A DNA stretch of 64,000 nucleotides, from contig NZ_JAMBNO010000006.1 of the NCBI RefSeq assembly GCF_023715105.1, forward strand, positions 1 through 64,000, read 5' to 3'. The notes under the pieces were generated by a model that saw only the letters and a program-made list of their open reading frames with translations, did not search any database and was not told the DNA's origin. The DNA comes from Hydrogenophaga intermedia. GTDB lineage: Bacteria; Pseudomonadota; Gammaproteobacteria; Burkholderiales; Burkholderiaceae_C. The position numbers and the translations under genes were made by a program. Below are positions 1 through 64,000 of this stretch, in pieces (positions within the stretch are counted from its first letter, which is position 1; every line of letters starts with the position of its first letter).

Positions 1-132
1 GGCCTGTTGTTCTACCGCTTGCTGCAGCAGGCCGTGGTCACCGACCCCTACACCTATGCCGACGTGGTGCGCAAGGCTCCACGCGTCGCACAAAACGGGG
101 TAGCATCATTACTGGATGGATATCCAGTATAA
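1..132 (+). CDS. 3' end of an unidentified protein (partial)
   Basis: Frame 1 is open from the first base to a TAA at 130-132, giving the last 43 residues of a protein that begins upstream of the window. The tail reads like real protein (LLFYRLLQQAVVTDPYTYAD), but I do not recognise the family. The stop codon lies just after the LexA box, so the SOS operator of the next operon overlaps the end of this reading frame. The frame could instead be open by chance, because only 132 bases are visible. Existence is moderately likely; function is unknown. Confidence 0.4.
   Translation, partial: GLLFYRLLQQAVVTDPYTYADVVRKAPRVAQNGVASLLDGYPV
110..129 (+). promoter_or_regulatory. LexA box (SOS operator) for imuA-imuB-dnaE2
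   Basis: The 20-mer TACTGGATGGATATCCAGTA contains CTG-N10-CAG with matching outer TA/TA, the classical proteobacterial LexA operator. It lies about 90 bases before the imuA start. ImuA-ImuB-DnaE2 cassettes are known to be LexA-controlled, so the position and the downstream genes agree. A second, one-sided resemblance (TATATACGTACAGTA, ending at about 177) lacks the left half-site. Confidence 0.9.
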
Positions 133-218
133 AGTCTCGACTGGAGCTAAGCGGATACCCCTTATATACGTACAGTAAAGGAGTTGCACATGGTCCCGCT
201 GATGGGCAGGAGGACGCC

Positions 219-971
219 GTGTCCCCGTCGGTTTTGAAACAGGCCACACCGGTTTGGCCGAGCGCCGTGTGGCGGGCCGACCAGCTGGGCAGCCCGGTGG
301 CGCGCGCCTGGCCCAGCGGCTTCGACGCGCTCGATGCCGAACTGCCTGGCGGCGGCTGGCCAGGCCATGGCCTGACGGAGTTGCTGGGGCCGGTCGGCGG
401 CGCGTTCGAGTGGCGCCTGCTTGGGCCGTGGCTGCGCCAGCCGTCGGTGGCGGCCCGTCCGGTGGTGCTCGTGGGGCCGCCGCATCCGCCGCATCCGCCG
501 GGCTTGCAGCACGCAGGCCTGGCACCCGGCCGGTTGGTCTGGCTGCGGGCCGACAGCGCAGCCGAGCGCCTCTGGAGCGCCGAGCAATTGCTCAAGGGCC
601 GCACAGGGGCGGTGCTGGTGGCCTGGCTGCCGCAGGTGCGCCCGGCGCAGTTGCGCCGTCTGCAGGTGCTGGCCGCTGCCTGTGAGGCGCCGGCCTTCGT
701 GTGCCGGCCCGAAACGGCTGCACGCGAACCGTCGGCTGCGCCGTTGCGCCTGCGCGTGGGGTTGGGGCCCGATTGGGCTCTGACGGTCGATGTCTTCAAG
801 CGCAAAGGGCCGCCGCTGGCGCGTCCGCTGCGTCTTGTGTCGGTGCCCGGTGGGCTGGACGCGGTGCTACCACCGCGGCTCGCACAGCCCGCCCGTGTGC
901 CGGTGCCGATGGTGGAGGTTGCCGATGTGGTGGTGCGCCCTGTGCCTGCCGCCGGACACGCCCTGCACTGA
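219..971 (+). CDS. imuA: ImuA, RecA/SulA-like component of the SOS mutasome
   Basis: A 250-residue ImuA homologue, the small RecA-like partner of ImuB and DnaE2 in damage-induced translesion synthesis in bacteria lacking umuDC. The N-terminal pattern (FDALDAELPGGGWPGHGLTE) is the family's characteristic RecA-like start, where a canonical Walker A would lie but is degenerate. The GTG at 219 follows an AGGAGG-type ribosome site at about 209-213. It is the first gene after the LexA box. Its 3' end overlaps the start of imuB by 47 bases, suggesting translational coupling. Identification rests on sequence pattern and gene order. Confidence 0.9.
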   Translation: MSPSVLKQATPVWPSAVWRADQLGSPVARAWPSGFDALDAELPGGGWPGHGLTELLGPVGGAFEWRLLGPWLRQPSVAARPVVLVGPPHPPHPPGLQHAGLAPGRLVWLRADSAAERLWSAEQLLKGRTGAVLVAWLPQVRPAQLRRLQVLAAACEAPAFVCRPETAAREPSAAPLRLRVGLGPDWALTVDVFKRKGPPLARPLRLVSVPGGLDAVLPPRLAQPARVPVPMVEVADVVVRPVPAAGHALH

Positions 972-2223
972 GCTGTCGTGGTGGGCGCTGGGCTTCACGC
1001 CGCGCGTGACCTGCGTTGACGAGGCGGTGCTCATGGAACTGGCCGCCAGCGCACGCCTGTTCGGCGGCCGGCGTACGCTGCGCGAACGGGTGCAGGTGCA
1101 GGCGCTGTCGCATGGGGTGACGCAGGTCGCCTGGGCGCCCAATGGGCTTGCGGCACTCGCGCTGGCACGCGCCGGGCAGACCGACAGCGGCACGCTGACC
1201 CTGGCCGATGCGCTCGATGCGTTGCCACTGGGCGTGCTGAGTGCTGCGCGGCCGCACGAGCGCACACTGGCCCAGGTCGGTTGCCGCACGCTGGGCGCCT
1301 TGCGCCGGCTGCCGCGTGAGGGGTTGGGCCGCCGCTTCGACCAGGCGCTGTTGCACGCGCTCGACCAGCTCTACGGCCTGGCGCCCCAGGCGCACGACTG
1401 GGTGCGCCTGCCCGAAGTGTTCGAGGCCCGGCTGGAGCTCATGGCACGCGTGGACGACGCTGCGGCGCTGGTGTTCGGGGCGCACCGCCTGCTGCAGCAG
1501 ATGGCACTGTGGCTGGGCGCCCGGCGCAGTGGCGTGACCGCGTTCACCTTGCGCTGGGCGCACGATGCGATGCGATCCCGCGAGGTCGGCCCGACAGATG
1601 AGCTCACCGTGCGCACCGCCAGGCCTTCGCGCGACGTCAGCCACCTGCTCCGTCTGCTGGCCGAGCACCTGCACCACGTGCGCCTGCAGGCACCGGTGGG
1701 CGAGCTCTGGCTGCACGCGACCGACGTGCAACCGTTGCGGGAAACCAGCGCCTCACTGCTGCCGGATGCGGGGCAGGAGGGAGAGACCCTGCCGCGGGTG
1801 ATCGAGCGCATCGCGGCGCGCCTCGGGGCAGCGCGCGTGCTGCGCCCGCTGCTGGTGGCCGACCACCGGCCCGAGGCGATGTGTCGATGGCGGGCGGCCG
1901 ATCGGTGGGCCGATGCGCCGCTGCCGCACCACAGCGCCCCCATCAGCGACACACCGCAGCCGGGCTTTCTGCTGCCCGAGCCGCTCAAGCTGGTGGTGCG
2001 CGGGCATCGGCCGCTCTACCTGGGTGAGCTGCGCCTGCTGCTCGGGCCGCAACGTATCGAAGGCGGCTGGTGGGACCGCGACGAGGCGCGTCACGACATG
2101 CGTCTGGTGGTGCGTGACTACTGGATCGCCTTCTCCGGGCGGGCCGGCCTGCTGTGGATCTTCCAGACCCGCGCCACCGATGGCGCCGAGCCGGCCTGGT
2201 ACCTGCACGGCTTTTTCGCCTGA
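925..2223 (+). CDS. imuB: ImuB, non-catalytic Y-family polymerase-like protein
   Basis: A Y-family DNA polymerase-like adaptor (432 aa) that links ImuA and DnaE2 to the sliding clamp during error-prone synthesis. The frame is open from 790, but I place the start at ATG 925: it follows GGAGG at 913-917 and gives the typical beginning MWWCAL. The segment CVDEAVLMELAASARLFGG is the ImuB version of the Y-family palm, with the catalytic acidic residues not conserved. The C-terminus (GWWDRDEARHDMRLVVRDYW) is diagnostic of the family. The stop at 2223 is 8 bases before dnaE2, so the cassette is one operon. Confidence 0.92.
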   Translation: MWWCALCLPPDTPCTELSWWALGFTPRVTCVDEAVLMELAASARLFGGRRTLRERVQVQALSHGVTQVAWAPNGLAALALARAGQTDSGTLTLADALDALPLGVLSAARPHERTLAQVGCRTLGALRRLPREGLGRRFDQALLHALDQLYGLAPQAHDWVRLPEVFEARLELMARVDDAAALVFGAHRLLQQMALWLGARRSGVTAFTLRWAHDAMRSREVGPTDELTVRTARPSRDVSHLLRLLAEHLHHVRLQAPVGELWLHATDVQPLRETSASLLPDAGQEGETLPRVIERIAARLGAARVLRPLLVADHRPEAMCRWRAADRWADAPLPHHSAPISDTPQPGFLLPEPLKLVVRGHRPLYLGELRLLLGPQRIEGGWWDRDEARHDMRLVVRDYWIAFSGRAGLLWIFQTRATDGAEPAWYLHGFFA

Positions 2224-2231
2224 GGTGGCCC

Positions 2232-5200
2232 ATGCCCGACACCCTGCCGGCCTACGCCGAGCTGTGCTGCCTCTCCAACTTTTCCTTCCTGCAAGGCGCC
2301 AGCCACCCCGAGGAGCTGGTGGCGCGCGCGCACGCGCTGGGCTACAGCGCGCTGGCCATCACCGACGACTGCACCATGGCTGGCGTGGTGCGCGCGCACG
2401 TGGCGGCCAAGGCGCACGGGCTCAAGCTGCTCATCGGCAGCCGCTTCGAGGTCGATGACGGCGAGCACGGCCGCTTCGCGCTGGTGTTGCTGGCCACCAC
2501 GCGCGAGGCCTATGGCCACTTGTGCGGTTTCATCACCCAGCTGCGTCGGCGCTCGCCCAAGGGCACGTACCACCTGGCGCGGCATGAAATCGACGCCACC
2601 GCGTTGCCCGGCTGCCTGGCCATTGCGCTGCCGGCGCGCCACGCGCCGCAAAGCGCGTGCGACGCGATCGCGCGCTGGCTGCTGCAGCACTTCATCGGGC
2701 GCTGCTGGCTGGGCGTGGTGCAGCGCCGCGCCTTCGACGACGAGCTGCACCTGCACCGCCTGCGCGAGAGCGCTGGCCTGTGCGCCGTGCCGCTGGTGGC
2801 CGTGGGCGACGTGCGCATGCACCAGCGTTCGCGCAAGCCGCTGCACGACGTGCTCACCGCCACCCGCATCGGCCGTGCGCTCACCGACTGCGGTTTTGCG
2901 CTGGCCGAAAGCGCCGAGCAGCGCCTGCGCTCGCGCCTGCTGCTGTCGCAGCGCTTTGCCCCCGGGCTGCTGGCCGAAACCCTGAACGTGGCGGCGCGGT
3001 GTCACTTCTCGCTCGACGAGTTGCGCTACCAGTACCCCGCCGAACTCGTGCCCGCCGGTCACACGCCCACGAGCTGGTTGCGCCAGCAGGTGTTCGAAGG
3101 CGTGGCCCGCCGCTGGCCCGCCGGCGTTCCCGCCGAGCGGCTGCAACAGATCGAACACGAGCTCGCGCTGATCGCCGAGCTGCGCTACGAGCACTACTTC
3201 CTCACGGTGCACGACATCGTGGCCTTTGCGCGCAGCCGCCACATCCTGTGCCAGGGCCGCGGCTCCGCGGCCAACAGCGTGGTTTGCTACTGCCTGGGCA
3301 TCACCGAGGTGAACCCCGACGAGATGACCATGCTGTTCGAGCGCTTCATCTCGCGCGAGCGCCGCGAGCCGCCCGACATCGACGTCGACTTCGAGCACCA
3401 GCGGCGCGAGGAGGTGGTGCAGTACCTCTACGCCAAATACGGGCGCGACCGCGCCGCGCTCACCGCCACCGTCATCTGCTACCGCCCGCGCAGCGCCCTG
3501 CGCGATGTGGGAAAAGCCCTGGGCTTCGCGCCCGACGCGCTGCACGCCCTGGCGCGCGGGGTGCGCTGGTGGAGCGAAGGCGCGATCGAGCGCGAACGCC
3601 TGGTGGAGGCCGGCCTCGACCCCGATGCGCTGGCGGTGCGCCAGCTGGCCGAACTCACCGCCGAACTCATGGGTTTTCCGCGCCACCTGTCGCAGCACAC
3701 CGGCGGCTTCGTGCTCACCAGCGGGCCACTCTCCAGCCTGGTGCCGATCCAGAACGCCGCGATGGCCGATCGCACCGTGATCGAGTGGGACAAGGACGAT
3801 CTCGATGCGCTCGGCCTGCTCAAGGTGGACGTGCTCGCGCTGGGCATGCTCACCGCCATCCGCAAGGCGCTCGATCTGGTCGGCCGCCGGCTCGGGCGCC
3901 CCTTCGGCATGCAGGACATCCCCGGTGGCGATGCGGCCACCTACGACATGATCTGCGCCGCCGACACGGTGGGCGTGTTCCAGATCGAGAGCCGCGCGCA
4001 GATGAGCATGCTGCCGCGCCTGCGGCCGCGCGTCTTCTATGACCTGGTGATCGAGGTCGCGCTGGTGCGGCCAGGGCCGATCCAGGGCGGCGCGGTGCAC
4101 CCCTACCTGAACCGCCGCCAGGGCAAGGTGCCCGTGGACTACCCGAAGAACCTGGAGAAGGCGCTGGACCGCACGCTGGGCGTGCCCGTGTTCCAGGAGC
4201 AGTGCATGCAGATCGCCATGATCGCGGCCGGCTTCACGCCCGACGAGGCCGACGGCCTGCGCCGTGCCATGGCCGCGTGGAAGCGCAAGGGCAGCCTGGG
4301 GCAGTACGAGGCGCGGCTGCTGCAAGGCATGGCCGAGCGCGGCTACGACGCCGGGTTCGCGCGCGGCGTGGTCGAGCAGGTCAAGGGCTTCTCCAGCTAC
4401 GGTTTTCCCGAGAGCCACGCCGCCAGTTTTGCCAAGCTGGTCTATGTGAGCAGCTGGCTCAAGTGTCACCACCCGGATGCCTTTCTCGTGGCCCTGCTCA
4501 ACAGCCAGCCCATGGGCTTCTACAACCCGCGCCAGCTGGTGCAGGACGCGCGCCGCCACGGCATCGAGGTGCGGCCGGTGGACGTGTTGCACAGCGACTG
4601 GGAGGCGGTGCTGGAAGCCACCGGAAAAATGGAATCTGACCCCAACAAGGAATCTGACCCCAACAAGAAGGCGGTGCGGTTGGGGTTGTGGCTGGTGGAT
4701 GGGTTGGGCGAAGCGGTGGCGCGGCGCATCGTGGGGGCGCGGGCGCAGGGTGGGTTTGACAGCGTGGCCGATCTGGCGCGGCGGGCGCGGTTGGGGCGGC
4801 GCGAGCTGGCGCTGCTGGCAGCGGCCGATGCCTTGCAGTCGCTCAGCGGGCACCGGCGCCAGCAGGTGTGGGCGTCGGCGGCGCTGCAGGCCGCGCCCGC
4901 CTTGCTGCGCGACGCGCCGGTGGACGAGGCACCGCTGGCCTTGCCCGAAGCGCCGGAGGGCGAGGCCGTGGTGTGGGACTACGCGAGCCTGGGGCTCACG
5001 TTGCGCAGCCACCCGCTGGCGCTGCTGCGCCCGGCGCTGCAGCGCCGCCGCCTGCAGAGTGCGGCCGAATTGCGTGCCGCGCCCGATCGCCGTCTGGTGC
5101 GCCACGCCGGCATCGTCACCCTGCGCCAGCAGCCCGAAACGGCCAGCGGTGTGGTGTTCGTGAGCCTGGAGGACGAGACCGGCGTGGTGCAGGTCATCGT

Positions 5201-5368
5201 GTGGCGGCGTATTCGCGAGCGCTTTCGCCAGGTGCTGCTGCAGTCACGCCTGCTGGCGGTGTACGGCCACTGGCAGCGCGAAGGCGAGGTGGGCAACCTG
5301 ATCGCGGGCCACCTTGAGGACCTCACACCGCTGCTCGGCCAGTTGAGCACCAGCCAGAGCCGCGATTT

Positions 5369-5375
<7 letters not shown>
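2232..5375 (+). CDS. dnaE2: Error-prone DNA polymerase III alpha subunit DnaE2
   Basis: C-family polymerase (1047 aa) doing the synthesis in the ImuA-ImuB-DnaE2 mutasome. It has an N-terminal PHP domain (YAELCCLSNFSFLQGASHP), the polymerase core with CQGRGSAANS and PPDIDVDFEHQRR, and a C-terminal OB fold (residues about 950-1030). ATG 2232 follows GAGGTGG and leaves 8 bases after imuB. A perfect 18-bp tandem duplication at 4631-4666 inserts the peptide ESDPNK twice, in frame, just before the conserved AVRLGL segment. Downstream of it codons become strongly G-ending for about 130 bases. The 3' end overlaps the convergent EVE-domain gene by 7 bases. Confidence 0.95.
4631..4666 (+). repeat. 18-bp perfect tandem duplication inside dnaE2
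   Basis: Two adjacent copies of GGAATCTGACCCCAACAA (4631-4648 and 4649-4666). Eighteen bases keeps the frame and adds ESDPNK twice to a region that is a plain linker in other DnaE2 proteins. The reverse complement (TTGGGGTCAGATTCC) resembles short motifs I recall near REP-associated tyrosine transposase genes in related bacteria. That link is memory-based and unverified. Confidence 0.85.
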
Positions 5376-5850
<475 letters not shown>

Positions 5851-5854
<4 letters not shown>

Positions 5855-7038
5855 TGATCGAGCTCCCTGGCTGCCTGGACCGGTGGCCCTGGCACGCGCA
5901 GCCACCACAGGCAGGCCAGCGCACTGCCCACCAGTGCGCCAGACACCCACAAGGCCCCGCCGCCCCAACGTTCGACGAGCCAGCCGAACACCAGCGGCGA
6001 GAAGGCCTGCGCCACGCGCGAGGGCGCCACGATCCAGCCCTGCCGACGCCCATAACCCACCGGTCCGTAAAAGGCCAGCGGCAGCGTGCCCTTGGCGATG
6101 GTGAGCATGCCGTTGCCCAGGCCATGCAGCACCGCAAACACCGGCGCCGCCACGGCGCCCAGCGCCATCCACACCAGCACGCCGAGCGGGTGCATGGATG
6201 CCGCGAATCGCGCCGCCCACAGCGGATGAAAACGCCGCAACCCCCCGAACTCCAGCAGGCGCCCAGCCACCTGCGCCGGCCCCACCAGCGCACCGATCGC
6301 CAGTGCCCCGGCCAGTGACAAGCCGCCGGCCATCAGCAGGGCGGGCAGGTGGGCCGCCAGCGCGGTGCTGACAAACCAGGTGGCCGCGAACACATAGGCC
6401 AGCACCCAGGCCACATGGCGCTGCGCGGGTGGCGCGGCCAGGCTGCCCTGCGGCGCCAGCGCCTCCGGCGCGGGCAGCGCCTGGGTGCGCGGCAGGCTGG
6501 CGTTGAGCGGCAGGCCCAACAAGAGGTGCAACGCGGCCCAACCCAGGCAGGCGCCGCGCCAGCCAAACTGCACCTCCATCCACGCCGACAACGGCCAGCC
6601 GACAGTACTGGCCAGGCCGCCGAGCAAGGTGATGCCCGTGATCGCGCCGCGCGCCTGCTGCCCCTGCAGGCGTACCAGCGTGGCGAACGCGGCCTCGTAC
6701 AGGCCCGACCCCATCGCCACGCCGATCACGAGCCAGCCCGCAAACACGGACACCGGCCCCTGCGCCAGCGCAAGCAGGACCAGGCCGGCCGCGAACAAGC
6801 CGCTGGTGCCCATGAGCACAGGGCGTCCTCCAAGCCGGTCGATGGCGCGACCCACCGAGGGGCCGACCGCGGCCGACAACAGCAGCGCGAGCGAGAAGGC
6901 CAGCCAGACCAAGCCCACGGGCACGCCCGCATCGGCCGCCATGGGCCGGACCAGAATGGCGGGCAGGTAGTAGCTCGATGCCCAGGCCAGGGTCTGGGCG
7001 GTGCCCAGTCGCAGCACCAGGGAGGTGTTGCCGTCCAT
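5851..7038 (-). CDS. MFS transporter
   Basis: A 395-residue major facilitator protein with about 12 hydrophobic segments. It has the loop 2-3 signature (VGRAIDRLGGRPVLMG, corresponding to GxxxDRxGRR) and helix-rich halves separated by a polar segment near residues 185-200 (LPAPEALAPQGSLAAPPAQR). It is an inner-membrane carrier of unknown substrate. ATG 7038 is preceded by the Nudix stop at 7042, a 3-base gap, so Nudix, MFS and EVE form one minus-strand unit. Nothing in the sequence singles out a substrate. Confidence 0.85.
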
Positions 7039-7041
7039 GGC

Positions 7042-7596
7042 CTAGACGATGTCGATGGTGTGGAAGCCGAAGCGCCCGTTGCGCCGGTCGGCAAAGTAGT
7101 GCTGCAGCGTTTCGCGCACGGTGCGAAAGGCGATCTCGTCCCAGGGAATCTCGTCCTCGCGGAACAAGCGTGCTTCGATGGTTTCGTGGCCAGGGTTGAA
7201 GCGGTCACTGAGGAGCCGGGCGCGGTAGAAGAGGTGCACCTGGCCCACGCGAGGCACGTTCATGAGGGTGAAGAGCTCACCGAGTTCGATCTGCGCGCCG
7301 GCCTCTTCATCGGTCTCGCGCAGTGCACCCTCGGCCGTGGTCTCACCGAGCTCCATGAAGCCCGCGGGCAGTGTCCATTTGCCCCAGCGCGGTTCGATGT
7401 TGCGCTTGCACAGCAGCACCTGCGCGCCGTCGCTGCCCCACACGGGCACGGTGCCCACCACGTTGAGCGGGTTGTCGTAATGCACCGTGCCGCACGCCGG
7501 GCACACGGCGCGTTCGCGCGTGTCGCCATCGTCGGGCAGGCGCATCTGCACAGCGGTGCCGCAGTTGCGGCAGAACTTGGACGGCGGACGCAGCAT
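7042..7596 (-). CDS. Nudix hydrolase with N-terminal zinc ribbon
   Basis: A 184-residue Nudix pyrophosphohydrolase. An N-terminal zinc ribbon (Cys9, Cys12, Cys32, Cys35) precedes the Nudix domain. The Nudix box runs from residue 79 to 100: G79, E85, R93-E94, E97-E98, G100, all the metal-binding positions intact. The zinc ribbon plus Nudix layout resembles NADH pyrophosphatase (NudC), but the protein is shorter than NudC and lacks its N-terminal domain, so the substrate is open. It heads the Nudix-MFS-EVE run and is followed downstream by the MFS gene with a 3-base gap. Confidence 0.88.
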   Translation of the reverse strand: MLRPPSKFCRNCGTAVQMRLPDDGDTRERAVCPACGTVHYDNPLNVVGTVPVWGSDGAQVLLCKRNIEPRWGKWTLPAGFMELGETTAEGALRETDEEAGAQIELGELFTLMNVPRVGQVHLFYRARLLSDRFNPGHETIEARLFREDEIPWDEIAFRTVRETLQHYFADRRNGRFGFHTIDIV

Positions 7597-7625
7597 CAGG
7601 GCAGTGTAGCGGCGGGCGTGGAGGC

Positions 7626-7653
7626 GAAAAAAAGGCCGGGTGATCCCGGCCTC
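7626..7653 (-). terminator. Rho-independent terminator of the Rieske-to-DctP operon
   Basis: On the minus strand, AGGCCGGG-ATCA-CCCGGCCT (plus-strand arms 7633-7640 and 7645-7652) is followed by seven T residues (the A run at 7627-7633). It lies 17 bases after the stop of the TRAP binding-protein gene and ends that operon. Confidence 0.92.
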
Positions 7654-7669
7654 GTGCGGCAGCAGTGCT

Positions 7670-8716
7670 TTACGCCTTCTTGCCGTGCTTCTCGATCAGG
7701 GCCTTGGCGGTCTCGAACAGCTTCTTGCCGTCAAAGCCACGCTTGTCCATGTCCTGCATCCATTCCACCTCGACCAGGCGCGCCTTGCGCTTGAACTCCT
7801 GCGCGTCGGCAGCGGAGATCTTGTGGATGGTGTTGCCCAGATCGGCAGCGGCCTTGCGGCCGGCCGGATCACCGCCTTGCTGCGTCTTGCCCAGCCAGCC
7901 CGAGGTCTCGATGCCGGAGTTCTTGTCGATGATGGCCTTCAGATCGGGCGCCAGGCTGTTGTACTTGGCCTTGTTCATCGCCATCACGAAGGTGGTGGTG
8001 TAGAGCGCGCCGCCGGCCGGATCGAACTCGCTGTGGAACTTGGTGAGCTCGTGCACTTTCACCGAAGGCACCACCTCCCAAGGGATCACGCAGCCGTCGA
8101 TCACGCCCTTGGAGAGCGAATCGGGGATCTGCGGCAGCGGCATGCCCACGGGCGTGGCGCCCAGGTAACCCAGCATCTTGGTGATCTGGCGGGTCGGGCC
8201 GCGCACCTTGGAGCCGCGCAGGTCGTCGGCCGTCTTGATGAGCTTGCTGCGCATGTGGAACATGCCCGGGCCATGCACCTGCAGCGCGATCGGCTGCACT
8301 TCCTTGAACTCGTCCTGGGCGACGGTCTGCACGTATTCCCAGTAGGCGCGCGAGGTGGCCTCCGCGTTGTTCATCATGAAGGGCAGCTCGAACACCTCGA
8401 TGCGCGGGAAGCGGCCCGGGGTGTTGCCCGGCAGCGTCCACACCACGTCGACCACGCCGTCGCGCGCCTGGTCGTACAGCTGCACCGGCGAGCCGCCGAG
8501 CTGCATGGCCGGGTAGGCCTCGAACTTGATGCGACCGCCCGAGTCCTTCTCGACCTTGTCCATCCAGGCCTTGTGCATGTTGAGCCACACGTTGGACTGC
8601 GGGGCCATGAAGGTGTGGAACTTCAGCGTGACGCTTTGCTGGGCAAAGCCGGTGAGGGCCGGCGCGCCCAGGGCGAGGGCCGCACCGGACTGGATCAGGG
8701 TTCTGCGCTGGATCAT
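7670..8716 (-). CDS. TRAP transporter solute-binding protein, DctP family
   Basis: Periplasmic DctP-type receptor (348 aa) for a carboxylate-type substrate. It begins MIQRRTLIQSGAALALG, a Tat-like or twin-Arg lipophilic signal, followed by the mature KFHTFMAP start. The family motifs GGSPVQLYDQARDGVVDVVW and VRGPTRQITKMLGYLGA surround the ligand-binding Arg. ATG 8716 follows a GGAGA site; the frame continues 24 codons upstream without a better site. No DctQ or DctM membrane genes are in the window, so the permease must be elsewhere. It is the last gene of the operon that begins with the Rieske oxygenase and is closely similar to the receptor at 33984-35027. Confidence 0.92.
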   Translation of the reverse strand: MIQRRTLIQSGAALALGAPALTGFAQQSVTLKFHTFMAPQSNVWLNMHKAWMDKVEKDSGGRIKFEAYPAMQLGGSPVQLYDQARDGVVDVVWTLPGNTPGRFPRIEVFELPFMMNNAEATSRAYWEYVQTVAQDEFKEVQPIALQVHGPGMFHMRSKLIKTADDLRGSKVRGPTRQITKMLGYLGATPVGMPLPQIPDSLSKGVIDGCVIPWEVVPSVKVHELTKFHSEFDPAGGALYTTTFVMAMNKAKYNSLAPDLKAIIDKNSGIETSGWLGKTQQGGDPAGRKAAADLGNTIHKISAADAQEFKRKARLVEVEWMQDMDKRGFDGKKLFETAKALIEKHGKKA

Positions 8717-8821
8717 GGTGGAGGGTCTCCGTGGTGATGAACTTGGTTGAAGCCTAAATCGTGAGTGGGCCCAGCGGTGAGAGGTCAAACCCGAACACCG
8801 CCTGTCACCGCCTGTTCCCGC

Positions 8822-9517
8822 TCACGCCACCTTGACGGTGATCGGCACGAGGCCGTCCACGCCGCCGGTGAGGGTGTCGCCCGACACCACTGCGTTCACG
8901 CCCTCGGGCGTGCCGGTGTAGATGAGGTCCCCGGGTTGCAGTTCCCAGGCGGCCGACAGGTGTTCGATGGTCTCGGCGATGTTCCAGATCAGCTTGTTGA
9001 CGTTGCTGCGCTGGCGGTCCGCGCCATTGACCTGCAACCAGATGGCGGCATTGACCACGTCGCCCGCCTGCGCAGCGGGCGTGATGGGGCCGATGGGCGC
9101 GGAATGATCGTAGGCCTTGCCGATGCACCAGGGGCGGCCCTGCTTTTTCATCTCGCCCTGCAGGTCGCGGCGCGTCATGTCCAGCCCGACCGCATATCCA
9201 TAGACGTGATTGAACGCATCGGCCGCTGCGATGTTGCGGCCGCCGGTGCCGATGGTCACCACGAGTTCGATCTCGTGGTGCAGGTTCTTCGTCAGGCTGG
9301 GGTAGGGGATGGTGGCGGTCTGCCCCGCGTCGGCGACCACGATGGCATCGGCCGGCTTGAGGAAGAAGAACGGTGGCTCGCGGCCGGTGAAACCCATTTC
9401 CTTGGCGTGTTCTTCGTAATTGCGGCCGACGCAGTAGATGCGGTGCACGGGGAAGCGTTCGCCACGGCCAACGATGGGCACGGACACGGTGGGTGGTGGG
9501 GGGAAGAGGTAGCTCAT
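8822..9517 (-). CDS. Fumarylacetoacetate hydrolase-family protein
   Basis: A 231-residue FAH-fold enzyme. Members hydrolyse or decarboxylate beta-diketo and keto-acid products of aromatic breakdown, or tautomerise oxaloacetate. The signature [14 protein letters not shown] and the metal-binding core [11 protein letters not shown] (family ExE...D) with [14 protein letters not shown] are intact, as is the C-terminal [16 protein letters not shown] 9517 gives the normal family length. It lies between the ferredoxin and the DctP gene in the Rieske operon, which suggests cleavage of a ring-opening product, but the exact substrate is not readable. Confidence 0.9.
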
Positions 9518-9540
9518 GGTTCTGAGTGTGCCACCCGTCG

Positions 9541-9876
9541 TCAGTACTGGGTGGCCGGCAAGTGCACCACCAGGCCATCGAGTTCGGGGGTGAGTGCAAT
9601 CTGGCACGACAGGCGGCTGGTGGGCTTCACCGGCGCGGCCGCGAAGTCGAGCATGTCGGCCTCGTCGGCCACCGGCGCGGGCAGGCGCGCGGCCCAGGCC
9701 TCGTCCACATAGACGTGGCAGGTGGCGCAGGTGAGGGTGCCGCCGCAGTCGGCGGCGATCTGCTCGATGCCGGCGTCGACGGCCGCTTTCATGAGGCTTT
9801 GTCCGGGAGCGCAGCGCAGTTCGCGCGTGCTGTGGTCGGCGGCGATGAGGTGGATGGTGATCATGGTGTCTGGCAT
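9541..9876 (-). CDS. [2Fe-2S] ferredoxin
   Basis: A 111-residue adrenodoxin/putidaredoxin-type ferredoxin. The cluster ligands are Cys44, Cys50, Cys53 (C-x5-C-x2-C) and Cys91. It probably passes electrons to the Rieske oxygenase encoded two genes upstream. The start at 9876 overlaps the stop of the glutamine synthetase-like gene (TGATG); an internal ATG at 9864 is possible. No ferredoxin reductase is encoded in the operon, so reducing power must come from elsewhere in the genome. Confidence 0.92.
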
Positions 9877-11351
9877 CAATAGCGCGCGAAGTACTCGCGG
9901 CGCTCGAAATCGGTCTTGTCCTCGGCGGCGGCGTGGCGTTCGAGTTCCTGCTGCTTGATGCGGCAGAAGTGGTTCACCAAAGACGCGCCGAGGGCGTCCA
10001 CCAGCGCGGTATCGGCCCGCAGCGCGGCCAGCGCGTCGCCCAGGTTGTCGGGGATGCGCTCGCTGCCGGCGGCGTAGGGCGCCTCGGTGCCCGCTGGTGG
10101 GACCAGGCCGCGCTTGAGGCCGTCGAGCCCGGCGTGGATCTGGGCGGCCATGCACAGGTAGGGGTTGGCTGCGGGCTCACCGAGGCGGTTCTCGATGCGT
10201 GTGGCCGCATCGCCCGCGCTGCCCACCACGCGCAGCATGGCGCCGCGGTTGTCGCGCCCCCACAGGATGGCCTGCGGCGCCAGCGCGTTGGGCCGGAAGC
10301 GCCCGAAGCCATTGACCGTGGGGGTGCACAACGGCGTGAGCGCGCGTGCGTGCGCCAGCAGGCCCGCAAGCCAGTGCGCGCCGGCCTTGCCGAGCGTGTG
10401 CAGCGCATCGCGCGGCGTGTTGCCCACCGCGGGTTCGTCGCGCACGAACACGTTGCGCCCGCTGGCCAGCTCCACCACCGACTGGTGCAGGTGCCAGCCG
10501 CTGGACATGATGTTCGGGAACGGCGGGCGGCACATGAAGGTGGCGTGATAGCCCGCGCGGCGCAGCGCCTGCCGCGCGCCGTTGCGCAGCAGCACCATCT
10601 GGTCGGCCGCGGTGAGGGCATCGGTGGCGTCGAACACGGCTTCCACCTGGCTGGGGCCGAGTTCGATCTCCAGCGATTGCAGCGGCAGACCCAGGCCCAG
10701 GGCGGTGCGCTCCACGATGCGCAGCGCCTCGTCGGCCATGTCGCTCATGGCTTCGCCTTGCAACTGGTAGCCGGGGTGGATCATCTGCACCGCGGGCGGC
10801 TCGCCCGGCCAGGCAGCGCGCATCGGGTCGAGTTGCGGCGTGGCGTCGGTGAGGCGGTAGATGTGGAACTCGACCTCCAGTCCGGTCTTGAAGCCCAGGC
10901 CTTCGCGCGCCAGCGCAGCCAGCGCGGTCTGCAGCACGCGGCGGCTGTCGAAGTCCACCGGTGTGCCGTCGGCATGCCACGGCTGGCAGCGAAGCCAGCC
11001 GGTGCCGGGCGCCCAGGGCAGTTCCACGAAGCTGGCGGGATCGGGCAGCAGCAGCAGGTTGGCCGCGCCCGCAAAGCCGGGCAGGTCGTCGGTGGCGCCG
11101 GGCTCGAACACCTTCCACGCGGTCTTGTCGGCGGTGTCCTTGAGCATCAGCGTGCCGACCATGCCCACGCCATCGCGCAGCGCGCGCACCGCGGCGTGCG
11201 GCATCAGCGTCTTGCCGCGCAGCAGGCCGTGCGCGTCGCACCAGCCCAGGCGCAAGCGCTCGATGCCGCGCTCCTCGATGTAGCGCGCCAGGCGTTGGCA
11301 CGCGTCCTCGCGCGCGGCGTCGTGCACGCCGCAGCGGTGGGCGAAGCTCAT
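9876..11351 (-). CDS. Glutamine synthetase-like gamma-glutamyl ligase
   Basis: A 491-residue class of glutamine synthetase (GlnA/GlnT/PuuA group). It has the beta-grasp N-terminus ([14 protein letters not shown]) and catalytic-domain patterns [50 protein letters not shown] and [21 protein letters not shown]. Proteins of this type next to Rieske oxygenases, such as the aniline dioxygenase AtdA1/TdnQ, attach glutamate to an amine before or during oxidation. Overlaps on both sides (ATGA with the Rieske gene, TGATG with the ferredoxin) argue for catabolism rather than nitrogen assimilation. The amine substrate is inferred, not shown. Confidence 0.88.
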
Positions 11352-12715
11352 TTCGCGCCCGCCAGCGCTTCGTGAGGGGCCGTCCAGGGCGCGGCTTCGC
11401 GGCGCTTGCGCACGGCGTCCTGCCACCAGGTCTGCCAGGCGCCGGTGGGCGCAAAGCCGTCGATGGTGTCGGGGCCGTGGATGTCGGCGTGTTTCGCCGC
11501 GTCGCCGATGCCGGGCGCGGTGCCGCCTTGTTCCACGGCATCGATGGCTTGCAGCAGCAGGCGGCGGTTGGCCATGATGACCTTGTCCGACGTGCCCAGG
11601 TGCTCGCGCGTGCGGTCCTGGATGGCGCCCATGCTCTCGCAGGCCCACTGGTCGTGCACGTTGATGTCGTCTTCGCCCATGCCGAGGTAGGTGCGCTCCA
11701 CCTGCTCCTGCGGGTTGAAGCCCCAGTGGTTGTGGCGGCCCGTCTTGGGCTCGAAGAAGGGCAGCGTCACCGCGTCCAGGCGCGGCTTGCGCATGGCGGC
11801 CTTGTCCACCGGTGCGTCGAAGCTGGTGAAGAAGGCGTACCAGTAGTTGCGGGTGTCGTCCACCGGCACGTGCATCTGCGTGATCGTCATGGTCTCGGAC
11901 AGCGGGATCACAAAGGTCTGGGGGAAAACGGCGTTGGTCACGCGCACATGCGTGAGTTCATCGTTGAGCTTGCGCAGCGCGGTGAGCTGGATGCCCCAGG
12001 GCTTGGGCTCGTGCGAGATCTCCGGACTGCCGAACTCGCGCATCACGCGCGTCATGGGCCAGCGTTCGCCCGCCACTTCGCCCGCGCTGGCGCCACGAAA
12101 CTGCTTGCCGTAGGCGTCGTCCAGCGGCGCGTCATTGAAGAAGCGGTGCAGATAGGAGGCGTGTGCCGGGTCGATGCCGACCTCCAGCGACTGCAGCCAG
12201 TTGCAGTTCCAAAGGCCCTTGAAGGCGAAGGTGTGCGTGGCCGGTGCCTCGAAACAATCGAGCGCAGGCAGTGGTGGCGGCTCGCCGTCGCCTAGCCAGG
12301 CAAACAGCACGCCGCTGCGTTCAATCAATGGATAGCTCTGCTGGCGTACGCGGTTGCACAGCGTGCTGCCCGCGGGCTCGGCGGGTGTTTCCAGGCAGCG
12401 GCCATCAATGTCGAACTTCCAGCCGTGAAACGGGCAGCGCAGGCCATCGCCCTCGTTGCGACCATAGGCCAGGTCGGCGCCGCGGTGCGGGCAGTCGCGG
12501 TCGAGCAGGCCGAAACGGCCCTTCGCGTTCCTGAACAGCACGAAATCCTGGCCCAGCAGGCGCACCGGCTTGACCGGGCGCACCGCCATCGCAGGGTCGA
12601 TGGCCGCGTCGAACTCGTCGAGCAGGGCGACGGGTTGCCAGTAGCGGCGCAGCAGGCGCCCACCGGGGGTACCGGGGCCGACCTGGGTGAGGCGTTGGTT
12701 GAGTTCGGCTTTCAT
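11348..12715 (-). CDS. Rieske non-heme iron oxygenase, single-component type
   Basis: A 455-residue oxygenase of the phthalate-4,5-dioxygenase/vanillate-demethylase type. The Rieske centre is Cys75, His77, Cys94, His97; mononuclear iron ligands His185 and His190 follow in GIDPAHASYLH. The C-terminal catalytic domain is full length, and no beta subunit gene is present, as expected for this homotrimeric class. It is the first gene of the operon running to the terminator at 7626. The regulatory gap to the divergent GntR gene is 74 bases. Likely substrate: an aromatic or N-containing compound also handled by the downstream ligase (inference). Confidence 0.92.
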   Translation of the reverse strand: MKAELNQRLTQVGPGTPGGRLLRRYWQPVALLDEFDAAIDPAMAVRPVKPVRLLGQDFVLFRNAKGRFGLLDRDCPHRGADLAYGRNEGDGLRCPFHGWKFDIDGRCLETPAEPAGSTLCNRVRQQSYPLIERSGVLFAWLGDGEPPPLPALDCFEAPATHTFAFKGLWNCNWLQSLEVGIDPAHASYLHRFFNDAPLDDAYGKQFRGASAGEVAGERWPMTRVMREFGSPEISHEPKPWGIQLTALRKLNDELTHVRVTNAVFPQTFVIPLSETMTITQMHVPVDDTRNYWYAFFTSFDAPVDKAAMRKPRLDAVTLPFFEPKTGRHNHWGFNPQEQVERTYLGMGEDDINVHDQWACESMGAIQDRTREHLGTSDKVIMANRRLLLQAIDAVEQGGTAPGIGDAAKHADIHGPDTIDGFAPTGAWQTWWQDAVRKRREAAPWTAPHEALAGAK

Positions 12716-12789
12716 GCGTGGCCTGTGTTGGTACCGGGGTGGGGTAAAACGGTATCCCGTTTCTTTGGTTCAGTGTACAGTCTGTGGCC
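12716..12789. promoter_or_regulatory. Divergent promoter region between Rieske operon and GntR gene
   Basis: The 74 bases between the two divergent starts are AT-richer than their surroundings. They contain palindromic cores GGTACC (near 12730) and TGTACA (near 12774), plausible half-sites for the adjacent GntR protein. No clear -35/-10 pair stands out. The assignment rests mostly on geometry. Confidence 0.5.
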
Positions 12790-13509
12790 ATGAGCTTGCA
12801 AGAAACCGTTCTCATGCAGTTGCGCGACTGGATCCTGTCGGGCGAATTCGAGCCCGGCCAGCGCCTGGCCGAGCAACAACTGGCCGAGCGCCTGGGTGCC
12901 TCCCGCACGCCGGTGCGCGCGGCCCTGGTGACGCTGGAGCAAGAGGGCCTGGTCGAGGCCAACGAGACCGGCAAGTACCTGGTGCGTCAGTTCACGGCGC
13001 AGGAGGTGATCGACGCGATCGCGGTACGCGGGCACCTGGAAGGCATGGCCGCGCGGCTGGTGGCTGAGCACGGCGTGCCGCGCGCGCTGCAGAACGAGTT
13101 GCAGGCGGTGCTCGACGAAGGTGATCGGCTGCTGGCGGACGACCCGCTGACGCTGGCGAGTTACGCCGCCTATGCGTTGATGAACGACCGCTTCCACGCG
13201 CTCATCCTGGACGCCTGCGGCAACCGCGCGTTGCAGCGCGCCGTGGCGCTCAACGACAAGCTGCCGTTCGCACCGGCCTCGGCCATGCTGCCCATGCAGG
13301 GCGCAGTGGCACTCGACCGCGACTGGATGCTCTACGCCCACCGCCAGCACCACATGCTGTTCGACGCGCTCAAGCGTGGCGAGGGCGCGCGCGCACAGGC
13401 ACTGGCCACCGAACACACCGAAGTGGCGCAGATGAACATGCGCTTGGCTCTGGAGCGGCGCAGCGAGAGCGAGCGGGTGATGCCGTTGATGAAGCTGGTG
13501 GTGGGCTGA
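12790..13509 (+). CDS. GntR-family regulator (FCD ligand domain)
   Basis: A 239-residue transcription regulator with an N-terminal winged helix (SGEFEPGQRLAEQQLAERLG, then SRTPVRAALVTLEQEGLV) and an all-helical FCD effector domain in which metal-ligand His residues fall as usual. I use ATG 12790; a GTG at 12784 is in frame and cannot be excluded. It is transcribed away from the Rieske operon and probably represses it until a pathway intermediate binds. Its 3' end faces the end of livF with 15 bases between. Confidence 0.9.
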   Translation: MSLQETVLMQLRDWILSGEFEPGQRLAEQQLAERLGASRTPVRAALVTLEQEGLVEANETGKYLVRQFTAQEVIDAIAVRGHLEGMAARLVAEHGVPRALQNELQAVLDEGDRLLADDPLTLASYAAYALMNDRFHALILDACGNRALQRAVALNDKLPFAPASAMLPMQGAVALDRDWMLYAHRQHHMLFDALKRGEGARAQALATEHTEVAQMNMRLALERRSESERVMPLMKLVVG

Positions 13510-13524
13510 CACCACCGGCCCGCC

Positions 13525-14235
13525 TCAGACGCCGAGGTACTGCGCCAGGAGTTCCGGCTTGGCGAGCAACTCCGACGTCGCTCCTTCGAACACCACCTCG
13601 CCCTTCACCAGGATCACGTTGCGGTCGGTGATCTGCGTGACGTGCTTCCAGTTCTTGTCGACGATCACGCTGCTGATGCCGCTCTCGCGGATGAGCCCGC
13701 AGATGCGCCAGATCTCGCGCGCGATCAGCGGCGCCAGGCCTTCGGTGGCCTCGTCGAGGATCAGCAGATCGGGGTTGGTCATCAGCGCGCGGCCGATGGT
13801 GAGCATCTGCTGCTCGCCGCCGCTCAGTTGCTGGCCGCCGTGGTTCAGGCGCTCGGCCAGACGCGGGAAGGTGTCGAGCACGCGCTCGTAGGTCCAGTCG
13901 CGCTGGCCCTTGGTGCCCGCTCGCGCGGCCATCACCAGGTTTTCCTTCACGCTCAGGTTGCCGAAGATGCCGCGGCCCTCGGGCACATAGGCGATGCCCT
14001 GGCGCGCCACGGCATAGGGCGAGGCACCTGTCATGTCGCGGCCCTTCACCTGTACCGTGCCGCCGCTGGGTTTGACGAGGCCGATGAGCGACTTGAGCAG
14101 CGTGGTCTTGCCCATGCCGTTGCGTCCCATGAGGCCGATGGTCTGCGCCGGACCGACGGTGAAATCGACACCGCGCAGGATGTGGCTCTGGCCGTAGTGC
14201 GTGTGCAGGCCGCGGGCTTCGATGAGCATGGACAT
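13525..14235 (-). CDS. livF: Branched-chain amino acid-type ABC transporter ATPase, LivF
   Basis: A 236-residue ATPase of the LivF type. Walker A is GRNGMGKTT, the signature LSGGEQQML and Walker B LLILDEATEGLAP are intact, and the short C-terminus is typical of LivF. It pairs with LivG on the cytoplasmic face of the LivHM permease. ATG 14235 overlaps the livG stop as TGATG; a TTG one codon upstream is less likely. Last gene of livKHMGF. Confidence 0.93.
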   Translation of the reverse strand: MSMLIEARGLHTHYGQSHILRGVDFTVGPAQTIGLMGRNGMGKTTLLKSLIGLVKPSGGTVQVKGRDMTGASPYAVARQGIAYVPEGRGIFGNLSVKENLVMAARAGTKGQRDWTYERVLDTFPRLAERLNHGGQQLSGGEQQMLTIGRALMTNPDLLILDEATEGLAPLIAREIWRICGLIRESGISSVIVDKNWKHVTQITDRNVILVKGEVVFEGATSELLAKPELLAQYLGV

Positions 14236-14996
14236 CAATGCTCCTCCCCGAGGTAGGCGGCCTGCACGCCTTCGTCATTGCGGATCTGCTCGGGCGTTCC
14301 GCTGGCGATCACCTGACCGTTGACCATCACGGTGAGCACATCGGCGAGCGCGAACACCGCGTCCATGTCGTGCTCCACCAGCATCACCGCGTGCTCGGCC
14401 TTCAGGCGCTGCAGCAGCGCCACCATCGATTCGGCCTCGGCCGCGCCCATGCCGGCCAGGGGTTCGTCCAGCAGCAGCACGGTGGGTTCGGTGGCCAGTG
14501 TCATGGCGATCTCGAGCTGGCGCTGCTCGCCGTGGCTGGTGGCGGCGGCCACGCTGTTGGCGCGCGCCGTCAGGCCGGCGAGTTCCAGCGCGCGCTCGCA
14601 ACGCCGGTTCACCTCGGCCAGTCGCCCGGCCGGGCTGATCCAGTGCAGTGGGTTGAAGGGCGCATGACGCTCGCGCGATTGCGCGGCCAGTCGCACGTTC
14701 TCCCACACGGTGAAGGGCAGGAAGATGTTGGTCTTCTGGTAGCTGCGGCCCAGGCCCTGGCGCGAGATGCGCTCGGGCGGTTGGCCGGTGATGTCCTGCC
14801 CGTTGAGCCGGATGCTGCCGCTGGTGGGTGGCAGATCGCCCGAGAGCAGGTTGGTCAGCGTGGATTTGCCCGCGCCGTTGGGGCCGATGACCGCATGGAT
14901 GCGGCCGCGGTGCAGGTCCACCGACACGTCGTTCACGGCCGCCAGACCGCCGAAGCGCTTGGTGAGGTTCGTTGCGGAGAGCAGCAGTTCGTTCAT
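14235..14996 (-). CDS. livG: Branched-chain amino acid-type ABC transporter ATPase, LivG
   Basis: A 253-residue ATPase with Walker A GPNGAGKST, the LivG-specific segment GLGRSYQKTNIF (family GLARTFQNxRLF), signature SHGEQRQLEIAM and Walker B VLLLDEPLAGM. Note SHGEQ instead of the usual LSYGxQ; this is common in LivG relatives. Start ATG 14996 overlaps the livM stop (ATGA), and its end overlaps livF, so the cassette is translationally coupled throughout. Confidence 0.93.
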   Translation of the reverse strand: MNELLLSATNLTKRFGGLAAVNDVSVDLHRGRIHAVIGPNGAGKSTLTNLLSGDLPPTSGSIRLNGQDITGQPPERISRQGLGRSYQKTNIFLPFTVWENVRLAAQSRERHAPFNPLHWISPAGRLAEVNRRCERALELAGLTARANSVAAATSHGEQRQLEIAMTLATEPTVLLLDEPLAGMGAAEAESMVALLQRLKAEHAVMLVEHDMDAVFALADVLTVMVNGQVIASGTPEQIRNDEGVQAAYLGEEH

Positions 14997-15976
14997 GCCT
15001 TCTCTCCACGCTTGGTGAAGCGCTCGATCAAGCCGAGCAGGCCGCGCGGCGCCACGATGACCACCAGCACGATGAAGCCGCCCATGAGCAGCTGCCAGTG
15101 CTTGGTCATGTCCTTGAAGACGTGCATCACGTACTCGAAGGCGAAGGCGCCGACGATGGCACCCGCGAAGTTGCCCATGCCGCCGAGGATGACCATCATG
15201 ATGGCGTGCGCGCTCATGTGAAAACCCATGAGCTCGGGGTTCACGTAGCCGGTCTGCGCAGCCCACAGGTAGCCCGCCACGCCCGCCAACGCACCGGCCA
15301 GCGTGAAGGCGGTGAGCTTGTAGCCGAAGGTGCCATAGCCCACCGCGCGCATGCGGTGTTCGTTGACACGGATGCCGGCCAGCACGCGGCCGAAGGGCGA
15401 GAACAGCAGGCGGCGCAGCCCGACGTAGATGAGCAGCAGCAGCGCGAGCGTGAAGTAGTAGAAGACGAGCTTGTTGTCCAGGTCGATACCGAGCGCGGTG
15501 GCGTCGGGGCGGAAGGTCACGTAGATGCCGTCGGAGCCGCCCAGTGACTTGTTGTCGAAGAACAGGAAGAACACCATCTGCGCGAACGCCATGGTGACCA
15601 TGATGAAGTAGATGCCGTGGGTGCGGACCACGAAGAAGCCGATCACCAGCGCCGCCAGGCCGGCGGCCAATGCGGCCAGCGGCAGCGACCACCACAGCGC
15701 GATGGGCGTGTCCGGCGGCGTCATGAAGGCCAGCGCGTAACCCGCAATGCCGAAGAAGGCCGCGTGGCCGAGCGAGACCAGGCCGCTCACGCCCTGCAGC
15801 AGATCCAGGCTCATCGCGAAGATGGCCAGGATCATCATCTGCGACAGCATGCCGAGGTAGAAGTCGCCGCCGTCCAGCGGCACGAACGGAAACGCCGCGA
15901 GCGCGATGGCACCCAGTGCCAGCACGAACTGGATGCTGCGCGGCAGTTTTTCGAGTTGGGCTTTTGCAGCGCTCAT
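14993..15976 (-). CDS. livM: ABC transporter permease LivM
   Basis: A 327-residue inner-membrane permease with about 9-10 hydrophobic helices. The LivM signatures SLGHAAFFGIAGYALA and the cytoplasmic EAA-like loop around RVNEHRMRAVGYGTFGYK are clear, ending with the basic tail FTKRGEKA. ATG 15976 overlaps the livH stop (ATGA). Works with LivH as a heterodimeric channel for a branched-chain amino acid, amide or other small organic acid. Confidence 0.93.
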   Translation of the reverse strand: MSAAKAQLEKLPRSIQFVLALGAIALAAFPFVPLDGGDFYLGMLSQMMILAIFAMSLDLLQGVSGLVSLGHAAFFGIAGYALAFMTPPDTPIALWWSLPLAALAAGLAALVIGFFVVRTHGIYFIMVTMAFAQMVFFLFFDNKSLGGSDGIYVTFRPDATALGIDLDNKLVFYYFTLALLLLIYVGLRRLLFSPFGRVLAGIRVNEHRMRAVGYGTFGYKLTAFTLAGALAGVAGYLWAAQTGYVNPELMGFHMSAHAIMMVILGGMGNFAGAIVGAFAFEYVMHVFKDMTKHWQLLMGGFIVLVVIVAPRGLLGLIERFTKRGEKA

Positions 15977-16836
15977 TGCTTGAACAAGCCTTCGGGTTTG
16001 TAGAGCAGCACGAGCGCCATCAGCATGTAGACCGCCATGCCCGCGATCTGCGGCACGAGCACCTTGCCGAAGGTGTCGACCAGGCCCACCAGCAAGGCCG
16101 CCACCAGCGCACCGCGCACCGAGCCGATGCCGCCGATGACCACCACCACGAAGCACATGATCAGCACCGAGCTGCCCATGCCGGGGTACACGCTGGCGAT
16201 CGGCGAGGCGATCATGCCGGCGATGGCGGCCAGGCCCACGCCCAGCGCGAACACCACGCCGTGGATGAGGCGGATGTTCACGCCCAGCGATTCGGTCATG
16301 TCGCGGTTGAAGGCGCCCGCACGGATCTTCATGCCCAGGCGCGTCTTGCTGATCAGCAGGTACAGGCCGATGGCGAGCACGATGCAGATGCCCGACATGA
16401 CCAGGCGGTAGACCGGGTAGGACAGCGTGTCGGTGAGCGGGATCGACCAGTTCAGAACCTCGGGCACCTGCACCGCGTGCACGTCGTCGCCCCAGAAGAT
16501 GGAGCGCATCTCCTCGAAGATGTAGATCAGGCCGAAGGTGAGCAGCACCTGGTCGAGGTGGTCACGGTGGTAGAAGTGGCGAAACAGCAGCCACTCGAGC
16601 AACCAGCCGAAGACCACCGCCAGCAAGGTGCCGAGCACGATGGCCAGCGTGAGGCTGCCGAGCGCGGAGGTGAAGTACCACGCGAGGTAGGCGCCCAGCA
16701 TGTAGAAGCTGCCGTGCGCGAGGTTGACCACGCCCATGATGCCGAAGATCAGCGTGAGGCCGGCGGCCAGCATGAACAGCAGCAGCCCGTACTGGACGCT
16801 GTTGAGCAGCTGGATGAGGAGGTTGGCGAAGTCCAT
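15973..16836 (-). CDS. livH: ABC transporter permease LivH
   Basis: A 287-residue permease of the LivH type with about 8 helices. It begins MDFANLLIQLLNSVQYGLLL and has the conserved MGVVNLAHGSFYMLGAY and the loop GMKIRAGAFNRDMTESLGVN that contacts the ATPases, ending LLYKPEGLFKQ. First permease gene of the cassette. A GC-rich hairpin separates it from the binding-protein gene upstream, which probably lowers permease expression relative to the receptor. Confidence 0.93.
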   Translation of the reverse strand: MDFANLLIQLLNSVQYGLLLFMLAAGLTLIFGIMGVVNLAHGSFYMLGAYLAWYFTSALGSLTLAIVLGTLLAVVFGWLLEWLLFRHFYHRDHLDQVLLTFGLIYIFEEMRSIFWGDDVHAVQVPEVLNWSIPLTDTLSYPVYRLVMSGICIVLAIGLYLLISKTRLGMKIRAGAFNRDMTESLGVNIRLIHGVVFALGVGLAAIAGMIASPIASVYPGMGSSVLIMCFVVVVIGGIGSVRGALVAALLVGLVDTFGKVLVPQIAGMAVYMLMALVLLYKPEGLFKQ

Positions 16837-16853
16837 GGAGTGCAGACGTCAAA

Positions 16854-16874
16854 CCGGCGCCGCAAGGGCGCCGG
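16854..16874 (-). terminator. Intra-operon hairpin between livK-like gene and livH
   Basis: Perfect 8-bp stem CCGGCGCC / GGCGCCGG with a 5-base loop, in the 62-base gap between the receptor gene and livH. Only three T residues follow on the minus strand, so it is a weak terminator or mRNA-stabilising hairpin. This is a usual device for making more receptor than permease. Confidence 0.7.
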
Positions 16875-16898
16875 CTTGCAGGGGGAAAGACGCAAGGA

Positions 16899-18086
16899 TC
16901 AGGCCATGCGGCAGCCGGTGGCCGGATCGGCGACGGCCTTGGCGGCGATGCCGATCACCTTGTTCTCCTTGTTCTCCACGCGGCGCAGGTACATGTCCTG
17001 GATCGGGTTGTGCGCCGGGCTCATCTTCCACTTGCCGCGCGGGCTGTCGATCTCGGCACCGCGCATGGCCGCGTACAGCGCCTGCTTGTTGCCGATATCG
17101 CCCTTGACGGCGTTCGCGCCCTTGATGAGCAGCAGGCCGGTGTCGTAACCCTGCACGGCGTACACGTCGGGTTGCAGCTTGAAGGTCTTGGCGTAGTCGA
17201 GGCGGAATTTCTTGTTGCGCGGCGTGTCCAGCGAGTCGCTGTAGTGCATGGTGGTCAGCACGCCGTTGGCGGCGTCACCGGCGGCGTCGAGCACGCCTTC
17301 GGTGAGGAAGCCCGACCCGTAGAGCTGGATGCTGTTGCTCAGACCGGCGGCGTGATAGTCGCGCAGGAACTTGGCAGCGCCACCGCCCGCAAAGAAGCAG
17401 GCCACGGCATCGGGCTTGATCGAGGCAATCTCGGTCAGCAGGGCCTGGAACTCCACGTTGGGGAAGGGCAGGGCGAGTTTCTTGACGATCTGGCCGCCGG
17501 CCGCGGTGTAGCTCTGCTCGAAGCCCTCGAAGGCCTCATCACCCGCGGCATAGCTCCAGGTGATCCACACGGCCTTCTTGTGGCCGCGCTCCATCATGGG
17601 CTTGCCCAGTGCCAGCGTGGGCTGGCTGTTGGTGAACGAGGTGCGGAACACGTTGGGTGCGCATTGCGCGCGCGTGGCCACGTGCACGCCGGCGTTGGGA
17701 ATCAGGCTGAGCACGCCCGATTCGCGCGCCACGCGGTGGATGCCCATCTGCACGCCCGAGTGCACCGTGCCCACGAGCACATCGACCTTGTCGCGTTGCA
17801 CCAGGCGCGTGGCGTTCTCCACGCCCTTGGCCGGGTTGGATTCGTCGTCGACCTTGAAGAACTCGACTTCGCGGCCACCCAGCTTGCCACCCTGCTCGTT
17901 GAGGGCCATGCGGAAACCGTTCTCGATCGCCACGCCCAACTGCGCGAAGGTACCGGTGTAAGGCAGCATGAAGCCCACGCGCACCTTGTCGGACTGCGCG
18001 CGCACGATCTGCGGCAGCAGCAGGCCGGAGGATGCAGCGCCGATCACGGCGGCACTGCGGGTCAGGACGAGACGGCGGGTGGTCAT
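16899..18086 (-). CDS. ABC transporter substrate-binding protein, LivK-like
   Basis: A 395-residue periplasmic type I binding protein. The signal peptide MTTRRLVLTRSAAVIGAASS has a Tat-like RR and ends near VRAQ. The mature start KVRVGFMLPYTGTFAQLG is the family's first strand. Typical features follow (VGTVHSGVQMGIHRVARESG, TEIASIKPDAV). ATG 18086 follows AGGAGA. It heads livKHMGF. This subgroup often binds aromatic or amide compounds rather than leucine, so together with the adjacent Rieske operon an aromatic or amine substrate is conceivable (inference). Confidence 0.9.
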   Translation of the reverse strand: MTTRRLVLTRSAAVIGAASSGLLLPQIVRAQSDKVRVGFMLPYTGTFAQLGVAIENGFRMALNEQGGKLGGREVEFFKVDDESNPAKGVENATRLVQRDKVDVLVGTVHSGVQMGIHRVARESGVLSLIPNAGVHVATRAQCAPNVFRTSFTNSQPTLALGKPMMERGHKKAVWITWSYAAGDEAFEGFEQSYTAAGGQIVKKLALPFPNVEFQALLTEIASIKPDAVACFFAGGGAAKFLRDYHAAGLSNSIQLYGSGFLTEGVLDAAGDAANGVLTTMHYSDSLDTPRNKKFRLDYAKTFKLQPDVYAVQGYDTGLLLIKGANAVKGDIGNKQALYAAMRGAEIDSPRGKWKMSPAHNPIQDMYLRRVENKENKVIGIAAKAVADPATGCRMA

Positions 18087-18209
18087 GGTCTGGGTCTCCT
18101 GGGGGTTATGGATACGGGGCACTGTAGGTTCGTCGGGCGGTGCTTGGCGATCCTGAATTACCCTATGCGCTTCAAATCTGAAATGTTCAGAACTGAAATA
18201 AATGCGGTG

Positions 18210-18698
18210 TCAGGCCGGGTCTGACACGGCCAGTGCCTGGGTCAGCCATTGCCGGCACCAGGCCGCGCCGACGGCCTCGGGGTCGTCATCGCTGGAGGCG
18301 TCCAGGATCAGCGGTTCGCCGATGCGCACGGCACCCAGGTCGCGCAGCCGTTCGTCAAAGCGGCGCCCGCCGTTGGCGAAGGTCTGGGGGTACTGCAGGC
18401 TGTCGCCGAGCGCGATCAGCCCGTAACGCACATGGCCCAGGAAGCGAGGCTGGCTCTCCAGCGAGGCGTAAAACGCCTGGGCGTTGTCCGGCACGTCACC
18501 CGTGCCATAGGTGGACGAGCATATGACGTAAAGTGCATCTTCGTCGAACACGCTGGGGTCAAGCCCGTCCATCATCCGCACCTCGATGCGCTCGATGAGA
18601 TCGGAGCTGTCCAATTCGATGGCTTGCGCGACGTACTCGGCGGTGCTCGTCACGGTGCCCACGAGAATGAGCAGCTTGGTGGGCGGTTGGGATGGCAT
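18210..18698 (-). CDS. Flavodoxin (MioC-like)
   Basis: A 162-residue flavodoxin-fold protein that binds FMN. The phosphate loop VGTVTSTAEYVAQ and the flavin loops SSTYGTGDVPDN and LIALGDSLQYPQTFANGGRR match the MioC / sulfite-reductase flavodoxin type. It is a cytoplasmic electron carrier. ATG 18698 gives a normal N-terminus; GTG 18707 is in frame. A hairpin-like inverted repeat GCAC-TTTA-GTGC lies at about 18704-18715, just upstream. It stands alone between livK and the LysR gene. Confidence 0.88.
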   Translation of the reverse strand: MPSQPPTKLLILVGTVTSTAEYVAQAIELDSSDLIERIEVRMMDGLDPSVFDEDALYVICSSTYGTGDVPDNAQAFYASLESQPRFLGHVRYGLIALGDSLQYPQTFANGGRRFDERLRDLGAVRIGEPLILDASSDDDPEAVGAAWCRQWLTQALAVSDPA

Positions 18699-18766
18699 AA
18701 CACGCACTTTAGTGCATGTTCTCGCGGTGCATCATGGGGTAAACCCGCGAGTCATGGCCGCGTCGT

Positions 18767-19690
18767 TCAAGTTCCCGCAGCCTGCGCCGGGGGCGGGTCG
18801 GCCATCAGTGGTGCGGCCGCCAGGAGTTGCTCCAGCCGCTCGATGCGGTGTCGGTGCAAGGTGGTGATGGCGTAGAAGTTCTCTTGCAGTTGGGTGGAGC
18901 GGCCCACCGTCACCAGCGCACCGGTGCGCAGTTCGTCCTGCACCACCACCTCGGGCAGCACCGTGAGCCAGCCGCTGTCGCGCGCCAGCAGGCGAAGCAT
19001 GGCCATGTCGTCCACCTCGGCCCGCAGGCGCGGCACGACGCCCGCGGCCACGCACAGCGCGTCGAACTGCCCGCGCAAGGCGTGGCGCGGGCCCGGCAGG
19101 GCCAGCTCCAGCCCCTCCAGATCGTCCGGCACGCGCAGGCTGCGGCCTCGCCACGTCCGGGCAGGGCCCACCAGCGAGATGGCCTGGCTGCCCAGGAAGC
19201 GGCAGTGCAGCGGCCGATCCGGATCGGAGGGCACGGCTTCGTTGGCGAGCACCACGTCCAGCTGGTGCTGCTGCAGCCGCGACAGCAGGTCCGCCAGCAG
19301 GCCGGACTCCAGCGACAGGGTGACGGTCGGGTCGGCCAGTAACGGCCGGATCCAGTTCTCCTGGTAGTTGCGCGACATGGTGGCCACGCTGCCGACGCGC
19401 AGGCGGACCATGCCCTCGCTCTGCCCCTGCAGCCGACCCAGCAACTCCTGGCCCAGGCCGAAGATGTTCTCGGCGTAGGACAGCGCCAACTGGCCGGTGT
19501 CCGTGAGCTCCAGCCGCCGCCCGCTGCGCTCGAACAGCGGGCTGCCCAGACGCTCTTCCAGCTGGCGGATCTGCGTCGACAGCGAGGACTGCGACACGTG
19601 CAGTTCCTGTGCCGCGCGCGTGAGTTGGCCGGTGCGGGCGACACGCCAGAAATAGAACAGGTGATGGAAGTTGAGCTGCTCGACCTTCAT
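18767..19690 (-). CDS. LysR-family regulator, probably of dabB-dabA
   Basis: A 307-residue LysR regulator. The N-terminal helix-turn-helix is clear (HHLFYFWRVARTGQLTRAAQ, then SQSSLSTQIRQLEERLG), followed by two effector-binding subdomains. The N-terminus resembles NhaR-type LysR proteins. ATG 19690; the frame runs much further upstream but that part lies opposite dabB and is not coding. It is divergent from dabB across a 96-base region with symmetric elements, so regulation of the carbon-uptake genes by CO2 or a metabolite is likely. Confidence 0.92.
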   Translation of the reverse strand: MKVEQLNFHHLFYFWRVARTGQLTRAAQELHVSQSSLSTQIRQLEERLGSPLFERSGRRLELTDTGQLALSYAENIFGLGQELLGRLQGQSEGMVRLRVGSVATMSRNYQENWIRPLLADPTVTLSLESGLLADLLSRLQQHQLDVVLANEAVPSDPDRPLHCRFLGSQAISLVGPARTWRGRSLRVPDDLEGLELALPGPRHALRGQFDALCVAAGVVPRLRAEVDDMAMLRLLARDSGWLTVLPEVVVQDELRTGALVTVGRSTQLQENFYAITTLHRHRIERLEQLLAAAPLMADPPPAQAAGT

Positions 19691-19786
19691 CGTTCTTATT
19701 TCAGGATGATTTCGTTCTTTACATTGTAATTTACAGAACCTTGGTTGCGCTGCAACATCGCTGCCGTCCTGACCGGAGCGCCACCG
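19691..19786. promoter_or_regulatory. LysR / dabB divergent control region
   Basis: Contains overlapping inverted repeats TTAC-ATT-GTAA (19719-19729) and GTAA-T-TTAC (19726-19734), plus a direct repeat CGTTCTT at 19691-19697 and 19713-19719, spaced 22 bases (two helical turns). The region is AT-rich, unlike the flanking genes, and fits a LysR recognition and activation site. Confidence 0.65.
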
Positions 19787-21307
19787 ATGACCCCTGACAA
19801 CGTTCTGTTTTTTGCCACCGCGCTGCTGCCCCCGCTGCTCATGCTCGCCGCCATGCCCCCTGGGCGGGTCGAGTCGGTCTGGCGCCGCTTCCACTTGTTG
19901 TCCCTGGCGGCGTTGTCGCTGACCCTCGGTGCGCTGGCGCTGCAGCTCGTGGGGGCGCCTGGCGCCGGCGGGCCCTTGCTCCCGGGCCTTGGCGCCACGC
20001 TCGTCGGCGCCTGGGTGGCCGTGCTGGTGCAACTGCTGGGTACCGTCATCGGCGTGTTCTCGTCGCGGTATCTGCAGGGTGAACCGGGGCAGGCGCGCTA
20101 TGTCGCGGCGCTGGCCGGCGTGCTGGGTGCCGTGCACCTGCTTTTGCTGGCGAACCACTGGGTGGTGCTGATCGCAGCCTGGGCCGCGGTCGGGATGGCC
20201 TTGCAGCACCTGCTGTGCTTCTACGCCGATCGGCCGTTTGCGCGGCTGGCGGCCCACAAGAAGCGCGTTGCCGACCGGCTGGCCGACGTGTTGCTGCTGG
20301 CGGCCGCGTTCCTGTCCTGGCGCGAGGTCGGTTCCGGATCGTTGCCCGCCCTGTGGCAACACCTGGAGGCTGGCCCGGCGTCGCTCGCCCTGCAACTTGC
20401 CGCCGTGTGTCTGGCGCTGGCTGTGGTGCTGCGCACCGCGCTGCTGCCGCTGCACGGCTGGCTGATCCAGGTGATGGAGGCGCCGACCCCGGTGTCGGCC
20501 CTGCTGCACGCCGGCGTGGTCAACCTGGGCGGCTTCGTGCTGATCCGCTTCGCCCCCTTGCTCGAAGCCGCACCGCTGGCGCGCTGGCTGCTGGTGGTGA
20601 TGGGCCTGGCCACCGCCTTGCTCGCCGGGCTGGTGATGCTGACGCGGGTGAGCGTCAAGGTGCGGCTGGCCTGGTCCACCGTCGCGCAAATGGGCTTCAT
20701 GGTCATGGAATGCGCGCTCGGGCTCTACACGCTGGCGTTGCTGCACCTGATCGGCCACTCGCTCTACAAGGCCCACACCTTCCTCGCGGCATCGGGTGCG
20801 GTGGAGGAGGCCCGGCTGCGTTCGATGCGCGGCGACGCATCCCCCTCGCTGCAAAGCCTGCTGATTGCGCCGCTGGCAGCCGGCGCCATGGTGTCGTTGC
20901 TGGTGGCCTGGGCGCCACTGCCCGCCTGGCCCTGGTGGTGGAGCGCCGTGCTGGCGCTGGCCTGGGCGCCGCTGCTGTGGACGCCGGCAGCGGCCGCGCC
21001 CGACGCCGCGGAGCGTGCCAGGCGCTGGCTCACGGCCATGGGCCTGGTGGGGCTGCTGGCCACGGTGGCGCTGCTGGGCCACTCCGTTCCCTTTGGCGTG
21101 CAGGACGCGCCTCACACCGCCGCGGGGCTGGTGGCGTCGGCCGGCATGGCGGTTCTCTATGCATGCCTGGCCGCCATGCAGGCCCGCCCGCAGGCGCTGG
21201 CCACCTGGCGCCGCTGGAGCTACGCGGGCTTCTACGTCGACGAATACGCCACACGGGCGGCGTTGCGCTGGTGGCCAGCGCGCTGGATGCCCGCCGCGAA
21301 CGATTGA
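19787..21307 (+). CDS. dabB: DabB, proton-channel-like subunit of inorganic carbon pump
   Basis: A 506-residue NuoL/MrpA-like membrane protein with about 13 helices, including the family core TALLPLHGWLIQVMEAPTPV and SALLHAGVVNLGGFVLIRF, and SLYKAHTFLAASGAV. Followed 22 bases later by dabA, it forms the DAB energy-coupled CO2/bicarbonate accumulation system, in which DabB is thought to conduct cations that drive DabA. ATG 19787 gives the standard N-terminus. A NADH dehydrogenase role is unlikely because no other nuo genes are present. Confidence 0.9.
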   Translation: MTPDNVLFFATALLPPLLMLAAMPPGRVESVWRRFHLLSLAALSLTLGALALQLVGAPGAGGPLLPGLGATLVGAWVAVLVQLLGTVIGVFSSRYLQGEPGQARYVAALAGVLGAVHLLLLANHWVVLIAAWAAVGMALQHLLCFYADRPFARLAAHKKRVADRLADVLLLAAAFLSWREVGSGSLPALWQHLEAGPASLALQLAAVCLALAVVLRTALLPLHGWLIQVMEAPTPVSALLHAGVVNLGGFVLIRFAPLLEAAPLARWLLVVMGLATALLAGLVMLTRVSVKVRLAWSTVAQMGFMVMECALGLYTLALLHLIGHSLYKAHTFLAASGAVEEARLRSMRGDASPSLQSLLIAPLAAGAMVSLLVAWAPLPAWPWWWSAVLALAWAPLLWTPAAAAPDAAERARRWLTAMGLVGLLATVALLGHSVPFGVQDAPHTAAGLVASAGMAVLYACLAAMQARPQALATWRRWSYAGFYVDEYATRAALRWWPARWMPAAND

Positions 21308-21329
21308 CCCGCAACACAAGGACGCACCG

Positions 21330-23897
21330 ATGGAAACCTGGATGACACCGCGCGCCGATGGCGATCGCCTGGCGCAACGGGCGCTGGCGCACCCGCTGCC
21401 CTCAGCCGCGCAGGCCGACTGGAACGAACGCATCGACGCCGCCTGTGCGCAGGCCTGCCGCGCCATCGCACCGGCCTGGCCGCTCGACCAGGCCATTGCG
21501 GTCAACCCGCACTGGGAGCGCGTCGAGCGCAGCGTGCGCAGCGTGGCCGCGCGCATGGCGGTGCTGGGTGGCGTCGCTGTCTTTCCACCGCGCCAGCGGC
21601 TGCGCGAGGCGTGGCATTCAGGGCGCATCACCGAGGCCGATCTCGCCGAGGCGCTGTCGCGACTGGCGCCCGAGCGCGATCACGCTCTCGATGCGGCACA
21701 GGCCATCGCCGCGCTGGGCGCCATGCCCGCGCTGGAACGCCTGCCGCTGTTGATCGACGTGCTCGATGACGACCCGACCGGGCACACCCGGCTGCCGTGG
21801 CGCCAGGCCATCACCCACCAGGTCAGCCAGGTCTGCGCCGCTTACTTCGATGAACACCAGGCCGACTGGGCGCCAGAGCGCCGCGGCGGCCTGTATGCCT
21901 TCTGGCGCGACACGCTCACCCACGACCACGGCATCGGCCATCTGATGGGCTTGCCCCACATTGCCCGCGGCCTGGCCGCCTTGCCCGCCACCCGCGAGGA
22001 CGCGGAGCGCTGGGTGTTGCGCCGCCTCGGTCTGCCCGAGGCCTGCTGGGCCGACTACCTCGAGGCGGTGCTGCTCACCGTGAACGGCTGGGCTTCGTGG
22101 TGTGCTTACCTGGGCTGGCAGGCACGCCTGGCAGGTGGCGATGACGGCCACCTGCGCGACCTGCTGGCGATCCGCCTCGCCTGGGGCGCCATCCTGCTGG
22201 AATGCCGCGACGACGCGGCGGCCCAGCGGGCCTTTGCCGCGCTGCAGGCGCGCTGGGCCCTCGCACCCGCACTGCTGGCGCAGGCCGAACACGCGCTGCG
22301 GGTGGACGAGGTCTGGCAGCTCGCTTTCGAGATCGGCTATCAGCGCGGCCTTGTGCAGCGGCTGGCGGCGGTGGCGCCACTTGCACCCGCAGCCCATGAA
22401 ACGCCGGCGGTGGAGGTGCAGGCGGCCTTCTGCATCGACGTGCGCAGCGAGCCGCTGCGCCGGGCGATCGAGTCGGTCTGGCCCGCCGTGCAGACCATCG
22501 GTTTCGCGGGCTTCTTTGGCCTGCCCGTGGCGTACACCCCGCTGGCCACATCCGCGCGCCGGCCACAACTCCCCGGCCTGCTGGCGCCCGCTGCGGAGGT
22601 GACCGACCGCGTGGCCGACACGGTGGCGGACTTCGGCCCGCAGGGCGATGCGCTGCAGTGGCAAGCGCAGCGGGCCCGGCTGGGCCGCTTCTCGCGCACG
22701 GCCCAATGGGGGGCGGGGAGTCGCTGGCCCGGCGCGGCGTTCTCGTACGTGGAGTCGGTGGGCGCGGGCTACCTGGGCAAATTGGGGCAGTGGTTGCGTC
22801 CGTCGGCCGCGCCGCGCGCATCGCTGGATGGCGAGGGTCTGCCCCCGCGCTATCGCGCCGTGTGCCGCCCCACGCTGGCGGGGCTGGACCTGTCGGCCAA
22901 GGTCGAGCTTGCCGCCCGTGTGCTGCACGCGATGGGGCTGGACCGCGGCCTCGCGCCCCTGGTGCTGTTCGTCGGGCACGGCAGCCAGAGCGCCAACAAC
23001 GCGCAGGCCGCCGCGCTGGATTGCGGCGCCTGCTGCGGCCAGAGCGGCGAGGTCAATGCCCGGGCGCTGGCCGGGTTGCTCAACGAGCCCGCGGTGCGGG
23101 AGGGCTTGCGCCAGCGCGGTATTGCCGTGCCGGCCGACACGGCCTTTGTGGCGGCATTGCACAACACCACCACCGACGAGATCGAACCCTTCGACCTCGA
23201 CCTGCAGGACGAGGCGGCCCGCACGCGCTGGTTGCGGCTGCAGACGGCTCTTCAGCACGCTGGCGACCAGGTGCGCCGCCTGCGCGCCAGCTCGCTCGGC
23301 CTCGATCCGCGCGCACCGCACGCCACCTTGCTGGACCAGCTGCGCCGCCGCGCCAACGACGGCGCACAGACCCGGCCCGAGTGGGGCCTGGCGGGCAACG
23401 CGGCCTTTCTGATCGCGCCGCGCGCGCGCAGCCTGGGTGCCGTGCTGGACGGGCGCGCCTTCCTGCACGACTACGACGCAACCAACGACCCGGATGGCAG
23501 CGTCCTTGAGCTGCTCATGACCGCGCCCATGCTGGTGACGCACTGGATCAACTGGCAGTACCACGCCTCCACCTGCGATCCGCAGCGCCTGGGCAGCGGC
23601 AACAAGCTGCTGCACAACGTCGTCGGTGGTCGCATTGGTGTGTTCGAGGGCAACGGCGGTGACCTGCGTATCGGCCTGGCGCGCCAGTCGTTGCACGATG
23701 GCGAGCGCTGGCTGCACGAGCCACTGCGTCTGACGGTGGTGATCGATGCCGCGGCCGATGCCATCGAACGCGTGATCGGCCGCCACGAGGTGGTGCGCCG
23801 CCTGGTGGACAACGGCTGGCTGCACCTGTGGCGTTTCACCGCCAACGGTGGGGTGGCCCGGTACGAACGAGGCGTGTGGCGCGCGGTTGAAGGCTGA
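21330..23897 (+). CDS. dabA: DabA, zinc carbonic-anhydrase-like subunit (DUF2309/UPF0753)
   Basis: An 855-residue DabA. Zinc ligands known from the Halothiobacillus protein (C351, D353, H524, C539) are present with the same spacing here: Cys368, Asp370, His550 and Cys565. The segments FCIDVRSEPLRRA, VGHGSQSANN and LDCGACCG surround them. The C-terminal LVTHWINWQYHASTCDP and GSGNKLLHNVVGG are diagnostic. It sits on the inner membrane with DabB and converts CO2 to bicarbonate vectorially. ATG 21330 is 22 bases after dabB. Some autotrophic Hydrogenophaga relatives carry such genes. Confidence 0.95.
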   Translation: METWMTPRADGDRLAQRALAHPLPSAAQADWNERIDAACAQACRAIAPAWPLDQAIAVNPHWERVERSVRSVAARMAVLGGVAVFPPRQRLREAWHSGRITEADLAEALSRLAPERDHALDAAQAIAALGAMPALERLPLLIDVLDDDPTGHTRLPWRQAITHQVSQVCAAYFDEHQADWAPERRGGLYAFWRDTLTHDHGIGHLMGLPHIARGLAALPATREDAERWVLRRLGLPEACWADYLEAVLLTVNGWASWCAYLGWQARLAGGDDGHLRDLLAIRLAWGAILLECRDDAAAQRAFAALQARWALAPALLAQAEHALRVDEVWQLAFEIGYQRGLVQRLAAVAPLAPAAHETPAVEVQAAFCIDVRSEPLRRAIESVWPAVQTIGFAGFFGLPVAYTPLATSARRPQLPGLLAPAAEVTDRVADTVADFGPQGDALQWQAQRARLGRFSRTAQWGAGSRWPGAAFSYVESVGAGYLGKLGQWLRPSAAPRASLDGEGLPPRYRAVCRPTLAGLDLSAKVELAARVLHAMGLDRGLAPLVLFVGHGSQSANNAQAAALDCGACCGQSGEVNARALAGLLNEPAVREGLRQRGIAVPADTAFVAALHNTTTDEIEPFDLDLQDEAARTRWLRLQTALQHAGDQVRRLRASSLGLDPRAPHATLLDQLRRRANDGAQTRPEWGLAGNAAFLIAPRARSLGAVLDGRAFLHDYDATNDPDGSVLELLMTAPMLVTHWINWQYHASTCDPQRLGSGNKLLHNVVGGRIGVFEGNGGDLRIGLARQSLHDGERWLHEPLRLTVVIDAAADAIERVIGRHEVVRRLVDNGWLHLWRFTANGGVARYERGVWRAVEG

Positions 23898-23924
23898 GCG
23901 CGAAACGGGGCCCCGGCCACGGGT

Positions 23925-23971
23925 TGGCCTGCCCGGAGGGACTCGAACCCCCGACCTGCTGCTTAGAAGGC
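23925..23971 (-). tRNA. tRNA-Arg (TCT) 3' half, remnant at an integration site
   Basis: Read on the minus strand, bases 23971 down to 23925 give the anticodon loop CTTCTAA (anticodon TCT), the 3' anticodon stem GCAGC, a short variable loop, T arm GGGGG-TTCGAGT-CCCTC, acceptor strand CGGGCAG, discriminator G and encoded CCA. The 5' half is missing: the bases that should pair with the anticodon stem diverge at about 23970. This is what remains of a tRNA gene displaced when an element brought its own 3' copy. The intact tRNA should lie at the far end of the element; I did not see it in this window. Confidence 0.85.
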
Positions 23972-24061
23972 CAAAAATCCAGGCTTTCTAAGCCGTTGAT
24001 CTGTCTAAAGTTTTCGGCATTTCGGCCGAAATTCGAGGTCAACGGGGACAATTTGGGGACA
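23925..24061. other. Probable attachment site and integrase arm-site region
   Basis: Besides the tRNA 3' half, the stretch before the integrase has an imperfect inverted repeat GCTTAGAAGGCC / GGCTTTCTAAGC (23961-23992, 11 of 12 paired), a perfect 14-bp palindrome ATTTCGGCCGAAAT (24019-24032) and an 11-base-spaced direct repeat GGGGACA at 24044 and 24055. These fit crossover core, accessory and arm-type integrase sites. Confidence 0.6.
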
Positions 24062-24108
24062 GTTCGCAGTATGAAATTCAGTGCGACCGCATCGAAGAGG
24101 GGCCTTTC

Positions 24109-25257
24109 ATGGCCTCGGTGAAGCAGCGTCTCAGCGGGACTTGGCAAGCAAAGGTCCGTCGCCTGGGGTTCCCCGATCAGTCCAAGACGTTCGCGCGAAA
24201 GACCGACGCGGAAGCGTGGGCGAGGGCGGTTGAGCGGGAAATGGACGTGGGCAGTTTTGTTTCGAGGAACAAGGCAGAGAACACCACGTTCGGCGAGGCC
24301 GTCGATCGCTACCTGGCTGAGGTCGTGCCCAAGTTTCGGGCGCAGCGTCAGCCCACCAGCATGTTGCTCAAGTTGAAAGAGCGTTTCGGCGAGTACTCGC
24401 TGGTGGCCATCCAGCCATCGATGCTCGCGGCCTATCGTGACGAGCGGCTTCGAGCCGTTGGTCCCCAGACCGTGACCCACGAGCTGGGGCTGGTCAACCG
24501 GGTCTTTAAAGCCTGCCAACTCGATTGGGGCATCCCGCTGCCGCAGGGCATCCCGACGGCGGGCATTCGTAAGCCCAAGTTGCCGCCCGGCCGAGATCGA
24601 CGCCTGGAGGGTGACGAGGAGGCGATCCTGCTGCGGTCGCTCGGTCAATTGGGAACTCCCTGGATGAAGGCTGCTTTCGTTCTGGCCGTTGAAACGGCAG
24701 CACGAAGGAGCGAACTGCTTTCCCTGGCCTGGCAGGAGGTTGACCTGACGAGGCGTGTCGCTCGCATTCGAGGGGTCGATGGTCGCGCCACGAAGAACGA
24801 CCAGCGCTACCGCGATGTGCCGCTGTCCACGCGAGCGGTGGCGACACTGGCTCAACTGCCGCGTTCAACGACCGGTCGGGTGCTGCCCATCACCGCGGAT
24901 GCGCTCGACTCGGCCTGGGATCGCCTGATCGCCCGATGCCGGCGCGAGCACGTTCATGGCGTTCTCACCAGGAAGCTCGAAGAACAGGGGATCGACGCGG
25001 CACGAGAGATTCGGGCCTTGGTCTACAAGAAGCGGGCCCCGCTGGACATGACGCTGAAGCTGCTCGCAGAAGTCGAGCGGATGGAGATTCGGTTCCTGGA
25101 TCTGCATTGGCATGACCTTCGGCACGAAGCGGTCTCGCGCTTGGCCGAGCGCCTGCAAATGCACGAACTGATGAAGGTCACGGGGCAGAAGACCGCCAAG
25201 ATGGTCGCTCGCTACTACCACCCACGTGCCGAGGACCTTGCTGCGAAGCTGGGCTAG
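24109..25257 (+). CDS. int: Tyrosine recombinase / integrase
   Basis: A 382-residue phage-type integrase beginning with an arm-binding domain (MASVKQRLSGTWQAKVRRLG) and a SAM-like core-binding domain at about 60-150. Catalytic residues: Arg199 (ARRSEL), a Lys near 229, His335 and Arg338 (HDLRHE), Tyr369 (ARYYH). The position usually held by the second His/Trp (GH) is Gln360. An unusual insertion of about 50 residues (280-328) precedes HDLRHE. It starts 138 bases from the tRNA remnant, transcribed inward, and marks the left end of the element. Confidence 0.92.
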   Translation: MASVKQRLSGTWQAKVRRLGFPDQSKTFARKTDAEAWARAVEREMDVGSFVSRNKAENTTFGEAVDRYLAEVVPKFRAQRQPTSMLLKLKERFGEYSLVAIQPSMLAAYRDERLRAVGPQTVTHELGLVNRVFKACQLDWGIPLPQGIPTAGIRKPKLPPGRDRRLEGDEEAILLRSLGQLGTPWMKAAFVLAVETAARRSELLSLAWQEVDLTRRVARIRGVDGRATKNDQRYRDVPLSTRAVATLAQLPRSTTGRVLPITADALDSAWDRLIARCRREHVHGVLTRKLEEQGIDAAREIRALVYKKRAPLDMTLKLLAEVERMEIRFLDLHWHDLRHEAVSRLAERLQMHELMKVTGQKTAKMVARYYHPRAEDLAAKLG

Positions 25258-25358
25258 CTAGATGCGTGCCTTGCGGAGACTGAAGCTCATTGAATGGCGC
25301 CTTCCAAATAGAATGAACGACCTCTGTGTGACAGTGGACCTCAACCTCGAAAGATCTC

Positions 25359-25514
25359 ATGTCTGCGGCGGACTACCTCAAGCTCTTCATGCTCTTTGGC
25401 ATCGCGATCGGCATCGTGCTGAATCGGCGGTTGGCGCGATCGAGCGTCGCGCTTCGAATCGCGAACAAGCGCTACGTTGACCAAACCGATCGCATGTTTG
25501 CTCTGAAAGACTGA
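25359..25514 (+). CDS. Small single-pass membrane protein, unknown
   Basis: A 51-codon frame (MSAADYLKLFMLFGIAIGIV...) with one hydrophobic helix at residues 6-22, then a basic amphipathic tail rich in Arg. It lies about 100 bases after the integrase on the same strand, with GAAAGATCT in front of the ATG as a weak ribosome site. Codon use and amino-acid pattern look natural, unlike the longer overlapping frame at 25262-25480. Function unknown. Confidence 0.45.
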   Translation: MSAADYLKLFMLFGIAIGIVLNRRLARSSVALRIANKRYVDQTDRMFALKD

Positions 25515-25625
25515 GCGGTGCCGAGAGCACGAAAGGCGTGCTCCTCGGATTGCCGTGAGGATTTGCGCGCGATTTCGCGGTGCGCTTCCCATCCGCAGGA
25601 AATGGATCCTGGCTAGGAGGCGGAT

Positions 25626-25970
25626 TTATGTATGGGACCATTGAGGCAGAGGCTCCCCACGGCTCAAGGCGAGCATCGAGCGCGAAGCCAGCTTCATGAA
25701 TTTGAGGGTTTGCCACATCGTGCTGGGCTTTGAGACATCCCTCAGGCCGAGGTCGTCCACCATGCGCTCCAGTTCCGGATCCAAATACTCGGCGTACCGC
25801 CACTCGGGCACGTCCATCTGAGGTTCCACTTGGCGCAGCCGCATCTTGAGCAGATCGCGACCAAACGCTGTGGCGAGGAGCCAGTGCGGTGAAGTCCTTG
25901 CGGAAGGCTCCGGGGTGAAGTTTTCACGGAAACCTGCCGCGGTCAGGGTGGACTCTTTCAGGTCGGTCAT
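25626..25970 (-). CDS. Hypothetical protein, 114 aa
   Basis: An acidic, soluble-looking 114-residue protein (MTDLKESTLTAAGFRENFTP) with a helical middle (FGRDLLKMRLRQVEPQMDVP). I recognise no family. The start ATG at 25970 gives a natural N-terminus, and the overlapping frames in the region are poor. It lies inside the integrated element with no neighbour close enough to form an operon. An element-encoded accessory role is the most one can say. Confidence 0.55.
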   Translation of the reverse strand: MTDLKESTLTAAGFRENFTPEPSARTSPHWLLATAFGRDLLKMRLRQVEPQMDVPEWRYAEYLDPELERMVDDLGLRDVSKPSTMWQTLKFMKLASRSMLALSRGEPLPQWSHT

Positions 25971-26040
25971 CTTCTGGCCTCATGTCTGATGGGATGACTA
26001 CCAGCCTCGCACGGCTGCTCGTGATGTCAATGGTCACCAC

Positions 26041-26068
26041 AAAAGAAAAGGACCGGCGCGCCGGACCT
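26041..26068 (-). terminator. Rho-independent terminator
   Basis: On the minus strand, AGG-T-CCGGC-GC-GCCGG-T-CCT forms a stem with one T-T mismatch and is followed by TTTTCTTTT. It terminates the minus-strand genes that end at 26213 and possibly 26089. Confidence 0.8.
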
Positions 26069-26088
26069 CTCTATTGCAGCAATGGCTA

Positions 26089-26181
26089 CTAGACGGTGGG
26101 CAAGAGCGCCATGGGCGAACCGATGCGCTCCAGGGCGAGCGCGATCGACGCCGACCGCGCATCAGCCACAGGCTTGCTCAT
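26089..26181 (-). CDS. Possible 30-residue peptide before a terminator
   Basis: The frame MSKPVADARSASIALALERI... ends in TAG at 26089, about 20 bases before the terminator, exactly where a last gene would end. The frame is open up to 26334 but that part overlaps the better candidate at 26213-26467. No good ribosome site is visible. Could be non-coding 3' UTR. Confidence 0.25.
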   Translation of the reverse strand: MSKPVADARSASIALALERIGSPMALLPTV

Positions 26182-26212
26182 GCGTGGAGCCGGCTCGGAT
26201 CGACGGACTGAC

Positions 26213-26467
26213 TCAGTAACCCGCACTTGCGAGGTGTAGAGCGCCGGAATGAAGGGCGAGCCAATAGCCATAGCCCTCAATCGAAGCGACCGTACCCGCG
26301 GGGTGTGCGAGCAAGGCGCGCGAGACAAGCTCACTGGTTTCCATCAAGCGAGTGAACGCTTGTGCCTCGTCTGCGTGCTCGCTGTATCGGCGTTGTGCTT
26401 TGTGCAGCTTGTAGCCGCGTTCGTCGGCGACTTTGGAGAGTGGAGGGCGGGGGAGGTTTGATGACAT
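26213..26467 (-). CDS. Hypothetical protein, 84 aa
   Basis: An 84-residue protein starting MSSNLPRPPLSKVADERGYK. ATG 26467 follows AGGAA and is preferred over the frame's far-upstream start at 26590, whose translation looks random. Residues 20-50 are helical and charged; the C-terminus GTVASIEGYGYWLALHSGAL is more hydrophobic. No family recognised. A terminator lies about 150 bases downstream. Confidence 0.5.
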   Translation of the reverse strand: MSSNLPRPPLSKVADERGYKLHKAQRRYSEHADEAQAFTRLMETSELVSRALLAHPAGTVASIEGYGYWLALHSGALHLASAGY

Positions 26468-26842
26468 CGAAAGTTCCTGTTGTGCTTTCAAGCTACAAGA
26501 GGAACCCTCGAAGTCAAGGCGACCGCGGTCGATAAAGCCTGGCGTGTGCGCGCCGTTCGTTGCCATCTTCGGCCGCTCGTACGATCGCATCGAGGAATGA
26601 GGAATGCGCCACGCGAATCGAAGGTGCGAAAGGCCGCACGGGAGCCTTCATTTGCGCTAAGTCATCGAGAATCGAGGGCCAAGGAAACAGCTCCTATGCC
26701 CTTGACACACGCGCACCACGCATCAAGCACCCACGATCTCCACGTCGACTTCGCTGACAGCCTCCCGGCGAGTGGGCAACGAGTCAACGAACATCCCGCT
26801 GAAGAACGTTGCCAGCCCCAGGATCAGGTGGCCCGACAGGCG

Positions 26843-27226
26843 ATGCATCGACATGCCCTGCGCGATGTCCTCACGCGAACCGCCGTGATCGAGGCCATCC
26901 TGCAGAGTGAGTTCAAGGGCAAAGGGCGCGGCATCCACAGCAAAGTGGCGTCCAGCGCCCATCCCATACCGCCGGAGCTTGCCGCGCGATTGCGCTACAT
27001 CGGAGCCGTGCGCAACAAGGCGGCGTACGAGCCGACGTTCGCGATTCCAGACCGAGCCAACTTCATTGTCATGTGCGACGAGGCAGCATCGGAATTGGTG
27101 CTTCTGTCGGGGCGCTATCGCAACCGCGTCGAAGTGGGATGTGGGCTACGACGCAGCCTTTTCAAGCTGGTAGCCGCGATATGGAGTGACGCTCGATTGA
27201 GCCGACGAAACGCCCTTGCTCGGTAA
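26843..27226 (+). CDS. DUF4145-like protein, probably partial
   Basis: The 127-residue stretch from ATG 26843 contains TRTAVIEAILQSEFKGKGRG followed by IPPELAARLRYIGAVRNKAA. The second part resembles the C-terminal half of DUF4145-type domains (helix, then a short loop, then LRxIRNxAAHE), which are often attached to restriction or defence proteins. The expected N-terminal part is missing; the frame is open back to 26480, but that translation looks non-coding. Most likely a fragment left by rearrangement in the element. A small minus-strand frame at 26723-26854 overlaps and is an alternative. Confidence 0.4.
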   Translation: MHRHALRDVLTRTAVIEAILQSEFKGKGRGIHSKVASSAHPIPPELAARLRYIGAVRNKAAYEPTFAIPDRANFIVMCDEAASELVLLSGRYRNRVEVGCGLRRSLFKLVAAIWSDARLSRRNALAR

Positions 27227-27244
27227 ACGGCGATCGTGTTTGTT

Positions 27245-27742
27245 TCAAGCCGTTCGCTTCGCAAGGATCGCCTGAATGCGGGCTTCATGATCGAGGCGGC
27301 GCAGCATGATCGTCTCTAGCCGCTTGTTGACCTCGCCAATAGCCTTGGTGGCCTCATCCTTCGAGATGGACTTGCCCTCAATAGAGTAGATCGCAAACTG
27401 TCCGTCACGAAGCAAAGCGCCTCTGCCGCCCACACGCTCCGCCGCCAAGTGATGCTGAAGGACTGCCTTATCGTGGTCAGAGATCTGCTGTACCAAGAAC
27501 TGAAGATAGTCTCTGTGAATGCTTGCCTCAGCCAGCGACGCATTGACCAGGCTGGTAAGCGCCGCAAGATCCGCGGAGTCGTTGGCGTGGCGGGCTTGCT
27601 CGTCAAGTGCCTGTCTGGTCGCGGCCAACTCCTTTCGCTGCATGCGAATCGAGAGCGCGAGCAGGTACAGAGCGGCCGAGGCAACCACCGGGTTCAACAG
27701 CCCGCCGAAGTAGTCGCCCAACTGCCCCCATTTGTCCGACAT
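27245..27742 (-). pseudogene. 5'-truncated AbiC-like membrane protein
   Basis: The first 50 residues (MSDKWGQLGDYFGGLLNPVV, then IRMQRKELAATRQALDEQ) match the conserved membrane-proximal motif of the putative abortive-infection protein family (putAbiC): W-G-x-x-G-D-x-F-G-G-x-x-N-P, a helix, then Q-x-K-E-L and a coiled coil. Family members carry one or two transmembrane helices before this motif; here they are absent and no ribosome site precedes the ATG. The frame abuts the end of a truncated ParM-like gene, so a recombination joint is likely. Helical C-terminal part to residue 165; effector function unknown. Confidence 0.5.
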
Positions 27743-27744
27743 CC

Positions 27745-28002
27745 ACTGGAATGGAACGCTACGCCCTTGCCAGCGAAGTAACGCGTGCCTCCCAAGGTGA
27801 CCACCGTCCCATCGGCGGCCTGCGAACCCTCGCGAATCTGGAAGCCATCGTTTGACAGCACGGGCGCAAGGGCAGGGAAGACACCGGTACGGATCACGAC
27901 CTGGCCGCCGACTTGGGCGCGCCCCGCGCTGTATTTGACGTTGGCATAGCCGACGTCAACCGCACAAGACGAGACGACGGTGGGATTCATATCACGATGC
28001 AT
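27745..28002 (-). pseudogene. 3'-truncated ParM/StbA-like actin homologue (PRTRC protein D-like)
   Basis: From ATG 28002 (ribosome site GGAGAG eight bases before) the protein reads MHRDMNPTVVSSCAVDVGYA then NVKYSAGR, the phosphate-1 loop of plasmid-segregation actins, and VFPALAP as in PRTRC system protein D. Homology stops at about residue 86 (AGKGVAFHSS), where the frame runs into the AbiC-like fragment. A full protein would exceed 300 residues. The iteron-like repeat array lies directly upstream of its start, as parC lies upstream of parM in plasmids. Confidence 0.6.
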
Positions 28003-28080
28003 TTGGACTCTCCGAAGTTGACATACACGACAGGTGCACGCGGCGATTGTCCGTAGCGGAGCGCGATTTGTCGCGCGATC

Positions 28081-28312
28081 TGGCCCACCACTGCCTCAGT
28101 GGGCCAAAGTGGGCCAGTGGTGGCCCAATCTGGCCCAGCACGACGACTGCGATGGTGGTCGATGAAGATGAAATGGGCCAAAGTGGGCCAGTGGTGGCCC
28201 AATCTGGCCCAGCACGACGACTGCGATGGTGGTCGATGAAGATGAAATGGGCCAAAGTGGGCCGCGGGTGGCCCACTGTGGCCCAGCGCGACGACTGCGA
28301 TGGTGTGCTACG
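28081..28312. repeat. Iteron-like array: 74-bp tandem repeats built from TGGGCCA / TGGCCCA
   Basis: Two exact 74-bp units (28101-28174, 28175-28248) and a third diverged partial copy (28249-28312). Each unit has TGGGCCA twice, 10 bases apart, then the inverse TGGCCCA twice, 10 bases apart. In total about 13 copies of the heptamer lie at 28081-28285. The unit length is not a multiple of three, so the array is not a coding repeat. It sits just upstream of the ParM-like remnant, which suggests a centromere (parC) or replication iterons of the mobile element. Confidence 0.9.
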
Positions 28313-29369
28313 GGGTTTGCTCACTCTGGGCGGGGGAGGGCGCCGCCGAGGGTGTGAGCGCTGCTCGTGGACCAGACCTGCCCTGCGGCTGGGCCATCGA
28401 CAAACCATGTCTCATCAAAATGCCGCAAACCGCACCGGCTTGTCCACGTTGCTTGGCAAGCGCCGGTTACCTGGGATGCGTCCAGACGGAGTGAGGACAG
28501 AACGCAGCGTGGACGCGGCCTGCCGGGCACCGTTAAAGGCATTATCAGCAGGATGAACGAAGTCTTGAACCTGTGGATATCTGCGTTTGCGGCCTGCGAT
28601 GTTCACAGGTGGACCAGATCGCTAGCGCACATCCAAGTACGTGGGTAGAGTGCGCACCACTGCATCCAAGTGATGTATCGGAAGCCAAGCGCTTTCAGAG
28701 AACCGCTCCCATGCTGGAGCAACTGCCTCGCCTCCCAAGTTGAGAGTCGCAGTGCAAGGACCAAGAAGGTCCAGAACCGGGTCAGCAGACCCAGCAGCCT
28801 TGTCCCCAGATGCGGACAGGAAGTGGCGGCCCCGCATGGGGTTCAGCCCGCTAGTAATCCATCAGGTCCAAGACTGGACCCGCCATCACGTGCTGTTCTC
28901 TACAGAAGCATCTGAGCCGGCGCCCTTCGGGGAATCAAGCAATCGCTTCACGTTCCGACGCACGCATCCACCGAGAGTGGCAAGTCAAACCGCCTGGCAC
29001 AGCCGGGAGCCCATGGGGCCTACAAAGGGGGAGACGGGAAAACATGCGTGCGGAGCGGGTCAGTCGCCACGTCCGGCTGACAAGTGAAGAAACGGATTCC
29101 GCAAATAGCGGGTCGAGGCTGGCCACCGGAAACGGCCCTGGCTTTTGAAGTCAGTTACCCCCCCTGAGCTGCCTCACAGGCTCAGGGTGCCCCTTGCAAG
29201 AGGGTTGCCCCACGGAGTCGCTACCCGTGCCGGCAGGATGGATTACTAACGTACTCAGCGACACCAAGACGAGTGATGAATGCCCGCCAGGGGGTGCAAG
29301 ACCTGGAAGCTGTTCTGTAGAGGTACGAACCGATGTGGTGCGCGTTGTTCTTTTGCGTTTGCGAGGTCG
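28313..29369. other. About 1.05 kb without a convincing gene
   Basis: Only short frames without natural-looking protein are present. One candidate ends in a Cys-rich tail (CPRCLASAGYLGCVQTE, ending near 28494) and one minus-strand frame (28622-28837) reads plausibly in its C-terminal half, but neither matches a family I know. Base composition is lower in GC than the chromosomal parts. Bases 28990-29330 look structured (many GC-rich complementary runs), yet I could not fold them into a known RNA. Probably scarred element DNA. Confidence 0.5.
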
Positions 29370-29516
29370 GGCCAGTGGTTGTCGATCGGTGTCAATGACT
29401 TGCACATCGCGGCTCATGCCCGCAGTGAGGGATTGGTGCTGGTCACGAACAACACCTCGGAGTTCGATCGGGTGCCTGCCCTGGAGCTTGAGAACTGGGT
29501 AGGCAACGGTCCGTGA
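29370..29516 (+). pseudogene. VapC (PIN-domain toxin) C-terminal remnant
   Basis: GQWLSIGVNDLHIAAHARSE followed by GLVLVTNNTSEFDRVPALEL and ENWV is the C-terminal third of a VapC ribonuclease, including the D/N-D and T-N-N-x-x-E-F motifs of the PIN active site. The N-terminal two thirds, with the first catalytic Asp, and the vapB antitoxin are missing, so it cannot be an active toxin. The frame before residue G31 (from 29280) looks random. It supports repeated deletion and insertion in this element. Confidence 0.75.
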
Positions 29517-29658
29517 GGCCTTGTGGCCGCACGTGAAGACCGCGGGCTATGCAGGGAGTCCTTGATGACTATCCCCATGTGAAAGAGGTGAACTCGGTGC
29601 CCTTGACGATGTGGGGTTCTCCGGTACGTTGGTCACAAGACCACTCACGTACCTCCCC

Positions 29659-31656
29659 ATGCTCAAAGAGTTCATCTACGCGATCGAATACCAGGCGTCA
29701 TTGCGCGCGGCCCAGCTGACCGCCATTCTTCAGTTCTTCTGGCTGCTGAAGATGCTGGTTTCCATCGTCTTCGAAGGAGGCCCTCGGCTCGATCATCGCG
29801 CGGTCAACGCCGAGTTCCTGATGCCGATGCTCATCGCGGTCATCGGCACCATTGCCCTGTTCTGGCGTGTGCTGGGTCGTTGGGTGCTGGGCAGTTGGAG
29901 CAACAACGAGTCGTTCTGGATGGAGCGCAGCGCCTTCAGGCATGCCCTCTGGGGCGCGGGCGTGATGGCAACCCTCTGGTTTGTTTACGAACGCTTCGAC
30001 GCGAACATGATGTACCTGACTGGGTATGTGCTGTACCTCTCGATGCTCACCATGCTCGTGCGTGCCGGGCCGCTGACCAATGGCGTATATCGCCAAGCCC
30101 GAACTCGTGCCTGTGCAGGGGCGCAGCGGCGTGAGGACGGTCTACCGAGCGTGGCCAGAGCGGTCATGCCGAAAATCAGCTTTAAGGACATTCATGGCAA
30201 CGCTGACATCAAGGCTCGGCTGAAGGAGGCCGCGCAAGCAGTGATTGAAAAGCGGGGAGGGGTGCGAACCGAGCGAAACGGCATCCTGTTGTCCGGCAAA
30301 CCTGGCAACGGCAAAACCATGTTCGTGGAAGCGCTTGCTGGCGAGCTCAAGCTGCCCCTGCTGCAACTGACCTACGGCGATGTGGCGAGCCCCTGGGTGG
30401 GCGAGAAGACTGCCCGCATTAACGCGGCCTTCGCCCAGGCGCGCCGTCAACAGCCATGCGTGCTTTTCATCGACGAGGTGGACAGCTTCCTGAGTTCGCG
30501 CGATGGTGAGGCTGGCAACGGCGTCAAGGAAGACCGCGACGTGGTCAACGCGCTGCTCACCCTGATGGTGGACATTCGCAAGGAGCGGGTCATCCTGGTG
30601 GCCGCCACCAACCACATGGATCGCCTTGATGCGGCCGGCGTCCGAGAAGGCCGGTTCGACTTCAAGGTGGAGATCACGCCGCCCGATGCCGAGGCGCGGA
30701 TCGGTCTGCTCAAGCTCGGCCTCAAAACCCACCTGCCGAAAACCAGCGTGGATCCGGTGGTGATCGAATCGGTTGCCCGCCGTTGGAACGGCTATTCGGC
30801 CAAGCGCATCCTGGCCGTCACCGAGGAGCTCGGGCCTTACCTGCGGCGCGCAAGTCGCGTGACACCTGTCTACGAAGACTTCATGGGCGCACTCCGCGCG
30901 CTGCAAGGTCGCAAGGGCGTATCGCTGGAGAACGTCAAGGCACTTGACGAGCTGGTACTGTCGCCAGTCACCCGTGAATCGCTCGGGCTCATCGCCGGGA
31001 GAATGGCCGATCCGCAGCACACCGAGGCACACGGCGGCACCCTGCCAACCGGTGTGCTCTTCTATGGTCCGCCAGGAACCGGCAAGACGGCCACGGCCAA
31101 AGCCCTGGCCAAATCGATCGACTGGGCGTTCCTCACGGCCACGGGAGCAGACCTCGCGCGCACTCCCGCGGAGCTGCAGAAACTCCACGACCAGGCGAAC
31201 GAACTGCGCCCCTGTGTCATCTTCGTGGACGAGGCCGACGAGTTGCTCAGGAGCCGTGACCTTTCGCCCCACACCGAGGGGACCAACAAGCTGCTCACGC
31301 TCATGGACGGGGTAGGGGACCGCGTGAAGGACGTCGTGTGGATCGCCGCGACGAACAACCCTGAGCAGATCGACCCGGCGCTGCTGCGTGGTGGACGGTT
31401 CACGGAGAAGGTGCCGTTTGACCGACCGAGCGCGAAGAGCCTGAGCCTCTACCTGGAAACCTGGTTCGCGAGCCGCAAGGTCCGCCTCGCAGGCGGCCTC
31501 ACGGTCGCGGCGGTGGCCCAAACGCTGAAGGGCGAGAGCATCGCGAACGCGGAGGCGGTTGCGCAGGGAGCGCTCAACCGAGCGATTTCGCGGCGCAGCA
31601 CACCGGTGGTGGTCACTTCAGCCGACATCGAGCAAGCTTTAGTGACGGTGCTTTGA
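29659..31656 (+). CDS. Membrane-anchored double AAA+ ATPase (Cdc48/FtsH-type)
   Basis: A 665-residue protein. Residues 1-145 hold about four hydrophobic segments (for example LTAILQFFWLLKMLVSIVF and MPMLIAVIGTIALFWRVLG), then two AAA+ modules. Module 1: Walker A GKPGNGKT near residue 212, Walker B VLFIDEVD. Module 2: GPPGTGKT near residue 470, Walker B VIFVDEADE, and the arginine-finger loop NNPEQIDPALLRGGRF. There is no protease domain, so it is not FtsH; a membrane-tethered unfoldase is the best guess. ATG 29659 is chosen over the frame start at 29611. It stands alone in the element and looks intact; the specific job is unknown. Confidence 0.85.
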   Translation: MLKEFIYAIEYQASLRAAQLTAILQFFWLLKMLVSIVFEGGPRLDHRAVNAEFLMPMLIAVIGTIALFWRVLGRWVLGSWSNNESFWMERSAFRHALWGAGVMATLWFVYERFDANMMYLTGYVLYLSMLTMLVRAGPLTNGVYRQARTRACAGAQRREDGLPSVARAVMPKISFKDIHGNADIKARLKEAAQAVIEKRGGVRTERNGILLSGKPGNGKTMFVEALAGELKLPLLQLTYGDVASPWVGEKTARINAAFAQARRQQPCVLFIDEVDSFLSSRDGEAGNGVKEDRDVVNALLTLMVDIRKERVILVAATNHMDRLDAAGVREGRFDFKVEITPPDAEARIGLLKLGLKTHLPKTSVDPVVIESVARRWNGYSAKRILAVTEELGPYLRRASRVTPVYEDFMGALRALQGRKGVSLENVKALDELVLSPVTRESLGLIAGRMADPQHTEAHGGTLPTGVLFYGPPGTGKTATAKALAKSIDWAFLTATGADLARTPAELQKLHDQANELRPCVIFVDEADELLRSRDLSPHTEGTNKLLTLMDGVGDRVKDVVWIAATNNPEQIDPALLRGGRFTEKVPFDRPSAKSLSLYLETWFASRKVRLAGGLTVAAVAQTLKGESIANAEAVAQGALNRAISRRSTPVVVTSADIEQALVTVL

Positions 31657-32195
31657 TTCACATGCCAACAGGAGGTCCGCTGACTTCACGATGGGCGCAC
31701 TGGTGACTCCGCTGATACTACGCACCTCGGACGGGGGATTCAATCTGCCAGAAGGGGTAGTCGCCACGCGAGATCCCTGCGCTGGGGCAGTGCTGACGGC
31801 GAGAGGGGTGGTGGAGACGAGGAGGATCTCCACCAAACGTTTGCAAGTCCTTGTTCCCCAGGTAGTTTTCGGGGCAGATGTGCGGGAAAGGGCGCGTTTT
31901 GGACCACCTGATTGGGCCACTCGATAAGTCTATCCGGTGCGTCGACGGTTGGCCAAAGAGTGAGATGCGTCCTGTCGGGGGAACGGCGCCTTGAGGATGC
32001 GGAGCACGCCCTCAACAAGACGCTCGAAGTCGACCTCCGCAGTGGCGCTCAGGGGCTTGGCGTTCACGAACGTAGCCCATTTGCGGCGAAGACATCAGGT
32101 CGTCGCATGTCGCCGATGGGTCATAGCCGTCGGCAGGGGCAGGAGGGCCAAACTTCCCGGGGGTAGTCTGGAACGGCAATTGGGACCTCGGCAGT
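31657..32195. other. 540 bp without a recognised gene
   Basis: No frame gives a natural protein. A minus-strand stretch around 31730-31930 has a peptide-like run (HLPRKLPGEQGLANVWW and, in another frame, GDYPFWQIESPVRG) that may be decayed coding sequence interrupted by frameshifts. No hairpin followed by a T-run was seen after the AAA+ gene. This is the likeliest zone for the right edge of the mobile element, but no second att site was found. Confidence 0.45.
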
Positions 32196-33140
32196 TCAGG
32201 TTTGTACGGTCGCGGTGGCACCGTCAATCCCGGACACGATCCGCTCGAACGCACGTTCCGCAGCTGGCGCATAGTTCACCATCGCCAGAAACCCATGTAC
32301 AACGCCATCGCAACGCACGACGTCCGTGGTGACACTGGCTTCACGCAGTCGTTCGCCATAGGCCTCTCCCTCGTCACGCAGGGGGTCGAGCGCCGCGCTA
32401 AGTACCAGAGCGGGGGGGGACGCCGATAGGTCCGGCGCACGCAGCGGCGAAGCCAGCGGATCGTCCCGCAGTTTCACGTCCGGCTGGTACTGATCCCAGA
32501 ACCAGGCCATGTCGCGACGGGTCAGCAGGTACCCCTCGGCAAAGTCTTCGTAGCTTTCTGTGTCGAACCGGTGGTCTGTGACCGGGTAGGCCAGCACCTG
32601 ATAGTCAACGGGTCGCGCAGACGGCAGTTCGTTATGCAGGCGGGCCGCCACGGTAGCCAAGTTTGCACCCGCGCTGTCGCCCATGGCGATGAGCACAGGA
32701 ATCGGTGCCCCGATACGGGCGACGGCAGCATCGCTGGCAGCCCACTCGATGGCGGCACGGGCGTCGTCCAGCGGCAGCGGGAAAGGGTGCTCTGGCGCCA
32801 GCCGGTAGTCGACCGAGACCACGGCGCAGCCTGTGCGCTGAGCCAGGTAGGCGGTGAAGGGGTGGTATGAATCGACGCTGCCGATGACCCAGCCACCGCC
32901 GTGGAAGTACACGATCAGGCCCTTCGGCTCCTTGTCGGGGACGTAGAGACGCATTCTCAACGCATGACCCCAGGAGGAATCGACGTTGAAGTCCTCCACT
33001 CTCCCGATCTCCGGCGCAGGGCCGAACAGCAGTGCCATCAGCGTGGGCCCGCTGCGTGCCTGCTGTGGCGTGCTCTGCCAGAACGGTGTGCGCTTGGCTT
33101 CCTTGATCTGTTGCAGCAGTGTGGCGATCTCGGCGTCCAT
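32196..33140 (-). CDS. Alpha/beta-hydrolase, hormone-sensitive-lipase-type esterase/lactonase
   Basis: A 314-residue esterase of the HSL family. The oxyanion motif HGGG (IVYFHGGGWVIG), nucleophile elbow GDSAGA, and catalytic Asp and His (SAALDPLRDEGEAY, GVVHGFLAM) are all present. It acts in the cytoplasm on short acyl esters or lactones. ATG 33140 gives the proper start MDAEIATLLQQIKEAK; the frame upstream is the complement of the SDR gene. It is last in the run BVMO, DctP, SDR, esterase, where it would open the lactone made by the monooxygenase (inference). Confidence 0.9.
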   Translation of the reverse strand: MDAEIATLLQQIKEAKRTPFWQSTPQQARSGPTLMALLFGPAPEIGRVEDFNVDSSWGHALRMRLYVPDKEPKGLIVYFHGGGWVIGSVDSYHPFTAYLAQRTGCAVVSVDYRLAPEHPFPLPLDDARAAIEWAASDAAVARIGAPIPVLIAMGDSAGANLATVAARLHNELPSARPVDYQVLAYPVTDHRFDTESYEDFAEGYLLTRRDMAWFWDQYQPDVKLRDDPLASPLRAPDLSASPPALVLSAALDPLRDEGEAYGERLREASVTTDVVRCDGVVHGFLAMVNYAPAAERAFERIVSGIDGATATVQT

Positions 33141-33169
33141 CAGTAAGGGTTTCCTCGAGTCGTTGGATA

Positions 33170-33982
33170 TCAGAGCCCTGCGCGGCGCTCTGCCACGCTG
33201 GCCAGGCGCTGCGGCGGCGCGCCAAAGGCCAGCCAGCCGCCATCCACGGGCAAAGTGGCGCCGGTAACGAAGCTTGCGGCCGGCGATGCCAGGAAGGCGA
33301 TGGCCTCGGCGATCTCCTCCGGTCGTGCGAAGCGGCCCATGGGTGTCCTGGCCTCGATGTCGCTGGCGTTCAAGGCGCCTTTGTCGATGAGCGCGCGCAC
33401 CAGGTCGGTCATCACGTAGCCGGGTGCCACCGCATTGACGCGGATACCATCGAGTGCCCATTCGCTTGCCATGGCCTCGGTGAGTGTGGATACGCCGGCC
33501 TTGGCGGCGCCGTAGGCGTTGCGCCCGGGGTGTCCGCCCCAGCCCGCGATGGAGCTGAGGTTGACGATGCAGCCCGATTGCTGCGCCACGAACAGGCGTG
33601 CGGCCTCGCGACTCATCAGGAAGCAGCCGCGCAGATGGACTGAGACGATGCGGTCGAACGCTTCGACCGTCTGCTCCAGCGTCATCATGGGTTGCTCGCC
33701 GATGCCCGCGTTGTTCACCAGAACGTCGAGGTGGCCGAAGCGATCGTGAACTGCTTCCAGGGTGCGTACCACCTGTGCCTCATCGCTCACGTCGCAAGCC
33801 AGGCCCAGGTGATTCGGCCCTAGTTCGCCCGCACGCGCCTGTGCGACGTCGCCACGCAGATCGGCGAGGACCACGTGATCGACATCCCGCGCCAGGCGTT
33901 GTGCGGTGGCCAGGCCGATGCCGTCGGCCGCTCCGGTGATCAGGGCCACGCTGGCCCGATCACGCTTGCCCTGCGTACCCAC
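33170..33982 (-). CDS. Short-chain dehydrogenase/reductase (SDR)
   Basis: A 270-residue classical SDR. The NAD(P) loop is TGAADGIG, then D-V (CDVS), NNAG, the Ser in LSSIAGWGG and the Y-x-x-x-K pair in YGAAKAG, with the C-terminal PG-x-x-x-T and DGG motifs. GTG 33982 lies one base after the TRAP receptor stop, so it is read in the same message. In context it probably oxidises an alcohol to the ketone that the BVMO attacks. Cofactor preference: the Asp in LADLRG suggests NAD. Confidence 0.9.
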   Translation of the reverse strand: MGTQGKRDRASVALITGAADGIGLATAQRLARDVDHVVLADLRGDVAQARAGELGPNHLGLACDVSDEAQVVRTLEAVHDRFGHLDVLVNNAGIGEQPMMTLEQTVEAFDRIVSVHLRGCFLMSREAARLFVAQQSGCIVNLSSIAGWGGHPGRNAYGAAKAGVSTLTEAMASEWALDGIRVNAVAPGYVMTDLVRALIDKGALNASDIEARTPMGRFARPEEIAEAIAFLASPAASFVTGATLPVDGGWLAFGAPPQRLASVAERRAGL

Positions 33983-33983
33983 T

Positions 33984-35027
33984 TCAGGCCTTGGGGCGAT
34001 GCCGCTGGATCAGAGATCTGGCCTCGGCCAGCAGCTTGTTGCCGTCGAAGCCCTTGGCGCTGACCTCCTTCACCCAGTCAGCGGTCACGGGCTCGGTGAG
34101 CTTGATGAACTCCTCGGTTTCGGCTTTGCCAACCACATGAACGGTGTTGCCACGGTCGACCACGGCTTTGCGGACCACCGGGTCTGCCATGGCGATCACG
34201 CGACCGTACATGGCCGATACGTCGGCCCCCGAGTTGTTGTCGATCACTTTTTTCAGATCGGGTGGCAGACCTTCGTAGCGTGCCCGGTTCATGGTGAGAA
34301 ACTGAATGCTGTTGTTGAAGCCCGGCATGCCTGCGGGAAACTCGGTGTGGAACCTGGTGAGTTCGTCGAGCTTGGCCGCGGGCACCGTGTCCCAGGGGAT
34401 GATGGCACCGTCGATCACACCCTTGGAGAGTGCGTCGGGGATGGCGGGCAGCGGCATGCCCACCGGGACCGCACCCACGTTGGCCAGGAACTGGGTGGCG
34501 CGCCGCGACGGCCCACGAACCTTCAGGCCCTTGAGTTCGGCGGCTGACCTGATGACCTTGTTCTTCATGTGCAGGATGTTCAGGCCATGCATGTGGCATG
34601 CCAGCAGCTTGACGTCGCGGAACTCATCGGCGGCGTTGGCCGCCACGTACTCCCACGCGGCGCGCGATGCGCCCTCGCCGTCGTAGGTGAAGAAGGGCAG
34701 TTCGAATACCTCGGTGCGCGGGAAACGGCCCGGCGTGTAGCCGGCCAGCGACCAGATCACGTCAACGACGCCATCGCGGGACTGGTCATACAGTTGCGCG
34801 GGCGAGCCACCCATCTGCATGGAGGCGTAGCCCTCGAACTGGATGCGGCCCCCCGAGTCCTTCTCGATCTTCTGCATCCAGGGCGTGATCACCTTGCTGT
34901 AGACGTTGGAGGTGGCCGGCACGAAGGTGTGCAGGCGCAGCTTGACGGGGTTCTGCGCCGAGACCGGCAGCACGATGGCGGGCGCGGCCAGCGCCGCGGC
35001 GGATTTGAGAAGGGTTCTGCGGTCCAT
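33984..35027 (-). CDS. TRAP transporter solute-binding protein, DctP family
   Basis: A 347-residue periplasmic DctP-type receptor, closely related to the one at 7670-8716 (shared start KLRLHTF, shared GGSPAQLYDQSRDGVVDVIW and KVRGPSRRATQFLA). Signal peptide MDRRTLLKSAAALAAPAIVL. It lies between BVMO and SDR genes and is co-transcribed. No DctQM genes are near. Likely substrate is a carboxylate or hydroxyacid of the pathway. ATG 35027 follows GGAGACAG. Confidence 0.92.
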   Translation of the reverse strand: MDRRTLLKSAAALAAPAIVLPVSAQNPVKLRLHTFVPATSNVYSKVITPWMQKIEKDSGGRIQFEGYASMQMGGSPAQLYDQSRDGVVDVIWSLAGYTPGRFPRTEVFELPFFTYDGEGASRAAWEYVAANAADEFRDVKLLACHMHGLNILHMKNKVIRSAAELKGLKVRGPSRRATQFLANVGAVPVGMPLPAIPDALSKGVIDGAIIPWDTVPAAKLDELTRFHTEFPAGMPGFNNSIQFLTMNRARYEGLPPDLKKVIDNNSGADVSAMYGRVIAMADPVVRKAVVDRGNTVHVVGKAETEEFIKLTEPVTADWVKEVSAKGFDGNKLLAEARSLIQRHRPKA

Positions 35028-35072
35028 GGTCTGTCTCCTAGAAATGAGTGGTGGTGCCCTTGCTGCGTGGCC

Positions 35073-36668
35073 TCAGGCGATGTCGAATCCCTGGTAGTTG
35101 TTGGCGGCGACTTCTTCGATGATCCGGCGGTACAGCGGTACGCCCGACACGAAGGCCATGAACACGCGCGGCTTGCCGGCAATGTTGGCCCCCATGTACC
35201 AGCTGTTCGCCTGGGGATAGAGCGTCTTGCCCGCTTCGTCCGCACAGCGCTGCACCCAGGCGTCTTCTGCCTCCTGCCTGGCGGCCACCCGTCTGGCTTC
35301 GCGCGCTTGTGCGGTGTGGATGAGCTTCATGATCCAGTCCACATGTGTCTCGATCGAATGCACCATGTTGCTCAGCACCGAGGGGCTTCCGGGTCCGGCG
35401 ACCACGAACAGATTGGGGAAGCCAGCGATGCCGATGCCCAGGTAGGAGGTGGGCCCGTGTTCCCACTTGTCGCGCAGCAGCACGCCGCCTTCACCGCGCA
35501 GGTCGATCGATTTGAGCGCGCCGGTCATGGCATCGAACCCGGTGGCAAAGACGAGGGCATCGAATTCGATCTCGCCGCTGGTCAATCTCACGCCCTTGGG
35601 TGTGGCTTCGACCAGCGGGTTGGCGGCGATGTCAACGATGTCCACGTGCGGCAGATTGAAGGACTCGTAGTAGTTCGTGTCCACGCAAAGGCGTTTGGTG
35701 CCGAACGGCAGGTCGTCTTTGGGGCACAGGATCTCGGCCTTTCTCGGGTCTTTCACCACCTCTCTGATCTTTCGCCGTGCGAACTCGGCCACGAGACGGT
35801 TGGTTGACAGCCTGGACATCTGGTCGGCAAAGGCGCGCAGCATGCGGAAACCGCCGCCTGCGCCACGCCACCGGTACTCCAGTTCGGCCATCTGCTCCTC
35901 GGGCGTCATTTCGGCCGCGGTCTTGGTGTTGGCGTTGAGGAACTGCCCGGTGATCGCTTCGCGGCCCATGGCCCTTCGCTCGGAATAGCGCGCCTTCGCG
36001 GCTTTCAGCGCCTCGGGTGTGAACGGCACGTTGTGCGCGGGCACGCTGAAGTTAGCGGTGCGCTGCAAAACGGTCAGTTGCCTGGCCTGGGCTGCAATCT
36101 CCGGTGTCATCTGAACGCCACTTGAGCCGGTGCCGATCATCACCACCCGCTGGCCGGTGAAGTCCACGCCTTCGGTGGGCCAGCGCGCGCTGTGGTACCA
36201 GGGTCCTTTGAATTCGTCTAGGCCTTTGAGCGAGGGCTTCTGCGGAACCGACAGTCCGCCTGTGGCCATGACCAGCCAGGTAGCTTCATGGTGCCGACCG
36301 TCGGCGGTTCGCACATGCCACAGGGAGTGGTCCTCGTCGTAGTGAGCAGCCGTCACGCGTGCGTTGAGCTCAATGCCGTCGCGCAGCTCGAATCGATCCA
36401 CCACATGATTCATGTAGCGCAGGATCTCGGCCTGCGATGCATAGCGCTCGCTCCATTCCCATTCCTCTTCAAGCTCGCGGCTGAACGAGTAGGAATAGTC
36501 CAGGCTTTCCACGTCGCAGCGCGCACCGGGGTAGCGGTTCCAGAACCAGGTGCCGCCGATGCCTTCCCCGGCTTCCAGCACCTTTACGCTCATGCCCGCT
36601 TCGCGGGCCTTGTACAGCTGATAGATGCCCGCGAAGCCGGCACCCACCACCAACATATCCAGTTTCAT
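35073..36668 (-). CDS. Baeyer-Villiger / flavin-containing monooxygenase
   Basis: A 531-residue FAD- and NADPH-dependent monooxygenase. The first Rossmann motif GAGFAG and the second GTGSSG flank the BVMO fingerprint F-x-G-x-x-x-H-x-x-x-W-P (FKGPWYHSARWP). The segment GIGGTWFWNRYPGARCDVES is typical of cyclohexanone/cyclopentanone/steroid-type BVMOs. It inserts oxygen next to a carbonyl. ATG 36668 is the natural start; the frame extends 6 codons further. It is the first gene of a four-gene operon divergent from SDR-marR and controlled from the palindromes at 36688-36741. Confidence 0.92.
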   Translation of the reverse strand: MKLDMLVVGAGFAGIYQLYKAREAGMSVKVLEAGEGIGGTWFWNRYPGARCDVESLDYSYSFSRELEEEWEWSERYASQAEILRYMNHVVDRFELRDGIELNARVTAAHYDEDHSLWHVRTADGRHHEATWLVMATGGLSVPQKPSLKGLDEFKGPWYHSARWPTEGVDFTGQRVVMIGTGSSGVQMTPEIAAQARQLTVLQRTANFSVPAHNVPFTPEALKAAKARYSERRAMGREAITGQFLNANTKTAAEMTPEEQMAELEYRWRGAGGGFRMLRAFADQMSRLSTNRLVAEFARRKIREVVKDPRKAEILCPKDDLPFGTKRLCVDTNYYESFNLPHVDIVDIAANPLVEATPKGVRLTSGEIEFDALVFATGFDAMTGALKSIDLRGEGGVLLRDKWEHGPTSYLGIGIAGFPNLFVVAGPGSPSVLSNMVHSIETHVDWIMKLIHTAQAREARRVAARQEAEDAWVQRCADEAGKTLYPQANSWYMGANIAGKPRVFMAFVSGVPLYRRIIEEVAANNYQGFDIA

Positions 36669-36687
36669 GCTTGTCTCTCTCGTCAAT

Positions 36688-36741
36688 AGGTTGTCATGTC
36701 AACCTGAGCTAAGTGTCGACTCATTAGGTTGACGCGTCAAC
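36688..36741. promoter_or_regulatory. Two palindromic operators of the divergent BVMO / SDR-MarR promoters
   Basis: Operator 1 is AGGTTGTCATGTCAACCT (36688-36705). Operator 2 is GTTGACGCGTCAAC (36728-36741), a perfect palindrome. Their centres are 38 bases apart and both fit GTTGACNNGTCAAC. Operator 2 includes TTGACG, which with CAAAAT 17 bases later (36752-36757) makes a promoter for the SDR gene. The MarR protein encoded downstream is the obvious ligand. Confidence 0.85.
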
Positions 36742-36764
36742 ATGATGTAGGCAAAATCCGACGG

Positions 36765-37499
36765 ATGGACAGACAGGACCTCAAAGAGCGGCGGGTGTTG
36801 GTGACAGGTGGGGCAGGCGGCATAGGCTTGGCCTGCGCGCGCCACTTTCTGGGGCGGGGCGCGCACGTGACGCTTGTGGATGTGGACGCCAGCCGGCTCG
36901 CGGCGGTGCATGGGCAACTCGGCGGTGCGGGCGTGGCAACTGTGGTGTCTTCGCTGGCCGATTCGCGGGAGTGCGCGCGGGCAGTGGCGGCCGCGGGAGG
37001 GCCGCTGCACGCGCTGGTGCATATGGCGGGAGTGTTCGAGCACGATCCACTGGAGGTCGGGGACCGCTCGGTCTGGGATCGCGCCATTGCCAGCAACCTT
37101 AGCAACGCCTACGAGATGGTGCTGGCCTTTCGCAGCGCGCGGGATGTCCGTGGGCCTTCGCGCGTGGTGATGTGCAGCTCGCGTGCCTTCCAGCGCGGCA
37201 CCTCCAACCGCGCGGCGTACGCAGCAGCCAAGGGGGGCATCGTGGGGCTAGTGCGGGCGTTCTCGCGCGACCTCGCGCCGCAGACCCTGGTCAACGCGGT
37301 CTCGCCCGGGCTCATCCGCACACCCATGACGGATGCACTCGTCGTTTCCATGGGCGAGCAACGCCTGGCCGAGATCCCCCTGGGGCGATATGGGGAGCCT
37401 GAGGATGTGGCGGGCGTGGTGGGCTTTCTCTGCAGCGACGCGGCAAACTATGTCACCGGCCAGGTGATCACCGTCGACGGTGGCGTGATCAACGGATGA
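36765..37499 (+). CDS. Short-chain dehydrogenase/reductase (FabG-like)
   Basis: A 244-residue SDR. Cofactor loop TGGAGGIG, D-V-D, S in MCSSRAFQRG, catalytic Tyr-Lys in YAAAKGG, and GLIRTPMTD. The catalytic Ser region reads CSSRA, slightly unusual. The start ATG 36765 falls almost at the predicted transcription start, so the message may be leaderless; no ribosome site is visible. It shares an ATGA overlap with the MarR gene. It belongs to the cyclic-ketone set but its exact step is not clear. Confidence 0.88.
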   Translation: MDRQDLKERRVLVTGGAGGIGLACARHFLGRGAHVTLVDVDASRLAAVHGQLGGAGVATVVSSLADSRECARAVAAAGGPLHALVHMAGVFEHDPLEVGDRSVWDRAIASNLSNAYEMVLAFRSARDVRGPSRVVMCSSRAFQRGTSNRAAYAAAKGGIVGLVRAFSRDLAPQTLVNAVSPGLIRTPMTDALVVSMGEQRLAEIPLGRYGEPEDVAGVVGFLCSDAANYVTGQVITVDGGVING

Positions 37500-37981
37500 G
37501 TGGCCGCCATTCAGACCCGACTCTCGCCATGCAACTCGATCTCGACCGATACGTACCCGGCCTGCTGCTCTGGCTGTCGAACAAGGTGTCCAGCAGCGCG
37601 TCGGCGCTTTACCATGACAGGTTCGGCATCAGTGTCACGGAATGGCGTGTCCTGGCGTACTTCAAGATCTACCCCTGGTCCACGGCGTCCAAGGCCTGTG
37701 AGCTCATGGGGCTGGACAAGGCGGCGGTGAGCCGCAGCGTCGCTCAGCTCGTCGCCAATGGATTTCTCGAATCCCGGCCGCAGGGCCTGCGCAAGATCGA
37801 GTACCGGGTGACCGCGGAAGGCAACAGGCTGCACAACGCCGTGTACCGCTTCGCGATGGCCCGCGAGCAAGCCCTTCTCAAGGGCATCAGCGATGCCGAG
37901 CGCGTGCTGCTGATCGATCTGCTGCAGCGCATGCTTGGCAACCTCGAGGAAGTGCAACAGGTCGGGCGTGGTTCGCGCTGA
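37496..37981 (+). CDS. MarR-family transcriptional regulator
   Basis: A 161-residue MarR regulator with a winged helix-turn-helix (residues about 47-105: VTEWRVLAYFKIYPWSTASK, then LDKAAVSRSVAQLVANGFLE) and terminal dimer helices. It overlaps the SDR stop by ATGA and is the likely repressor that binds the two GTTGAC palindromes at 36688-36741, controlling both itself and the BVMO operon. An aromatic or alicyclic acid would be the expected inducer. It ends just before a convergent small gene. Confidence 0.9.
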   Translation: MSGRHSDPTLAMQLDLDRYVPGLLLWLSNKVSSSASALYHDRFGISVTEWRVLAYFKIYPWSTASKACELMGLDKAAVSRSVAQLVANGFLESRPQGLRKIEYRVTAEGNRLHNAVYRFAMAREQALLKGISDAERVLLIDLLQRMLGNLEEVQQVGRGSR

Positions 37982-37985
37982 TTCC

Positions 37986-38306
37986 TCAATTGACTGACGG
38001 GTCCGACCTCGCGAGGATGCACAGAACATGTTCCACCAAGGGGCCGAAGTCGATCGAGGCCGGCCTGACCGATGGCGAGGCATGTGCAAAGGCGGCCCAA
38101 TCCCTGGCCGTTCGCCGGATGCGTTCCAGGTCGCGCGGCGCACAACGCCGCATGGCAGCAACGCAGTAGCTTTGGTGCGCGGGGGGGACCGGGTGGCTCA
38201 GGGCTTCGAGCATGAAGTAGTAGCGCAGTGCGACCTTGTAGTGGTTTCTGGCGCGCTTTTGCTCCAGCAGTTCCAGCAAGGTCCTGTGTGCAGGCCCTAT
38301 TGACAT
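37986..38306 (-). CDS. Hypothetical protein, 106 aa
   Basis: A basic, helical 106-residue protein (MSIGPAHRTLLELLEQKRAR, then NHYKVALRYYFMLEALSHPV). ATG 38306 lies 10 bases inside the end of the CoA-transferase gene, so they are coupled. I do not recognise the fold; the pattern suggests an all-helical regulatory or structural protein. The frame upstream of this ATG is the complement of the CoA-transferase and not coding. Confidence 0.6.
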   Translation of the reverse strand: MSIGPAHRTLLELLEQKRARNHYKVALRYYFMLEALSHPVPPAHQSYCVAAMRRCAPRDLERIRRTARDWAAFAHASPSVRPASIDFGPLVEHVLCILARSDPSVN

Positions 38307-39424
38307 GGCTGCGCGCGAGAGAGTTGCCAGCCATCGAGTACCTCGTCTGCCGGCCAGCGTGCTGCGGTAGGCCCTTGCGAGATGGTGCCGGGTGTGACGG
38401 AGAAACGCGGTGCTGGTGCGGTGTGCTCGACGCCGTCCACCTGGATGAAGCCGCGACGCGCGACGATGTGCGGGTGTCGGGCCGCTTCGGGCGGTGTCAG
38501 CACCGGGGCGAAACACACATCAGTGCCCTCGAGCCGCGCGCACCAGTGCGCCAACGGCTGGCGGCGCAGGGCATTGCCGATGGCCGCGTGCAGCGCCGGC
38601 CAGTGCGAAGGGTCGTTCTGCAGGCTTGCCAGGGATTCGGGCAGTTCAAGCTCGCGGCACAGCGCCTGGAAGAACCTGGGCTCGATCGGGCCGATCGACA
38701 CGTATCTTCCGTCTGCCGTCTCGTAGGTTGTGTAGTAGGGGGCACCGCCGTCGAGCATGTTGCTGCCTCGTTGATCGCGGAACCGGCCTTGCATGCGGTG
38801 GGTCATGTTGTTGCTCAGCAGAGAGAGAACACCGTCGCAGATGGCCGCGTCCACCACTTGGCCTTGCCCCGTGGTGCGCGCGTGCAGCAACCCGGCAAGC
38901 AACCCCATCACGAGGTAGAGGCTGCCACCGCCATAGTCGCCCACCAGGTTGAGCGGCGGCACAGGCGCGCCGTTGGACGGACCGATCAACGACAGTGCCC
39001 CGGCGAGTGCGATGTAGTTGATGTCGTGACCCGCCGCCTGGGCCAGTGGGCCGTACTGGCCCCAGCCGGTCATGCGCCCGTAGACCAGACCTGGATTGCA
39101 TGCATGAACGGTCGTCGGACCGAGGCCGAGGCGTTCCATGACGCCGGGTCGAAAGCCTTCCACCAGCAGCTCTGCGTGCCGGGCGAGCTCGAGTGCCCTG
39201 GCGACGTCTTCGGGCGATTTCAAGTCGAGCGCAACGGTTCGACGGCCACGGTTGACGATGTCCCGTGCGTCTATCGGTGGTGCGTCCGGGCGGTCGATGC
39301 GGACCACGTCGGCACCCATGTCGGCGAGCAGCATGCAGGCAAACGGGGCCGGGCCAAGGCCGGCGAATTCGACAACACGCACGCCGTGCAGCGGGCCACC
39401 ACGGGGGGATGTTGGTTTGTTCAT
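38297..39424 (-). CDS. Class III CoA-transferase (CaiB/BaiF, racemase-like)
   Basis: A 375-residue CoA-transferase family III protein. Start VRVVEFAGLGPAPFACMLLADMGADVVRI resembles alpha-methylacyl-CoA racemase; residues RTVALDLKSPED and EGFRPGVMERLGLG follow the family, with the conserved acidic site in VGDYGGG. Of the two in-frame starts, ATG 39424 (MNKPTS) has GAAGGA in front and is used here; ATG 39445 overlaps the upstream gene. It activates or isomerises an acid as CoA thioester. Confidence 0.88.
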   Translation of the reverse strand: MNKPTSPRGGPLHGVRVVEFAGLGPAPFACMLLADMGADVVRIDRPDAPPIDARDIVNRGRRTVALDLKSPEDVARALELARHAELLVEGFRPGVMERLGLGPTTVHACNPGLVYGRMTGWGQYGPLAQAAGHDINYIALAGALSLIGPSNGAPVPPLNLVGDYGGGSLYLVMGLLAGLLHARTTGQGQVVDAAICDGVLSLLSNNMTHRMQGRFRDQRGSNMLDGGAPYYTTYETADGRYVSIGPIEPRFFQALCRELELPESLASLQNDPSHWPALHAAIGNALRRQPLAHWCARLEGTDVCFAPVLTPPEAARHPHIVARRGFIQVDGVEHTAPAPRFSVTPGTISQGPTAARWPADEVLDGWQLSRAQPCQ

Positions 39425-39437
39425 GGGTTGTTGTCCT

Positions 39438-40859
39438 TCACGCATGAATCCATGTCGCCAGCGTGCCGAGCAGGACCGACGAGACGAGTAGCGCCAACAG
39501 CACGAAGCCGCCGTTGGCGCGCAAGCTGATGGTGAGTACGGGAACGCCCGACCAGCGACTGGCCATCAGGCTCAGCACCGAGAATGGTGTGATGGTGATG
39601 GCCAAGCCCCAACCCACCAGCAGGGCGGTGAGGTGCACGGGCAGGGGAAGACCCAGTGTGGTTGGTGTGAGGCTGGTGCCCACGATGACGGCACACAGCA
39701 TCGGGTGAATAGCCGCTGCACACAGTGCCACGATCAGCGCCGACAGCGTGAGGCAGGCCAACACGGGTGCACCTGCCACCCAAGCGCCAATCTGCGCAGT
39801 CCAGGCGTCAGGAATGGCACTGGCGATTACGGTTCCTGCGCATCCCGAGGCGAGGAACATCAAGACCTCGCTGGTCATGCTCCGGAAACCCGCCATGTCG
39901 GCCCACACCATGCGCGCCCCCGTGCCCAGGCCTTTCGAGCCATGCTGACCGATACAGGCGTTGACGACCCAGGCACCCAGTGGCGTCACGGTGATGATCA
40001 CAGCGGTGATCGGCCATTGCTGACCATGGCTGAGTGCGACCAGGACAGCCATGAAGCACAGCATGGTCACCACGATCGGAGCGCCGGATCGCCAGATATC
40101 ACGGGCCGCCACGTCGGGCGTATCGACCGTATCGGCCGTCGCCTCACGGCCACGACGACCGAGGCGGTCCATGGCGGTCCCCAGCACGATGAACAAGGCC
40201 GTGACGCCCAGGGCCATTGGAAGCATGCCCGTCCAACTGGTGCCTGCGTACAGGCCGAGCACGATACTCATGTTGCTGTACAGGGGACTCCACAGACTCA
40301 ACGCGGAGTAACCCCTTGCAATGGCACAGAAAGAGGACAACTGTTCGCGCGCGTCGTCGCGGTCGTGTTGGGCGGCTGCCTCCATCATCATGGCGATGCC
40401 GGCCAGACCAAGAAGTCCGCCGAAGAACTGGCTGGCAAGGCTCAAGCGCCAATAACGCGAGGGGTGTGGCGATTGCTGCAGCGTGCGCAGCACGTCGCGC
40501 ACGCGGGTGGTTCGGCCGGCGGCGCGGGACAACAGGTTCACCGATACCAGCAAAGAGGCAATCAGGGCACCGATGCGAACGCCCTGTTGCAGGGCCATCC
40601 ATGGTTCATCCAACCCGGGCAACAGCAGCAACGTCAGGGATCCGAGCAGCACCGATGTGCGTAGAACACCAGCGCTGACCTGAGTGGCGTTCAACAACAG
40701 AAACAGTGCAAGCACGGCTGCCAGTACGGCGATCGATCCGCTCGGACGCAGCATGAGGTCCACCAGCGTGATGACCGGAATGGCGCCCGTCACGGTCAGC
40801 GTCAACGAGGAGGTGGGTGCCGTGAGAACAGGGGGTGAGGCCGTCGCGGGGTCGCGCAT
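39438..40859 (-). CDS. Polytopic membrane transport-like protein
   Basis: A 473-residue protein with about 11-12 hydrophobic segments, for example VDLMLRPSGSIAVLAAVLAL, IGALIASLLVSVNLLSRAAG and PVHLTALLVGWGLAITITPF. The layout and duplicated halves suggest an ion-coupled carrier (ArsB/NhaD/CitM-like), but no signature fixes the family. It overlaps the CoA-transferase N-terminal region closely and is the first gene of that three-gene operon. Probably an uptake carrier for the acid activated next (inference). Confidence 0.6.
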   Translation of the reverse strand: MRDPATASPPVLTAPTSSLTLTVTGAIPVITLVDLMLRPSGSIAVLAAVLALFLLLNATQVSAGVLRTSVLLGSLTLLLLPGLDEPWMALQQGVRIGALIASLLVSVNLLSRAAGRTTRVRDVLRTLQQSPHPSRYWRLSLASQFFGGLLGLAGIAMMMEAAAQHDRDDAREQLSSFCAIARGYSALSLWSPLYSNMSIVLGLYAGTSWTGMLPMALGVTALFIVLGTAMDRLGRRGREATADTVDTPDVAARDIWRSGAPIVVTMLCFMAVLVALSHGQQWPITAVIITVTPLGAWVVNACIGQHGSKGLGTGARMVWADMAGFRSMTSEVLMFLASGCAGTVIASAIPDAWTAQIGAWVAGAPVLACLTLSALIVALCAAAIHPMLCAVIVGTSLTPTTLGLPLPVHLTALLVGWGLAITITPFSVLSLMASRWSGVPVLTISLRANGGFVLLALLVSSVLLGTLATWIHA

Positions 40860-40930
40860 GGGTTTTAGGGGCTGCCGCTTGTCGGTGAGTCGCCGGTAAC
40901 CGCCGCTGGGGGGTTGTGTATCTGGGTCAC

Positions 40931-40954
40931 TATACTATCATTGGATCAACCATT
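40931..40954 (+). promoter_or_regulatory. -10 box and GntR-type operator of the Bug/KstD operon
   Basis: TATACT (40931-40936) is followed at once by ATTGGATCAACCATT (40940-40954). The latter matches the perfect palindrome AATGGTTCAACCATT upstream of the CoA-transferase at 51158-51172 at 13 of 15 positions. Placing an operator just after a -10 element blocks transcription, which fits repression by the GntR at 51951-52739. The -35 is not clear. A second TAGATCAATC follows at 40962. Confidence 0.75.
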
Positions 40955-41004
40955 GAACATATAGATCAATCAGGGACAACCATCCACCACGAGGAGCAAC
41001 AGAC

Positions 41005-41970
41005 ATGAAATCCATCAAGTACCTTGCCGCTGCGGCGGCGTTGACCGTCGGTGCCGTCGCCTGGGCGCAGGACACCTTCCCGTCGCGTCCCATCACCATC
41101 GTGGTTCCGTATCCGGCGGGTGGCACCAGCGACAACCAGGTTCGCATGTTCAAGGACGAGCTGTCCAAACTGCTTGGACAACCCGTCGTGGTCGACAACA
41201 AGCCAGGTGCTTCGGGCGCCATCGGCGCACAGTTCGTGGCCCGTGCTGCAGCCGATGGCCACACGCTGCTGTACCCGAACAACGGCGTGGTCATTGCGCC
41301 GCTGCTCAATGACAAGGCCGGTTACGACGCGATCAAGGACTTCAAGCCGGTGACGCAGGTGACCGCGGTGCCCATGGTGCTTGTGACCAACAAGAGCGTG
41401 CCCGGCACCAATCTGAGTGACTTCCTCAAGCAGGCCAGGCAGGTGCCCAATGGGCTGCTTTACGCATCGGCCGGTACGGCTTCTTACGGGCACCTGGCCT
41501 CGACGCGCCTGGGTTCGATGACCGGCCTGAAGCTTCAACACGTTCCCTACAAAGGCGAGGCCAATACCACCCTCGCGGTGCGCACGGGCGAGGTGCAGAT
41601 GCTGCTGACCACACCGTCCTCGGCCATGATGGGTCAGGTTCGTGAAGGCCATCTGAATCTTCTTGCCGTGGCTTCGGAGGGGCCTTCGCCTGTCGTGCCA
41701 GGTGTGCCCACCATCAACAGCGTGGTCCCCGGTTTCGTGGCCGAAGTCTGGTTCGGTCTTCTGGCCCCGGCAGGGACTCCTGATGCCGTGGTGAACAAGA
41801 TCAATGCCGCCATGCGCCAGGTGATGGCCAATGAGGAGCTGGCCAAGCGACTCTTGCCCACGGGTGCACAGCCTCGCGTGTCCAGCCCTGCCGAACTGGG
41901 CGGCGTGATGAAGCGCGAGCAGTCGGATTGGCGCGAGATCATCACCAAGCACAACATCAAGGCCGACTGA
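41005..41970 (+). CDS. Bug-family (TctC) tripartite tricarboxylate transporter receptor
   Basis: A 321-residue periplasmic binding protein. A Sec signal (MKSIKYLAAAAALTVGAVAWAQ) precedes YPSRP-like FPSRPITIVVPYPAGGTSDN, the Bug signature, and HVPYKGEA plus PGVPTI follow. Such proteins deliver carboxylates to TctAB carriers, absent in the window. GAGGAG precedes ATG 41005. It opens the plus-strand operon regulated at 40931-40954. Confidence 0.92.
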   Translation: MKSIKYLAAAAALTVGAVAWAQDTFPSRPITIVVPYPAGGTSDNQVRMFKDELSKLLGQPVVVDNKPGASGAIGAQFVARAAADGHTLLYPNNGVVIAPLLNDKAGYDAIKDFKPVTQVTAVPMVLVTNKSVPGTNLSDFLKQARQVPNGLLYASAGTASYGHLASTRLGSMTGLKLQHVPYKGEANTTLAVRTGEVQMLLTTPSSAMMGQVREGHLNLLAVASEGPSPVVPGVPTINSVVPGFVAEVWFGLLAPAGTPDAVVNKINAAMRQVMANEELAKRLLPTGAQPRVSSPAELGGVMKREQSDWREIITKHNIKAD

Positions 41971-41985
41971 GTTCGGGTACGCGGC

Positions 41986-43716
41986 ATGAAGTCTGAATAC
42001 GATCTGGTCGTCGTCGGTTCCGGGGCAGCAGGACTCACCTGCGCCATCACGGCGCGCAAGCAGGGGCTTGACGTCGTGGTGCTGGAGAAGGAGCCGGTGT
42101 TCGGTGGCACCACCGCGCTCTCGGGCGGCGTCTTGTGGGTGCCACTCACGCGCCATGGCCGCGCTCAGAACCCCGGCGACACGGTGCAGGCGGTGCGCGA
42201 TTTTCTGCAAGCCGAGACTGGCCGCTTTTACGACAGCGAATCGGTTGAGGCCTTCATTGCCAACGGGCCGCAGATGGTGGACTTTCTGGAGCGCGAAACC
42301 AGTATGAAGTTCGTGCCGACGCTCTACCCCGACTATCACCCCACGGCACCCGGTGGTGCGGATGTCGGGCGCTCCATCCTTGCCCAGCCCTACGACATCC
42401 GTGGCCTCGGCAAGGATATGGACCGGCTCAAGCCACCGCTCAAGACCATCACCTTCATCGGGATGATGTTCAACTCGTCCAACGCCGACCTCAAGCACTT
42501 CTTTCGTGCTACCAAGTCACTTCGCTCGGCGCTCTACGTCGCGCGACGCCTGCTCAACCATGTGAAAGAGCTGGTTCTCTATCGTCGCGCCGTACAAGTG
42601 ACCAGCGGTAACGCCCTGGCGGCGAGGCTGGCGAAATCGGCACTCGACCTGGGGATTCCGATCCTCACATCAATGCCGGTTGCCCGCCTGGCAACGCAGG
42701 GTGATCGTGTTCACGGGGTGTATGTCGACAATGCGGGCGCCGAACGGCTGGTGGGCGCTCGAAAGGGCGTGGTGCTTGCCTGTGGTGGATTCCCCCACGA
42801 CAAGGAGCGCGTCGCTCAGGCCTACCCGCATGTGCGGCGCGGTCACCAGCATCTTTCGCCTACGCCGGTGGGAAATACGGGCGATGGTTGTCGTATGGCA
42901 GAGGCCGCTGGGGGCTACGTGGATATCCGGTTTCCCCAGCCGGCAGCCTGGATGCCGGTGACGCGCGTGGACTTCGGCAAGGGCGAGACGGGCGTGTTCC
43001 CGCACCTGCTGGATCGCTACAAGCCGGGCGTGATCGGTGTGCTGTCCAATGGCCGACGCTTCACCAACGAGTCCAACTCGTACCACGACGTGGGCGCAGC
43101 CATGATCAAGGCCTGTGAAGGTTTGCCAGAGACGGCGATGTGGCTGGTCTGCGACAAGCGCGCGCTTGCCAGCTACGGGCTTGGCTACGTGAAGCCCGCC
43201 CCCATGCCGATCAAACCGTTCGTTCGAAATGGCTATCTGGTAGAGGGCAAAACCTTGTGGGACCTCGCTCAGCAAGCCGGCATCGACCCCCAAGGGCTCG
43301 AAGACACCGTGCGTGAGTACAACCGTCACGCCGTCAATGGCGAGGACCCGGCGTTCGATCGCGGAGGCAACAGCTTCAACCGCTACCTGGCTGATCCCGA
43401 GAACAAGCCCAACCCATGCGTGGCGCCGCTCACCGATGGTCCGTTCTACGCGATCAAACTGGTGATGGGCGATCTGGGTACCTTCGACGGCCTGAGCACC
43501 AGCACCGAGGGCGCAGTGCTGCGACGGGACGGCTCGGTGATCGAAGGCCTCTATGCCGTGGGCAACGACCGCGCCAGCCTCATGGGCGGCAACTACCCGG
43601 GTGCAGGCATCACGCACGGCCCCAACATGACGTTTGCCTACATCACCGCGCGACACATCGCATCCGGCATTCGTGCGCGCGAGGCCAGGGAAGACCGAGA
43701 GGTGGTGGCCGCATGA
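41986..43716 (+). CDS. FAD-dependent dehydrogenase, KstD / fumarate reductase-like
   Basis: A 576-residue flavoprotein. FAD loop GSGAAGLTCAITARKQG, then FGGTTALSGG, the covalent-free FRD/SDH-type C-terminal motif GGNYPGAGITHGPNMTFAYI, and YGLGY near the active site, as in 3-ketosteroid-delta1-dehydrogenases. It removes or adds hydrogen at a carbon next to a carbonyl. It starts 15 bases after the receptor gene and overlaps NIPSNAP (ATGA). Substrate unknown; ring dehydrogenation of a cyclic ketone is consistent. Confidence 0.88.
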   Translation: MKSEYDLVVVGSGAAGLTCAITARKQGLDVVVLEKEPVFGGTTALSGGVLWVPLTRHGRAQNPGDTVQAVRDFLQAETGRFYDSESVEAFIANGPQMVDFLERETSMKFVPTLYPDYHPTAPGGADVGRSILAQPYDIRGLGKDMDRLKPPLKTITFIGMMFNSSNADLKHFFRATKSLRSALYVARRLLNHVKELVLYRRAVQVTSGNALAARLAKSALDLGIPILTSMPVARLATQGDRVHGVYVDNAGAERLVGARKGVVLACGGFPHDKERVAQAYPHVRRGHQHLSPTPVGNTGDGCRMAEAAGGYVDIRFPQPAAWMPVTRVDFGKGETGVFPHLLDRYKPGVIGVLSNGRRFTNESNSYHDVGAAMIKACEGLPETAMWLVCDKRALASYGLGYVKPAPMPIKPFVRNGYLVEGKTLWDLAQQAGIDPQGLEDTVREYNRHAVNGEDPAFDRGGNSFNRYLADPENKPNPCVAPLTDGPFYAIKLVMGDLGTFDGLSTSTEGAVLRRDGSVIEGLYAVGNDRASLMGGNYPGAGITHGPNMTFAYITARHIASGIRAREAREDREVVAA

Positions 43717-44045
43717 CCATGTCAAATGCTCCCATGAAGGCCTGGGTGGACCACCGCGTCTACACCATCGCGTTGCGCAAGATGCCGGAGTTCCTCGAGG
43801 TGTTCCATCGCCTGGCCATGCCCGTCCTGATGGACACACTCGGCCATCCACTTGGCTTCTGGACCAGTGTCGTCGGACCGCAGAATCAGTTCATCCATCT
43901 GTGGGGCTATGACGACCTGGCGGACTATGAACGCCGTTGCCAGGCGCGCGACTCGCATCCGGAGTTCCCGGCCTATCTCGCCGCCTCGGGTCACTTGATC
44001 ACATCACAGGAGACCCGGCTCGTCCGCGCCGTGGCACTCGCTTGA
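43713..44045 (+). CDS. NIPSNAP-family protein
   Basis: A 110-residue single-domain NIPSNAP protein (dimeric alpha/beta barrel fold): VDHRVYTIALRKMPEFLEVF, then GFWTSVVGPQNQFIHLWGYD, the diagnostic WxYxD-like pattern. Such proteins often occur in catabolic operons. No catalytic residue is evident. ATG 43713 overlaps the flavoprotein stop (ATGA); the frame begins far upstream only by overlap. Confidence 0.85.
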   Translation: MTMSNAPMKAWVDHRVYTIALRKMPEFLEVFHRLAMPVLMDTLGHPLGFWTSVVGPQNQFIHLWGYDDLADYERRCQARDSHPEFPAYLAASGHLITSQETRLVRAVALA

Positions 44046-44106
44046 AACCCGACGGCGGTCCGCTGGATTCGCTCACCCAATTCATAACAACTGGAGCCAA
44101 GACAAC

Positions 44107-45072
44107 ATGACATTCGCTCGATTGACCCTGATCGCCACGCTGGCTGTTGCCGCGCCGTTTGCTCATGCTCAGGAGGCTGCCTATCCGACGCAGCCCATCA
44201 CCATGATCGTTCCCTTCACGCCCGGCTCCAGCTCGGACGTGACCGCACGAGCCATTGCACAAAAGTTGTCCAGCTCGATGGGGCAGCCCGTGGTGGTCGA
44301 CAACCGCCCAGGGGCCGGTGGCGGAATCGGAATGCAAGCGGTGGCGCGCAGCAAGCCGGACGGCTATACCTTGGCGGTGAGCACCGTGTCGTCCACCGTG
44401 GTGCCGCCCATCATCATGAAGAACGTGATGGTCGACCTGTTCAAGGAGTTCACTCCGGTCGCCACGATGGCCAACACACCGCTGCTGCTGACGGTGCATT
44501 ACGACTCGCCTTTCAAGAGCGTTCAAGATCTGATCGCCGCAGCCAAGAAGGCGCCAAAGACCCTGACCTACGGCAACTCGGCTGGTCTGTACCGGATCGC
44601 CATGGAGGCCTTCAACCACCAGGCGAGTATCGACCTTCTGGGCGTTCCCTTCAGGGGGCCGGCGCAGGCCGCCACCGAAGTGCTGGGCGGACGACTGAGT
44701 GTGAACCCCGACGCGCTGGGAGCCGCCGGACCGATGCTGCAGGCCAAGCGCATGCGCGCGTTGGCGGTGCTTGGATCAAACCGAACGCCAGCGTTGCCGG
44801 ATGTGCCGACGATGCAGGAACTCGGCTTCAAGGATTTCGCCTTCAACGGTTGGCTGGGTGTGCTGGCACCCGCAGGTACGCCTGCGGCCATCGTGCAGCG
44901 TCTGCACAAGGAAATTGAACAGGCTGCCCGCACGCCGGACGTCCAGGCTTTGTACGCGCGACTCGGGATGGAGGGAACCGTGCTGTCGCCCAAGGCTTAC
45001 GGGGAAGAGATGCGCAAGGATTTCGCGAAGTACAGCGACATCGCGAAGCAGGCCGGCATCGAGAAAGAATGA
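44107..45072 (+). CDS. Bug-family (TctC) tripartite tricarboxylate transporter receptor
   Basis: A 321-residue paralogue of the receptor at 41005, with signal MTFARLTLIATLAVAAPFAH, then YPTQPITMIVPFTPGSSSDV and VPFRGPAQAATEVLGG. TGGAG precedes ATG 44107. It may recognise a second substrate or intermediate. No TctA/TctB genes lie nearby. Same operon, 61 bases after the NIPSNAP gene. Confidence 0.92.
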   Translation: MTFARLTLIATLAVAAPFAHAQEAAYPTQPITMIVPFTPGSSSDVTARAIAQKLSSSMGQPVVVDNRPGAGGGIGMQAVARSKPDGYTLAVSTVSSTVVPPIIMKNVMVDLFKEFTPVATMANTPLLLTVHYDSPFKSVQDLIAAAKKAPKTLTYGNSAGLYRIAMEAFNHQASIDLLGVPFRGPAQAATEVLGGRLSVNPDALGAAGPMLQAKRMRALAVLGSNRTPALPDVPTMQELGFKDFAFNGWLGVLAPAGTPAAIVQRLHKEIEQAARTPDVQALYARLGMEGTVLSPKAYGEEMRKDFAKYSDIAKQAGIEKE

Positions 45073-45103
45073 CGCCACGCCGAGCGGCCTGGAGCAGACA
45101 GTT

Positions 45104-46504
45104 GTGACCCACATGCCACCCAACTCCTTTGCGGCACTGAAGCTGCTTGCCCGGCAGGCCCGGGACATGACGATCGAGACCATCCCGGCAGAGGTCGCAC
45201 ACCAGGCCCGTCTGTGCCTGCTGGACTCGGTCGGCTGCATGCTGGCGGGCACCCGCACGCAAGAGGCCGAGCTGGTGATGGAATGCGAACCGGCCTTGGC
45301 CGCCGAAGCGGGTGCAACCATTGTGGGCACGCCCCATCGGCGCGACTGGCGCGGGGCCGTTCGAGTGAACGGCTATCTGGGCGACGTGCTGGAACTCAAC
45401 GACCTGATCGGCGGGCACGCCAGCATCGGCGTCGTTTCGGCCACCATGGCGTTGGCCGAAACCCTGGGGAGCCCGGGCGTACGCACCGTCGAGGCCTTGG
45501 TGCGCGGCATCGAGGTGACAGCGCGCGTCTACGATTCGGTCTACCCCTCGTTGAAGCGTTATACGGACATGGCCTTGGTGCCTGTCGGTATTCCATCAAC
45601 CATCGGGGCTGCGGCCGCTGCAGCCTGCCTGCTCGAGTTGGACGAGGACAAGACGCACCACGCCATGGCGATCGCTGCAGCGCTGGCTGGGTGGTGCCCG
45701 GCCGAAGTGATCTTCGGCGACGGCGGCACCGTCAAACCCATGCTGTTTGGTGCGCAGCCCGCAGACACGGGTGTGACGGCGGCGTGGTATGCACGTGCCG
45801 GCATGACCGGGCCGCCGGCCATTCTGGACGGCAAGACGGGCTACTTCGCCACCGCCTCGCTCGAAGGCAAGTTCGATGCCGAGGCCTGGCAAGCCCGATG
45901 GGCGCTGGCTGAACCCCGGCGCAAGCTGCACGCCTGTTGCGGCTACCTGCATGCGCCCGTGGATGCCGTGCGCCAACTGATCGGTCGACTGGGCAAGCTT
46001 CAGAGTGACGGCGCCATCGAGGTGCGGGTGGCGCCATATGTGGCCGATGTCGTGGCCAAGGATCGTCCACCCCAATCGTCAAATGACGCGCGGTTTCACC
46101 TGCAATTCTGCGTGGCGCTGGCTGTTTGTGGAGCCGATGTCATCTTGCCGGAGCACAGCATCGAGCTCGAGCGCCAGTTGCAACGCGAGGACGTGCGTGC
46201 GGCCATGGGTCGCATCCGGGTTCGCCCCGACGCCACCTTGAACCACTACCACCACTGCGCGGTAGAGACGACGGATGAGAACGGTCAGAACGTCTCCCTG
46301 GCTCTGACGTCGCCCCGGGGTTCACCCAAGACACCTCTGACCGACGAGGACGTCTTGACCAAGTTCAAGGTGCTGGCGGAGCCAGTCATCGGCGTCGAGC
46401 GTGCCAGGCAGTTTGCCCAAGCCTGCGAGGCGATCGATCGCATGAGTGACACGCACGCGCTGTTCGCCTTGCTTCAAATACCTGCGGGAAAGGATTGCCG
46501 ATGA
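45104..46504 (+). CDS. MmgE/PrpD-family dehydratase
   Basis: A 466-residue MmgE/PrpD protein, the iron-sulphur-independent 2-methylcitrate dehydratase / cis-aconitate decarboxylase fold. Features: LLDSVGCMLAG, NGYLGDVLELNDLIGGHASI, GDGGTVKPMLFGAQ, RKLHACCGYLHAPVDAV. GTG 45104 sits nine bases after GGAG and is preferred over ATG 45113. It may dehydrate a tricarboxylic or hydroxy acid derived from the pathway; the substrate is unknown. Its stop overlaps the MaoC gene start (ATGA). Confidence 0.88.
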   Translation: MTHMPPNSFAALKLLARQARDMTIETIPAEVAHQARLCLLDSVGCMLAGTRTQEAELVMECEPALAAEAGATIVGTPHRRDWRGAVRVNGYLGDVLELNDLIGGHASIGVVSATMALAETLGSPGVRTVEALVRGIEVTARVYDSVYPSLKRYTDMALVPVGIPSTIGAAAAAACLLELDEDKTHHAMAIAAALAGWCPAEVIFGDGGTVKPMLFGAQPADTGVTAAWYARAGMTGPPAILDGKTGYFATASLEGKFDAEAWQARWALAEPRRKLHACCGYLHAPVDAVRQLIGRLGKLQSDGAIEVRVAPYVADVVAKDRPPQSSNDARFHLQFCVALAVCGADVILPEHSIELERQLQREDVRAAMGRIRVRPDATLNHYHHCAVETTDENGQNVSLALTSPRGSPKTPLTDEDVLTKFKVLAEPVIGVERARQFAQACEAIDRMSDTHALFALLQIPAGKDCR

Positions 46505-46989
46505 GTCACCACCCCAACTACCGCCCACGCGGAATGTATTTTGAAGAATTCGAGATCGGCCAGACCATCGTCACGTCGCGACGTACGGTGACGCAGACCG
46601 ACATCGTCAACTTCGCCTGCCTCTCGGGCGACCACAACGCACCGCACATCGATCACGAGTTCTGCAAGACACAGCCGTACGGAGAGCCGATTGCCCATGG
46701 CCCCTTGGTGCTGGCCATCGTGGGCGGCCTGCAGTGCCTCAGCGGCATCAACGACGGCACCATCATTGCGATGACCGGGCTGGATCAATGGCGCATGCAC
46801 TTGCCGGTGAAGGCGGGCGACACCATTCACGCGCTCATCACGCCGTTGGAGAAAAAGCTCACCAGCAGCGGCACCAAGGGCATCGTGACCTGCGAGCGTA
46901 TCGTCAAGAACCAGCGCGACGAGATGGTGCATTCGATGATCATCTCCAACATGTACCGTTGCCGACCGGTACTGGCAGCTACTGCCTGA
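46501..46989 (+). CDS. MaoC-family hydratase/dehydratase
   Basis: A 162-residue hot-dog protein. The hydratase 2 motif with catalytic Asp/His is FACLSGDHNAPHIDHEFCKT, then GEPIAHGPLVLAIVGGLQCL. Hydrates an enoyl-CoA. ATG 46501 overlaps the MmgE stop. Downstream is a strong terminator at 47011-47037. It pairs functionally with the convergent acyl-CoA dehydrogenase. Confidence 0.9.
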   Translation: MSHHPNYRPRGMYFEEFEIGQTIVTSRRTVTQTDIVNFACLSGDHNAPHIDHEFCKTQPYGEPIAHGPLVLAIVGGLQCLSGINDGTIIAMTGLDQWRMHLPVKAGDTIHALITPLEKKLTSSGTKGIVTCERIVKNQRDEMVHSMIISNMYRCRPVLAATA

Positions 46990-47010
46990 GCAGCGTCGGC
47001 GCCAACGAGA

Positions 47011-47037
47011 AACCGGGCCTTGGCCCGGTTTTCTTTT
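47011..47037 (+). terminator. Rho-independent terminator after the MaoC gene
   Basis: AACCGGGCC-TT-GGCCCGGTT, a perfect 9-bp stem followed by TTCTTTTG on the plus strand. It closes the Bug-to-MaoC operon at 41005-46989 and, being nearly symmetrical with A residues on the other side, may also stop the convergent acyl-CoA dehydrogenase transcript. Confidence 0.9.
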
Positions 47038-47064
47038 GTCAGGAGTGGGCCCGAAGGCCCCGTC

Positions 47065-48219
47065 TCATGCGAGATCCATTTGCTTGGCAATGATATTGCG
47101 CTGGATCTCGTTTGTGCCACCGCCGATGGGACCGACGCGTGAGTCGCGGAAGAACATCTGCATGTCGTACTCGTTCGAGTAGCCTGCGCCGCCCAGGATC
47201 TGCATGCCGATGTCGGCGCACTTGAAGTTGTTCTCGGTGCAGACGATCTTGGCGATGGAAGCTTCCTGAACCACTTTGTGACCACCGTCGAGCAGTTCGG
47301 CCACGCGGTAGACGGACTGGCGGGCCGTCTCGGCCATGATCATCATGTCGGCCAGCTTGTGCTGGATCACCTGGAACTGCGAGATCGGCTGACCAAACTG
47401 GATGCGCTCGCGTGCGTAGTCGCGCGCGTATTCGGTGATCTTGAAGCAATGTCCGGCCGAGATGGCGGCCAGGCCCATGCGTTCCAGGCCCAGCGCGGCC
47501 ATGATGTTCTTCCAGGCCTGACCTTCGCCGCCGAACAGGTTGCTGGCCGGCACGCGCACGTTGTCGAAGAAGACCTCGTTGGCGTGGGTGGTGCGACGGC
47601 CCAGCATGGACAGCGGGCGGATCGTCACGCCCGGTGTATTGGTCGGCACAAGAATGGTGCTGATGCCGTTGTGGCGTGCCTGCTTGTCGGTCTTGACGAT
47701 GGCGACCAGATAGTCCGCCACGTGCGCACAGGTGATCCAGACCTTGCTGCCGTTGATGACGTAGTCGTCTCTATCACGAACCGCCGATGTCTTGATGCCG
47801 GCGACATCGGAGCCCGTTCCCGGCTCGGACATGGCCAGGGCCAGCTTGACCTTGCCGGCAACAATCTTGGGAACGATGTCCTGCTTCATCTCTGGTGTGC
47901 CGAACTTGGCCACGTGCATGCCGGCATAGATGGCGGTGGTGGTGACGCCCTGGGCAATGCCGGTGTAGTAGTAGCCCAGTGTCTCCATGAACACGGCGAT
48001 GTCCTTGTAGCTCGCGCCCATGCCGCCGAGTTCTTCCGGGTAGAAGATGCCGAGATAGCCGGCCTCGGCGAGCGCGTTGTAGGCCTCGTGCGGGAACTCG
48101 CGGGCTTCGTCCATCTTGCGCACACGCTCCCAGGGCAGGTGGCGGGATAGCAGATCCAGCACGCCCTCGCGCATCATCTTCTGCTCGTCGGTCAGGCCGT
48201 GGGTGTTGATCAATGACAT
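47065..48219 (-). CDS. Acyl-CoA dehydrogenase
   Basis: A 384-residue FAD acyl-CoA dehydrogenase. Motifs LALAMSEPGTGSDVAG, YVINGSKVWITCAHVADYLV, RERIQFGQPISQFQVIQHKL, and the C-terminal QILGGAGYSNEYDMQMFFRD. The residue at the usual catalytic-base position after GGAGY is not confirmable by eye. It is last in the minus-strand run CoA-transferase, thiolase-like, DUF35, dehydrogenase and introduces the double bond hydrated by MaoC. Confidence 0.92.
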   Translation of the reverse strand: MSLINTHGLTDEQKMMREGVLDLLSRHLPWERVRKMDEAREFPHEAYNALAEAGYLGIFYPEELGGMGASYKDIAVFMETLGYYYTGIAQGVTTTAIYAGMHVAKFGTPEMKQDIVPKIVAGKVKLALAMSEPGTGSDVAGIKTSAVRDRDDYVINGSKVWITCAHVADYLVAIVKTDKQARHNGISTILVPTNTPGVTIRPLSMLGRRTTHANEVFFDNVRVPASNLFGGEGQAWKNIMAALGLERMGLAAISAGHCFKITEYARDYARERIQFGQPISQFQVIQHKLADMMIMAETARQSVYRVAELLDGGHKVVQEASIAKIVCTENNFKCADIGMQILGGAGYSNEYDMQMFFRDSRVGPIGGGTNEIQRNIIAKQMDLA

Positions 48220-48240
48220 AGGGGTCTCCTCGGGTTGGGT

Positions 48241-48675
48241 TCAGATCGGGCGGGCGGCGAACAGAGGGCCGTCCTCGTAGCTCAGCACCACCATTTCGAC
48301 CGGCATGCCCGGCGTCCAGGGGATGTTGTCGGTTTCCACCAGGCGGCAAGCCAGGCGCAGTCCGTCGTCGAGATCGACGATGCCGACCGCGTAGGGCGAC
48401 TCGGCGGCGAAGACGGCGGGAGCTGCGTGTATGCGCGTCCAGGAATAGAGGCGACCGCGCGCGCCCAATGGCGCCCACTGCATGTCGGTCGACCAGCAAT
48501 GCGGGCAGACGGGTTTGGGCGGGAAGGTGGCGTGGCCGCAGGCGCCGCAACGTGTGGTCTGCCAGGTGCCTTCTCGCAATGCCTCCCAGAACACCGCGGT
48601 GAAAGCGGAGTGGCGGGGAGGGTAGGCGCGCGCGCCTGTTTGAGGCAAGCGCTCAAGGCGGGTGGTATTGTTCAT
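48241..48675 (-). CDS. DUF35 zinc-ribbon / OB-fold protein
   Basis: A 144-residue DUF35 protein with zinc ribbon CGACGH and CPHCW, and an OB fold with ALGARGRLYSWTRIH. Such proteins partner thiolase-like proteins to form acyltransferase or aldolase complexes, as ChsH2's DUF35 domain does with Ltp2. ATG 48675 overlaps the thiolase-like gene's stop (ATGA), which supports one complex. Confidence 0.92.
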   Translation of the reverse strand: MNNTTRLERLPQTGARAYPPRHSAFTAVFWEALREGTWQTTRCGACGHATFPPKPVCPHCWSTDMQWAPLGARGRLYSWTRIHAAPAVFAAESPYAVGIVDLDDGLRLACRLVETDNIPWTPGMPVEMVVLSYEDGPLFAARPI

Positions 48676-49865
48676 CGCACAGCCTCCAGCACATGCACAA
48701 GGGCGGCGTTGTAGTTGCCCAGTTCACCGGTGGCCAGGCCCCAGAGCGCGTCCTTCACCTGCCGATCACCGGCGCGCCCGCGCAATTGGTCGGCCAGCTC
48801 GACGTAGTTGTAGAGGGAGGTGACATAAGCCGGGTGACCGCGCGACGTGAGCCCGCCTGAAGTCGAGACGGGGATGCGCCCGCCGAGTCGGGTTTCACCG
48901 TCGAACGCTGCTCTTGCGCCTTGGCCTTTGGCAGCGACGCCAATGGCCTCGGTCACCAACACCTCGACGATCGTGCAGGGTGCGTACAGCTCGGCGAGGT
49001 CGAGGTCGCCCGGTTGTATGCCCGCCTGTGCATAGGCGTCGCGCGAGGCCTTCGCAGCGGACTCGAAGGCGATCATGTCGTTGGGCACGTCGCTGATCTG
49101 GTGTGAGCCGTCATGACAGAAGCCGCGCCCACGCACCAGCGCATAGGGCCTTCCGGTGGCCTTGGCCACTTCCTCACTGGCGAGCACCAGACAGGCGGCG
49201 CCATCGCTGCGGCCGGGCACGTCGTACAGGCCCAGGGGCTCGACGATGGGTCGCTGGTTGATCACGTCCTCCAACGTGATCGGCTTGCGGTATTGGGCCA
49301 GCGGATTGAGTGAGGCGTGATAGCGGTTTTTCACCGCAACGGCGCCGAGTTGTTCGCGCGTTGCGCCGTGCTCGTGCATGTAGCGTGTGGCGTCCATGGC
49401 GTACCAGGCAATGGGCGTGAAGCCGGCTGAAGTGTGGAAATCCACGTCACCCGTGGTGCGCATGCTGCTCATCATGTGTTCGGCCGCCGGGACGGCGCTT
49501 TCCATGTTGATGCCCAGCGCGAGGGCCACGTCCGTGCGGCCCAGCAGAATCTCGTCGCAAGCCTTGTCGAAGGCGAGGGCGGCCGTCATCCCGTTGCCCA
49601 TCACCTCCATCACGCTGCCCCGGCAGGCCAGGCGCAGTTGGCCCATCAGGAAGGTGTGAAAGTACTTCTGGCGTGTATAGGGGCGTGGCAGCGTGAAGAC
49701 CAGGCTCTGGATGTCTTCCTTGCTTATGCCGGCATCGCTCACCGCCTCGGCGACCAGGCGCGTCATGATCTCGTGTTCCAGCGTCTGCAAGGCCGCGTCG
49801 TCGGCCGTTTGGTGACGCCCGACGGGAATCGCGCTCGCGCCAATGAGGGCGACGCGCCGTGTCAT
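48672..49865 (-). CDS. Thiolase-like (SCP2/Ltp2-type) protein without the usual nucleophilic Cys
   Basis: A 397-residue thiolase-fold protein. The segment where thiolases carry the reactive Cys (N-x-x-C-a-S-G) reads MEVMGNGMTAALAFDKAC, with Met89 at the Cys position. The late His motif is kept (GGLTSRGHPAYVTS) and the ELYAPCTIVEVLVTEAIG region replaces the usual E-x-x-x-A-F. Proteins like this, such as Ltp2, act as retro-aldolases. Overlap with DUF35 on one side and the CoA-transferase on the other shows tight coupling. Confidence 0.85.
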   Translation of the reverse strand: MTRRVALIGASAIPVGRHQTADDAALQTLEHEIMTRLVAEAVSDAGISKEDIQSLVFTLPRPYTRQKYFHTFLMGQLRLACRGSVMEVMGNGMTAALAFDKACDEILLGRTDVALALGINMESAVPAAEHMMSSMRTTGDVDFHTSAGFTPIAWYAMDATRYMHEHGATREQLGAVAVKNRYHASLNPLAQYRKPITLEDVINQRPIVEPLGLYDVPGRSDGAACLVLASEEVAKATGRPYALVRGRGFCHDGSHQISDVPNDMIAFESAAKASRDAYAQAGIQPGDLDLAELYAPCTIVEVLVTEAIGVAAKGQGARAAFDGETRLGGRIPVSTSGGLTSRGHPAYVTSLYNYVELADQLRGRAGDRQVKDALWGLATGELGNYNAALVHVLEAVR

Positions 49866-51142
49866 GCCGAGACTCCGTCCAGAACGCCGAAGGCCCCTGC
49901 CTCGCGCAGTGCTGCGATGCGTTCTTCGTCGTATCCCAGCACCTCGCGCAGCACCTCTTCACTCTGGGCGCCAACGGCGGGCGCCGCCTGCGACGCCACC
50001 GCCGGCGTGCGCGACATGCGGATCGGCGAGGCAATGTTGGGAATCCAGCCTTTGACCGGATGCGGGATGCGGGTGACGAGATCGCGTGAGCGAACTTCAT
50101 CGGAAGTCAGGGCCTCGCTCAGCGTCTTGACCTGACCGTGAGGCACATTGGCTGCGCGCAGCTTGGGTGCCCAGTGGCTCCATGGCTGGGCCGAAAAGGC
50201 CTCGTCCATGATCTTGAAGAGAAGCTCGCGTTCGCGCAGCCGGTTGACGCGTTGCGACAGCACCGGGTCGTGCGCCAGATCGGAACGGTCGAGCACCTGT
50301 TCGAACAGGCGCTGATAGATCTTGTCGTTTCCACAGTTGATGTAGAACGGTTTGTCCTGGGCCATGAACACGCCGGACGGGCAGGTGTCGGGACTGACGT
50401 TGCCGTTGCGCTGGGGCTCGTAGCCGGTGGTGAGGTGTTGCATGGCGCCGAAGCCAGTCATGAGGATGGCAGTGTCCAGCAGTGCAACCTCCACACGTTG
50501 GCCGACGCCATCCCGGGCACGTGCGATGAGGGCCAGCAAGATGGCGTTCGTGGCCGTCATGGCGGTGGCGGTGTCCATGATGGCGGCGCCAGTGCGCACA
50601 CCCTGCCGGTCCGCGTATCCGTTCATGGAAATGAAACCGCTTTCGGCCTGCACGATGGGATCGAAACCCAGGCGGTCGGCATAGGGGCCTTCGCGTCCGT
50701 ATGCCGAGACCGAGCAGTAGATGAGCTTGGGATTGATGCGGGCGCAGGTCTCTGGGTCGAGTCCGAAACGCTCCATCACGCCCGAGGAGAAGTTCTCCAC
50801 CAGCACGTCGGCTTGGGCAATCAACTCCCTGACCACCTGAATCCCGGCCTCGCTCTTGAGATCCAGGGCCAGGCTCTTCTTGTTGCGGTTCGTCCAGAGA
50901 AAGGGGCCGCCTTGAGCAGGAATCTCAGGGTCCACCGTGGGGTAGTGCCGAAAATCGTCGCCGCGCACGGGCGCTTCGATCTTGATGACGTCGGCGCCGA
51001 AGTCCGCGAGCGTCATCGTGGCCAGCGGGCCAGCCACGAAATGTGTGAAATCCACCACCTTGAGCCCTTGAAGCACGGGCGCAGCGGCGCTGGCGTTGGG
51101 CCGCTGGATGGGCAGTGCGTTGATGCGCTGCTGGTCGAACAT
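49862..51142 (-). CDS. Class III CoA-transferase (CaiB/BaiF)
   Basis: A 426-residue CoA-transferase: LKVVDFTHFVAGPLATMTLA, ADVIKIEAPVRGDDFR, RNKKSLALDLKSEAG, VENFSSGVMERFGLD and the catalytic Asp in GAAIMDTATAMTAT. GGAGG followed by CAACC sits right before ATG 51142, so I prefer it to the in-frame ATG 51154. First gene of the minus-strand CoA operon; transcribed from the promoter and operator at 51158-51197. Confidence 0.92.
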   Translation of the reverse strand: MFDQQRINALPIQRPNASAAAPVLQGLKVVDFTHFVAGPLATMTLADFGADVIKIEAPVRGDDFRHYPTVDPEIPAQGGPFLWTNRNKKSLALDLKSEAGIQVVRELIAQADVLVENFSSGVMERFGLDPETCARINPKLIYCSVSAYGREGPYADRLGFDPIVQAESGFISMNGYADRQGVRTGAAIMDTATAMTATNAILLALIARARDGVGQRVEVALLDTAILMTGFGAMQHLTTGYEPQRNGNVSPDTCPSGVFMAQDKPFYINCGNDKIYQRLFEQVLDRSDLAHDPVLSQRVNRLRERELLFKIMDEAFSAQPWSHWAPKLRAANVPHGQVKTLSEALTSDEVRSRDLVTRIPHPVKGWIPNIASPIRMSRTPAVASQAAPAVGAQSEEVLREVLGYDEERIAALREAGAFGVLDGVSA

Positions 51143-51157
51143 GGTTGCCTCCATATC

Positions 51158-51197
51158 AATGGTTCAACCATTATACTTCTCGAGAGACAACTGACAA
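51158..51197 (-). promoter_or_regulatory. Sigma70 promoter with palindromic GntR operator
   Basis: On the minus strand: -35 TTGTCA (51197-51192), 16-base spacer, -10 TATAAT (51175-51170), overlapping the palindrome AATGGTTGAACCATT (51172-51158). The core TGGT-N3-ACCA is FadR-type. Transcription would start inside the operator, ideal for repression. Confidence 0.88.
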
Positions 51198-51247
51198 CCT
51201 CCATCCGTCATCTGCCGTTCGCCGTCCACCATCCCTGGAGTTCAGAC

Positions 51248-51949
51248 ATGAACACAAGCCTTGAATCCATAGCCTCAGCCGACTGTGCGGCGCTGGATCG
51301 CCTGCTGCAGGCGCGCCACAGTTGCCGGGGCTTTCTGCCAACACCCGTGCCGAGGCCTCTGCAACGAAAGATCCTCGCGATGGCGCAGCGCACCGCGTCC
51401 TGGTGCAACTCGCAGCCATGGCAGGTCCACATCACCGAAGGCGAGGCCACCGAGCGTTTCCGCGCGACCCTGCTGACGCCCAAGGCGGCCGACGAAGCGG
51501 GACCTGATTTCGTCTGGCCGTCCGAGTACCGGGGCGTCTACCGCCAGCGCCGGCTGGACTGCGCGCTGCAGTTGTATGAAAGCGTAGGTATCGCGCGAGG
51601 TGATCGCGAGGCCTCGGCCAAGCAGGCGCAGGAGAACTTCCGTCTCTTTGGCGCGCCCCATGTGGCCATCGTCACGACGGACGCTGCGCTGGGCGTGTAT
51701 GGTGCCGTGGACTGCGGCGGTTTCGTGGCGAACTTCCTACTGGCCGCGCGCAGCCTGGGCGTGGCCACCATTGCGCAGGCTGCCCTGGCCTCACGACCGG
51801 CGCGCGTTCGCGAGTTCTTCGGTCTGAGTGATGACCGGCTCGTGGTCTGCGGAATTTCGTTTGGCTATGCAGACGAAGCGCATGCCGCCAATGGTTTCAG
51901 GACACCGCGCGCATACCCGGACGAGGCCGCGAGCTGGCTGTCGACCTGA
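51248..51949 (+). CDS. Nitroreductase-family protein
   Basis: A 233-residue FMN nitroreductase-fold enzyme. Starts MNTSLESIASADCAALDRLL, then RHSCRGFLPTPVP and the FMN-binding ASWCNSQPWQVHI, and C-terminal VCGISFGYAD. Usual roles: NAD(P)H-dependent reduction of nitro groups or enones. ATG 51248 is used; the frame upstream lies opposite the CoA-transferase. It ends one base from the convergent GntR gene. Divergent from the CoA operon with the shared operator region. Confidence 0.9.
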   Translation: MNTSLESIASADCAALDRLLQARHSCRGFLPTPVPRPLQRKILAMAQRTASWCNSQPWQVHITEGEATERFRATLLTPKAADEAGPDFVWPSEYRGVYRQRRLDCALQLYESVGIARGDREASAKQAQENFRLFGAPHVAIVTTDAALGVYGAVDCGGFVANFLLAARSLGVATIAQAALASRPARVREFFGLSDDRLVVCGISFGYADEAHAANGFRTPRAYPDEAASWLST

Positions 51950-51950
51950 G

Positions 51951-52739
51951 CTACGTGCCGCGTCCAGCTGCCTTCTTCGGATCCGCATCGCTTCGGGCGT
52001 GAGACAGATAGCTGCGTTGCAGCTTCTTGAGGCTGGCCTCCATCTCGGCAATGGCGCCGTCCACGTCACGCGCTTCCATGTACTTGAGGAATCGCTTGCG
52101 GGAGGGCACAACGAACGCGTTTTCGTAGTCGCCGATCGACAGCACGTAGTGACGCAGAACTGTCAGCACGCCGTCCATCACGATCTCCATGATGGGATTG
52201 CGAGTCATGCGAGCGAGCAGTCGGTGGAACTCCAAGTGGATATCGGCGCGACGGTGAAAATCGCCAGCAGCGATGGCAGCCTCTGCATCGCGCACGTTGG
52301 CGTGCAGCATTTCGAGATCTGCTGGCGTCGCACGCAGACACGCCTCGCGCACGATGATGGATTCGAGCCAGATGCGGGCCTCGGTCAGTTGAGCGGGTTG
52401 GATCGCACCGAGGTGGTACATGTCCATCAGGCCGGTGGTGATGACCTGGCCATTGCCCTCAGTGATGAAGGCGCCACCTGTCGCACCCTTCTGCAGTCGG
52501 ACGAGGCCCGCGTGTTCGAGCGATCGCAGGGCCTCACGCAGGGTGTTGCGGGATACACCGAACTGCTCGGCCAGCGCCCGTTCGGAAGGCAGGCGACTGC
52601 CTACACCCAAGCGACCTTGCGCCAGTTCCGTGCGGATCTGCTCGGCAATCTCCTCGAATGCCCGCTGCGAGCGGATGGGCTTGAAAGCAGTGGATGGTGG
52701 GGGACTGGCAGGAGAGGAGGGATGGTTCGGCGTGGCCAC
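51951..52739 (-). CDS. GntR-family regulator, FadR subfamily (FCD)
   Basis: A 262-residue regulator: winged helix GVGSRLPSERALAEQFGVSR then NTLREALRSLEHAGLVRLQK, FCD domain with LEFHRLLARMTRNPIMEIVM. GTG 52739 follows GAGAAG; a TTG at 52751 is possible. Its own upstream region and the two promoters at 40931 and 51158 share one operator, so it likely represses the whole 41-52 kb catabolic island. Confidence 0.9.
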   Translation of the reverse strand: MATPNHPSSPASPPPSTAFKPIRSQRAFEEIAEQIRTELAQGRLGVGSRLPSERALAEQFGVSRNTLREALRSLEHAGLVRLQKGATGGAFITEGNGQVITTGLMDMYHLGAIQPAQLTEARIWLESIIVREACLRATPADLEMLHANVRDAEAAIAAGDFHRRADIHLEFHRLLARMTRNPIMEIVMDGVLTVLRHYVLSIGDYENAFVVPSRKRFLKYMEARDVDGAIAEMEASLKKLQRSYLSHARSDADPKKAAGRGT

Positions 52740-52764
52740 GGCGCTTCTCAAGGGTAGTTAGATC

Positions 52765-52779
52765 AATGATAGAACCAAT
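52765..52779 (-). promoter_or_regulatory. GntR operator in its own promoter region
   Basis: AATGATAGAACCAAT agrees at 12 of 15 positions with the operator AATGGTTGAACCATT at 51158-51172. It lies about 25 bases before the regulator's start and indicates autoregulation. Confidence 0.65.
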
Positions 52780-52965
52780 TGATCCGGTCGACTTGATTCG
52801 GCCACATCGGGCGGTAAATCTGTCAGTAGCCGGCACCCGGGATAAAACGGCTTTAAGTGAGGTCAGCAGCACAAACGTACTGCATACGGCTCCATGCCCA
52901 TGGAGAAAGGGGCCTCCTCGCATCCTGGGGCGATTCAAGGGGGACTCATTCAGGTGACAAAGCTC

Positions 52966-53820
52966 TCAAGCGGGCCGCACGCCGCGGCATTTCGGGAACT
53001 GTCGACAGCCCCAGAACGACTCGCCCGCCCGGTTGCCTTGCTTGGCCTGCCTGAGCACCATCGCGCCCTTGCAGACGGGGCAGGTCGGCGTTGTGGCCAT
53101 GGCAGGCTCCCGCCGCTCTGCTTCGAAGCCTCGGTGCGATTGCGGCTGGGCGGACTTGCTGACAGCGGCGACCGCCTTGCTCAGTTGCTCGCCGTCGATG
53201 AGGACAATGGGTTTGCCGACCGCAAACTCGATGGCCTCGTGAGTGAACCTTCCCGAAGTCACAACGAAGCCGCCCGCAGCGCCCTCCGCGGTGATGAGGC
53301 CGAACTGTTCGCGTACAACCGACACACCCACACGATAGGTGCGCCACTGCTTGCACTGCACGAGATAGCGCTGCCCCGCCTTGGTTGCGAGCAGGTCAAC
53401 GCCTCCATCGGCGCCTCCGCCGCCGTTCTCGACGACTTGATAGCCCATGCGGTGAAGCGTTTCGCCCACCAGACGCTCGAACTGCGGCCAAGTCATCTGG
53501 TTGAGGCCAGAAGTGCCCGGTGCACTGGCGACCCGCTCAACCAAAGCCGCACCCTCACGGCGCCGTAGAAAGGAGGTGAGTGCGCCCAACAGGAATAGCA
53601 GGGGGACGACGTACTGTCCCGCAACCGCCAGGCCCTTCCAGAGCGAACCGACCATCAGTGAACTCACCTGGTTCGGCTGGACACTCTTTGGCGTTGGCGC
53701 GCTCGCAAATGAGCTGAGCAGCAGATAAGCGACGAGTGCGCACAGAACCGAAACCCACCATGGCAGGCGCGAGATAAGCTGAACCAGTTCGTTGGCTTCT
53801 TTGCGATTTCTTCTTCCCAC
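52966..53820 (-). CDS. Membrane-anchored Mrr-like restriction endonuclease with topoisomerase-type zinc finger
   Basis: A 284-residue protein: two transmembrane helices (22-37, 70-84), an Mrr-type PD-(D/E)XK domain at about 105-215 with E115, D142 and Q155-x-K157 (QCK), and a C-terminal zinc finger (Cys247, Cys250, Cys272, Cys278) as in topoisomerase I. Such REase-zinc-finger proteins are suspected defence or DNA-repair nucleases. GTG 53820 start. It lies 250 bases downstream of the STAND gene, same strand. Confidence 0.85.
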   Translation of the reverse strand: MGRRNRKEANELVQLISRLPWWVSVLCALVAYLLLSSFASAPTPKSVQPNQVSSLMVGSLWKGLAVAGQYVVPLLFLLGALTSFLRRREGAALVERVASAPGTSGLNQMTWPQFERLVGETLHRMGYQVVENGGGGADGGVDLLATKAGQRYLVQCKQWRTYRVGVSVVREQFGLITAEGAAGGFVVTSGRFTHEAIEFAVGKPIVLIDGEQLSKAVAAVSKSAQPQSHRGFEAERREPAMATTPTCPVCKGAMVLRQAKQGNRAGESFWGCRQFPKCRGVRPA

Positions 53821-54072
53821 GTGGACGCTCCCTTGCGCAGCTGTTGAACTGTTCTGACGCCTGAAATGTAGTTGTAGGGCGTCTCAAGTGACGAGTCCGT
53901 GGCCAAAGCTCAGCCAGTGCCCTGAGTTCCTTGAGTGGTGACGCCACTCTATGGGCAGCTGCGCAGCGACTCCAGTCGTTCAGCCGGTCCACCGAGTTCA
54001 CGCTTTCGGCAGGCTACCGGTCACTGACTCGCCCGGACTTGATCCGACGAAAGCCTGCTCCGAGAAGCACGG
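53821..54072. other. Gap with no recognised gene
   Basis: 252 bases between the Mrr-like gene and the STAND gene. Frames are short, and no hairpin-plus-T terminator or clear promoter was found. Confidence 0.5.
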
Positions 54073-56310
54073 CTATCCGCTGACTGGGCCGGTGGACATA
54101 AGCGAGAACATCGACTTGATCTCGGCGTCCGAGATTTCGCCAGCCGCTACCTGCGATCCGGTCTGTTGATATGGATCGCTGTCTTCTTCGCCCTCGCGCA
54201 CTTCGAGAGTCTCGCGGCGACTTTGAATGTCTTGCATCAATGTCGGGCCAATTCGGACGTCATACGTCTTTGCTGCGGAGACAAGCTCTTCGAGGAACGT
54301 TCCGAGTTCTTGAGTGGATGAGATGTCGGAAAGTTTGCCCTCAATTCCACAGATGAGCCCTTGCAGCGCTTTGCGCGCTGAGCTGTGGACCACGCCTTCT
54401 TCCGTCAGTGGCTCAAGTGCGCTAGCAATACTGGTAATGTCGTCGATCGCCAAGTCATCACCAGCATTGGCAAGCATGTTTGCCGCTGCATTTGTCAGGG
54501 CTTCGCGGGCTGGAACAAGAAGTTCATCCGTCCGAAACGGGAGCCGCTTCAACTGCCGCAGAGAAAACAAGCACTCATAGAAATCTCCTGGCTCGATTCC
54601 CTGCAACATCAAATCGTTGACTACCTTGAAAAGAACAGCCTTGATATGGAGACCCGGCAAGTGTTCGCGCATCTCAAGAATGTGCCGCAGTGATGCGATC
54701 GCGGTTGTTCTGTTGTCGCCCTGGACGCGGACCATGGCGGCTAGCCACAGATCCTGTTCGCCGAATTGATCGCGACACTTCGCAATGTTTGTCCTGAAAA
54801 AACTCCATGCGCTTCTGAACTCGTAGATCGTCGAAACGGATCGCACAACGACGGGAAGCAGCTGGTCGTCGATGAAGACACTGCTCAGGAAATCACGAAT
54901 GCCGGGATTCGCGAAGGAAATTTCTTGATCTCCGACCGTAACAAACGATCCGCTCAGTTCCTTCAACCCTGTCCGGAAACGTGAAACTGCATCCGACGAA
55001 GCGATCTGGAACCCTGCGTTTGCGGTGATTCGCTTGAACAGTTGCAGACAGAGATCCATTCCTACATAGGGGCCGGTAAAGAAGGTAGCCCACAACAGAC
55101 ATCTCGCATCTGCGCTCAGGTGCGATCGATACGGCCGCTCCCAGAGTTCCAAAGGGTTGTCCAAAACACGAAGGACAGTGGCCTGGATGGAATCGTCGCC
55201 TACAGAATAGTAGTCTGCGGAAGTCAGCAACTCGATCAAGCGGGGGCTGAAGTTGCGGTGGTCGATCATCGTCAGGAAGAAGTCACCGTCCAGGAGCTTA
55301 GCCTTTTCTTCATCGACCAGATCTGAGAAGTAAATGTGATTGAAGACAACTTTGGCTTTGATGATCCGTGTATAGACCCCAACGTTCAGAATCATTTCGC
55401 TTGCCTCCACTCGTGAAGACGAGAGCTTGTCCGACTGGATCTGCGCTTGGTTGAGCAGGTACAGCCTAGTTGTCAGGATGAAGCGAAGATCCTTGTTGTT
55501 TCGAAGTCGATCCAGGAAAACGGGCAGACGCTGATCCACCTTACCCAACAGCTCGTTGGTCAGACTGATCTGACCCAGGAAATCGTCGAGGAAGATGAGC
55601 CGCTTCTCGCCGGCTGTACTGACGGCCATAGCCTCCTGCAGGTCGTCCACGACAAAGACCTTCCAGTTCTGCTCCATGTGGAGCCAAAGCAGCATGCGGC
55701 CAAGGGTGGTCTTTCCGACACCAGGCTCACCCGTAATGATCAGCGCGCCGCGGTCCTCCAGGATTGCCTCCGCCTCGGCCACACTGGCGTTGTGCACGAA
55801 CTTGGGAACAAGTTGCTTGATGCGGGCCAACTCGGCTTCGGTCCGGTTGTAGACCGCGCTGTGCAAGATTCGCTCAAGGACTTCCGTGCTAGTCAACCAA
55901 AGCTTGAAATGCTGACGCAGCACGTGTGGATGAAGGCCCAGAAGGTTGTTTAGGTCCTCGCGGCCTATGACGTCTCCGGCACTGACCGGCGTGGACGGCA
56001 TCGCTTGAATGATTTTGCGCTTCAGTTCCGGGGTAAGCGATAAGGACGTGACCAGGATGTACCGGCTCGGAGCTAGCTTCAGGACTTTGCTGTCCTCCTT
56101 CATCACTGCCCGAAGAAGGCTTCTTGGCCCGCCCTCCACATGATGTTTGGCCTGCACTACGACATCCTGATCCGCCATAGCGAAGCGGAAGTCGATTCCA
56201 CCATCCTTGCCAGGGCCGAAGCTCTCCATCGTGATGCCCAACTCCGCTTGCAGCAGGTCACGAACGAGCAGTTCGAAATCGATCGGCGACAGAGTGCGAA
56301 AGTCGTACAT
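54073..56310 (-). CDS. PD-(D/E)XK nuclease - STAND NTPase fusion (nSTAND3-like)
   Basis: A 745-residue multidomain protein. Residues 1-60 form a restriction-endonuclease core: E13, FGPGKDGGID with D40, and QAK at 53-55 (VVVQAKHH). A STAND/P-loop NTPase follows with Walker A GEPGVGKT at 195-202 and Walker B LIFLDDF at 239-245, then about 500 residues of helical solenoid typical of sensor domains. This nuclease-STAND order matches anti-phage Avs-like proteins. It lies 4 bases after the AAA_13 gene on the same strand. Low GC relative to neighbours suggests transfer. Confidence 0.85.
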   Translation of the reverse strand: MYDFRTLSPIDFELLVRDLLQAELGITMESFGPGKDGGIDFRFAMADQDVVVQAKHHVEGGPRSLLRAVMKEDSKVLKLAPSRYILVTSLSLTPELKRKIIQAMPSTPVSAGDVIGREDLNNLLGLHPHVLRQHFKLWLTSTEVLERILHSAVYNRTEAELARIKQLVPKFVHNASVAEAEAILEDRGALIITGEPGVGKTTLGRMLLWLHMEQNWKVFVVDDLQEAMAVSTAGEKRLIFLDDFLGQISLTNELLGKVDQRLPVFLDRLRNNKDLRFILTTRLYLLNQAQIQSDKLSSSRVEASEMILNVGVYTRIIKAKVVFNHIYFSDLVDEEKAKLLDGDFFLTMIDHRNFSPRLIELLTSADYYSVGDDSIQATVLRVLDNPLELWERPYRSHLSADARCLLWATFFTGPYVGMDLCLQLFKRITANAGFQIASSDAVSRFRTGLKELSGSFVTVGDQEISFANPGIRDFLSSVFIDDQLLPVVVRSVSTIYEFRSAWSFFRTNIAKCRDQFGEQDLWLAAMVRVQGDNRTTAIASLRHILEMREHLPGLHIKAVLFKVVNDLMLQGIEPGDFYECLFSLRQLKRLPFRTDELLVPAREALTNAAANMLANAGDDLAIDDITSIASALEPLTEEGVVHSSARKALQGLICGIEGKLSDISSTQELGTFLEELVSAAKTYDVRIGPTLMQDIQSRRETLEVREGEEDSDPYQQTGSQVAAGEISDAEIKSMFSLMSTGPVSG

Positions 56311-56314
56311 GTCG

Positions 56315-58579
56315 TCAAGCCTGAGTGGCCGAGATCAGGGAGTCCATATGGCGCTTGTCAGTCTCGGTGATGGCATCTATCAGGTCCTTGACCGCATGCT
56401 CGAGGTCGAAGATCAGTTCGTTGTTTCCGGCGAGCCGGTCCAGCGTGTTGCCGTGGCTGAAGTAATGGAAGATCTTCAGGATCCGCTTCGCACGCTCGAC
56501 ACCGAACAGAATCTCGGCTCGCTCGTCGACTTGTTCCGACTCTTTCGGCCCAGGAAGCCTGGAGTACGTATAGAGTTCGATGAAGCGCCTCATGGCGTTC
56601 GGCAACAGCATCAGTACTTCGTGGACGGTCTTGTCGGGTGCCTTGTAGAAGCGATGGATGACCTCAAACAGGAAATGGTATTCAGACTGATAGCGTGAGA
56701 GCGAGGCCGGCATGTCTTCCAGCGTTGAGGACTTCTCGGCAATCCTTCTGATCAGATATAGCCGCGCTCCTTTGTTGCTCGCCGCTGGCTTGATCTCTCT
56801 GAGCAGGTTGAAGAACTCGAAGTTGTGCGTGGAGATGAAAAGTTGCTTGCAGGTGGTCTGCCAAGGCGCGTTCTTGTCCTGCTGCTTGAAGAACAGCGCT
56901 CGGATGGCGGCGGTCACCTGAAAGATGTGATTGGCGTCGAGACTTGAGATGGGATCGTCGATGTAGACGATGGTCTCCTTGAATTCCGCGGGCTTGATTT
57001 CCTGTAGCTTTGTCAGGAAGTACGAGAAGGCAATGGCCGTTCGCTCTCCGTCGCTCAGGTTCTTAGCAACGGTCCCCGTCTTCCGGACTAGTTGAAAGCG
57101 GTCCTGGCCAGCCGCATCTTTGACGACCTGGATCTGAACGGCCTCGCTTCCCAGCATGGATGCCAGGCGTTCGTTTATCTTTTCCCGGCCTTGTTGTGCC
57201 TGACTGATCTGAGCCTGAAGACTACTGATCTCCGGCCGTACCCTTGCAGCATAGGCTTTCAGACGTTCGGACCGATTGGCGAGTCGAGTCTTCTTTTGCT
57301 CCAGGCCGGTGGTAGCTTGGTCGTCAACGAATTGCTGGACGTAGTGGTATCGGGCCTGTCTCGAAGCATCGGCTCTGGCCTTCGTGAAGTTCGAGGCCAA
57401 CTCGTTGTTTTGCTTGATGACGAGGTTGACTGCGGCAGCGGCGTCCTTGATACCCTTTTCGAGGCCAGCAGCCAATGGCGTAGGCGTCATGGCCTTGCGG
57501 GGGTCATCCGCCTTGCGTTGCACTTCGTCTGCGAGTTTCCTTGCAGCTTGGTTGAATGCGTCGATGGCTGCGGGCAGCGCTTCAATGGCGGCGGTATAGG
57601 CTCCACGAAACTGAGCATTGAGTTCGGCTGCCTTGGGCCAACTCAGGCTGAAAACAGCCTCCTTCACACGCGCAAGAAGTCCATCCACCAGCTCCTTGTG
57701 GTCAGCCAGATCCTTCGAAAAGTGCACACGAAACGCTTCGAGGCGATCCTGGGATAGATCGTTTCCGCAGAACTCGCACGTTCCCGCGCCAGTGTGTAGG
57801 TTCAGGCCGCCGTGGACCCAGCGCTCAACGGCGGGATTCTCCTCAAGGTGTTTGATCGTGTTGGAGAAGCTCGGCGTTGCTGCCAGAACTGTTACGGCTT
57901 CCTTGTGGAGATCCTCGATCGACGGAGCAGCGCACAGTTCCTCCACCGTACTCGGCTTCTTGGAGTCAGGGGTCAGCGCGAGTTCGACGGCATCAGCGAG
58001 TTCCTTCTCCGAAAGAAACTGGGAGTCAAGAACGCCGACTGCGACGATGTCCTGGGCGAGATGTGTGGCCGTGTAGGGGTCAACCTTCAGATGTTGGCGG
58101 ATGAACTTCGCAGTCTCGGTCTTGGCCTGCGCGATCCGCATCTTCAGTTCTTCGAACGTGCCGTCCAGTTTGCGCTGGACCTCCTCCGAGCGCTTGATCC
58201 GCTTGCTTAGCGCATCGATCTTCCTTTGGGCTTCCTCGGATTCCTTGCCGAGCAGCAGGATGGGGTTGAAGTTCCCGCCATCGAAGTGCAGATTGGCGCG
58301 GACGAAGTCCGAATTGAAGACCCGAACAGACAGATTGCACCGACTGAAGTTTTTCTCTGTGATCGAATCATCGGTAGTACCAAGCGTGAATTCGCATCCG
58401 GATAAATCTGGATTGGCCGCTTTGGTTTCAAGCTGAGCGAACAGTCGGGACAGGGTGGTCTTCCCGGAATAGTTCCAGCCGTAGATGAGATTCTTGATCC
58501 CGAAGTCGTGCGTGCCAGCGGGCTTGCTATAGCTTTGATAGACGCCGAGTCCCTTGATCTTCTCGATGCTCTTCAGCAT
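56315..58579 (-). CDS. AAA_13 ATPase, PrrC/RloC-like, with CxxC hook
   Basis: A 754-residue SMC/ABC-like ATPase. Walker A GWNYSGKTT at 34-42, long coiled coils, a CxxC pair Cys268-Cys271 (CEFCGND) that could form a zinc hook between two subunits, the signature LSDGE (508-512), Walker B IVYIDD (537-542) and His loop STHN. C-terminal candidate nuclease residues: R664, E668, and H705 or H709, resembling the R-E-H triad of anticodon nucleases. No hsdRMS genes accompany it; its partner is the STAND gene 4 bases downstream. Confidence 0.85.
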   Translation of the reverse strand: MLKSIEKIKGLGVYQSYSKPAGTHDFGIKNLIYGWNYSGKTTLSRLFAQLETKAANPDLSGCEFTLGTTDDSITEKNFSRCNLSVRVFNSDFVRANLHFDGGNFNPILLLGKESEEAQRKIDALSKRIKRSEEVQRKLDGTFEELKMRIAQAKTETAKFIRQHLKVDPYTATHLAQDIVAVGVLDSQFLSEKELADAVELALTPDSKKPSTVEELCAAPSIEDLHKEAVTVLAATPSFSNTIKHLEENPAVERWVHGGLNLHTGAGTCEFCGNDLSQDRLEAFRVHFSKDLADHKELVDGLLARVKEAVFSLSWPKAAELNAQFRGAYTAAIEALPAAIDAFNQAARKLADEVQRKADDPRKAMTPTPLAAGLEKGIKDAAAAVNLVIKQNNELASNFTKARADASRQARYHYVQQFVDDQATTGLEQKKTRLANRSERLKAYAARVRPEISSLQAQISQAQQGREKINERLASMLGSEAVQIQVVKDAAGQDRFQLVRKTGTVAKNLSDGERTAIAFSYFLTKLQEIKPAEFKETIVYIDDPISSLDANHIFQVTAAIRALFFKQQDKNAPWQTTCKQLFISTHNFEFFNLLREIKPAASNKGARLYLIRRIAEKSSTLEDMPASLSRYQSEYHFLFEVIHRFYKAPDKTVHEVLMLLPNAMRRFIELYTYSRLPGPKESEQVDERAEILFGVERAKRILKIFHYFSHGNTLDRLAGNNELIFDLEHAVKDLIDAITETDKRHMDSLISATQA

Positions 58580-58707
58580 GTCTTCTCTCTGATATTGGAC
58601 TCAAGACTACCGAAATCGTCTGGAGACCCCACGTTGCGAAAGTGAAGGTTCGCTTCATGAGCTGTGCCAATGTTCATTGTGTACCGGCGAGCGTCGCACA
58701 CCAGTCT

Positions 58708-59349
58708 TCATCGGTCATTCTCGATCACCGACCCCGCCAGCTTCGCTGCCAACACGCCCATCATGACTCCAGACAGCCTGTCAATCCACACTTTGCAGCG
58801 CACATAGACAGCCTGAGCGCCGTCAGACGAGAGAATCAAGGCGACAGTCGCGTACCAGCCTGCCTCGATGGCAAACACCAGTATGGCCACCAGTAGGTGG
58901 AACTCGATGCCGGGCGAGGAGGGAAGCAGCGCCGCAAAGACGCTGGCGTAGACGATGACGGTCTTGGGATTGCTGATCTGGGTGAAGAAGCCAAGCAAAA
59001 AGTGTCGCGTCGACGCAGTCGAGCGTCCGGTCGACAAGGGGATCTGGATCTCCAGCGGCTGTTTGGCGCCTTGCCAAAGCCGGAACGCGAGATAGCCGAG
59101 GTAGGCCGCTCCTGCCAGCTTCAACGCGGCGAAAACCTTGGGCGCTGCGGCGAGTGTTGCGCTCAGCCCGAGCAGAGCGCCCACAGCAAAGATCAGGCCA
59201 CCCAGTCCCATGCCCAGCGCCGCTTGCAAGCCCGCGCGCCGGCCACCCGACGCTGCTGACCGCGCGACCATGATGAAACTGGGTCCTGGGCTGGCGGCTC
59301 CGATGAGCAGGGCGATGCCGATGGCAAGCAACGAGGCGGCTTCATTCAT
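58708..59349 (-). CDS. LysE/RhtB-family amino-acid exporter
   Basis: A 213-residue inner-membrane exporter with about 6 helices. The motif GAASPGPSFIMVARSAASGG (family G-x-x-x-PGP) and LGYLAFRLW are typical, as is FFTQISNPKTVIVYASVFAA. ATG 59349 is used; the frame extends upstream without natural protein. Likely exports a basic or neutral amino acid or homoserine-lactone-like compound. It opens the metabolic block after the defence genes. Confidence 0.92.
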   Translation of the reverse strand: MNEAASLLAIGIALLIGAASPGPSFIMVARSAASGGRRAGLQAALGMGLGGLIFAVGALLGLSATLAAAPKVFAALKLAGAAYLGYLAFRLWQGAKQPLEIQIPLSTGRSTASTRHFLLGFFTQISNPKTVIVYASVFAALLPSSPGIEFHLLVAILVFAIEAGWYATVALILSSDGAQAVYVRCKVWIDRLSGVMMGVLAAKLAGSVIENDR

Positions 59350-59555
59350 GTCGTCTGTGTGTTCTGGCGCTGAACCTCGGCGGCACTTTCCGCGGTTTTG
59401 TGCAAATCCGGCGGCGTTCGTTGCTGTCGAATTGCGTCCCATGCTGGCTTCGAGGCGCATCCTGTGCAACGAACATCCCAACCAGCAGTAGGACAAGGTT
59501 TCAACGCTGAGCTGCAAGCCGCGCGCAGCATTGCTCAGATCACCGGATTCAGGCC

Positions 59556-60422
59556 ATGAAGCTCTATCGTGCAGCGGCGTTCTCATCAGGCGGCAAAGGC
59601 GGCAACCCGGCCGGCGTGGCCGTCTGCAGCAGGGCGCTTTCCGAATCGACCATGCAAGCCCTGGCGCGGGATGTCGGTTATTCCGAGGTCGCTTTCCTCC
59701 ACCCGGAGGGCGGGTCGTGGCGGGTGCGCTACTTTGCGCCCGAGATCGAGATTCCCTTCTGCGGACACGCCACGATCGCGGCCGGGGCCATTCTCGGGCT
59801 CAACCACGGTGTGGGTCAGTACGACCTGAAGACCAACTTTGCCAGCGTTCCCGTGGTGGCTTCCATGTCCAGCACGGGTTGGATGGCCCGGTTCGTGTCA
59901 CCCCGTACCTTCACCCGTGAGATGGCATTGACGTATGTCGAACGCCTGCGGGCTTGCTTTGGCCTGGTACCTGACGATCTTGACGCGGGATTGCCGCCGC
60001 GATTGATGAACGCTGGCGCCAACCATGCGCTCATCGCCTTGCGTTCCAGGCGTCGGCTCTCGCACATGGGCTATGCGTTCAACGAGTTGTTGCATGTCAA
60101 GCGAGAGCTCGATCTGGCTACCGTGACGCTCGTGTACCGTGAGAGCGACGATGTGTTCCATGCCCGAAACCCCTTCGCCGCGGGTGGTGTGTACGAAGAC
60201 CCGGCCACTGGCGCGGCTGCTGCTGCGCTGGCCGGGTACTTGCGTGACCTCGGCATCAAACGCAGCGGATCGCTGCGCATCATCCAGGGCGAGGACATGG
60301 GCCGGCGCAGCGAAATCTTTGTCGACTACGACGCCGCACGCGGAACCGGTGTCCGGATTGCCGGTGAAGTGTCCGTGTGGGGAAGCAGCGAGCTCGATGC
60401 GCGCCTGATGGCTGTGGATTGA
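59556..60422 (+). CDS. PhzF-like isomerase/epimerase
   Basis: A 288-residue PhzF-fold protein (two diaminopimelate-epimerase-like halves): starts MKLYRAAAFSSGGKGGNPAG, catalytic Glu in VGYSEVAFL, FCGHATIAAGA and ARNPFAAGGVYEDPATGAAA. Homologues isomerise small metabolites; phenazine synthesis is unlikely because no phz genes are near. No operon neighbour on its strand. Confidence 0.92.
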   Translation: MKLYRAAAFSSGGKGGNPAGVAVCSRALSESTMQALARDVGYSEVAFLHPEGGSWRVRYFAPEIEIPFCGHATIAAGAILGLNHGVGQYDLKTNFASVPVVASMSSTGWMARFVSPRTFTREMALTYVERLRACFGLVPDDLDAGLPPRLMNAGANHALIALRSRRRLSHMGYAFNELLHVKRELDLATVTLVYRESDDVFHARNPFAAGGVYEDPATGAAAAALAGYLRDLGIKRSGSLRIIQGEDMGRRSEIFVDYDAARGTGVRIAGEVSVWGSSELDARLMAVD

Positions 60423-60469
60423 CACCTGCCTCCGAGTGAAGGATCAAGCCCGCAGCATGCAGCAGTTGC

Positions 60470-61396
60470 TCATGATCGCGGCTGGTGGAAGACCACGGTC
60501 AGCACGCCCAGCATCACCGCGGTCACCCCGGCCAGGGTCGTGATCGAAGGGATCTCCCGGATCAGGAAGATGCCCAGCACAGCAGTGAGCGCGGGGCACA
60601 GCGCGCCGATCACCGCGGCACGCGTGGCGCCCAGGCGCTTCACGGCCTCCGAGAACAGCCAGAGTGCCAGGATGGACACCGCGATGCCTTGGGCGGCCAC
60701 CTGGGTGATCACTTCCTGCATGGGGGCGAGAGCCAGCTTTGGATTCATCCACAGCAGGTAAACAGGGGTGAACGCGGCAGCAGAGACCACGTTGACGAGC
60801 GCTGTTGCCACCCAGGGCGAGACGCCCGAGTTCCGCTGCGAAACGGTGTATGCGGCAAAGAGGAAGCCGGCAAAGAGGAACAGGGCGTCGCCGCGCCACT
60901 CACCGGACTGGCGATTGAACACCACGGAATGGCCGCCGATGAACAGGATGCCCATCAGCACCAGCACCATGCCGTACACCTGCCTGCGAGACAGGTGCTG
61001 CCCATAGAGGGTGGACGAGAGAATCGCCACGAACACGGGCATGGTGCCGATCATCAGCGTGGCCACGTGCGACGCTGGCGCGTACTGCATGCCGGTGGAC
61101 GTCGACAGCATGAAGGGCGCGCCCGCCCCCGTCACCATGGCCACCAGAAGCAATGGCCGAACGCCGCGCAGTTGATGGCGGCCGAGCCAGAGGACAGGCA
61201 GCAACAGCAGCCCGGACACCGCGAAGCGAAGAAAGGTCACGTCGCCTGGCCCCAGCGAACCGGTCACCGCGTGCCGGGTGGCGATAGCCCAGGTGGACCA
61301 GATCAATGCCGTCAACAGCCCGCATGCGACGCCGATACCGGTTGCAGAGAGCCACGCCACGGAGGTGGTGCCGGCGGCAGGTTGAAGTTGGGCCAT
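60470..61396 (-). CDS. EamA/DMT-family transporter
   Basis: A 308-residue 10-helix EamA transporter with two repeat units: LLTALIWSTWAIATRHAVTG (first EamA start) and FLFAAYTVSQRNSGVSPWVA (second). Typical efflux carrier for amino acids or metabolites. Start ATG 61396. It lies downstream of a second, only distantly similar EamA gene on the same strand; they may be co-expressed. Confidence 0.9.
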   Translation of the reverse strand: MAQLQPAAGTTSVAWLSATGIGVACGLLTALIWSTWAIATRHAVTGSLGPGDVTFLRFAVSGLLLLPVLWLGRHQLRGVRPLLLVAMVTGAGAPFMLSTSTGMQYAPASHVATLMIGTMPVFVAILSSTLYGQHLSRRQVYGMVLVLMGILFIGGHSVVFNRQSGEWRGDALFLFAGFLFAAYTVSQRNSGVSPWVATALVNVVSAAAFTPVYLLWMNPKLALAPMQEVITQVAAQGIAVSILALWLFSEAVKRLGATRAAVIGALCPALTAVLGIFLIREIPSITTLAGVTAVMLGVLTVVFHQPRS

Positions 61397-61481
61397 CGCT
61401 TGGTGCCTGAAGAGGATGGCCCACTGTCGTTGGGAACACGGACTTCAGCAGGAAAGCTGTTGTACTCGCGTGGACGCAGAT

Positions 61482-62387
61482 TCAGGTGCGCTTTGTGGAC
61501 GGGTGCTGGCGCGGCTTGACAACGATGAGCACCAGGCCCATCAGGATGAGCGGTATGGCGATGAAACTGACGGCATCCAACCGTTCGCCTGCCATGGCGG
61601 CGCCGATGCCCACTGCGATGACCGGATTGACGAAAGCGTTGCTTCCGGCCAGCGGCGCGCTCACATTGCGGACCAGCCAGAGATAGGCGGTGTAGGTGAG
61701 GAGGGTGCCGAAAACGAGCAGGTAGGCCCAGGCCCACCACACCGACGCTTGATGCACAGCGGTCAGCCGCGCCACCGCGTCGCTTTCGAAGACGAGTCCC
61801 ACGGCAATGCCGGCGAACCCGCCACTCAGCCACTGAAGCGCAGAGGCCAGTGCCATGGGGGGCATGTCGGACCGTCTCACCCAGTAGGAACCGGCAGCCC
61901 ACAGCATGGGCGACAGGACGGCCATGCCTGCGCCCAAGGGAGCAACGTGAAGATTTTCGTCAAGCAGCAGCAGACCTGCGCCCGCGATGCCGAGCAGGAT
62001 GCCGACCCAACCCATGGCGTGGGTCCGTTCTCCGCCCCAATGGGCGAGAAGCGTTAGCCACAGCGGCATGGTGGCGATGATGCAGGCCACCAGGCCCGTG
62101 GCAACCCCTTGCGCAATGGCGAGAACCGCCAGTGCAAAGCTTGCGAAGGACATGACGGTCCCGGCAACGATGCAGTTGATTGCCTGCCGCATGCTCAGTG
62201 TGCGCAGCCCCGAAGTGCCGGCAAAGACCAGCATGATCAAGCCCGCCGCGGCGAAACGTACCCCGGTCATGAAGACCGGCGGTATGCCTTGAACAGCAAG
62301 CAAGGTTGCGTAGTGGGTAGTCCCCCAGACCACATAGACGGTCAACAGTGCGAGGGCCACCTTCCAGCGCGCACAGATCGCCGTCAT
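61482..62387 (-). CDS. EamA/DMT-family transporter
   Basis: A 301-residue EamA transporter with two half-repeats: ALALLTVYVVWGTTHYATLL and LSPMLWAAGSYWVRRSDMPP. ATG 62387 overlaps the stop of the gene upstream (ATGA). The starting frame at 62645 belongs to the complement of that gene. Substrate unknown. Confidence 0.9.
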   Translation of the reverse strand: MTAICARWKVALALLTVYVVWGTTHYATLLAVQGIPPVFMTGVRFAAAGLIMLVFAGTSGLRTLSMRQAINCIVAGTVMSFASFALAVLAIAQGVATGLVACIIATMPLWLTLLAHWGGERTHAMGWVGILLGIAGAGLLLLDENLHVAPLGAGMAVLSPMLWAAGSYWVRRSDMPPMALASALQWLSGGFAGIAVGLVFESDAVARLTAVHQASVWWAWAYLLVFGTLLTYTAYLWLVRNVSAPLAGSNAFVNPVIAVGIGAAMAGERLDAVSFIAIPLILMGLVLIVVKPRQHPSTKRT

Positions 62388-62950
62388 GCCGCTTCCTTGG
62401 GTAGCTCTTGCCGCTCGAATGACGGAAACGCCACGAACAGCTTGAACGCCAAGGCCATCGACAAGAGAACGAACAGGGGCGATGAACCGGGCATGGCAAC
62501 GGCATAGGCGGGCCACGCCAACGCCAGCACAACGCGAAACCCGCCGGCGACCGAGCGGCTGCACATGGCACCGCCCACAGCCCCCAGGAACAGCAAGCTG
62601 AGTCCCATGGCGGCAGCGCCGGCAGGGCTGTCGGAGAGCAGCCATGCGAGCGCGATGACATGCCCCGCATGGACCAACTGGAAGCCGGCTTGCTTCAGTG
62701 GATCACGGTAGTGGCCTCGGTGCCACCGCTGAAGCGGGGGCAGACTGCAGGCGATGCAGCCGCCAATCAGATCGATGGCCAGCAAGGCGACTAGGGTGAC
62801 GGCCCAATCGGCGGCGTCCCGGTGCGCAAGCACCTGCCCGCACAAAAGTCCTGCCATCAAGGCAGGGATGAGGATCAGGGCGATCTGGGCAACCGAAGCG
62901 CCCGTCCCGACGAGTCGATCCATAAGCGATGCGGGTTGGGAGGTGCGCAT
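62384..62950 (-). CDS. Small polytopic membrane protein, unknown
   Basis: A 188-residue protein with about 6 hydrophobic helices (for example VAQIALILIPALMAGLLCGQ and GLSLLFLGAVGGAMCSRSVA). ATG 62950 (MRTSQPASLMDRLV) is taken as start; the frame continues to 63070. It is coupled to the EamA gene by an ATGA overlap. No family recognised. Confidence 0.7.
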   Translation of the reverse strand: MRTSQPASLMDRLVGTGASVAQIALILIPALMAGLLCGQVLAHRDAADWAVTLVALLAIDLIGGCIACSLPPLQRWHRGHYRDPLKQAGFQLVHAGHVIALAWLLSDSPAGAAAMGLSLLFLGAVGGAMCSRSVAGGFRVVLALAWPAYAVAMPGSSPLFVLLSMALAFKLFVAFPSFERQELPKEAA

Positions 62951-63141
62951 GTCAGTGGTCGCAAGGCGATGACGTTGTGACGCCGACGGTAGCCTTGCCG
63001 CGCGGTCGATACCTGAAATCCATGCGCTCCACCCGCGCGCTGTTTCCTCCCTGCACCCCGCCATCGCCATCCTTGAAGGCAGCGTGACGCGGTGGTTGCG
63101 AATTTCCTGTTCACGGCATACGCGCTCGGCACGATCCGCGG

Positions 63142-63423
63142 ATGGACCACAGCACCGAGGATCAAACCCACCCGACGACGCCCGTTCACTTCGTTGGTCA
63201 AGTGCCCGTCGAGGTCAACCTGCCTGTCGGATCGGAGATCGAGTGCGTGGGGGGTCATCTGTGGTTCACCGTTCGACCACCCGACAGCAACTTCTATGTC
63301 GACGACAAGTTCCTGGTGACGGGTGAGAAGTTTCTGGCCACGCAGAACCTCCGGATCTGGGTCTCAAGCGTCAGGGGCGAGCCCGCGGGGTATCGGGTGA
63401 GGCCCGGCGTGCATCTCAGGTAA
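63142..63423 (+). CDS. DUF2917-like small protein
   Basis: A 93-residue soluble protein of beta-rich type: VGSEIECVGGHLWFTVRPPD, then DDKFLVTGEKFLATQNLRIW, resembling DUF2917 (W-x-T, D-x-x-L-x-x-G-x-x-L). It is divergent from the membrane-protein gene across 191 bases. Role unknown. Confidence 0.6.
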   Translation: MDHSTEDQTHPTTPVHFVGQVPVEVNLPVGSEIECVGGHLWFTVRPPDSNFYVDDKFLVTGEKFLATQNLRIWVSSVRGEPAGYRVRPGVHLR

Positions 63424-63459
63424 GGCAGGGCGCGCATCGCTGGCCTGCGTTGTCTCCCC

Positions 63460-64000
63460 TCAAGTCCACTGCGGCAAGTGGCTGCCGGGTGGCATGGAGG
63501 GCCTGGCCCACATGGCAGGTGTCTGTGCGAAGCGAGCGGCGTGCGTCGCAGCAACCAGGCGCCCGAATCCCGAGTCCGTGGCCTCCAGGAAGCACTCAAT
63601 GTCTGGCTTGGCGCACGCGAGTCCGTTGGGGATGCGTCCCATGGAGCGCAACCAGTTCGCCGTCTGCGCCAGCGAGACGCGCACGTGCCACGAGCCGCCC
63701 TCCTGTTGCTGGCGGATGAGCGCCGCCTGGGCGCCCAAGGCCATCAGGTATCCACTGGCGTGATCCAGGATCTGCATCGGCAGCGCCTTGGGCGTATCGG
63801 ACCCAGCGGCCTGCGCCTCAGCGTGGTTGAAGCCGGTTGCGGTCTGGACCAGCGAGTCGAATCCACGACGGTGAGCCCAAGGGCCTTCATGCCCGTAGGC
63901 GCTGAGCGACACGTAGACAATGCCCGGGCGCAGATGGGCAAGCCCTTCTGCGCTGAACCCCAGTGCGGCAAGCCCACCAGGCCGGTAGCCCTGCATGAAC
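63460..64000 (-). CDS. Class III CoA-transferase, C-terminal part (partial)
   Basis: The minus-strand frame enters from the right window edge and ends at 63460. Residues PGIVYVSLSAYGHEGPWAHR, then LQI-like MQILDHASGYLMALGAQAAL match the CaiB/BaiF family, with the catalytic region (LDHASG) shifted from the usual D-x-A. The N-terminal part is outside the window. Third member of this family here. Confidence 0.88.
   Translation of the reverse strand, partial: FMQGYRPGGLAALGFSAEGLAHLRPGIVYVSLSAYGHEGPWAHRRGFDSLVQTATGFNHAEAQAAGSDTPKALPMQILDHASGYLMALGAQAALIRQQQEGGSWHVRVSLAQTANWLRSMGRIPNGLACAKPDIECFLEATDSGFGRLVAATHAARFAQTPAMWARPSMPPGSHLPQWT

Follow-up and report, generated by a model that had tools for sequence, protein, structure and literature searches.

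Two adjacent genes on a contig of Hydrogenophaga intermedia (NZ_JAMBNO010000006.1, of which we analysed the first 64,000 nucleotides, hereafter the window) were proposed in an initial annotation, made from the sequence alone, to be a two-gene candidate defence unit combining an ATPase similar to the anticodon nucleases PrrC and RloC with a nuclease-STAND fusion protein. Are these two genes a unit or chance neighbours, what does each encode, and how might their products act together? The proposal of a candidate defence unit is upheld by three findings described below: the adjacency recurs in other genomes, the nuclease residues are conserved, and the genome yields no HsdR match.

Organization of the locus

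Both genes lie on the minus strand, with 4 nt between the stop codon of gene 1 and the start codon of gene 2 (Table 1). The gene pair has a GC content of 0.555; the value is 0.638 for about 15 kb of adjoining DNA and 0.657 for the rest of the window. The spacing, common strand and lowered GC content are thus as first described. The accompanying statement that hsd genes are absent holds for HsdR, to which our check was confined: the HSDR_N profile found no match in the whole genome (a 4.65-Mb assembly of 150 contigs with an estimated contamination of 4.97%), and the control matched in nine of 14 genomes.

Table 1. Positions in the window of the two genes, their domains and motifs, and the block shared with other genomes.
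Feature	Position	Strand	Size, basis or remark
RloC-type anticodon nuclease gene (gene 1; AAA_13 / PDC-S06)	56315..58579	-	754 aa; Pfam, PADLOC
Walker A, gene 1 residues 34-41, GWNYSGKT	58457..58480	-	motif reading
CxxC zinc-hook motif, gene 1 residues 268-271, CEFC	57767..57778	-	C268 and C271 invariant in 21/21 rows of alignment A4
ABC signature LSDGE, gene 1 residues 508-512	57044..57058	-	MSDGE in three paired relatives
Walker B / D-loop, gene 1 residues 538-548, VYIDDPISSLD	56936..56968	-	motif and alignment; DDP = 541-543
Putative anticodon-nuclease triad region, R664-x3-E668-x40-H709	56453..56590	-	published RloC motif; R, E and H invariant in 21/21 rows of A4
Mrr-nSTAND3 protein gene (gene 2; PDC-S73)	54073..56310	-	745 aa; Pfam, PADLOC, Foldseek
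Mrr-type PD-(D/E)XK nuclease domain, gene 2 residues 5-93; E13, D40, Q53, K55	56032..56298	-	Pfam, alignments
nSTAND3 NTPase domain, gene 2 residues 171-328; P-loop 194-201, DD 242-243	55327..55800	-	Pfam, alignments, structural comparison
C-terminal helical region, presumed sensor, gene 2 residues 505-740	54091..54798	-	helical in model; sensor role inferred
Largest block shared with other genomes	53954..58708	-	blastn; includes about 128 nt upstream of the RloC start codon and about 119 nt downstream of the STAND stop codon

Gene 1 resembles RloC rather than PrrC

The product of gene 1 matches Pfam AAA_13 across residues 19-715 (E 4e-129) and the PADLOC 2023 model PDC-S06 (E 3e-140). RloC is defined, in the available text of Davidov and Kaufmann (PMC2610378), as a protein of 658-897 aa with an ABC ATPase split by a CxxC zinc-hook coiled coil, and its C-terminal triad is given there as R-x3-E-x36-52-H, often with a Ser before the His. 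Every motif read in the initial annotation is present in gene 1 (GWNYSGKT, DDP, LSDGE, CEFC and R664/E668/H709), the switch His in STH585 completes the ABC motif set formed with Walker A, the signature and Walker B, and S708 precedes the triad H709. The alignment used for these residues (A4) comprises 21 rows from paired and solo copies and leaves out the fused and the internally deleted copies described below (L031 and L028). Judged by the published sequence features, gene 1 is an RloC-type protein and not PrrC. Of the original description as PrrC/RloC-like, then, the RloC half stands on the CxxC insert and the triad spacing, and we rejected the PrrC half: gene 1 has 754 aa against 341-416 aa for PrrC, the zinc-hook insert is present, the best PADLOC PrrC match spans residues 506-623 only, and linkage to type I restriction-modification (R-M) is not seen, there being no HSDR_N match in the genome. 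By analogy with its relatives gene 1 would be predicted to cleave tRNA anticodons, with DNA ends as the activator.

The nuclease domains of PrrC and RloC are HEPN domains in the account given by the available text of PMC3710099. At the position that presumably corresponds to the HEPN-motif arginine, by our own reading of A4, ten of the 21 rows carry Arg, ten carry Lys (the window's K702 among them) and one carries Asn.

The predicted structure of gene 1 (mean pLDDT 81.5, pTM 0.50) has long helices at residues 107-164, 373-424 and 426-476. Whole-chain TM-scores were low, with Rad50 ranking first (TMq 0.22). In a second structural comparison, which barely covered the chain past residue 634, the top place was shared by Rad50 heads (Z 17.2, rmsd 6.4, 311 residues aligned, all lying in residues 1-630) and cohesin SMC3 heads (Z 17.1). 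No solved structure matched gene 1 by sequence in phmmer; a profile of gene 1 compared with solved structures gave a best E of 0.028, to coiled coils of another kind, and residues 251-307 gave a marginal profile match to the Rad50 hook (E 0.086). Since the second structural comparison barely reached them, the HEPN fold of gene 1 and the Mrr fold of gene 2 are assigned from sequence.

Gene 2 combines an Mrr nuclease, an nSTAND3 NTPase and a helical C-terminus

Gene 2 has the architecture of a nuclease, a STAND NTPase and a C-terminal helical region, with Pfam matches to Mrr_cat (residues 5-93, E 2e-7) and nSTAND3 (residues 171-328, E 9e-38) and a match to the PADLOC 2023 model PDC-S73 (E 7e-129); none of the PADLOC 2023 Avs models matched at E up to 1. 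Two alignments, A3 with 11 rows and A5 with 19 rows (L028, L031 and L004 being left out of A5), agree on invariant residues in the nuclease domain (G34, D36, G38, D40, Q53 and K55) and in the NTPase domain (G194, G197, G199 and K200 of the P-loop and D242-D243); E13 is fully conserved in A3 and almost so in A5. The PD-(D/E)XK core that had been recognised from D40 and the QAK motif is therefore conserved, with D40, Q53 and K55 kept in every row of both alignments, and the P-loop and long helical region noted at the same time correspond to the nSTAND3 match and to a C-terminus that is helical in the model. Residues 505-740 diverge fast: in a tblastn search of plasmids, two of 48 records reached at least 80% query coverage, both of them from Sinorhizobium numidicum. 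This C-terminus is presumably the sensor.

In Foldseek the leading matches to the predicted structure (pLDDT 81.2, pTM 0.67) were Avs5, portal-bound Avs4, a second Avs5 filament, SAMD9 and further STAND proteins, with low whole-chain scores (Avs5, TMq 0.30, rmsd 19.6; Avs4, TMq 0.38, rmsd 13.6). The second structural comparison, which for gene 2 mainly tests residues 145-508, ranked plant NLRs first (RPP1, Z 16.9, rmsd 4.3, 297 aligned), followed by archaeal ATPases and CED-4 (Z about 14-16), general AAA+ ATPases (about 13) and Avs5 (Z 12.4, rmsd 11.2, 430 aligned). Against solved structures phmmer gave one chance-level match (E 0.75), and a profile search matched mainly the P-loop regions of varied ATPases (best E 9.6e-6). 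Gene 2 is thus predicted to encode an Mrr nuclease domain, an nSTAND3 NTPase and a helical region in one chain, and its model is similar to those of Avs and NLR sensors.

The Mrr region has relatives in other contexts. Residues 1-184 match the PADLOC 'Aga' TIR (E 7e-41) and REase-TIR (E 4e-29) models as well as TIR-domain proteins on rhizobial plasmids; we take the 'Aga' models to be those associated with short Argonautes.

The gene pair recurs in Burkholderiales

The initial annotation had suggested looking for recurring adjacency in other genomes. A pattern-based scan of 84,980 species genomes, which reaches close relatives of the alignment and from which the window's own genome was possibly left out, gave 95 candidate stretches and nine confirmed loci. 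Rows L021 and L022 were dropped as duplicates of the Comamonas testosteroni (L030) and Limnohabitans (L029) loci. Six of the nine carry a full-length close STAND gene, all in Burkholderiales (Limnohabitans, Comamonas testosteroni, Variovorax, Polaromonas, a Burkholderiales MAG and a Hydrogenophaga MAG), and in all six an RloC frame lies directly upstream of it. STAND identity across all pairs of these loci and the window is 73-92%. The other three loci hold STAND fragments in which no RloC was detected (L034 and L036) and a distant solo gene (L035), and are not counted as intact close STAND genes.

RloC is full length and separate in four of the six loci, fused in one and internally deleted in one. 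In Variovorax (L031) RloC and STAND form one 1479-aa frame that keeps the RloC triad and is missing the last 37 RloC residues; the fusion stems from a 94-nt difference in one genome and may be incidental. In the Hydrogenophaga MAG (L028) RloC is reduced to 267 aa, possibly through an assembly fault, and STAND is retained. The stop-to-start spacing is 4 nt at every locus but the fused one (the window, L028, L029, L030, L032 and L033); at L032 the longest open STAND frame starts earlier, and it is the homologous start that lies at 4 nt.

A sample of 299 genomes from the window's own family contained a close STAND gene in three, the window included, and a close RloC gene in the same three. The close-relative scan of viral contigs gave 18 candidates, none of them confirmed; a wider scan found 14 distant loci (25-35%), and two of 50,697 phage records gave a match. 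Because the bicistron recurs in other genera and in different surroundings, the pair is more than chance; the two genes are a recurring unit that travels between related bacteria.

The pair lies in a block that has moved between genomic backgrounds

The window shares with these loci a block of up to about 4.75 kb that is set in different flanks. Its left edge is farthest from RloC in L028, L030 and L033, about 128 nt ahead of the start codon; the corresponding distances are 56 nt in L029, 39 nt in L032 and 3 nt in L031. On the other side, similarity extends 110-119 nt beyond the STAND stop codon in L028, L030 and the remnant L034, and in L029, L033, L031 and L032 it ends at or just before that codon. 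When 12 kb of the window were compared with these loci, a 47-nt match in L032 was the sole similarity past the block edges. We saw no recombinase gene within the block and, by eye, no terminal inverted repeat at its ends. A search for empty sites, run without a positive control, matched the flanking DNA in none of seven congeners. The block has moved between genomic backgrounds.

Several neighbours of the block were recorded. The left neighbour in Comamonas testosteroni (L030, 3300-4600) is multi-copy DNA with eight matches in that genome, which we read as IS-like. In L029 and L033 (9300-9875 in each) a gene for a 191-aa T5orf172/MUG113 protein, presumably of GIY-YIG type, lies 61 nt downstream of STAND, and the two loci stay mutually similar through it; the Pfam assignment was made on L022, which duplicates L029. 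In the window a separate Mrr nuclease gene with a topoisomerase-type zinc ribbon, at 52966-53820 on the minus strand, follows closely after the block (Pfam Mrr_cat, E 7e-31; weaker PADLOC matches to PDC-S02, mREase_IV and ZorD). We rejected this gene as a third component; it is outside the shared block, and among 16 loci it had one weak match (94 alignment columns, 31%), in Limnohabitans (L022/L029).

The two families are mostly separate outside the paired clade

Beyond the clade of paired copies, an AAA_13-type neighbour was found at two of 37 STAND-family loci (23 genome or plasmid, 14 viral), a count that keeps every locus, including the shorter frames L071, L072 and L132 and the two matched mainly in the N-terminal region (L081 and L082). 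The nearest full-length STAND seen outside the clade, in Sinorhizobium numidicum, is 41% identical over its full length and has a different AAA_13-type ATPase 55 nt upstream. Genome L023 shows reversed gene order, with a distant STAND (22%) and RloC in pieces at two contig ends (L090 and L093). Conversely, the STAND gene is absent within the available DNA at all 32 RloC-family loci, eight of which are genome loci with short flanks (one of them, L090, being the place in L023), and some of which are viral contigs that end near the gene. RloC relatives standing without STAND include a 66%-identical copy on a Pseudomonas plasmid (one of three such records) and copies on the viral contigs L107, L108 and L120. 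Outside the clade, then, the RloC and STAND families are mostly separate.

Some of these loci have further features. On the Pseudomonas plasmid Rms139 (L002, 576-8259) the 66%-identical RloC gene follows an integrase, a hypothetical, an integrase and a hypothetical gene. On a Sphingorhabdus plasmid (L006, 3480-7268) a STAND-family gene has a Fic-domain gene 3 nt upstream, and in L075 (6040-10145) another is followed after 29 nt by an OLD-like AAA_15 + TOPRIM gene, each arrangement being seen once. STAND nucleases may pair with several ABC-type nucleases.

This separateness bears on the main rival reading, a real possibility in our view, if an improbable one on balance: the two are independent solo defence genes, co-transcribed and co-mobilised, whose effects would add without mutual signalling, RloC answering DNA damage and STAND acting as an Avs-like suicide nuclease. 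The 35 of 37 non-clade STAND-family loci that have no AAA_13-type neighbour in the available DNA fit this, as do the plasmid and viral RloC relatives just listed, the separate PADLOC candidate models for the two genes and the persistence of each gene alone (L106 and L028; see below). Against it, loci with different flanks and with STAND proteins that are 73-92% identical all retain the 4-nt gap, both genes are under purifying selection, and the S. numidicum STAND, too, sits beside an AAA_13-type ATPase.

Selection, shared history and apparent loss of either gene

Pairwise dN/dS was 0.07-0.14 for RloC (15 pairs) and 0.07-0.20 for STAND (21 pairs), and both genes are thus under purifying selection. 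A tree of 18 RloC proteins, with midpoint rooting only and a long-branch warning for its outer rows, joins the RloC of a viral contig (L106, 77% identical) to that of Polaromonas, within the paired clade (99/99). No STAND was found in the 4 kb downstream of this intact RloC. The contig still matches through the 4-nt gap, the start codon of STAND and the bases just after it, where the similarity ends; because the gap and start codon remain ahead of that point, we read L106 as a case of STAND loss with RloC kept, and this in-clade RloC appears to have lost its partner. Since L106 groups with Polaromonas, two changes of state are required to account for the six paired RloC copies. Their pairing with STAND looks like the outcome of one joining event in Burkholderiales, either gene can outlive the other (L106 and L028), and the coupling of RloC with STAND is real and not obligate.

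L106 weighs on two other explanations. By the logic of PrrC and EcoprrI, STAND would bind and silence the RloC-type nuclease, and phage interference with STAND would release tRNA cleavage. A linked restriction enzyme does silence PrrC in the available texts of PMC2610378 and PMC3710099, and the operon order, the 4-nt gap and the one fusion are compatible with contact between the products. Yet RloC is intact in L106, where STAND is missing, and no STAND accompanies other RloC relatives in the available DNA, so STAND does not seem to be needed to restrain RloC; moreover, RloC is reportedly controlled by its own ATPase and not by an R-M protein (available text of PMC3874168). We demoted this toxin-antitoxin or silencer reading on the strength of L106 and consider it unlikely. 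More improbable still, in our estimation, is a role outside defence, for example in the DNA-damage response or as an addiction module that stabilises a mobile element. The movement of the block and the response of RloC to DNA breaks in uninfected cells (described in the same text) would suit such a role, but both families match PADLOC defence-candidate models, and because either gene can be lost without the other they are ill suited to be an addiction pair.

A possible two-tier response

The reading that we prefer, and to which we give a little less than an even chance, is that the locus is a mobile phage-defence cassette whose two nuclease arms are probably co-translated and in which DNA breaks made by gene 2 activate gene 1. 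Gene 2 would be the sensor, its STAND NTPase and helical C-terminus detecting a phage component; it would then oligomerise, activating the N-terminal Mrr domain to cut DNA. Through its Rad50-like ATPase and zinc hook, gene 1 would detect DNA ends and free its C-terminal HEPN nuclease to cleave tRNA anticodons and stop translation. Breakage of DNA by gene 2, or by the phage itself, would in this way bring in gene 1 as a second tier. Beyond the domain assignments we infer the whole of this mechanism, and the causal relay from gene 2 to gene 1 purely so.

Some of its parts have parallels in relatives. Phage-protein sensing by gene 2 would follow the example of Avs4, of which a structure bound to a phage portal has been solved (by the title of the entry). 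Cleavage of tRNA and activation by double-strand breaks may likewise be expected of gene 1 by analogy: in the available text of PMC3874168, RloC is activated and sustained by linear DNA, and an inducer of double-strand breaks activates it in its natural host even when that host is R-M-deficient. The available part of one survey (PMC12322248) names a trigger for RloC different from that of the relay, the inactivation of type I R-M by phage, a statement left untested there. Within our own data, the cassette relay is favoured by the RloC features of gene 1, the conserved Mrr and STAND residues, the likeness of the gene 2 model to Avs5, Avs4 and NLR NTPases, the RloC sequence ahead of STAND in all six loci, the 4-nt spacing kept in all but the fused one, the different flanks of the block, purifying selection on both genes, the single Variovorax frame and the ATPase neighbour of STAND in S. 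numidicum. Against it speak K702 at the presumed HEPN-motif arginine in the window's sub-clade, the non-obligate coupling (L106 and L028), the rarity of AAA_13-type neighbours outside the clade (two of 37 loci), the apparent single joining event, the possibly incidental Variovorax fusion and the low whole-chain structural scores.

A stricter version, which we think rather doubtful, is a hard-wired relay from DNA breaks to tRNA, in which phage-protein sensing, DNA cleavage and translation arrest are set in series in one operon and the Variovorax fusion would be its single-chain form. The 2013 study of RloC control, as far as its available text goes, showed activation by DNA ends and left open both the source of those ends during infection and any partner protein (PMC3874168). 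If the relay exists, the phage-activated DNA cutter encoded in cis by the same operon would explain where the RloC-activating ends come from, and gene 2 would be an Avs-type sensor whose DNA cutting is a signal as well as an end point.

Comparison with known systems

The initial annotation did not recognise the pairing, and nor, within its reach, did the literature: no pairing of RloC or an anticodon nuclease with a STAND or Avs protein was found in the titles and abstract starts of matching papers, a scope outside which fall most subscription papers and all preprints. The available text of PMC3710099 gives R-M, RhuM-like and Fic/Doc genes as the neighbours of PrrC and RloC, and its mentions of STAND and Mrr concern other HEPN families. 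PDC-S73 was not found by name in the available text of literature matching nSTAND3 or the PDC names (including PMC11514479 and PMC12931631). Within that scope we found no precedent for the combination of RloC with an Mrr-STAND protein, both component families being already known. PADLOC likewise treats the genes under separate models, PDC-S06 for gene 1 and PDC-S73 for gene 2, and the pairing is in neither label; we presume that the 'S' in these names denotes single-gene systems.

With RloC of Geobacillus kaustophilus and Acinetobacter baylyi, gene 1 shares the 658-897 aa size range, the CxxC-split ABC ATPase and the triad, and it differs in carrying Lys at the presumed HEPN-motif arginine. 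Known members are rarely R-M-linked (8/72 in the available text of PMC2610378) and sometimes lie beside RhuM-like or Fic/Doc genes (available text of PMC3710099), whereas the partner of gene 1 is a STAND nuclease. PrrC-EcoprrI offers the same two-tier logic, with an ABC-ATPase/HEPN anticodon nuclease beside a DNA-cutting partner; here, however, the partner is not a type I R-M system, the genome holds no HsdR match, and gene 1 is about twice the size of PrrC and has a zinc hook.

The original label of gene 2 as Avs-like was right in part. Avs4, whose domain make-up we take to be Mrr-STAND, and Avs5 (SIR2-nSTAND3) are its top Foldseek matches, and all three share the layout of an effector, a STAND NTPase and a helical C-terminus, gene 2 following Avs4 in domain order and Avs5 in NTPase type. 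Its 745 aa are about half the length of the Avs4 chains (1534-1541), and no Avs model of PADLOC 2023 matched it at E up to 1. Unlike either of them, gene 2 joins Mrr to nSTAND3 and has an RloC-type gene alongside.
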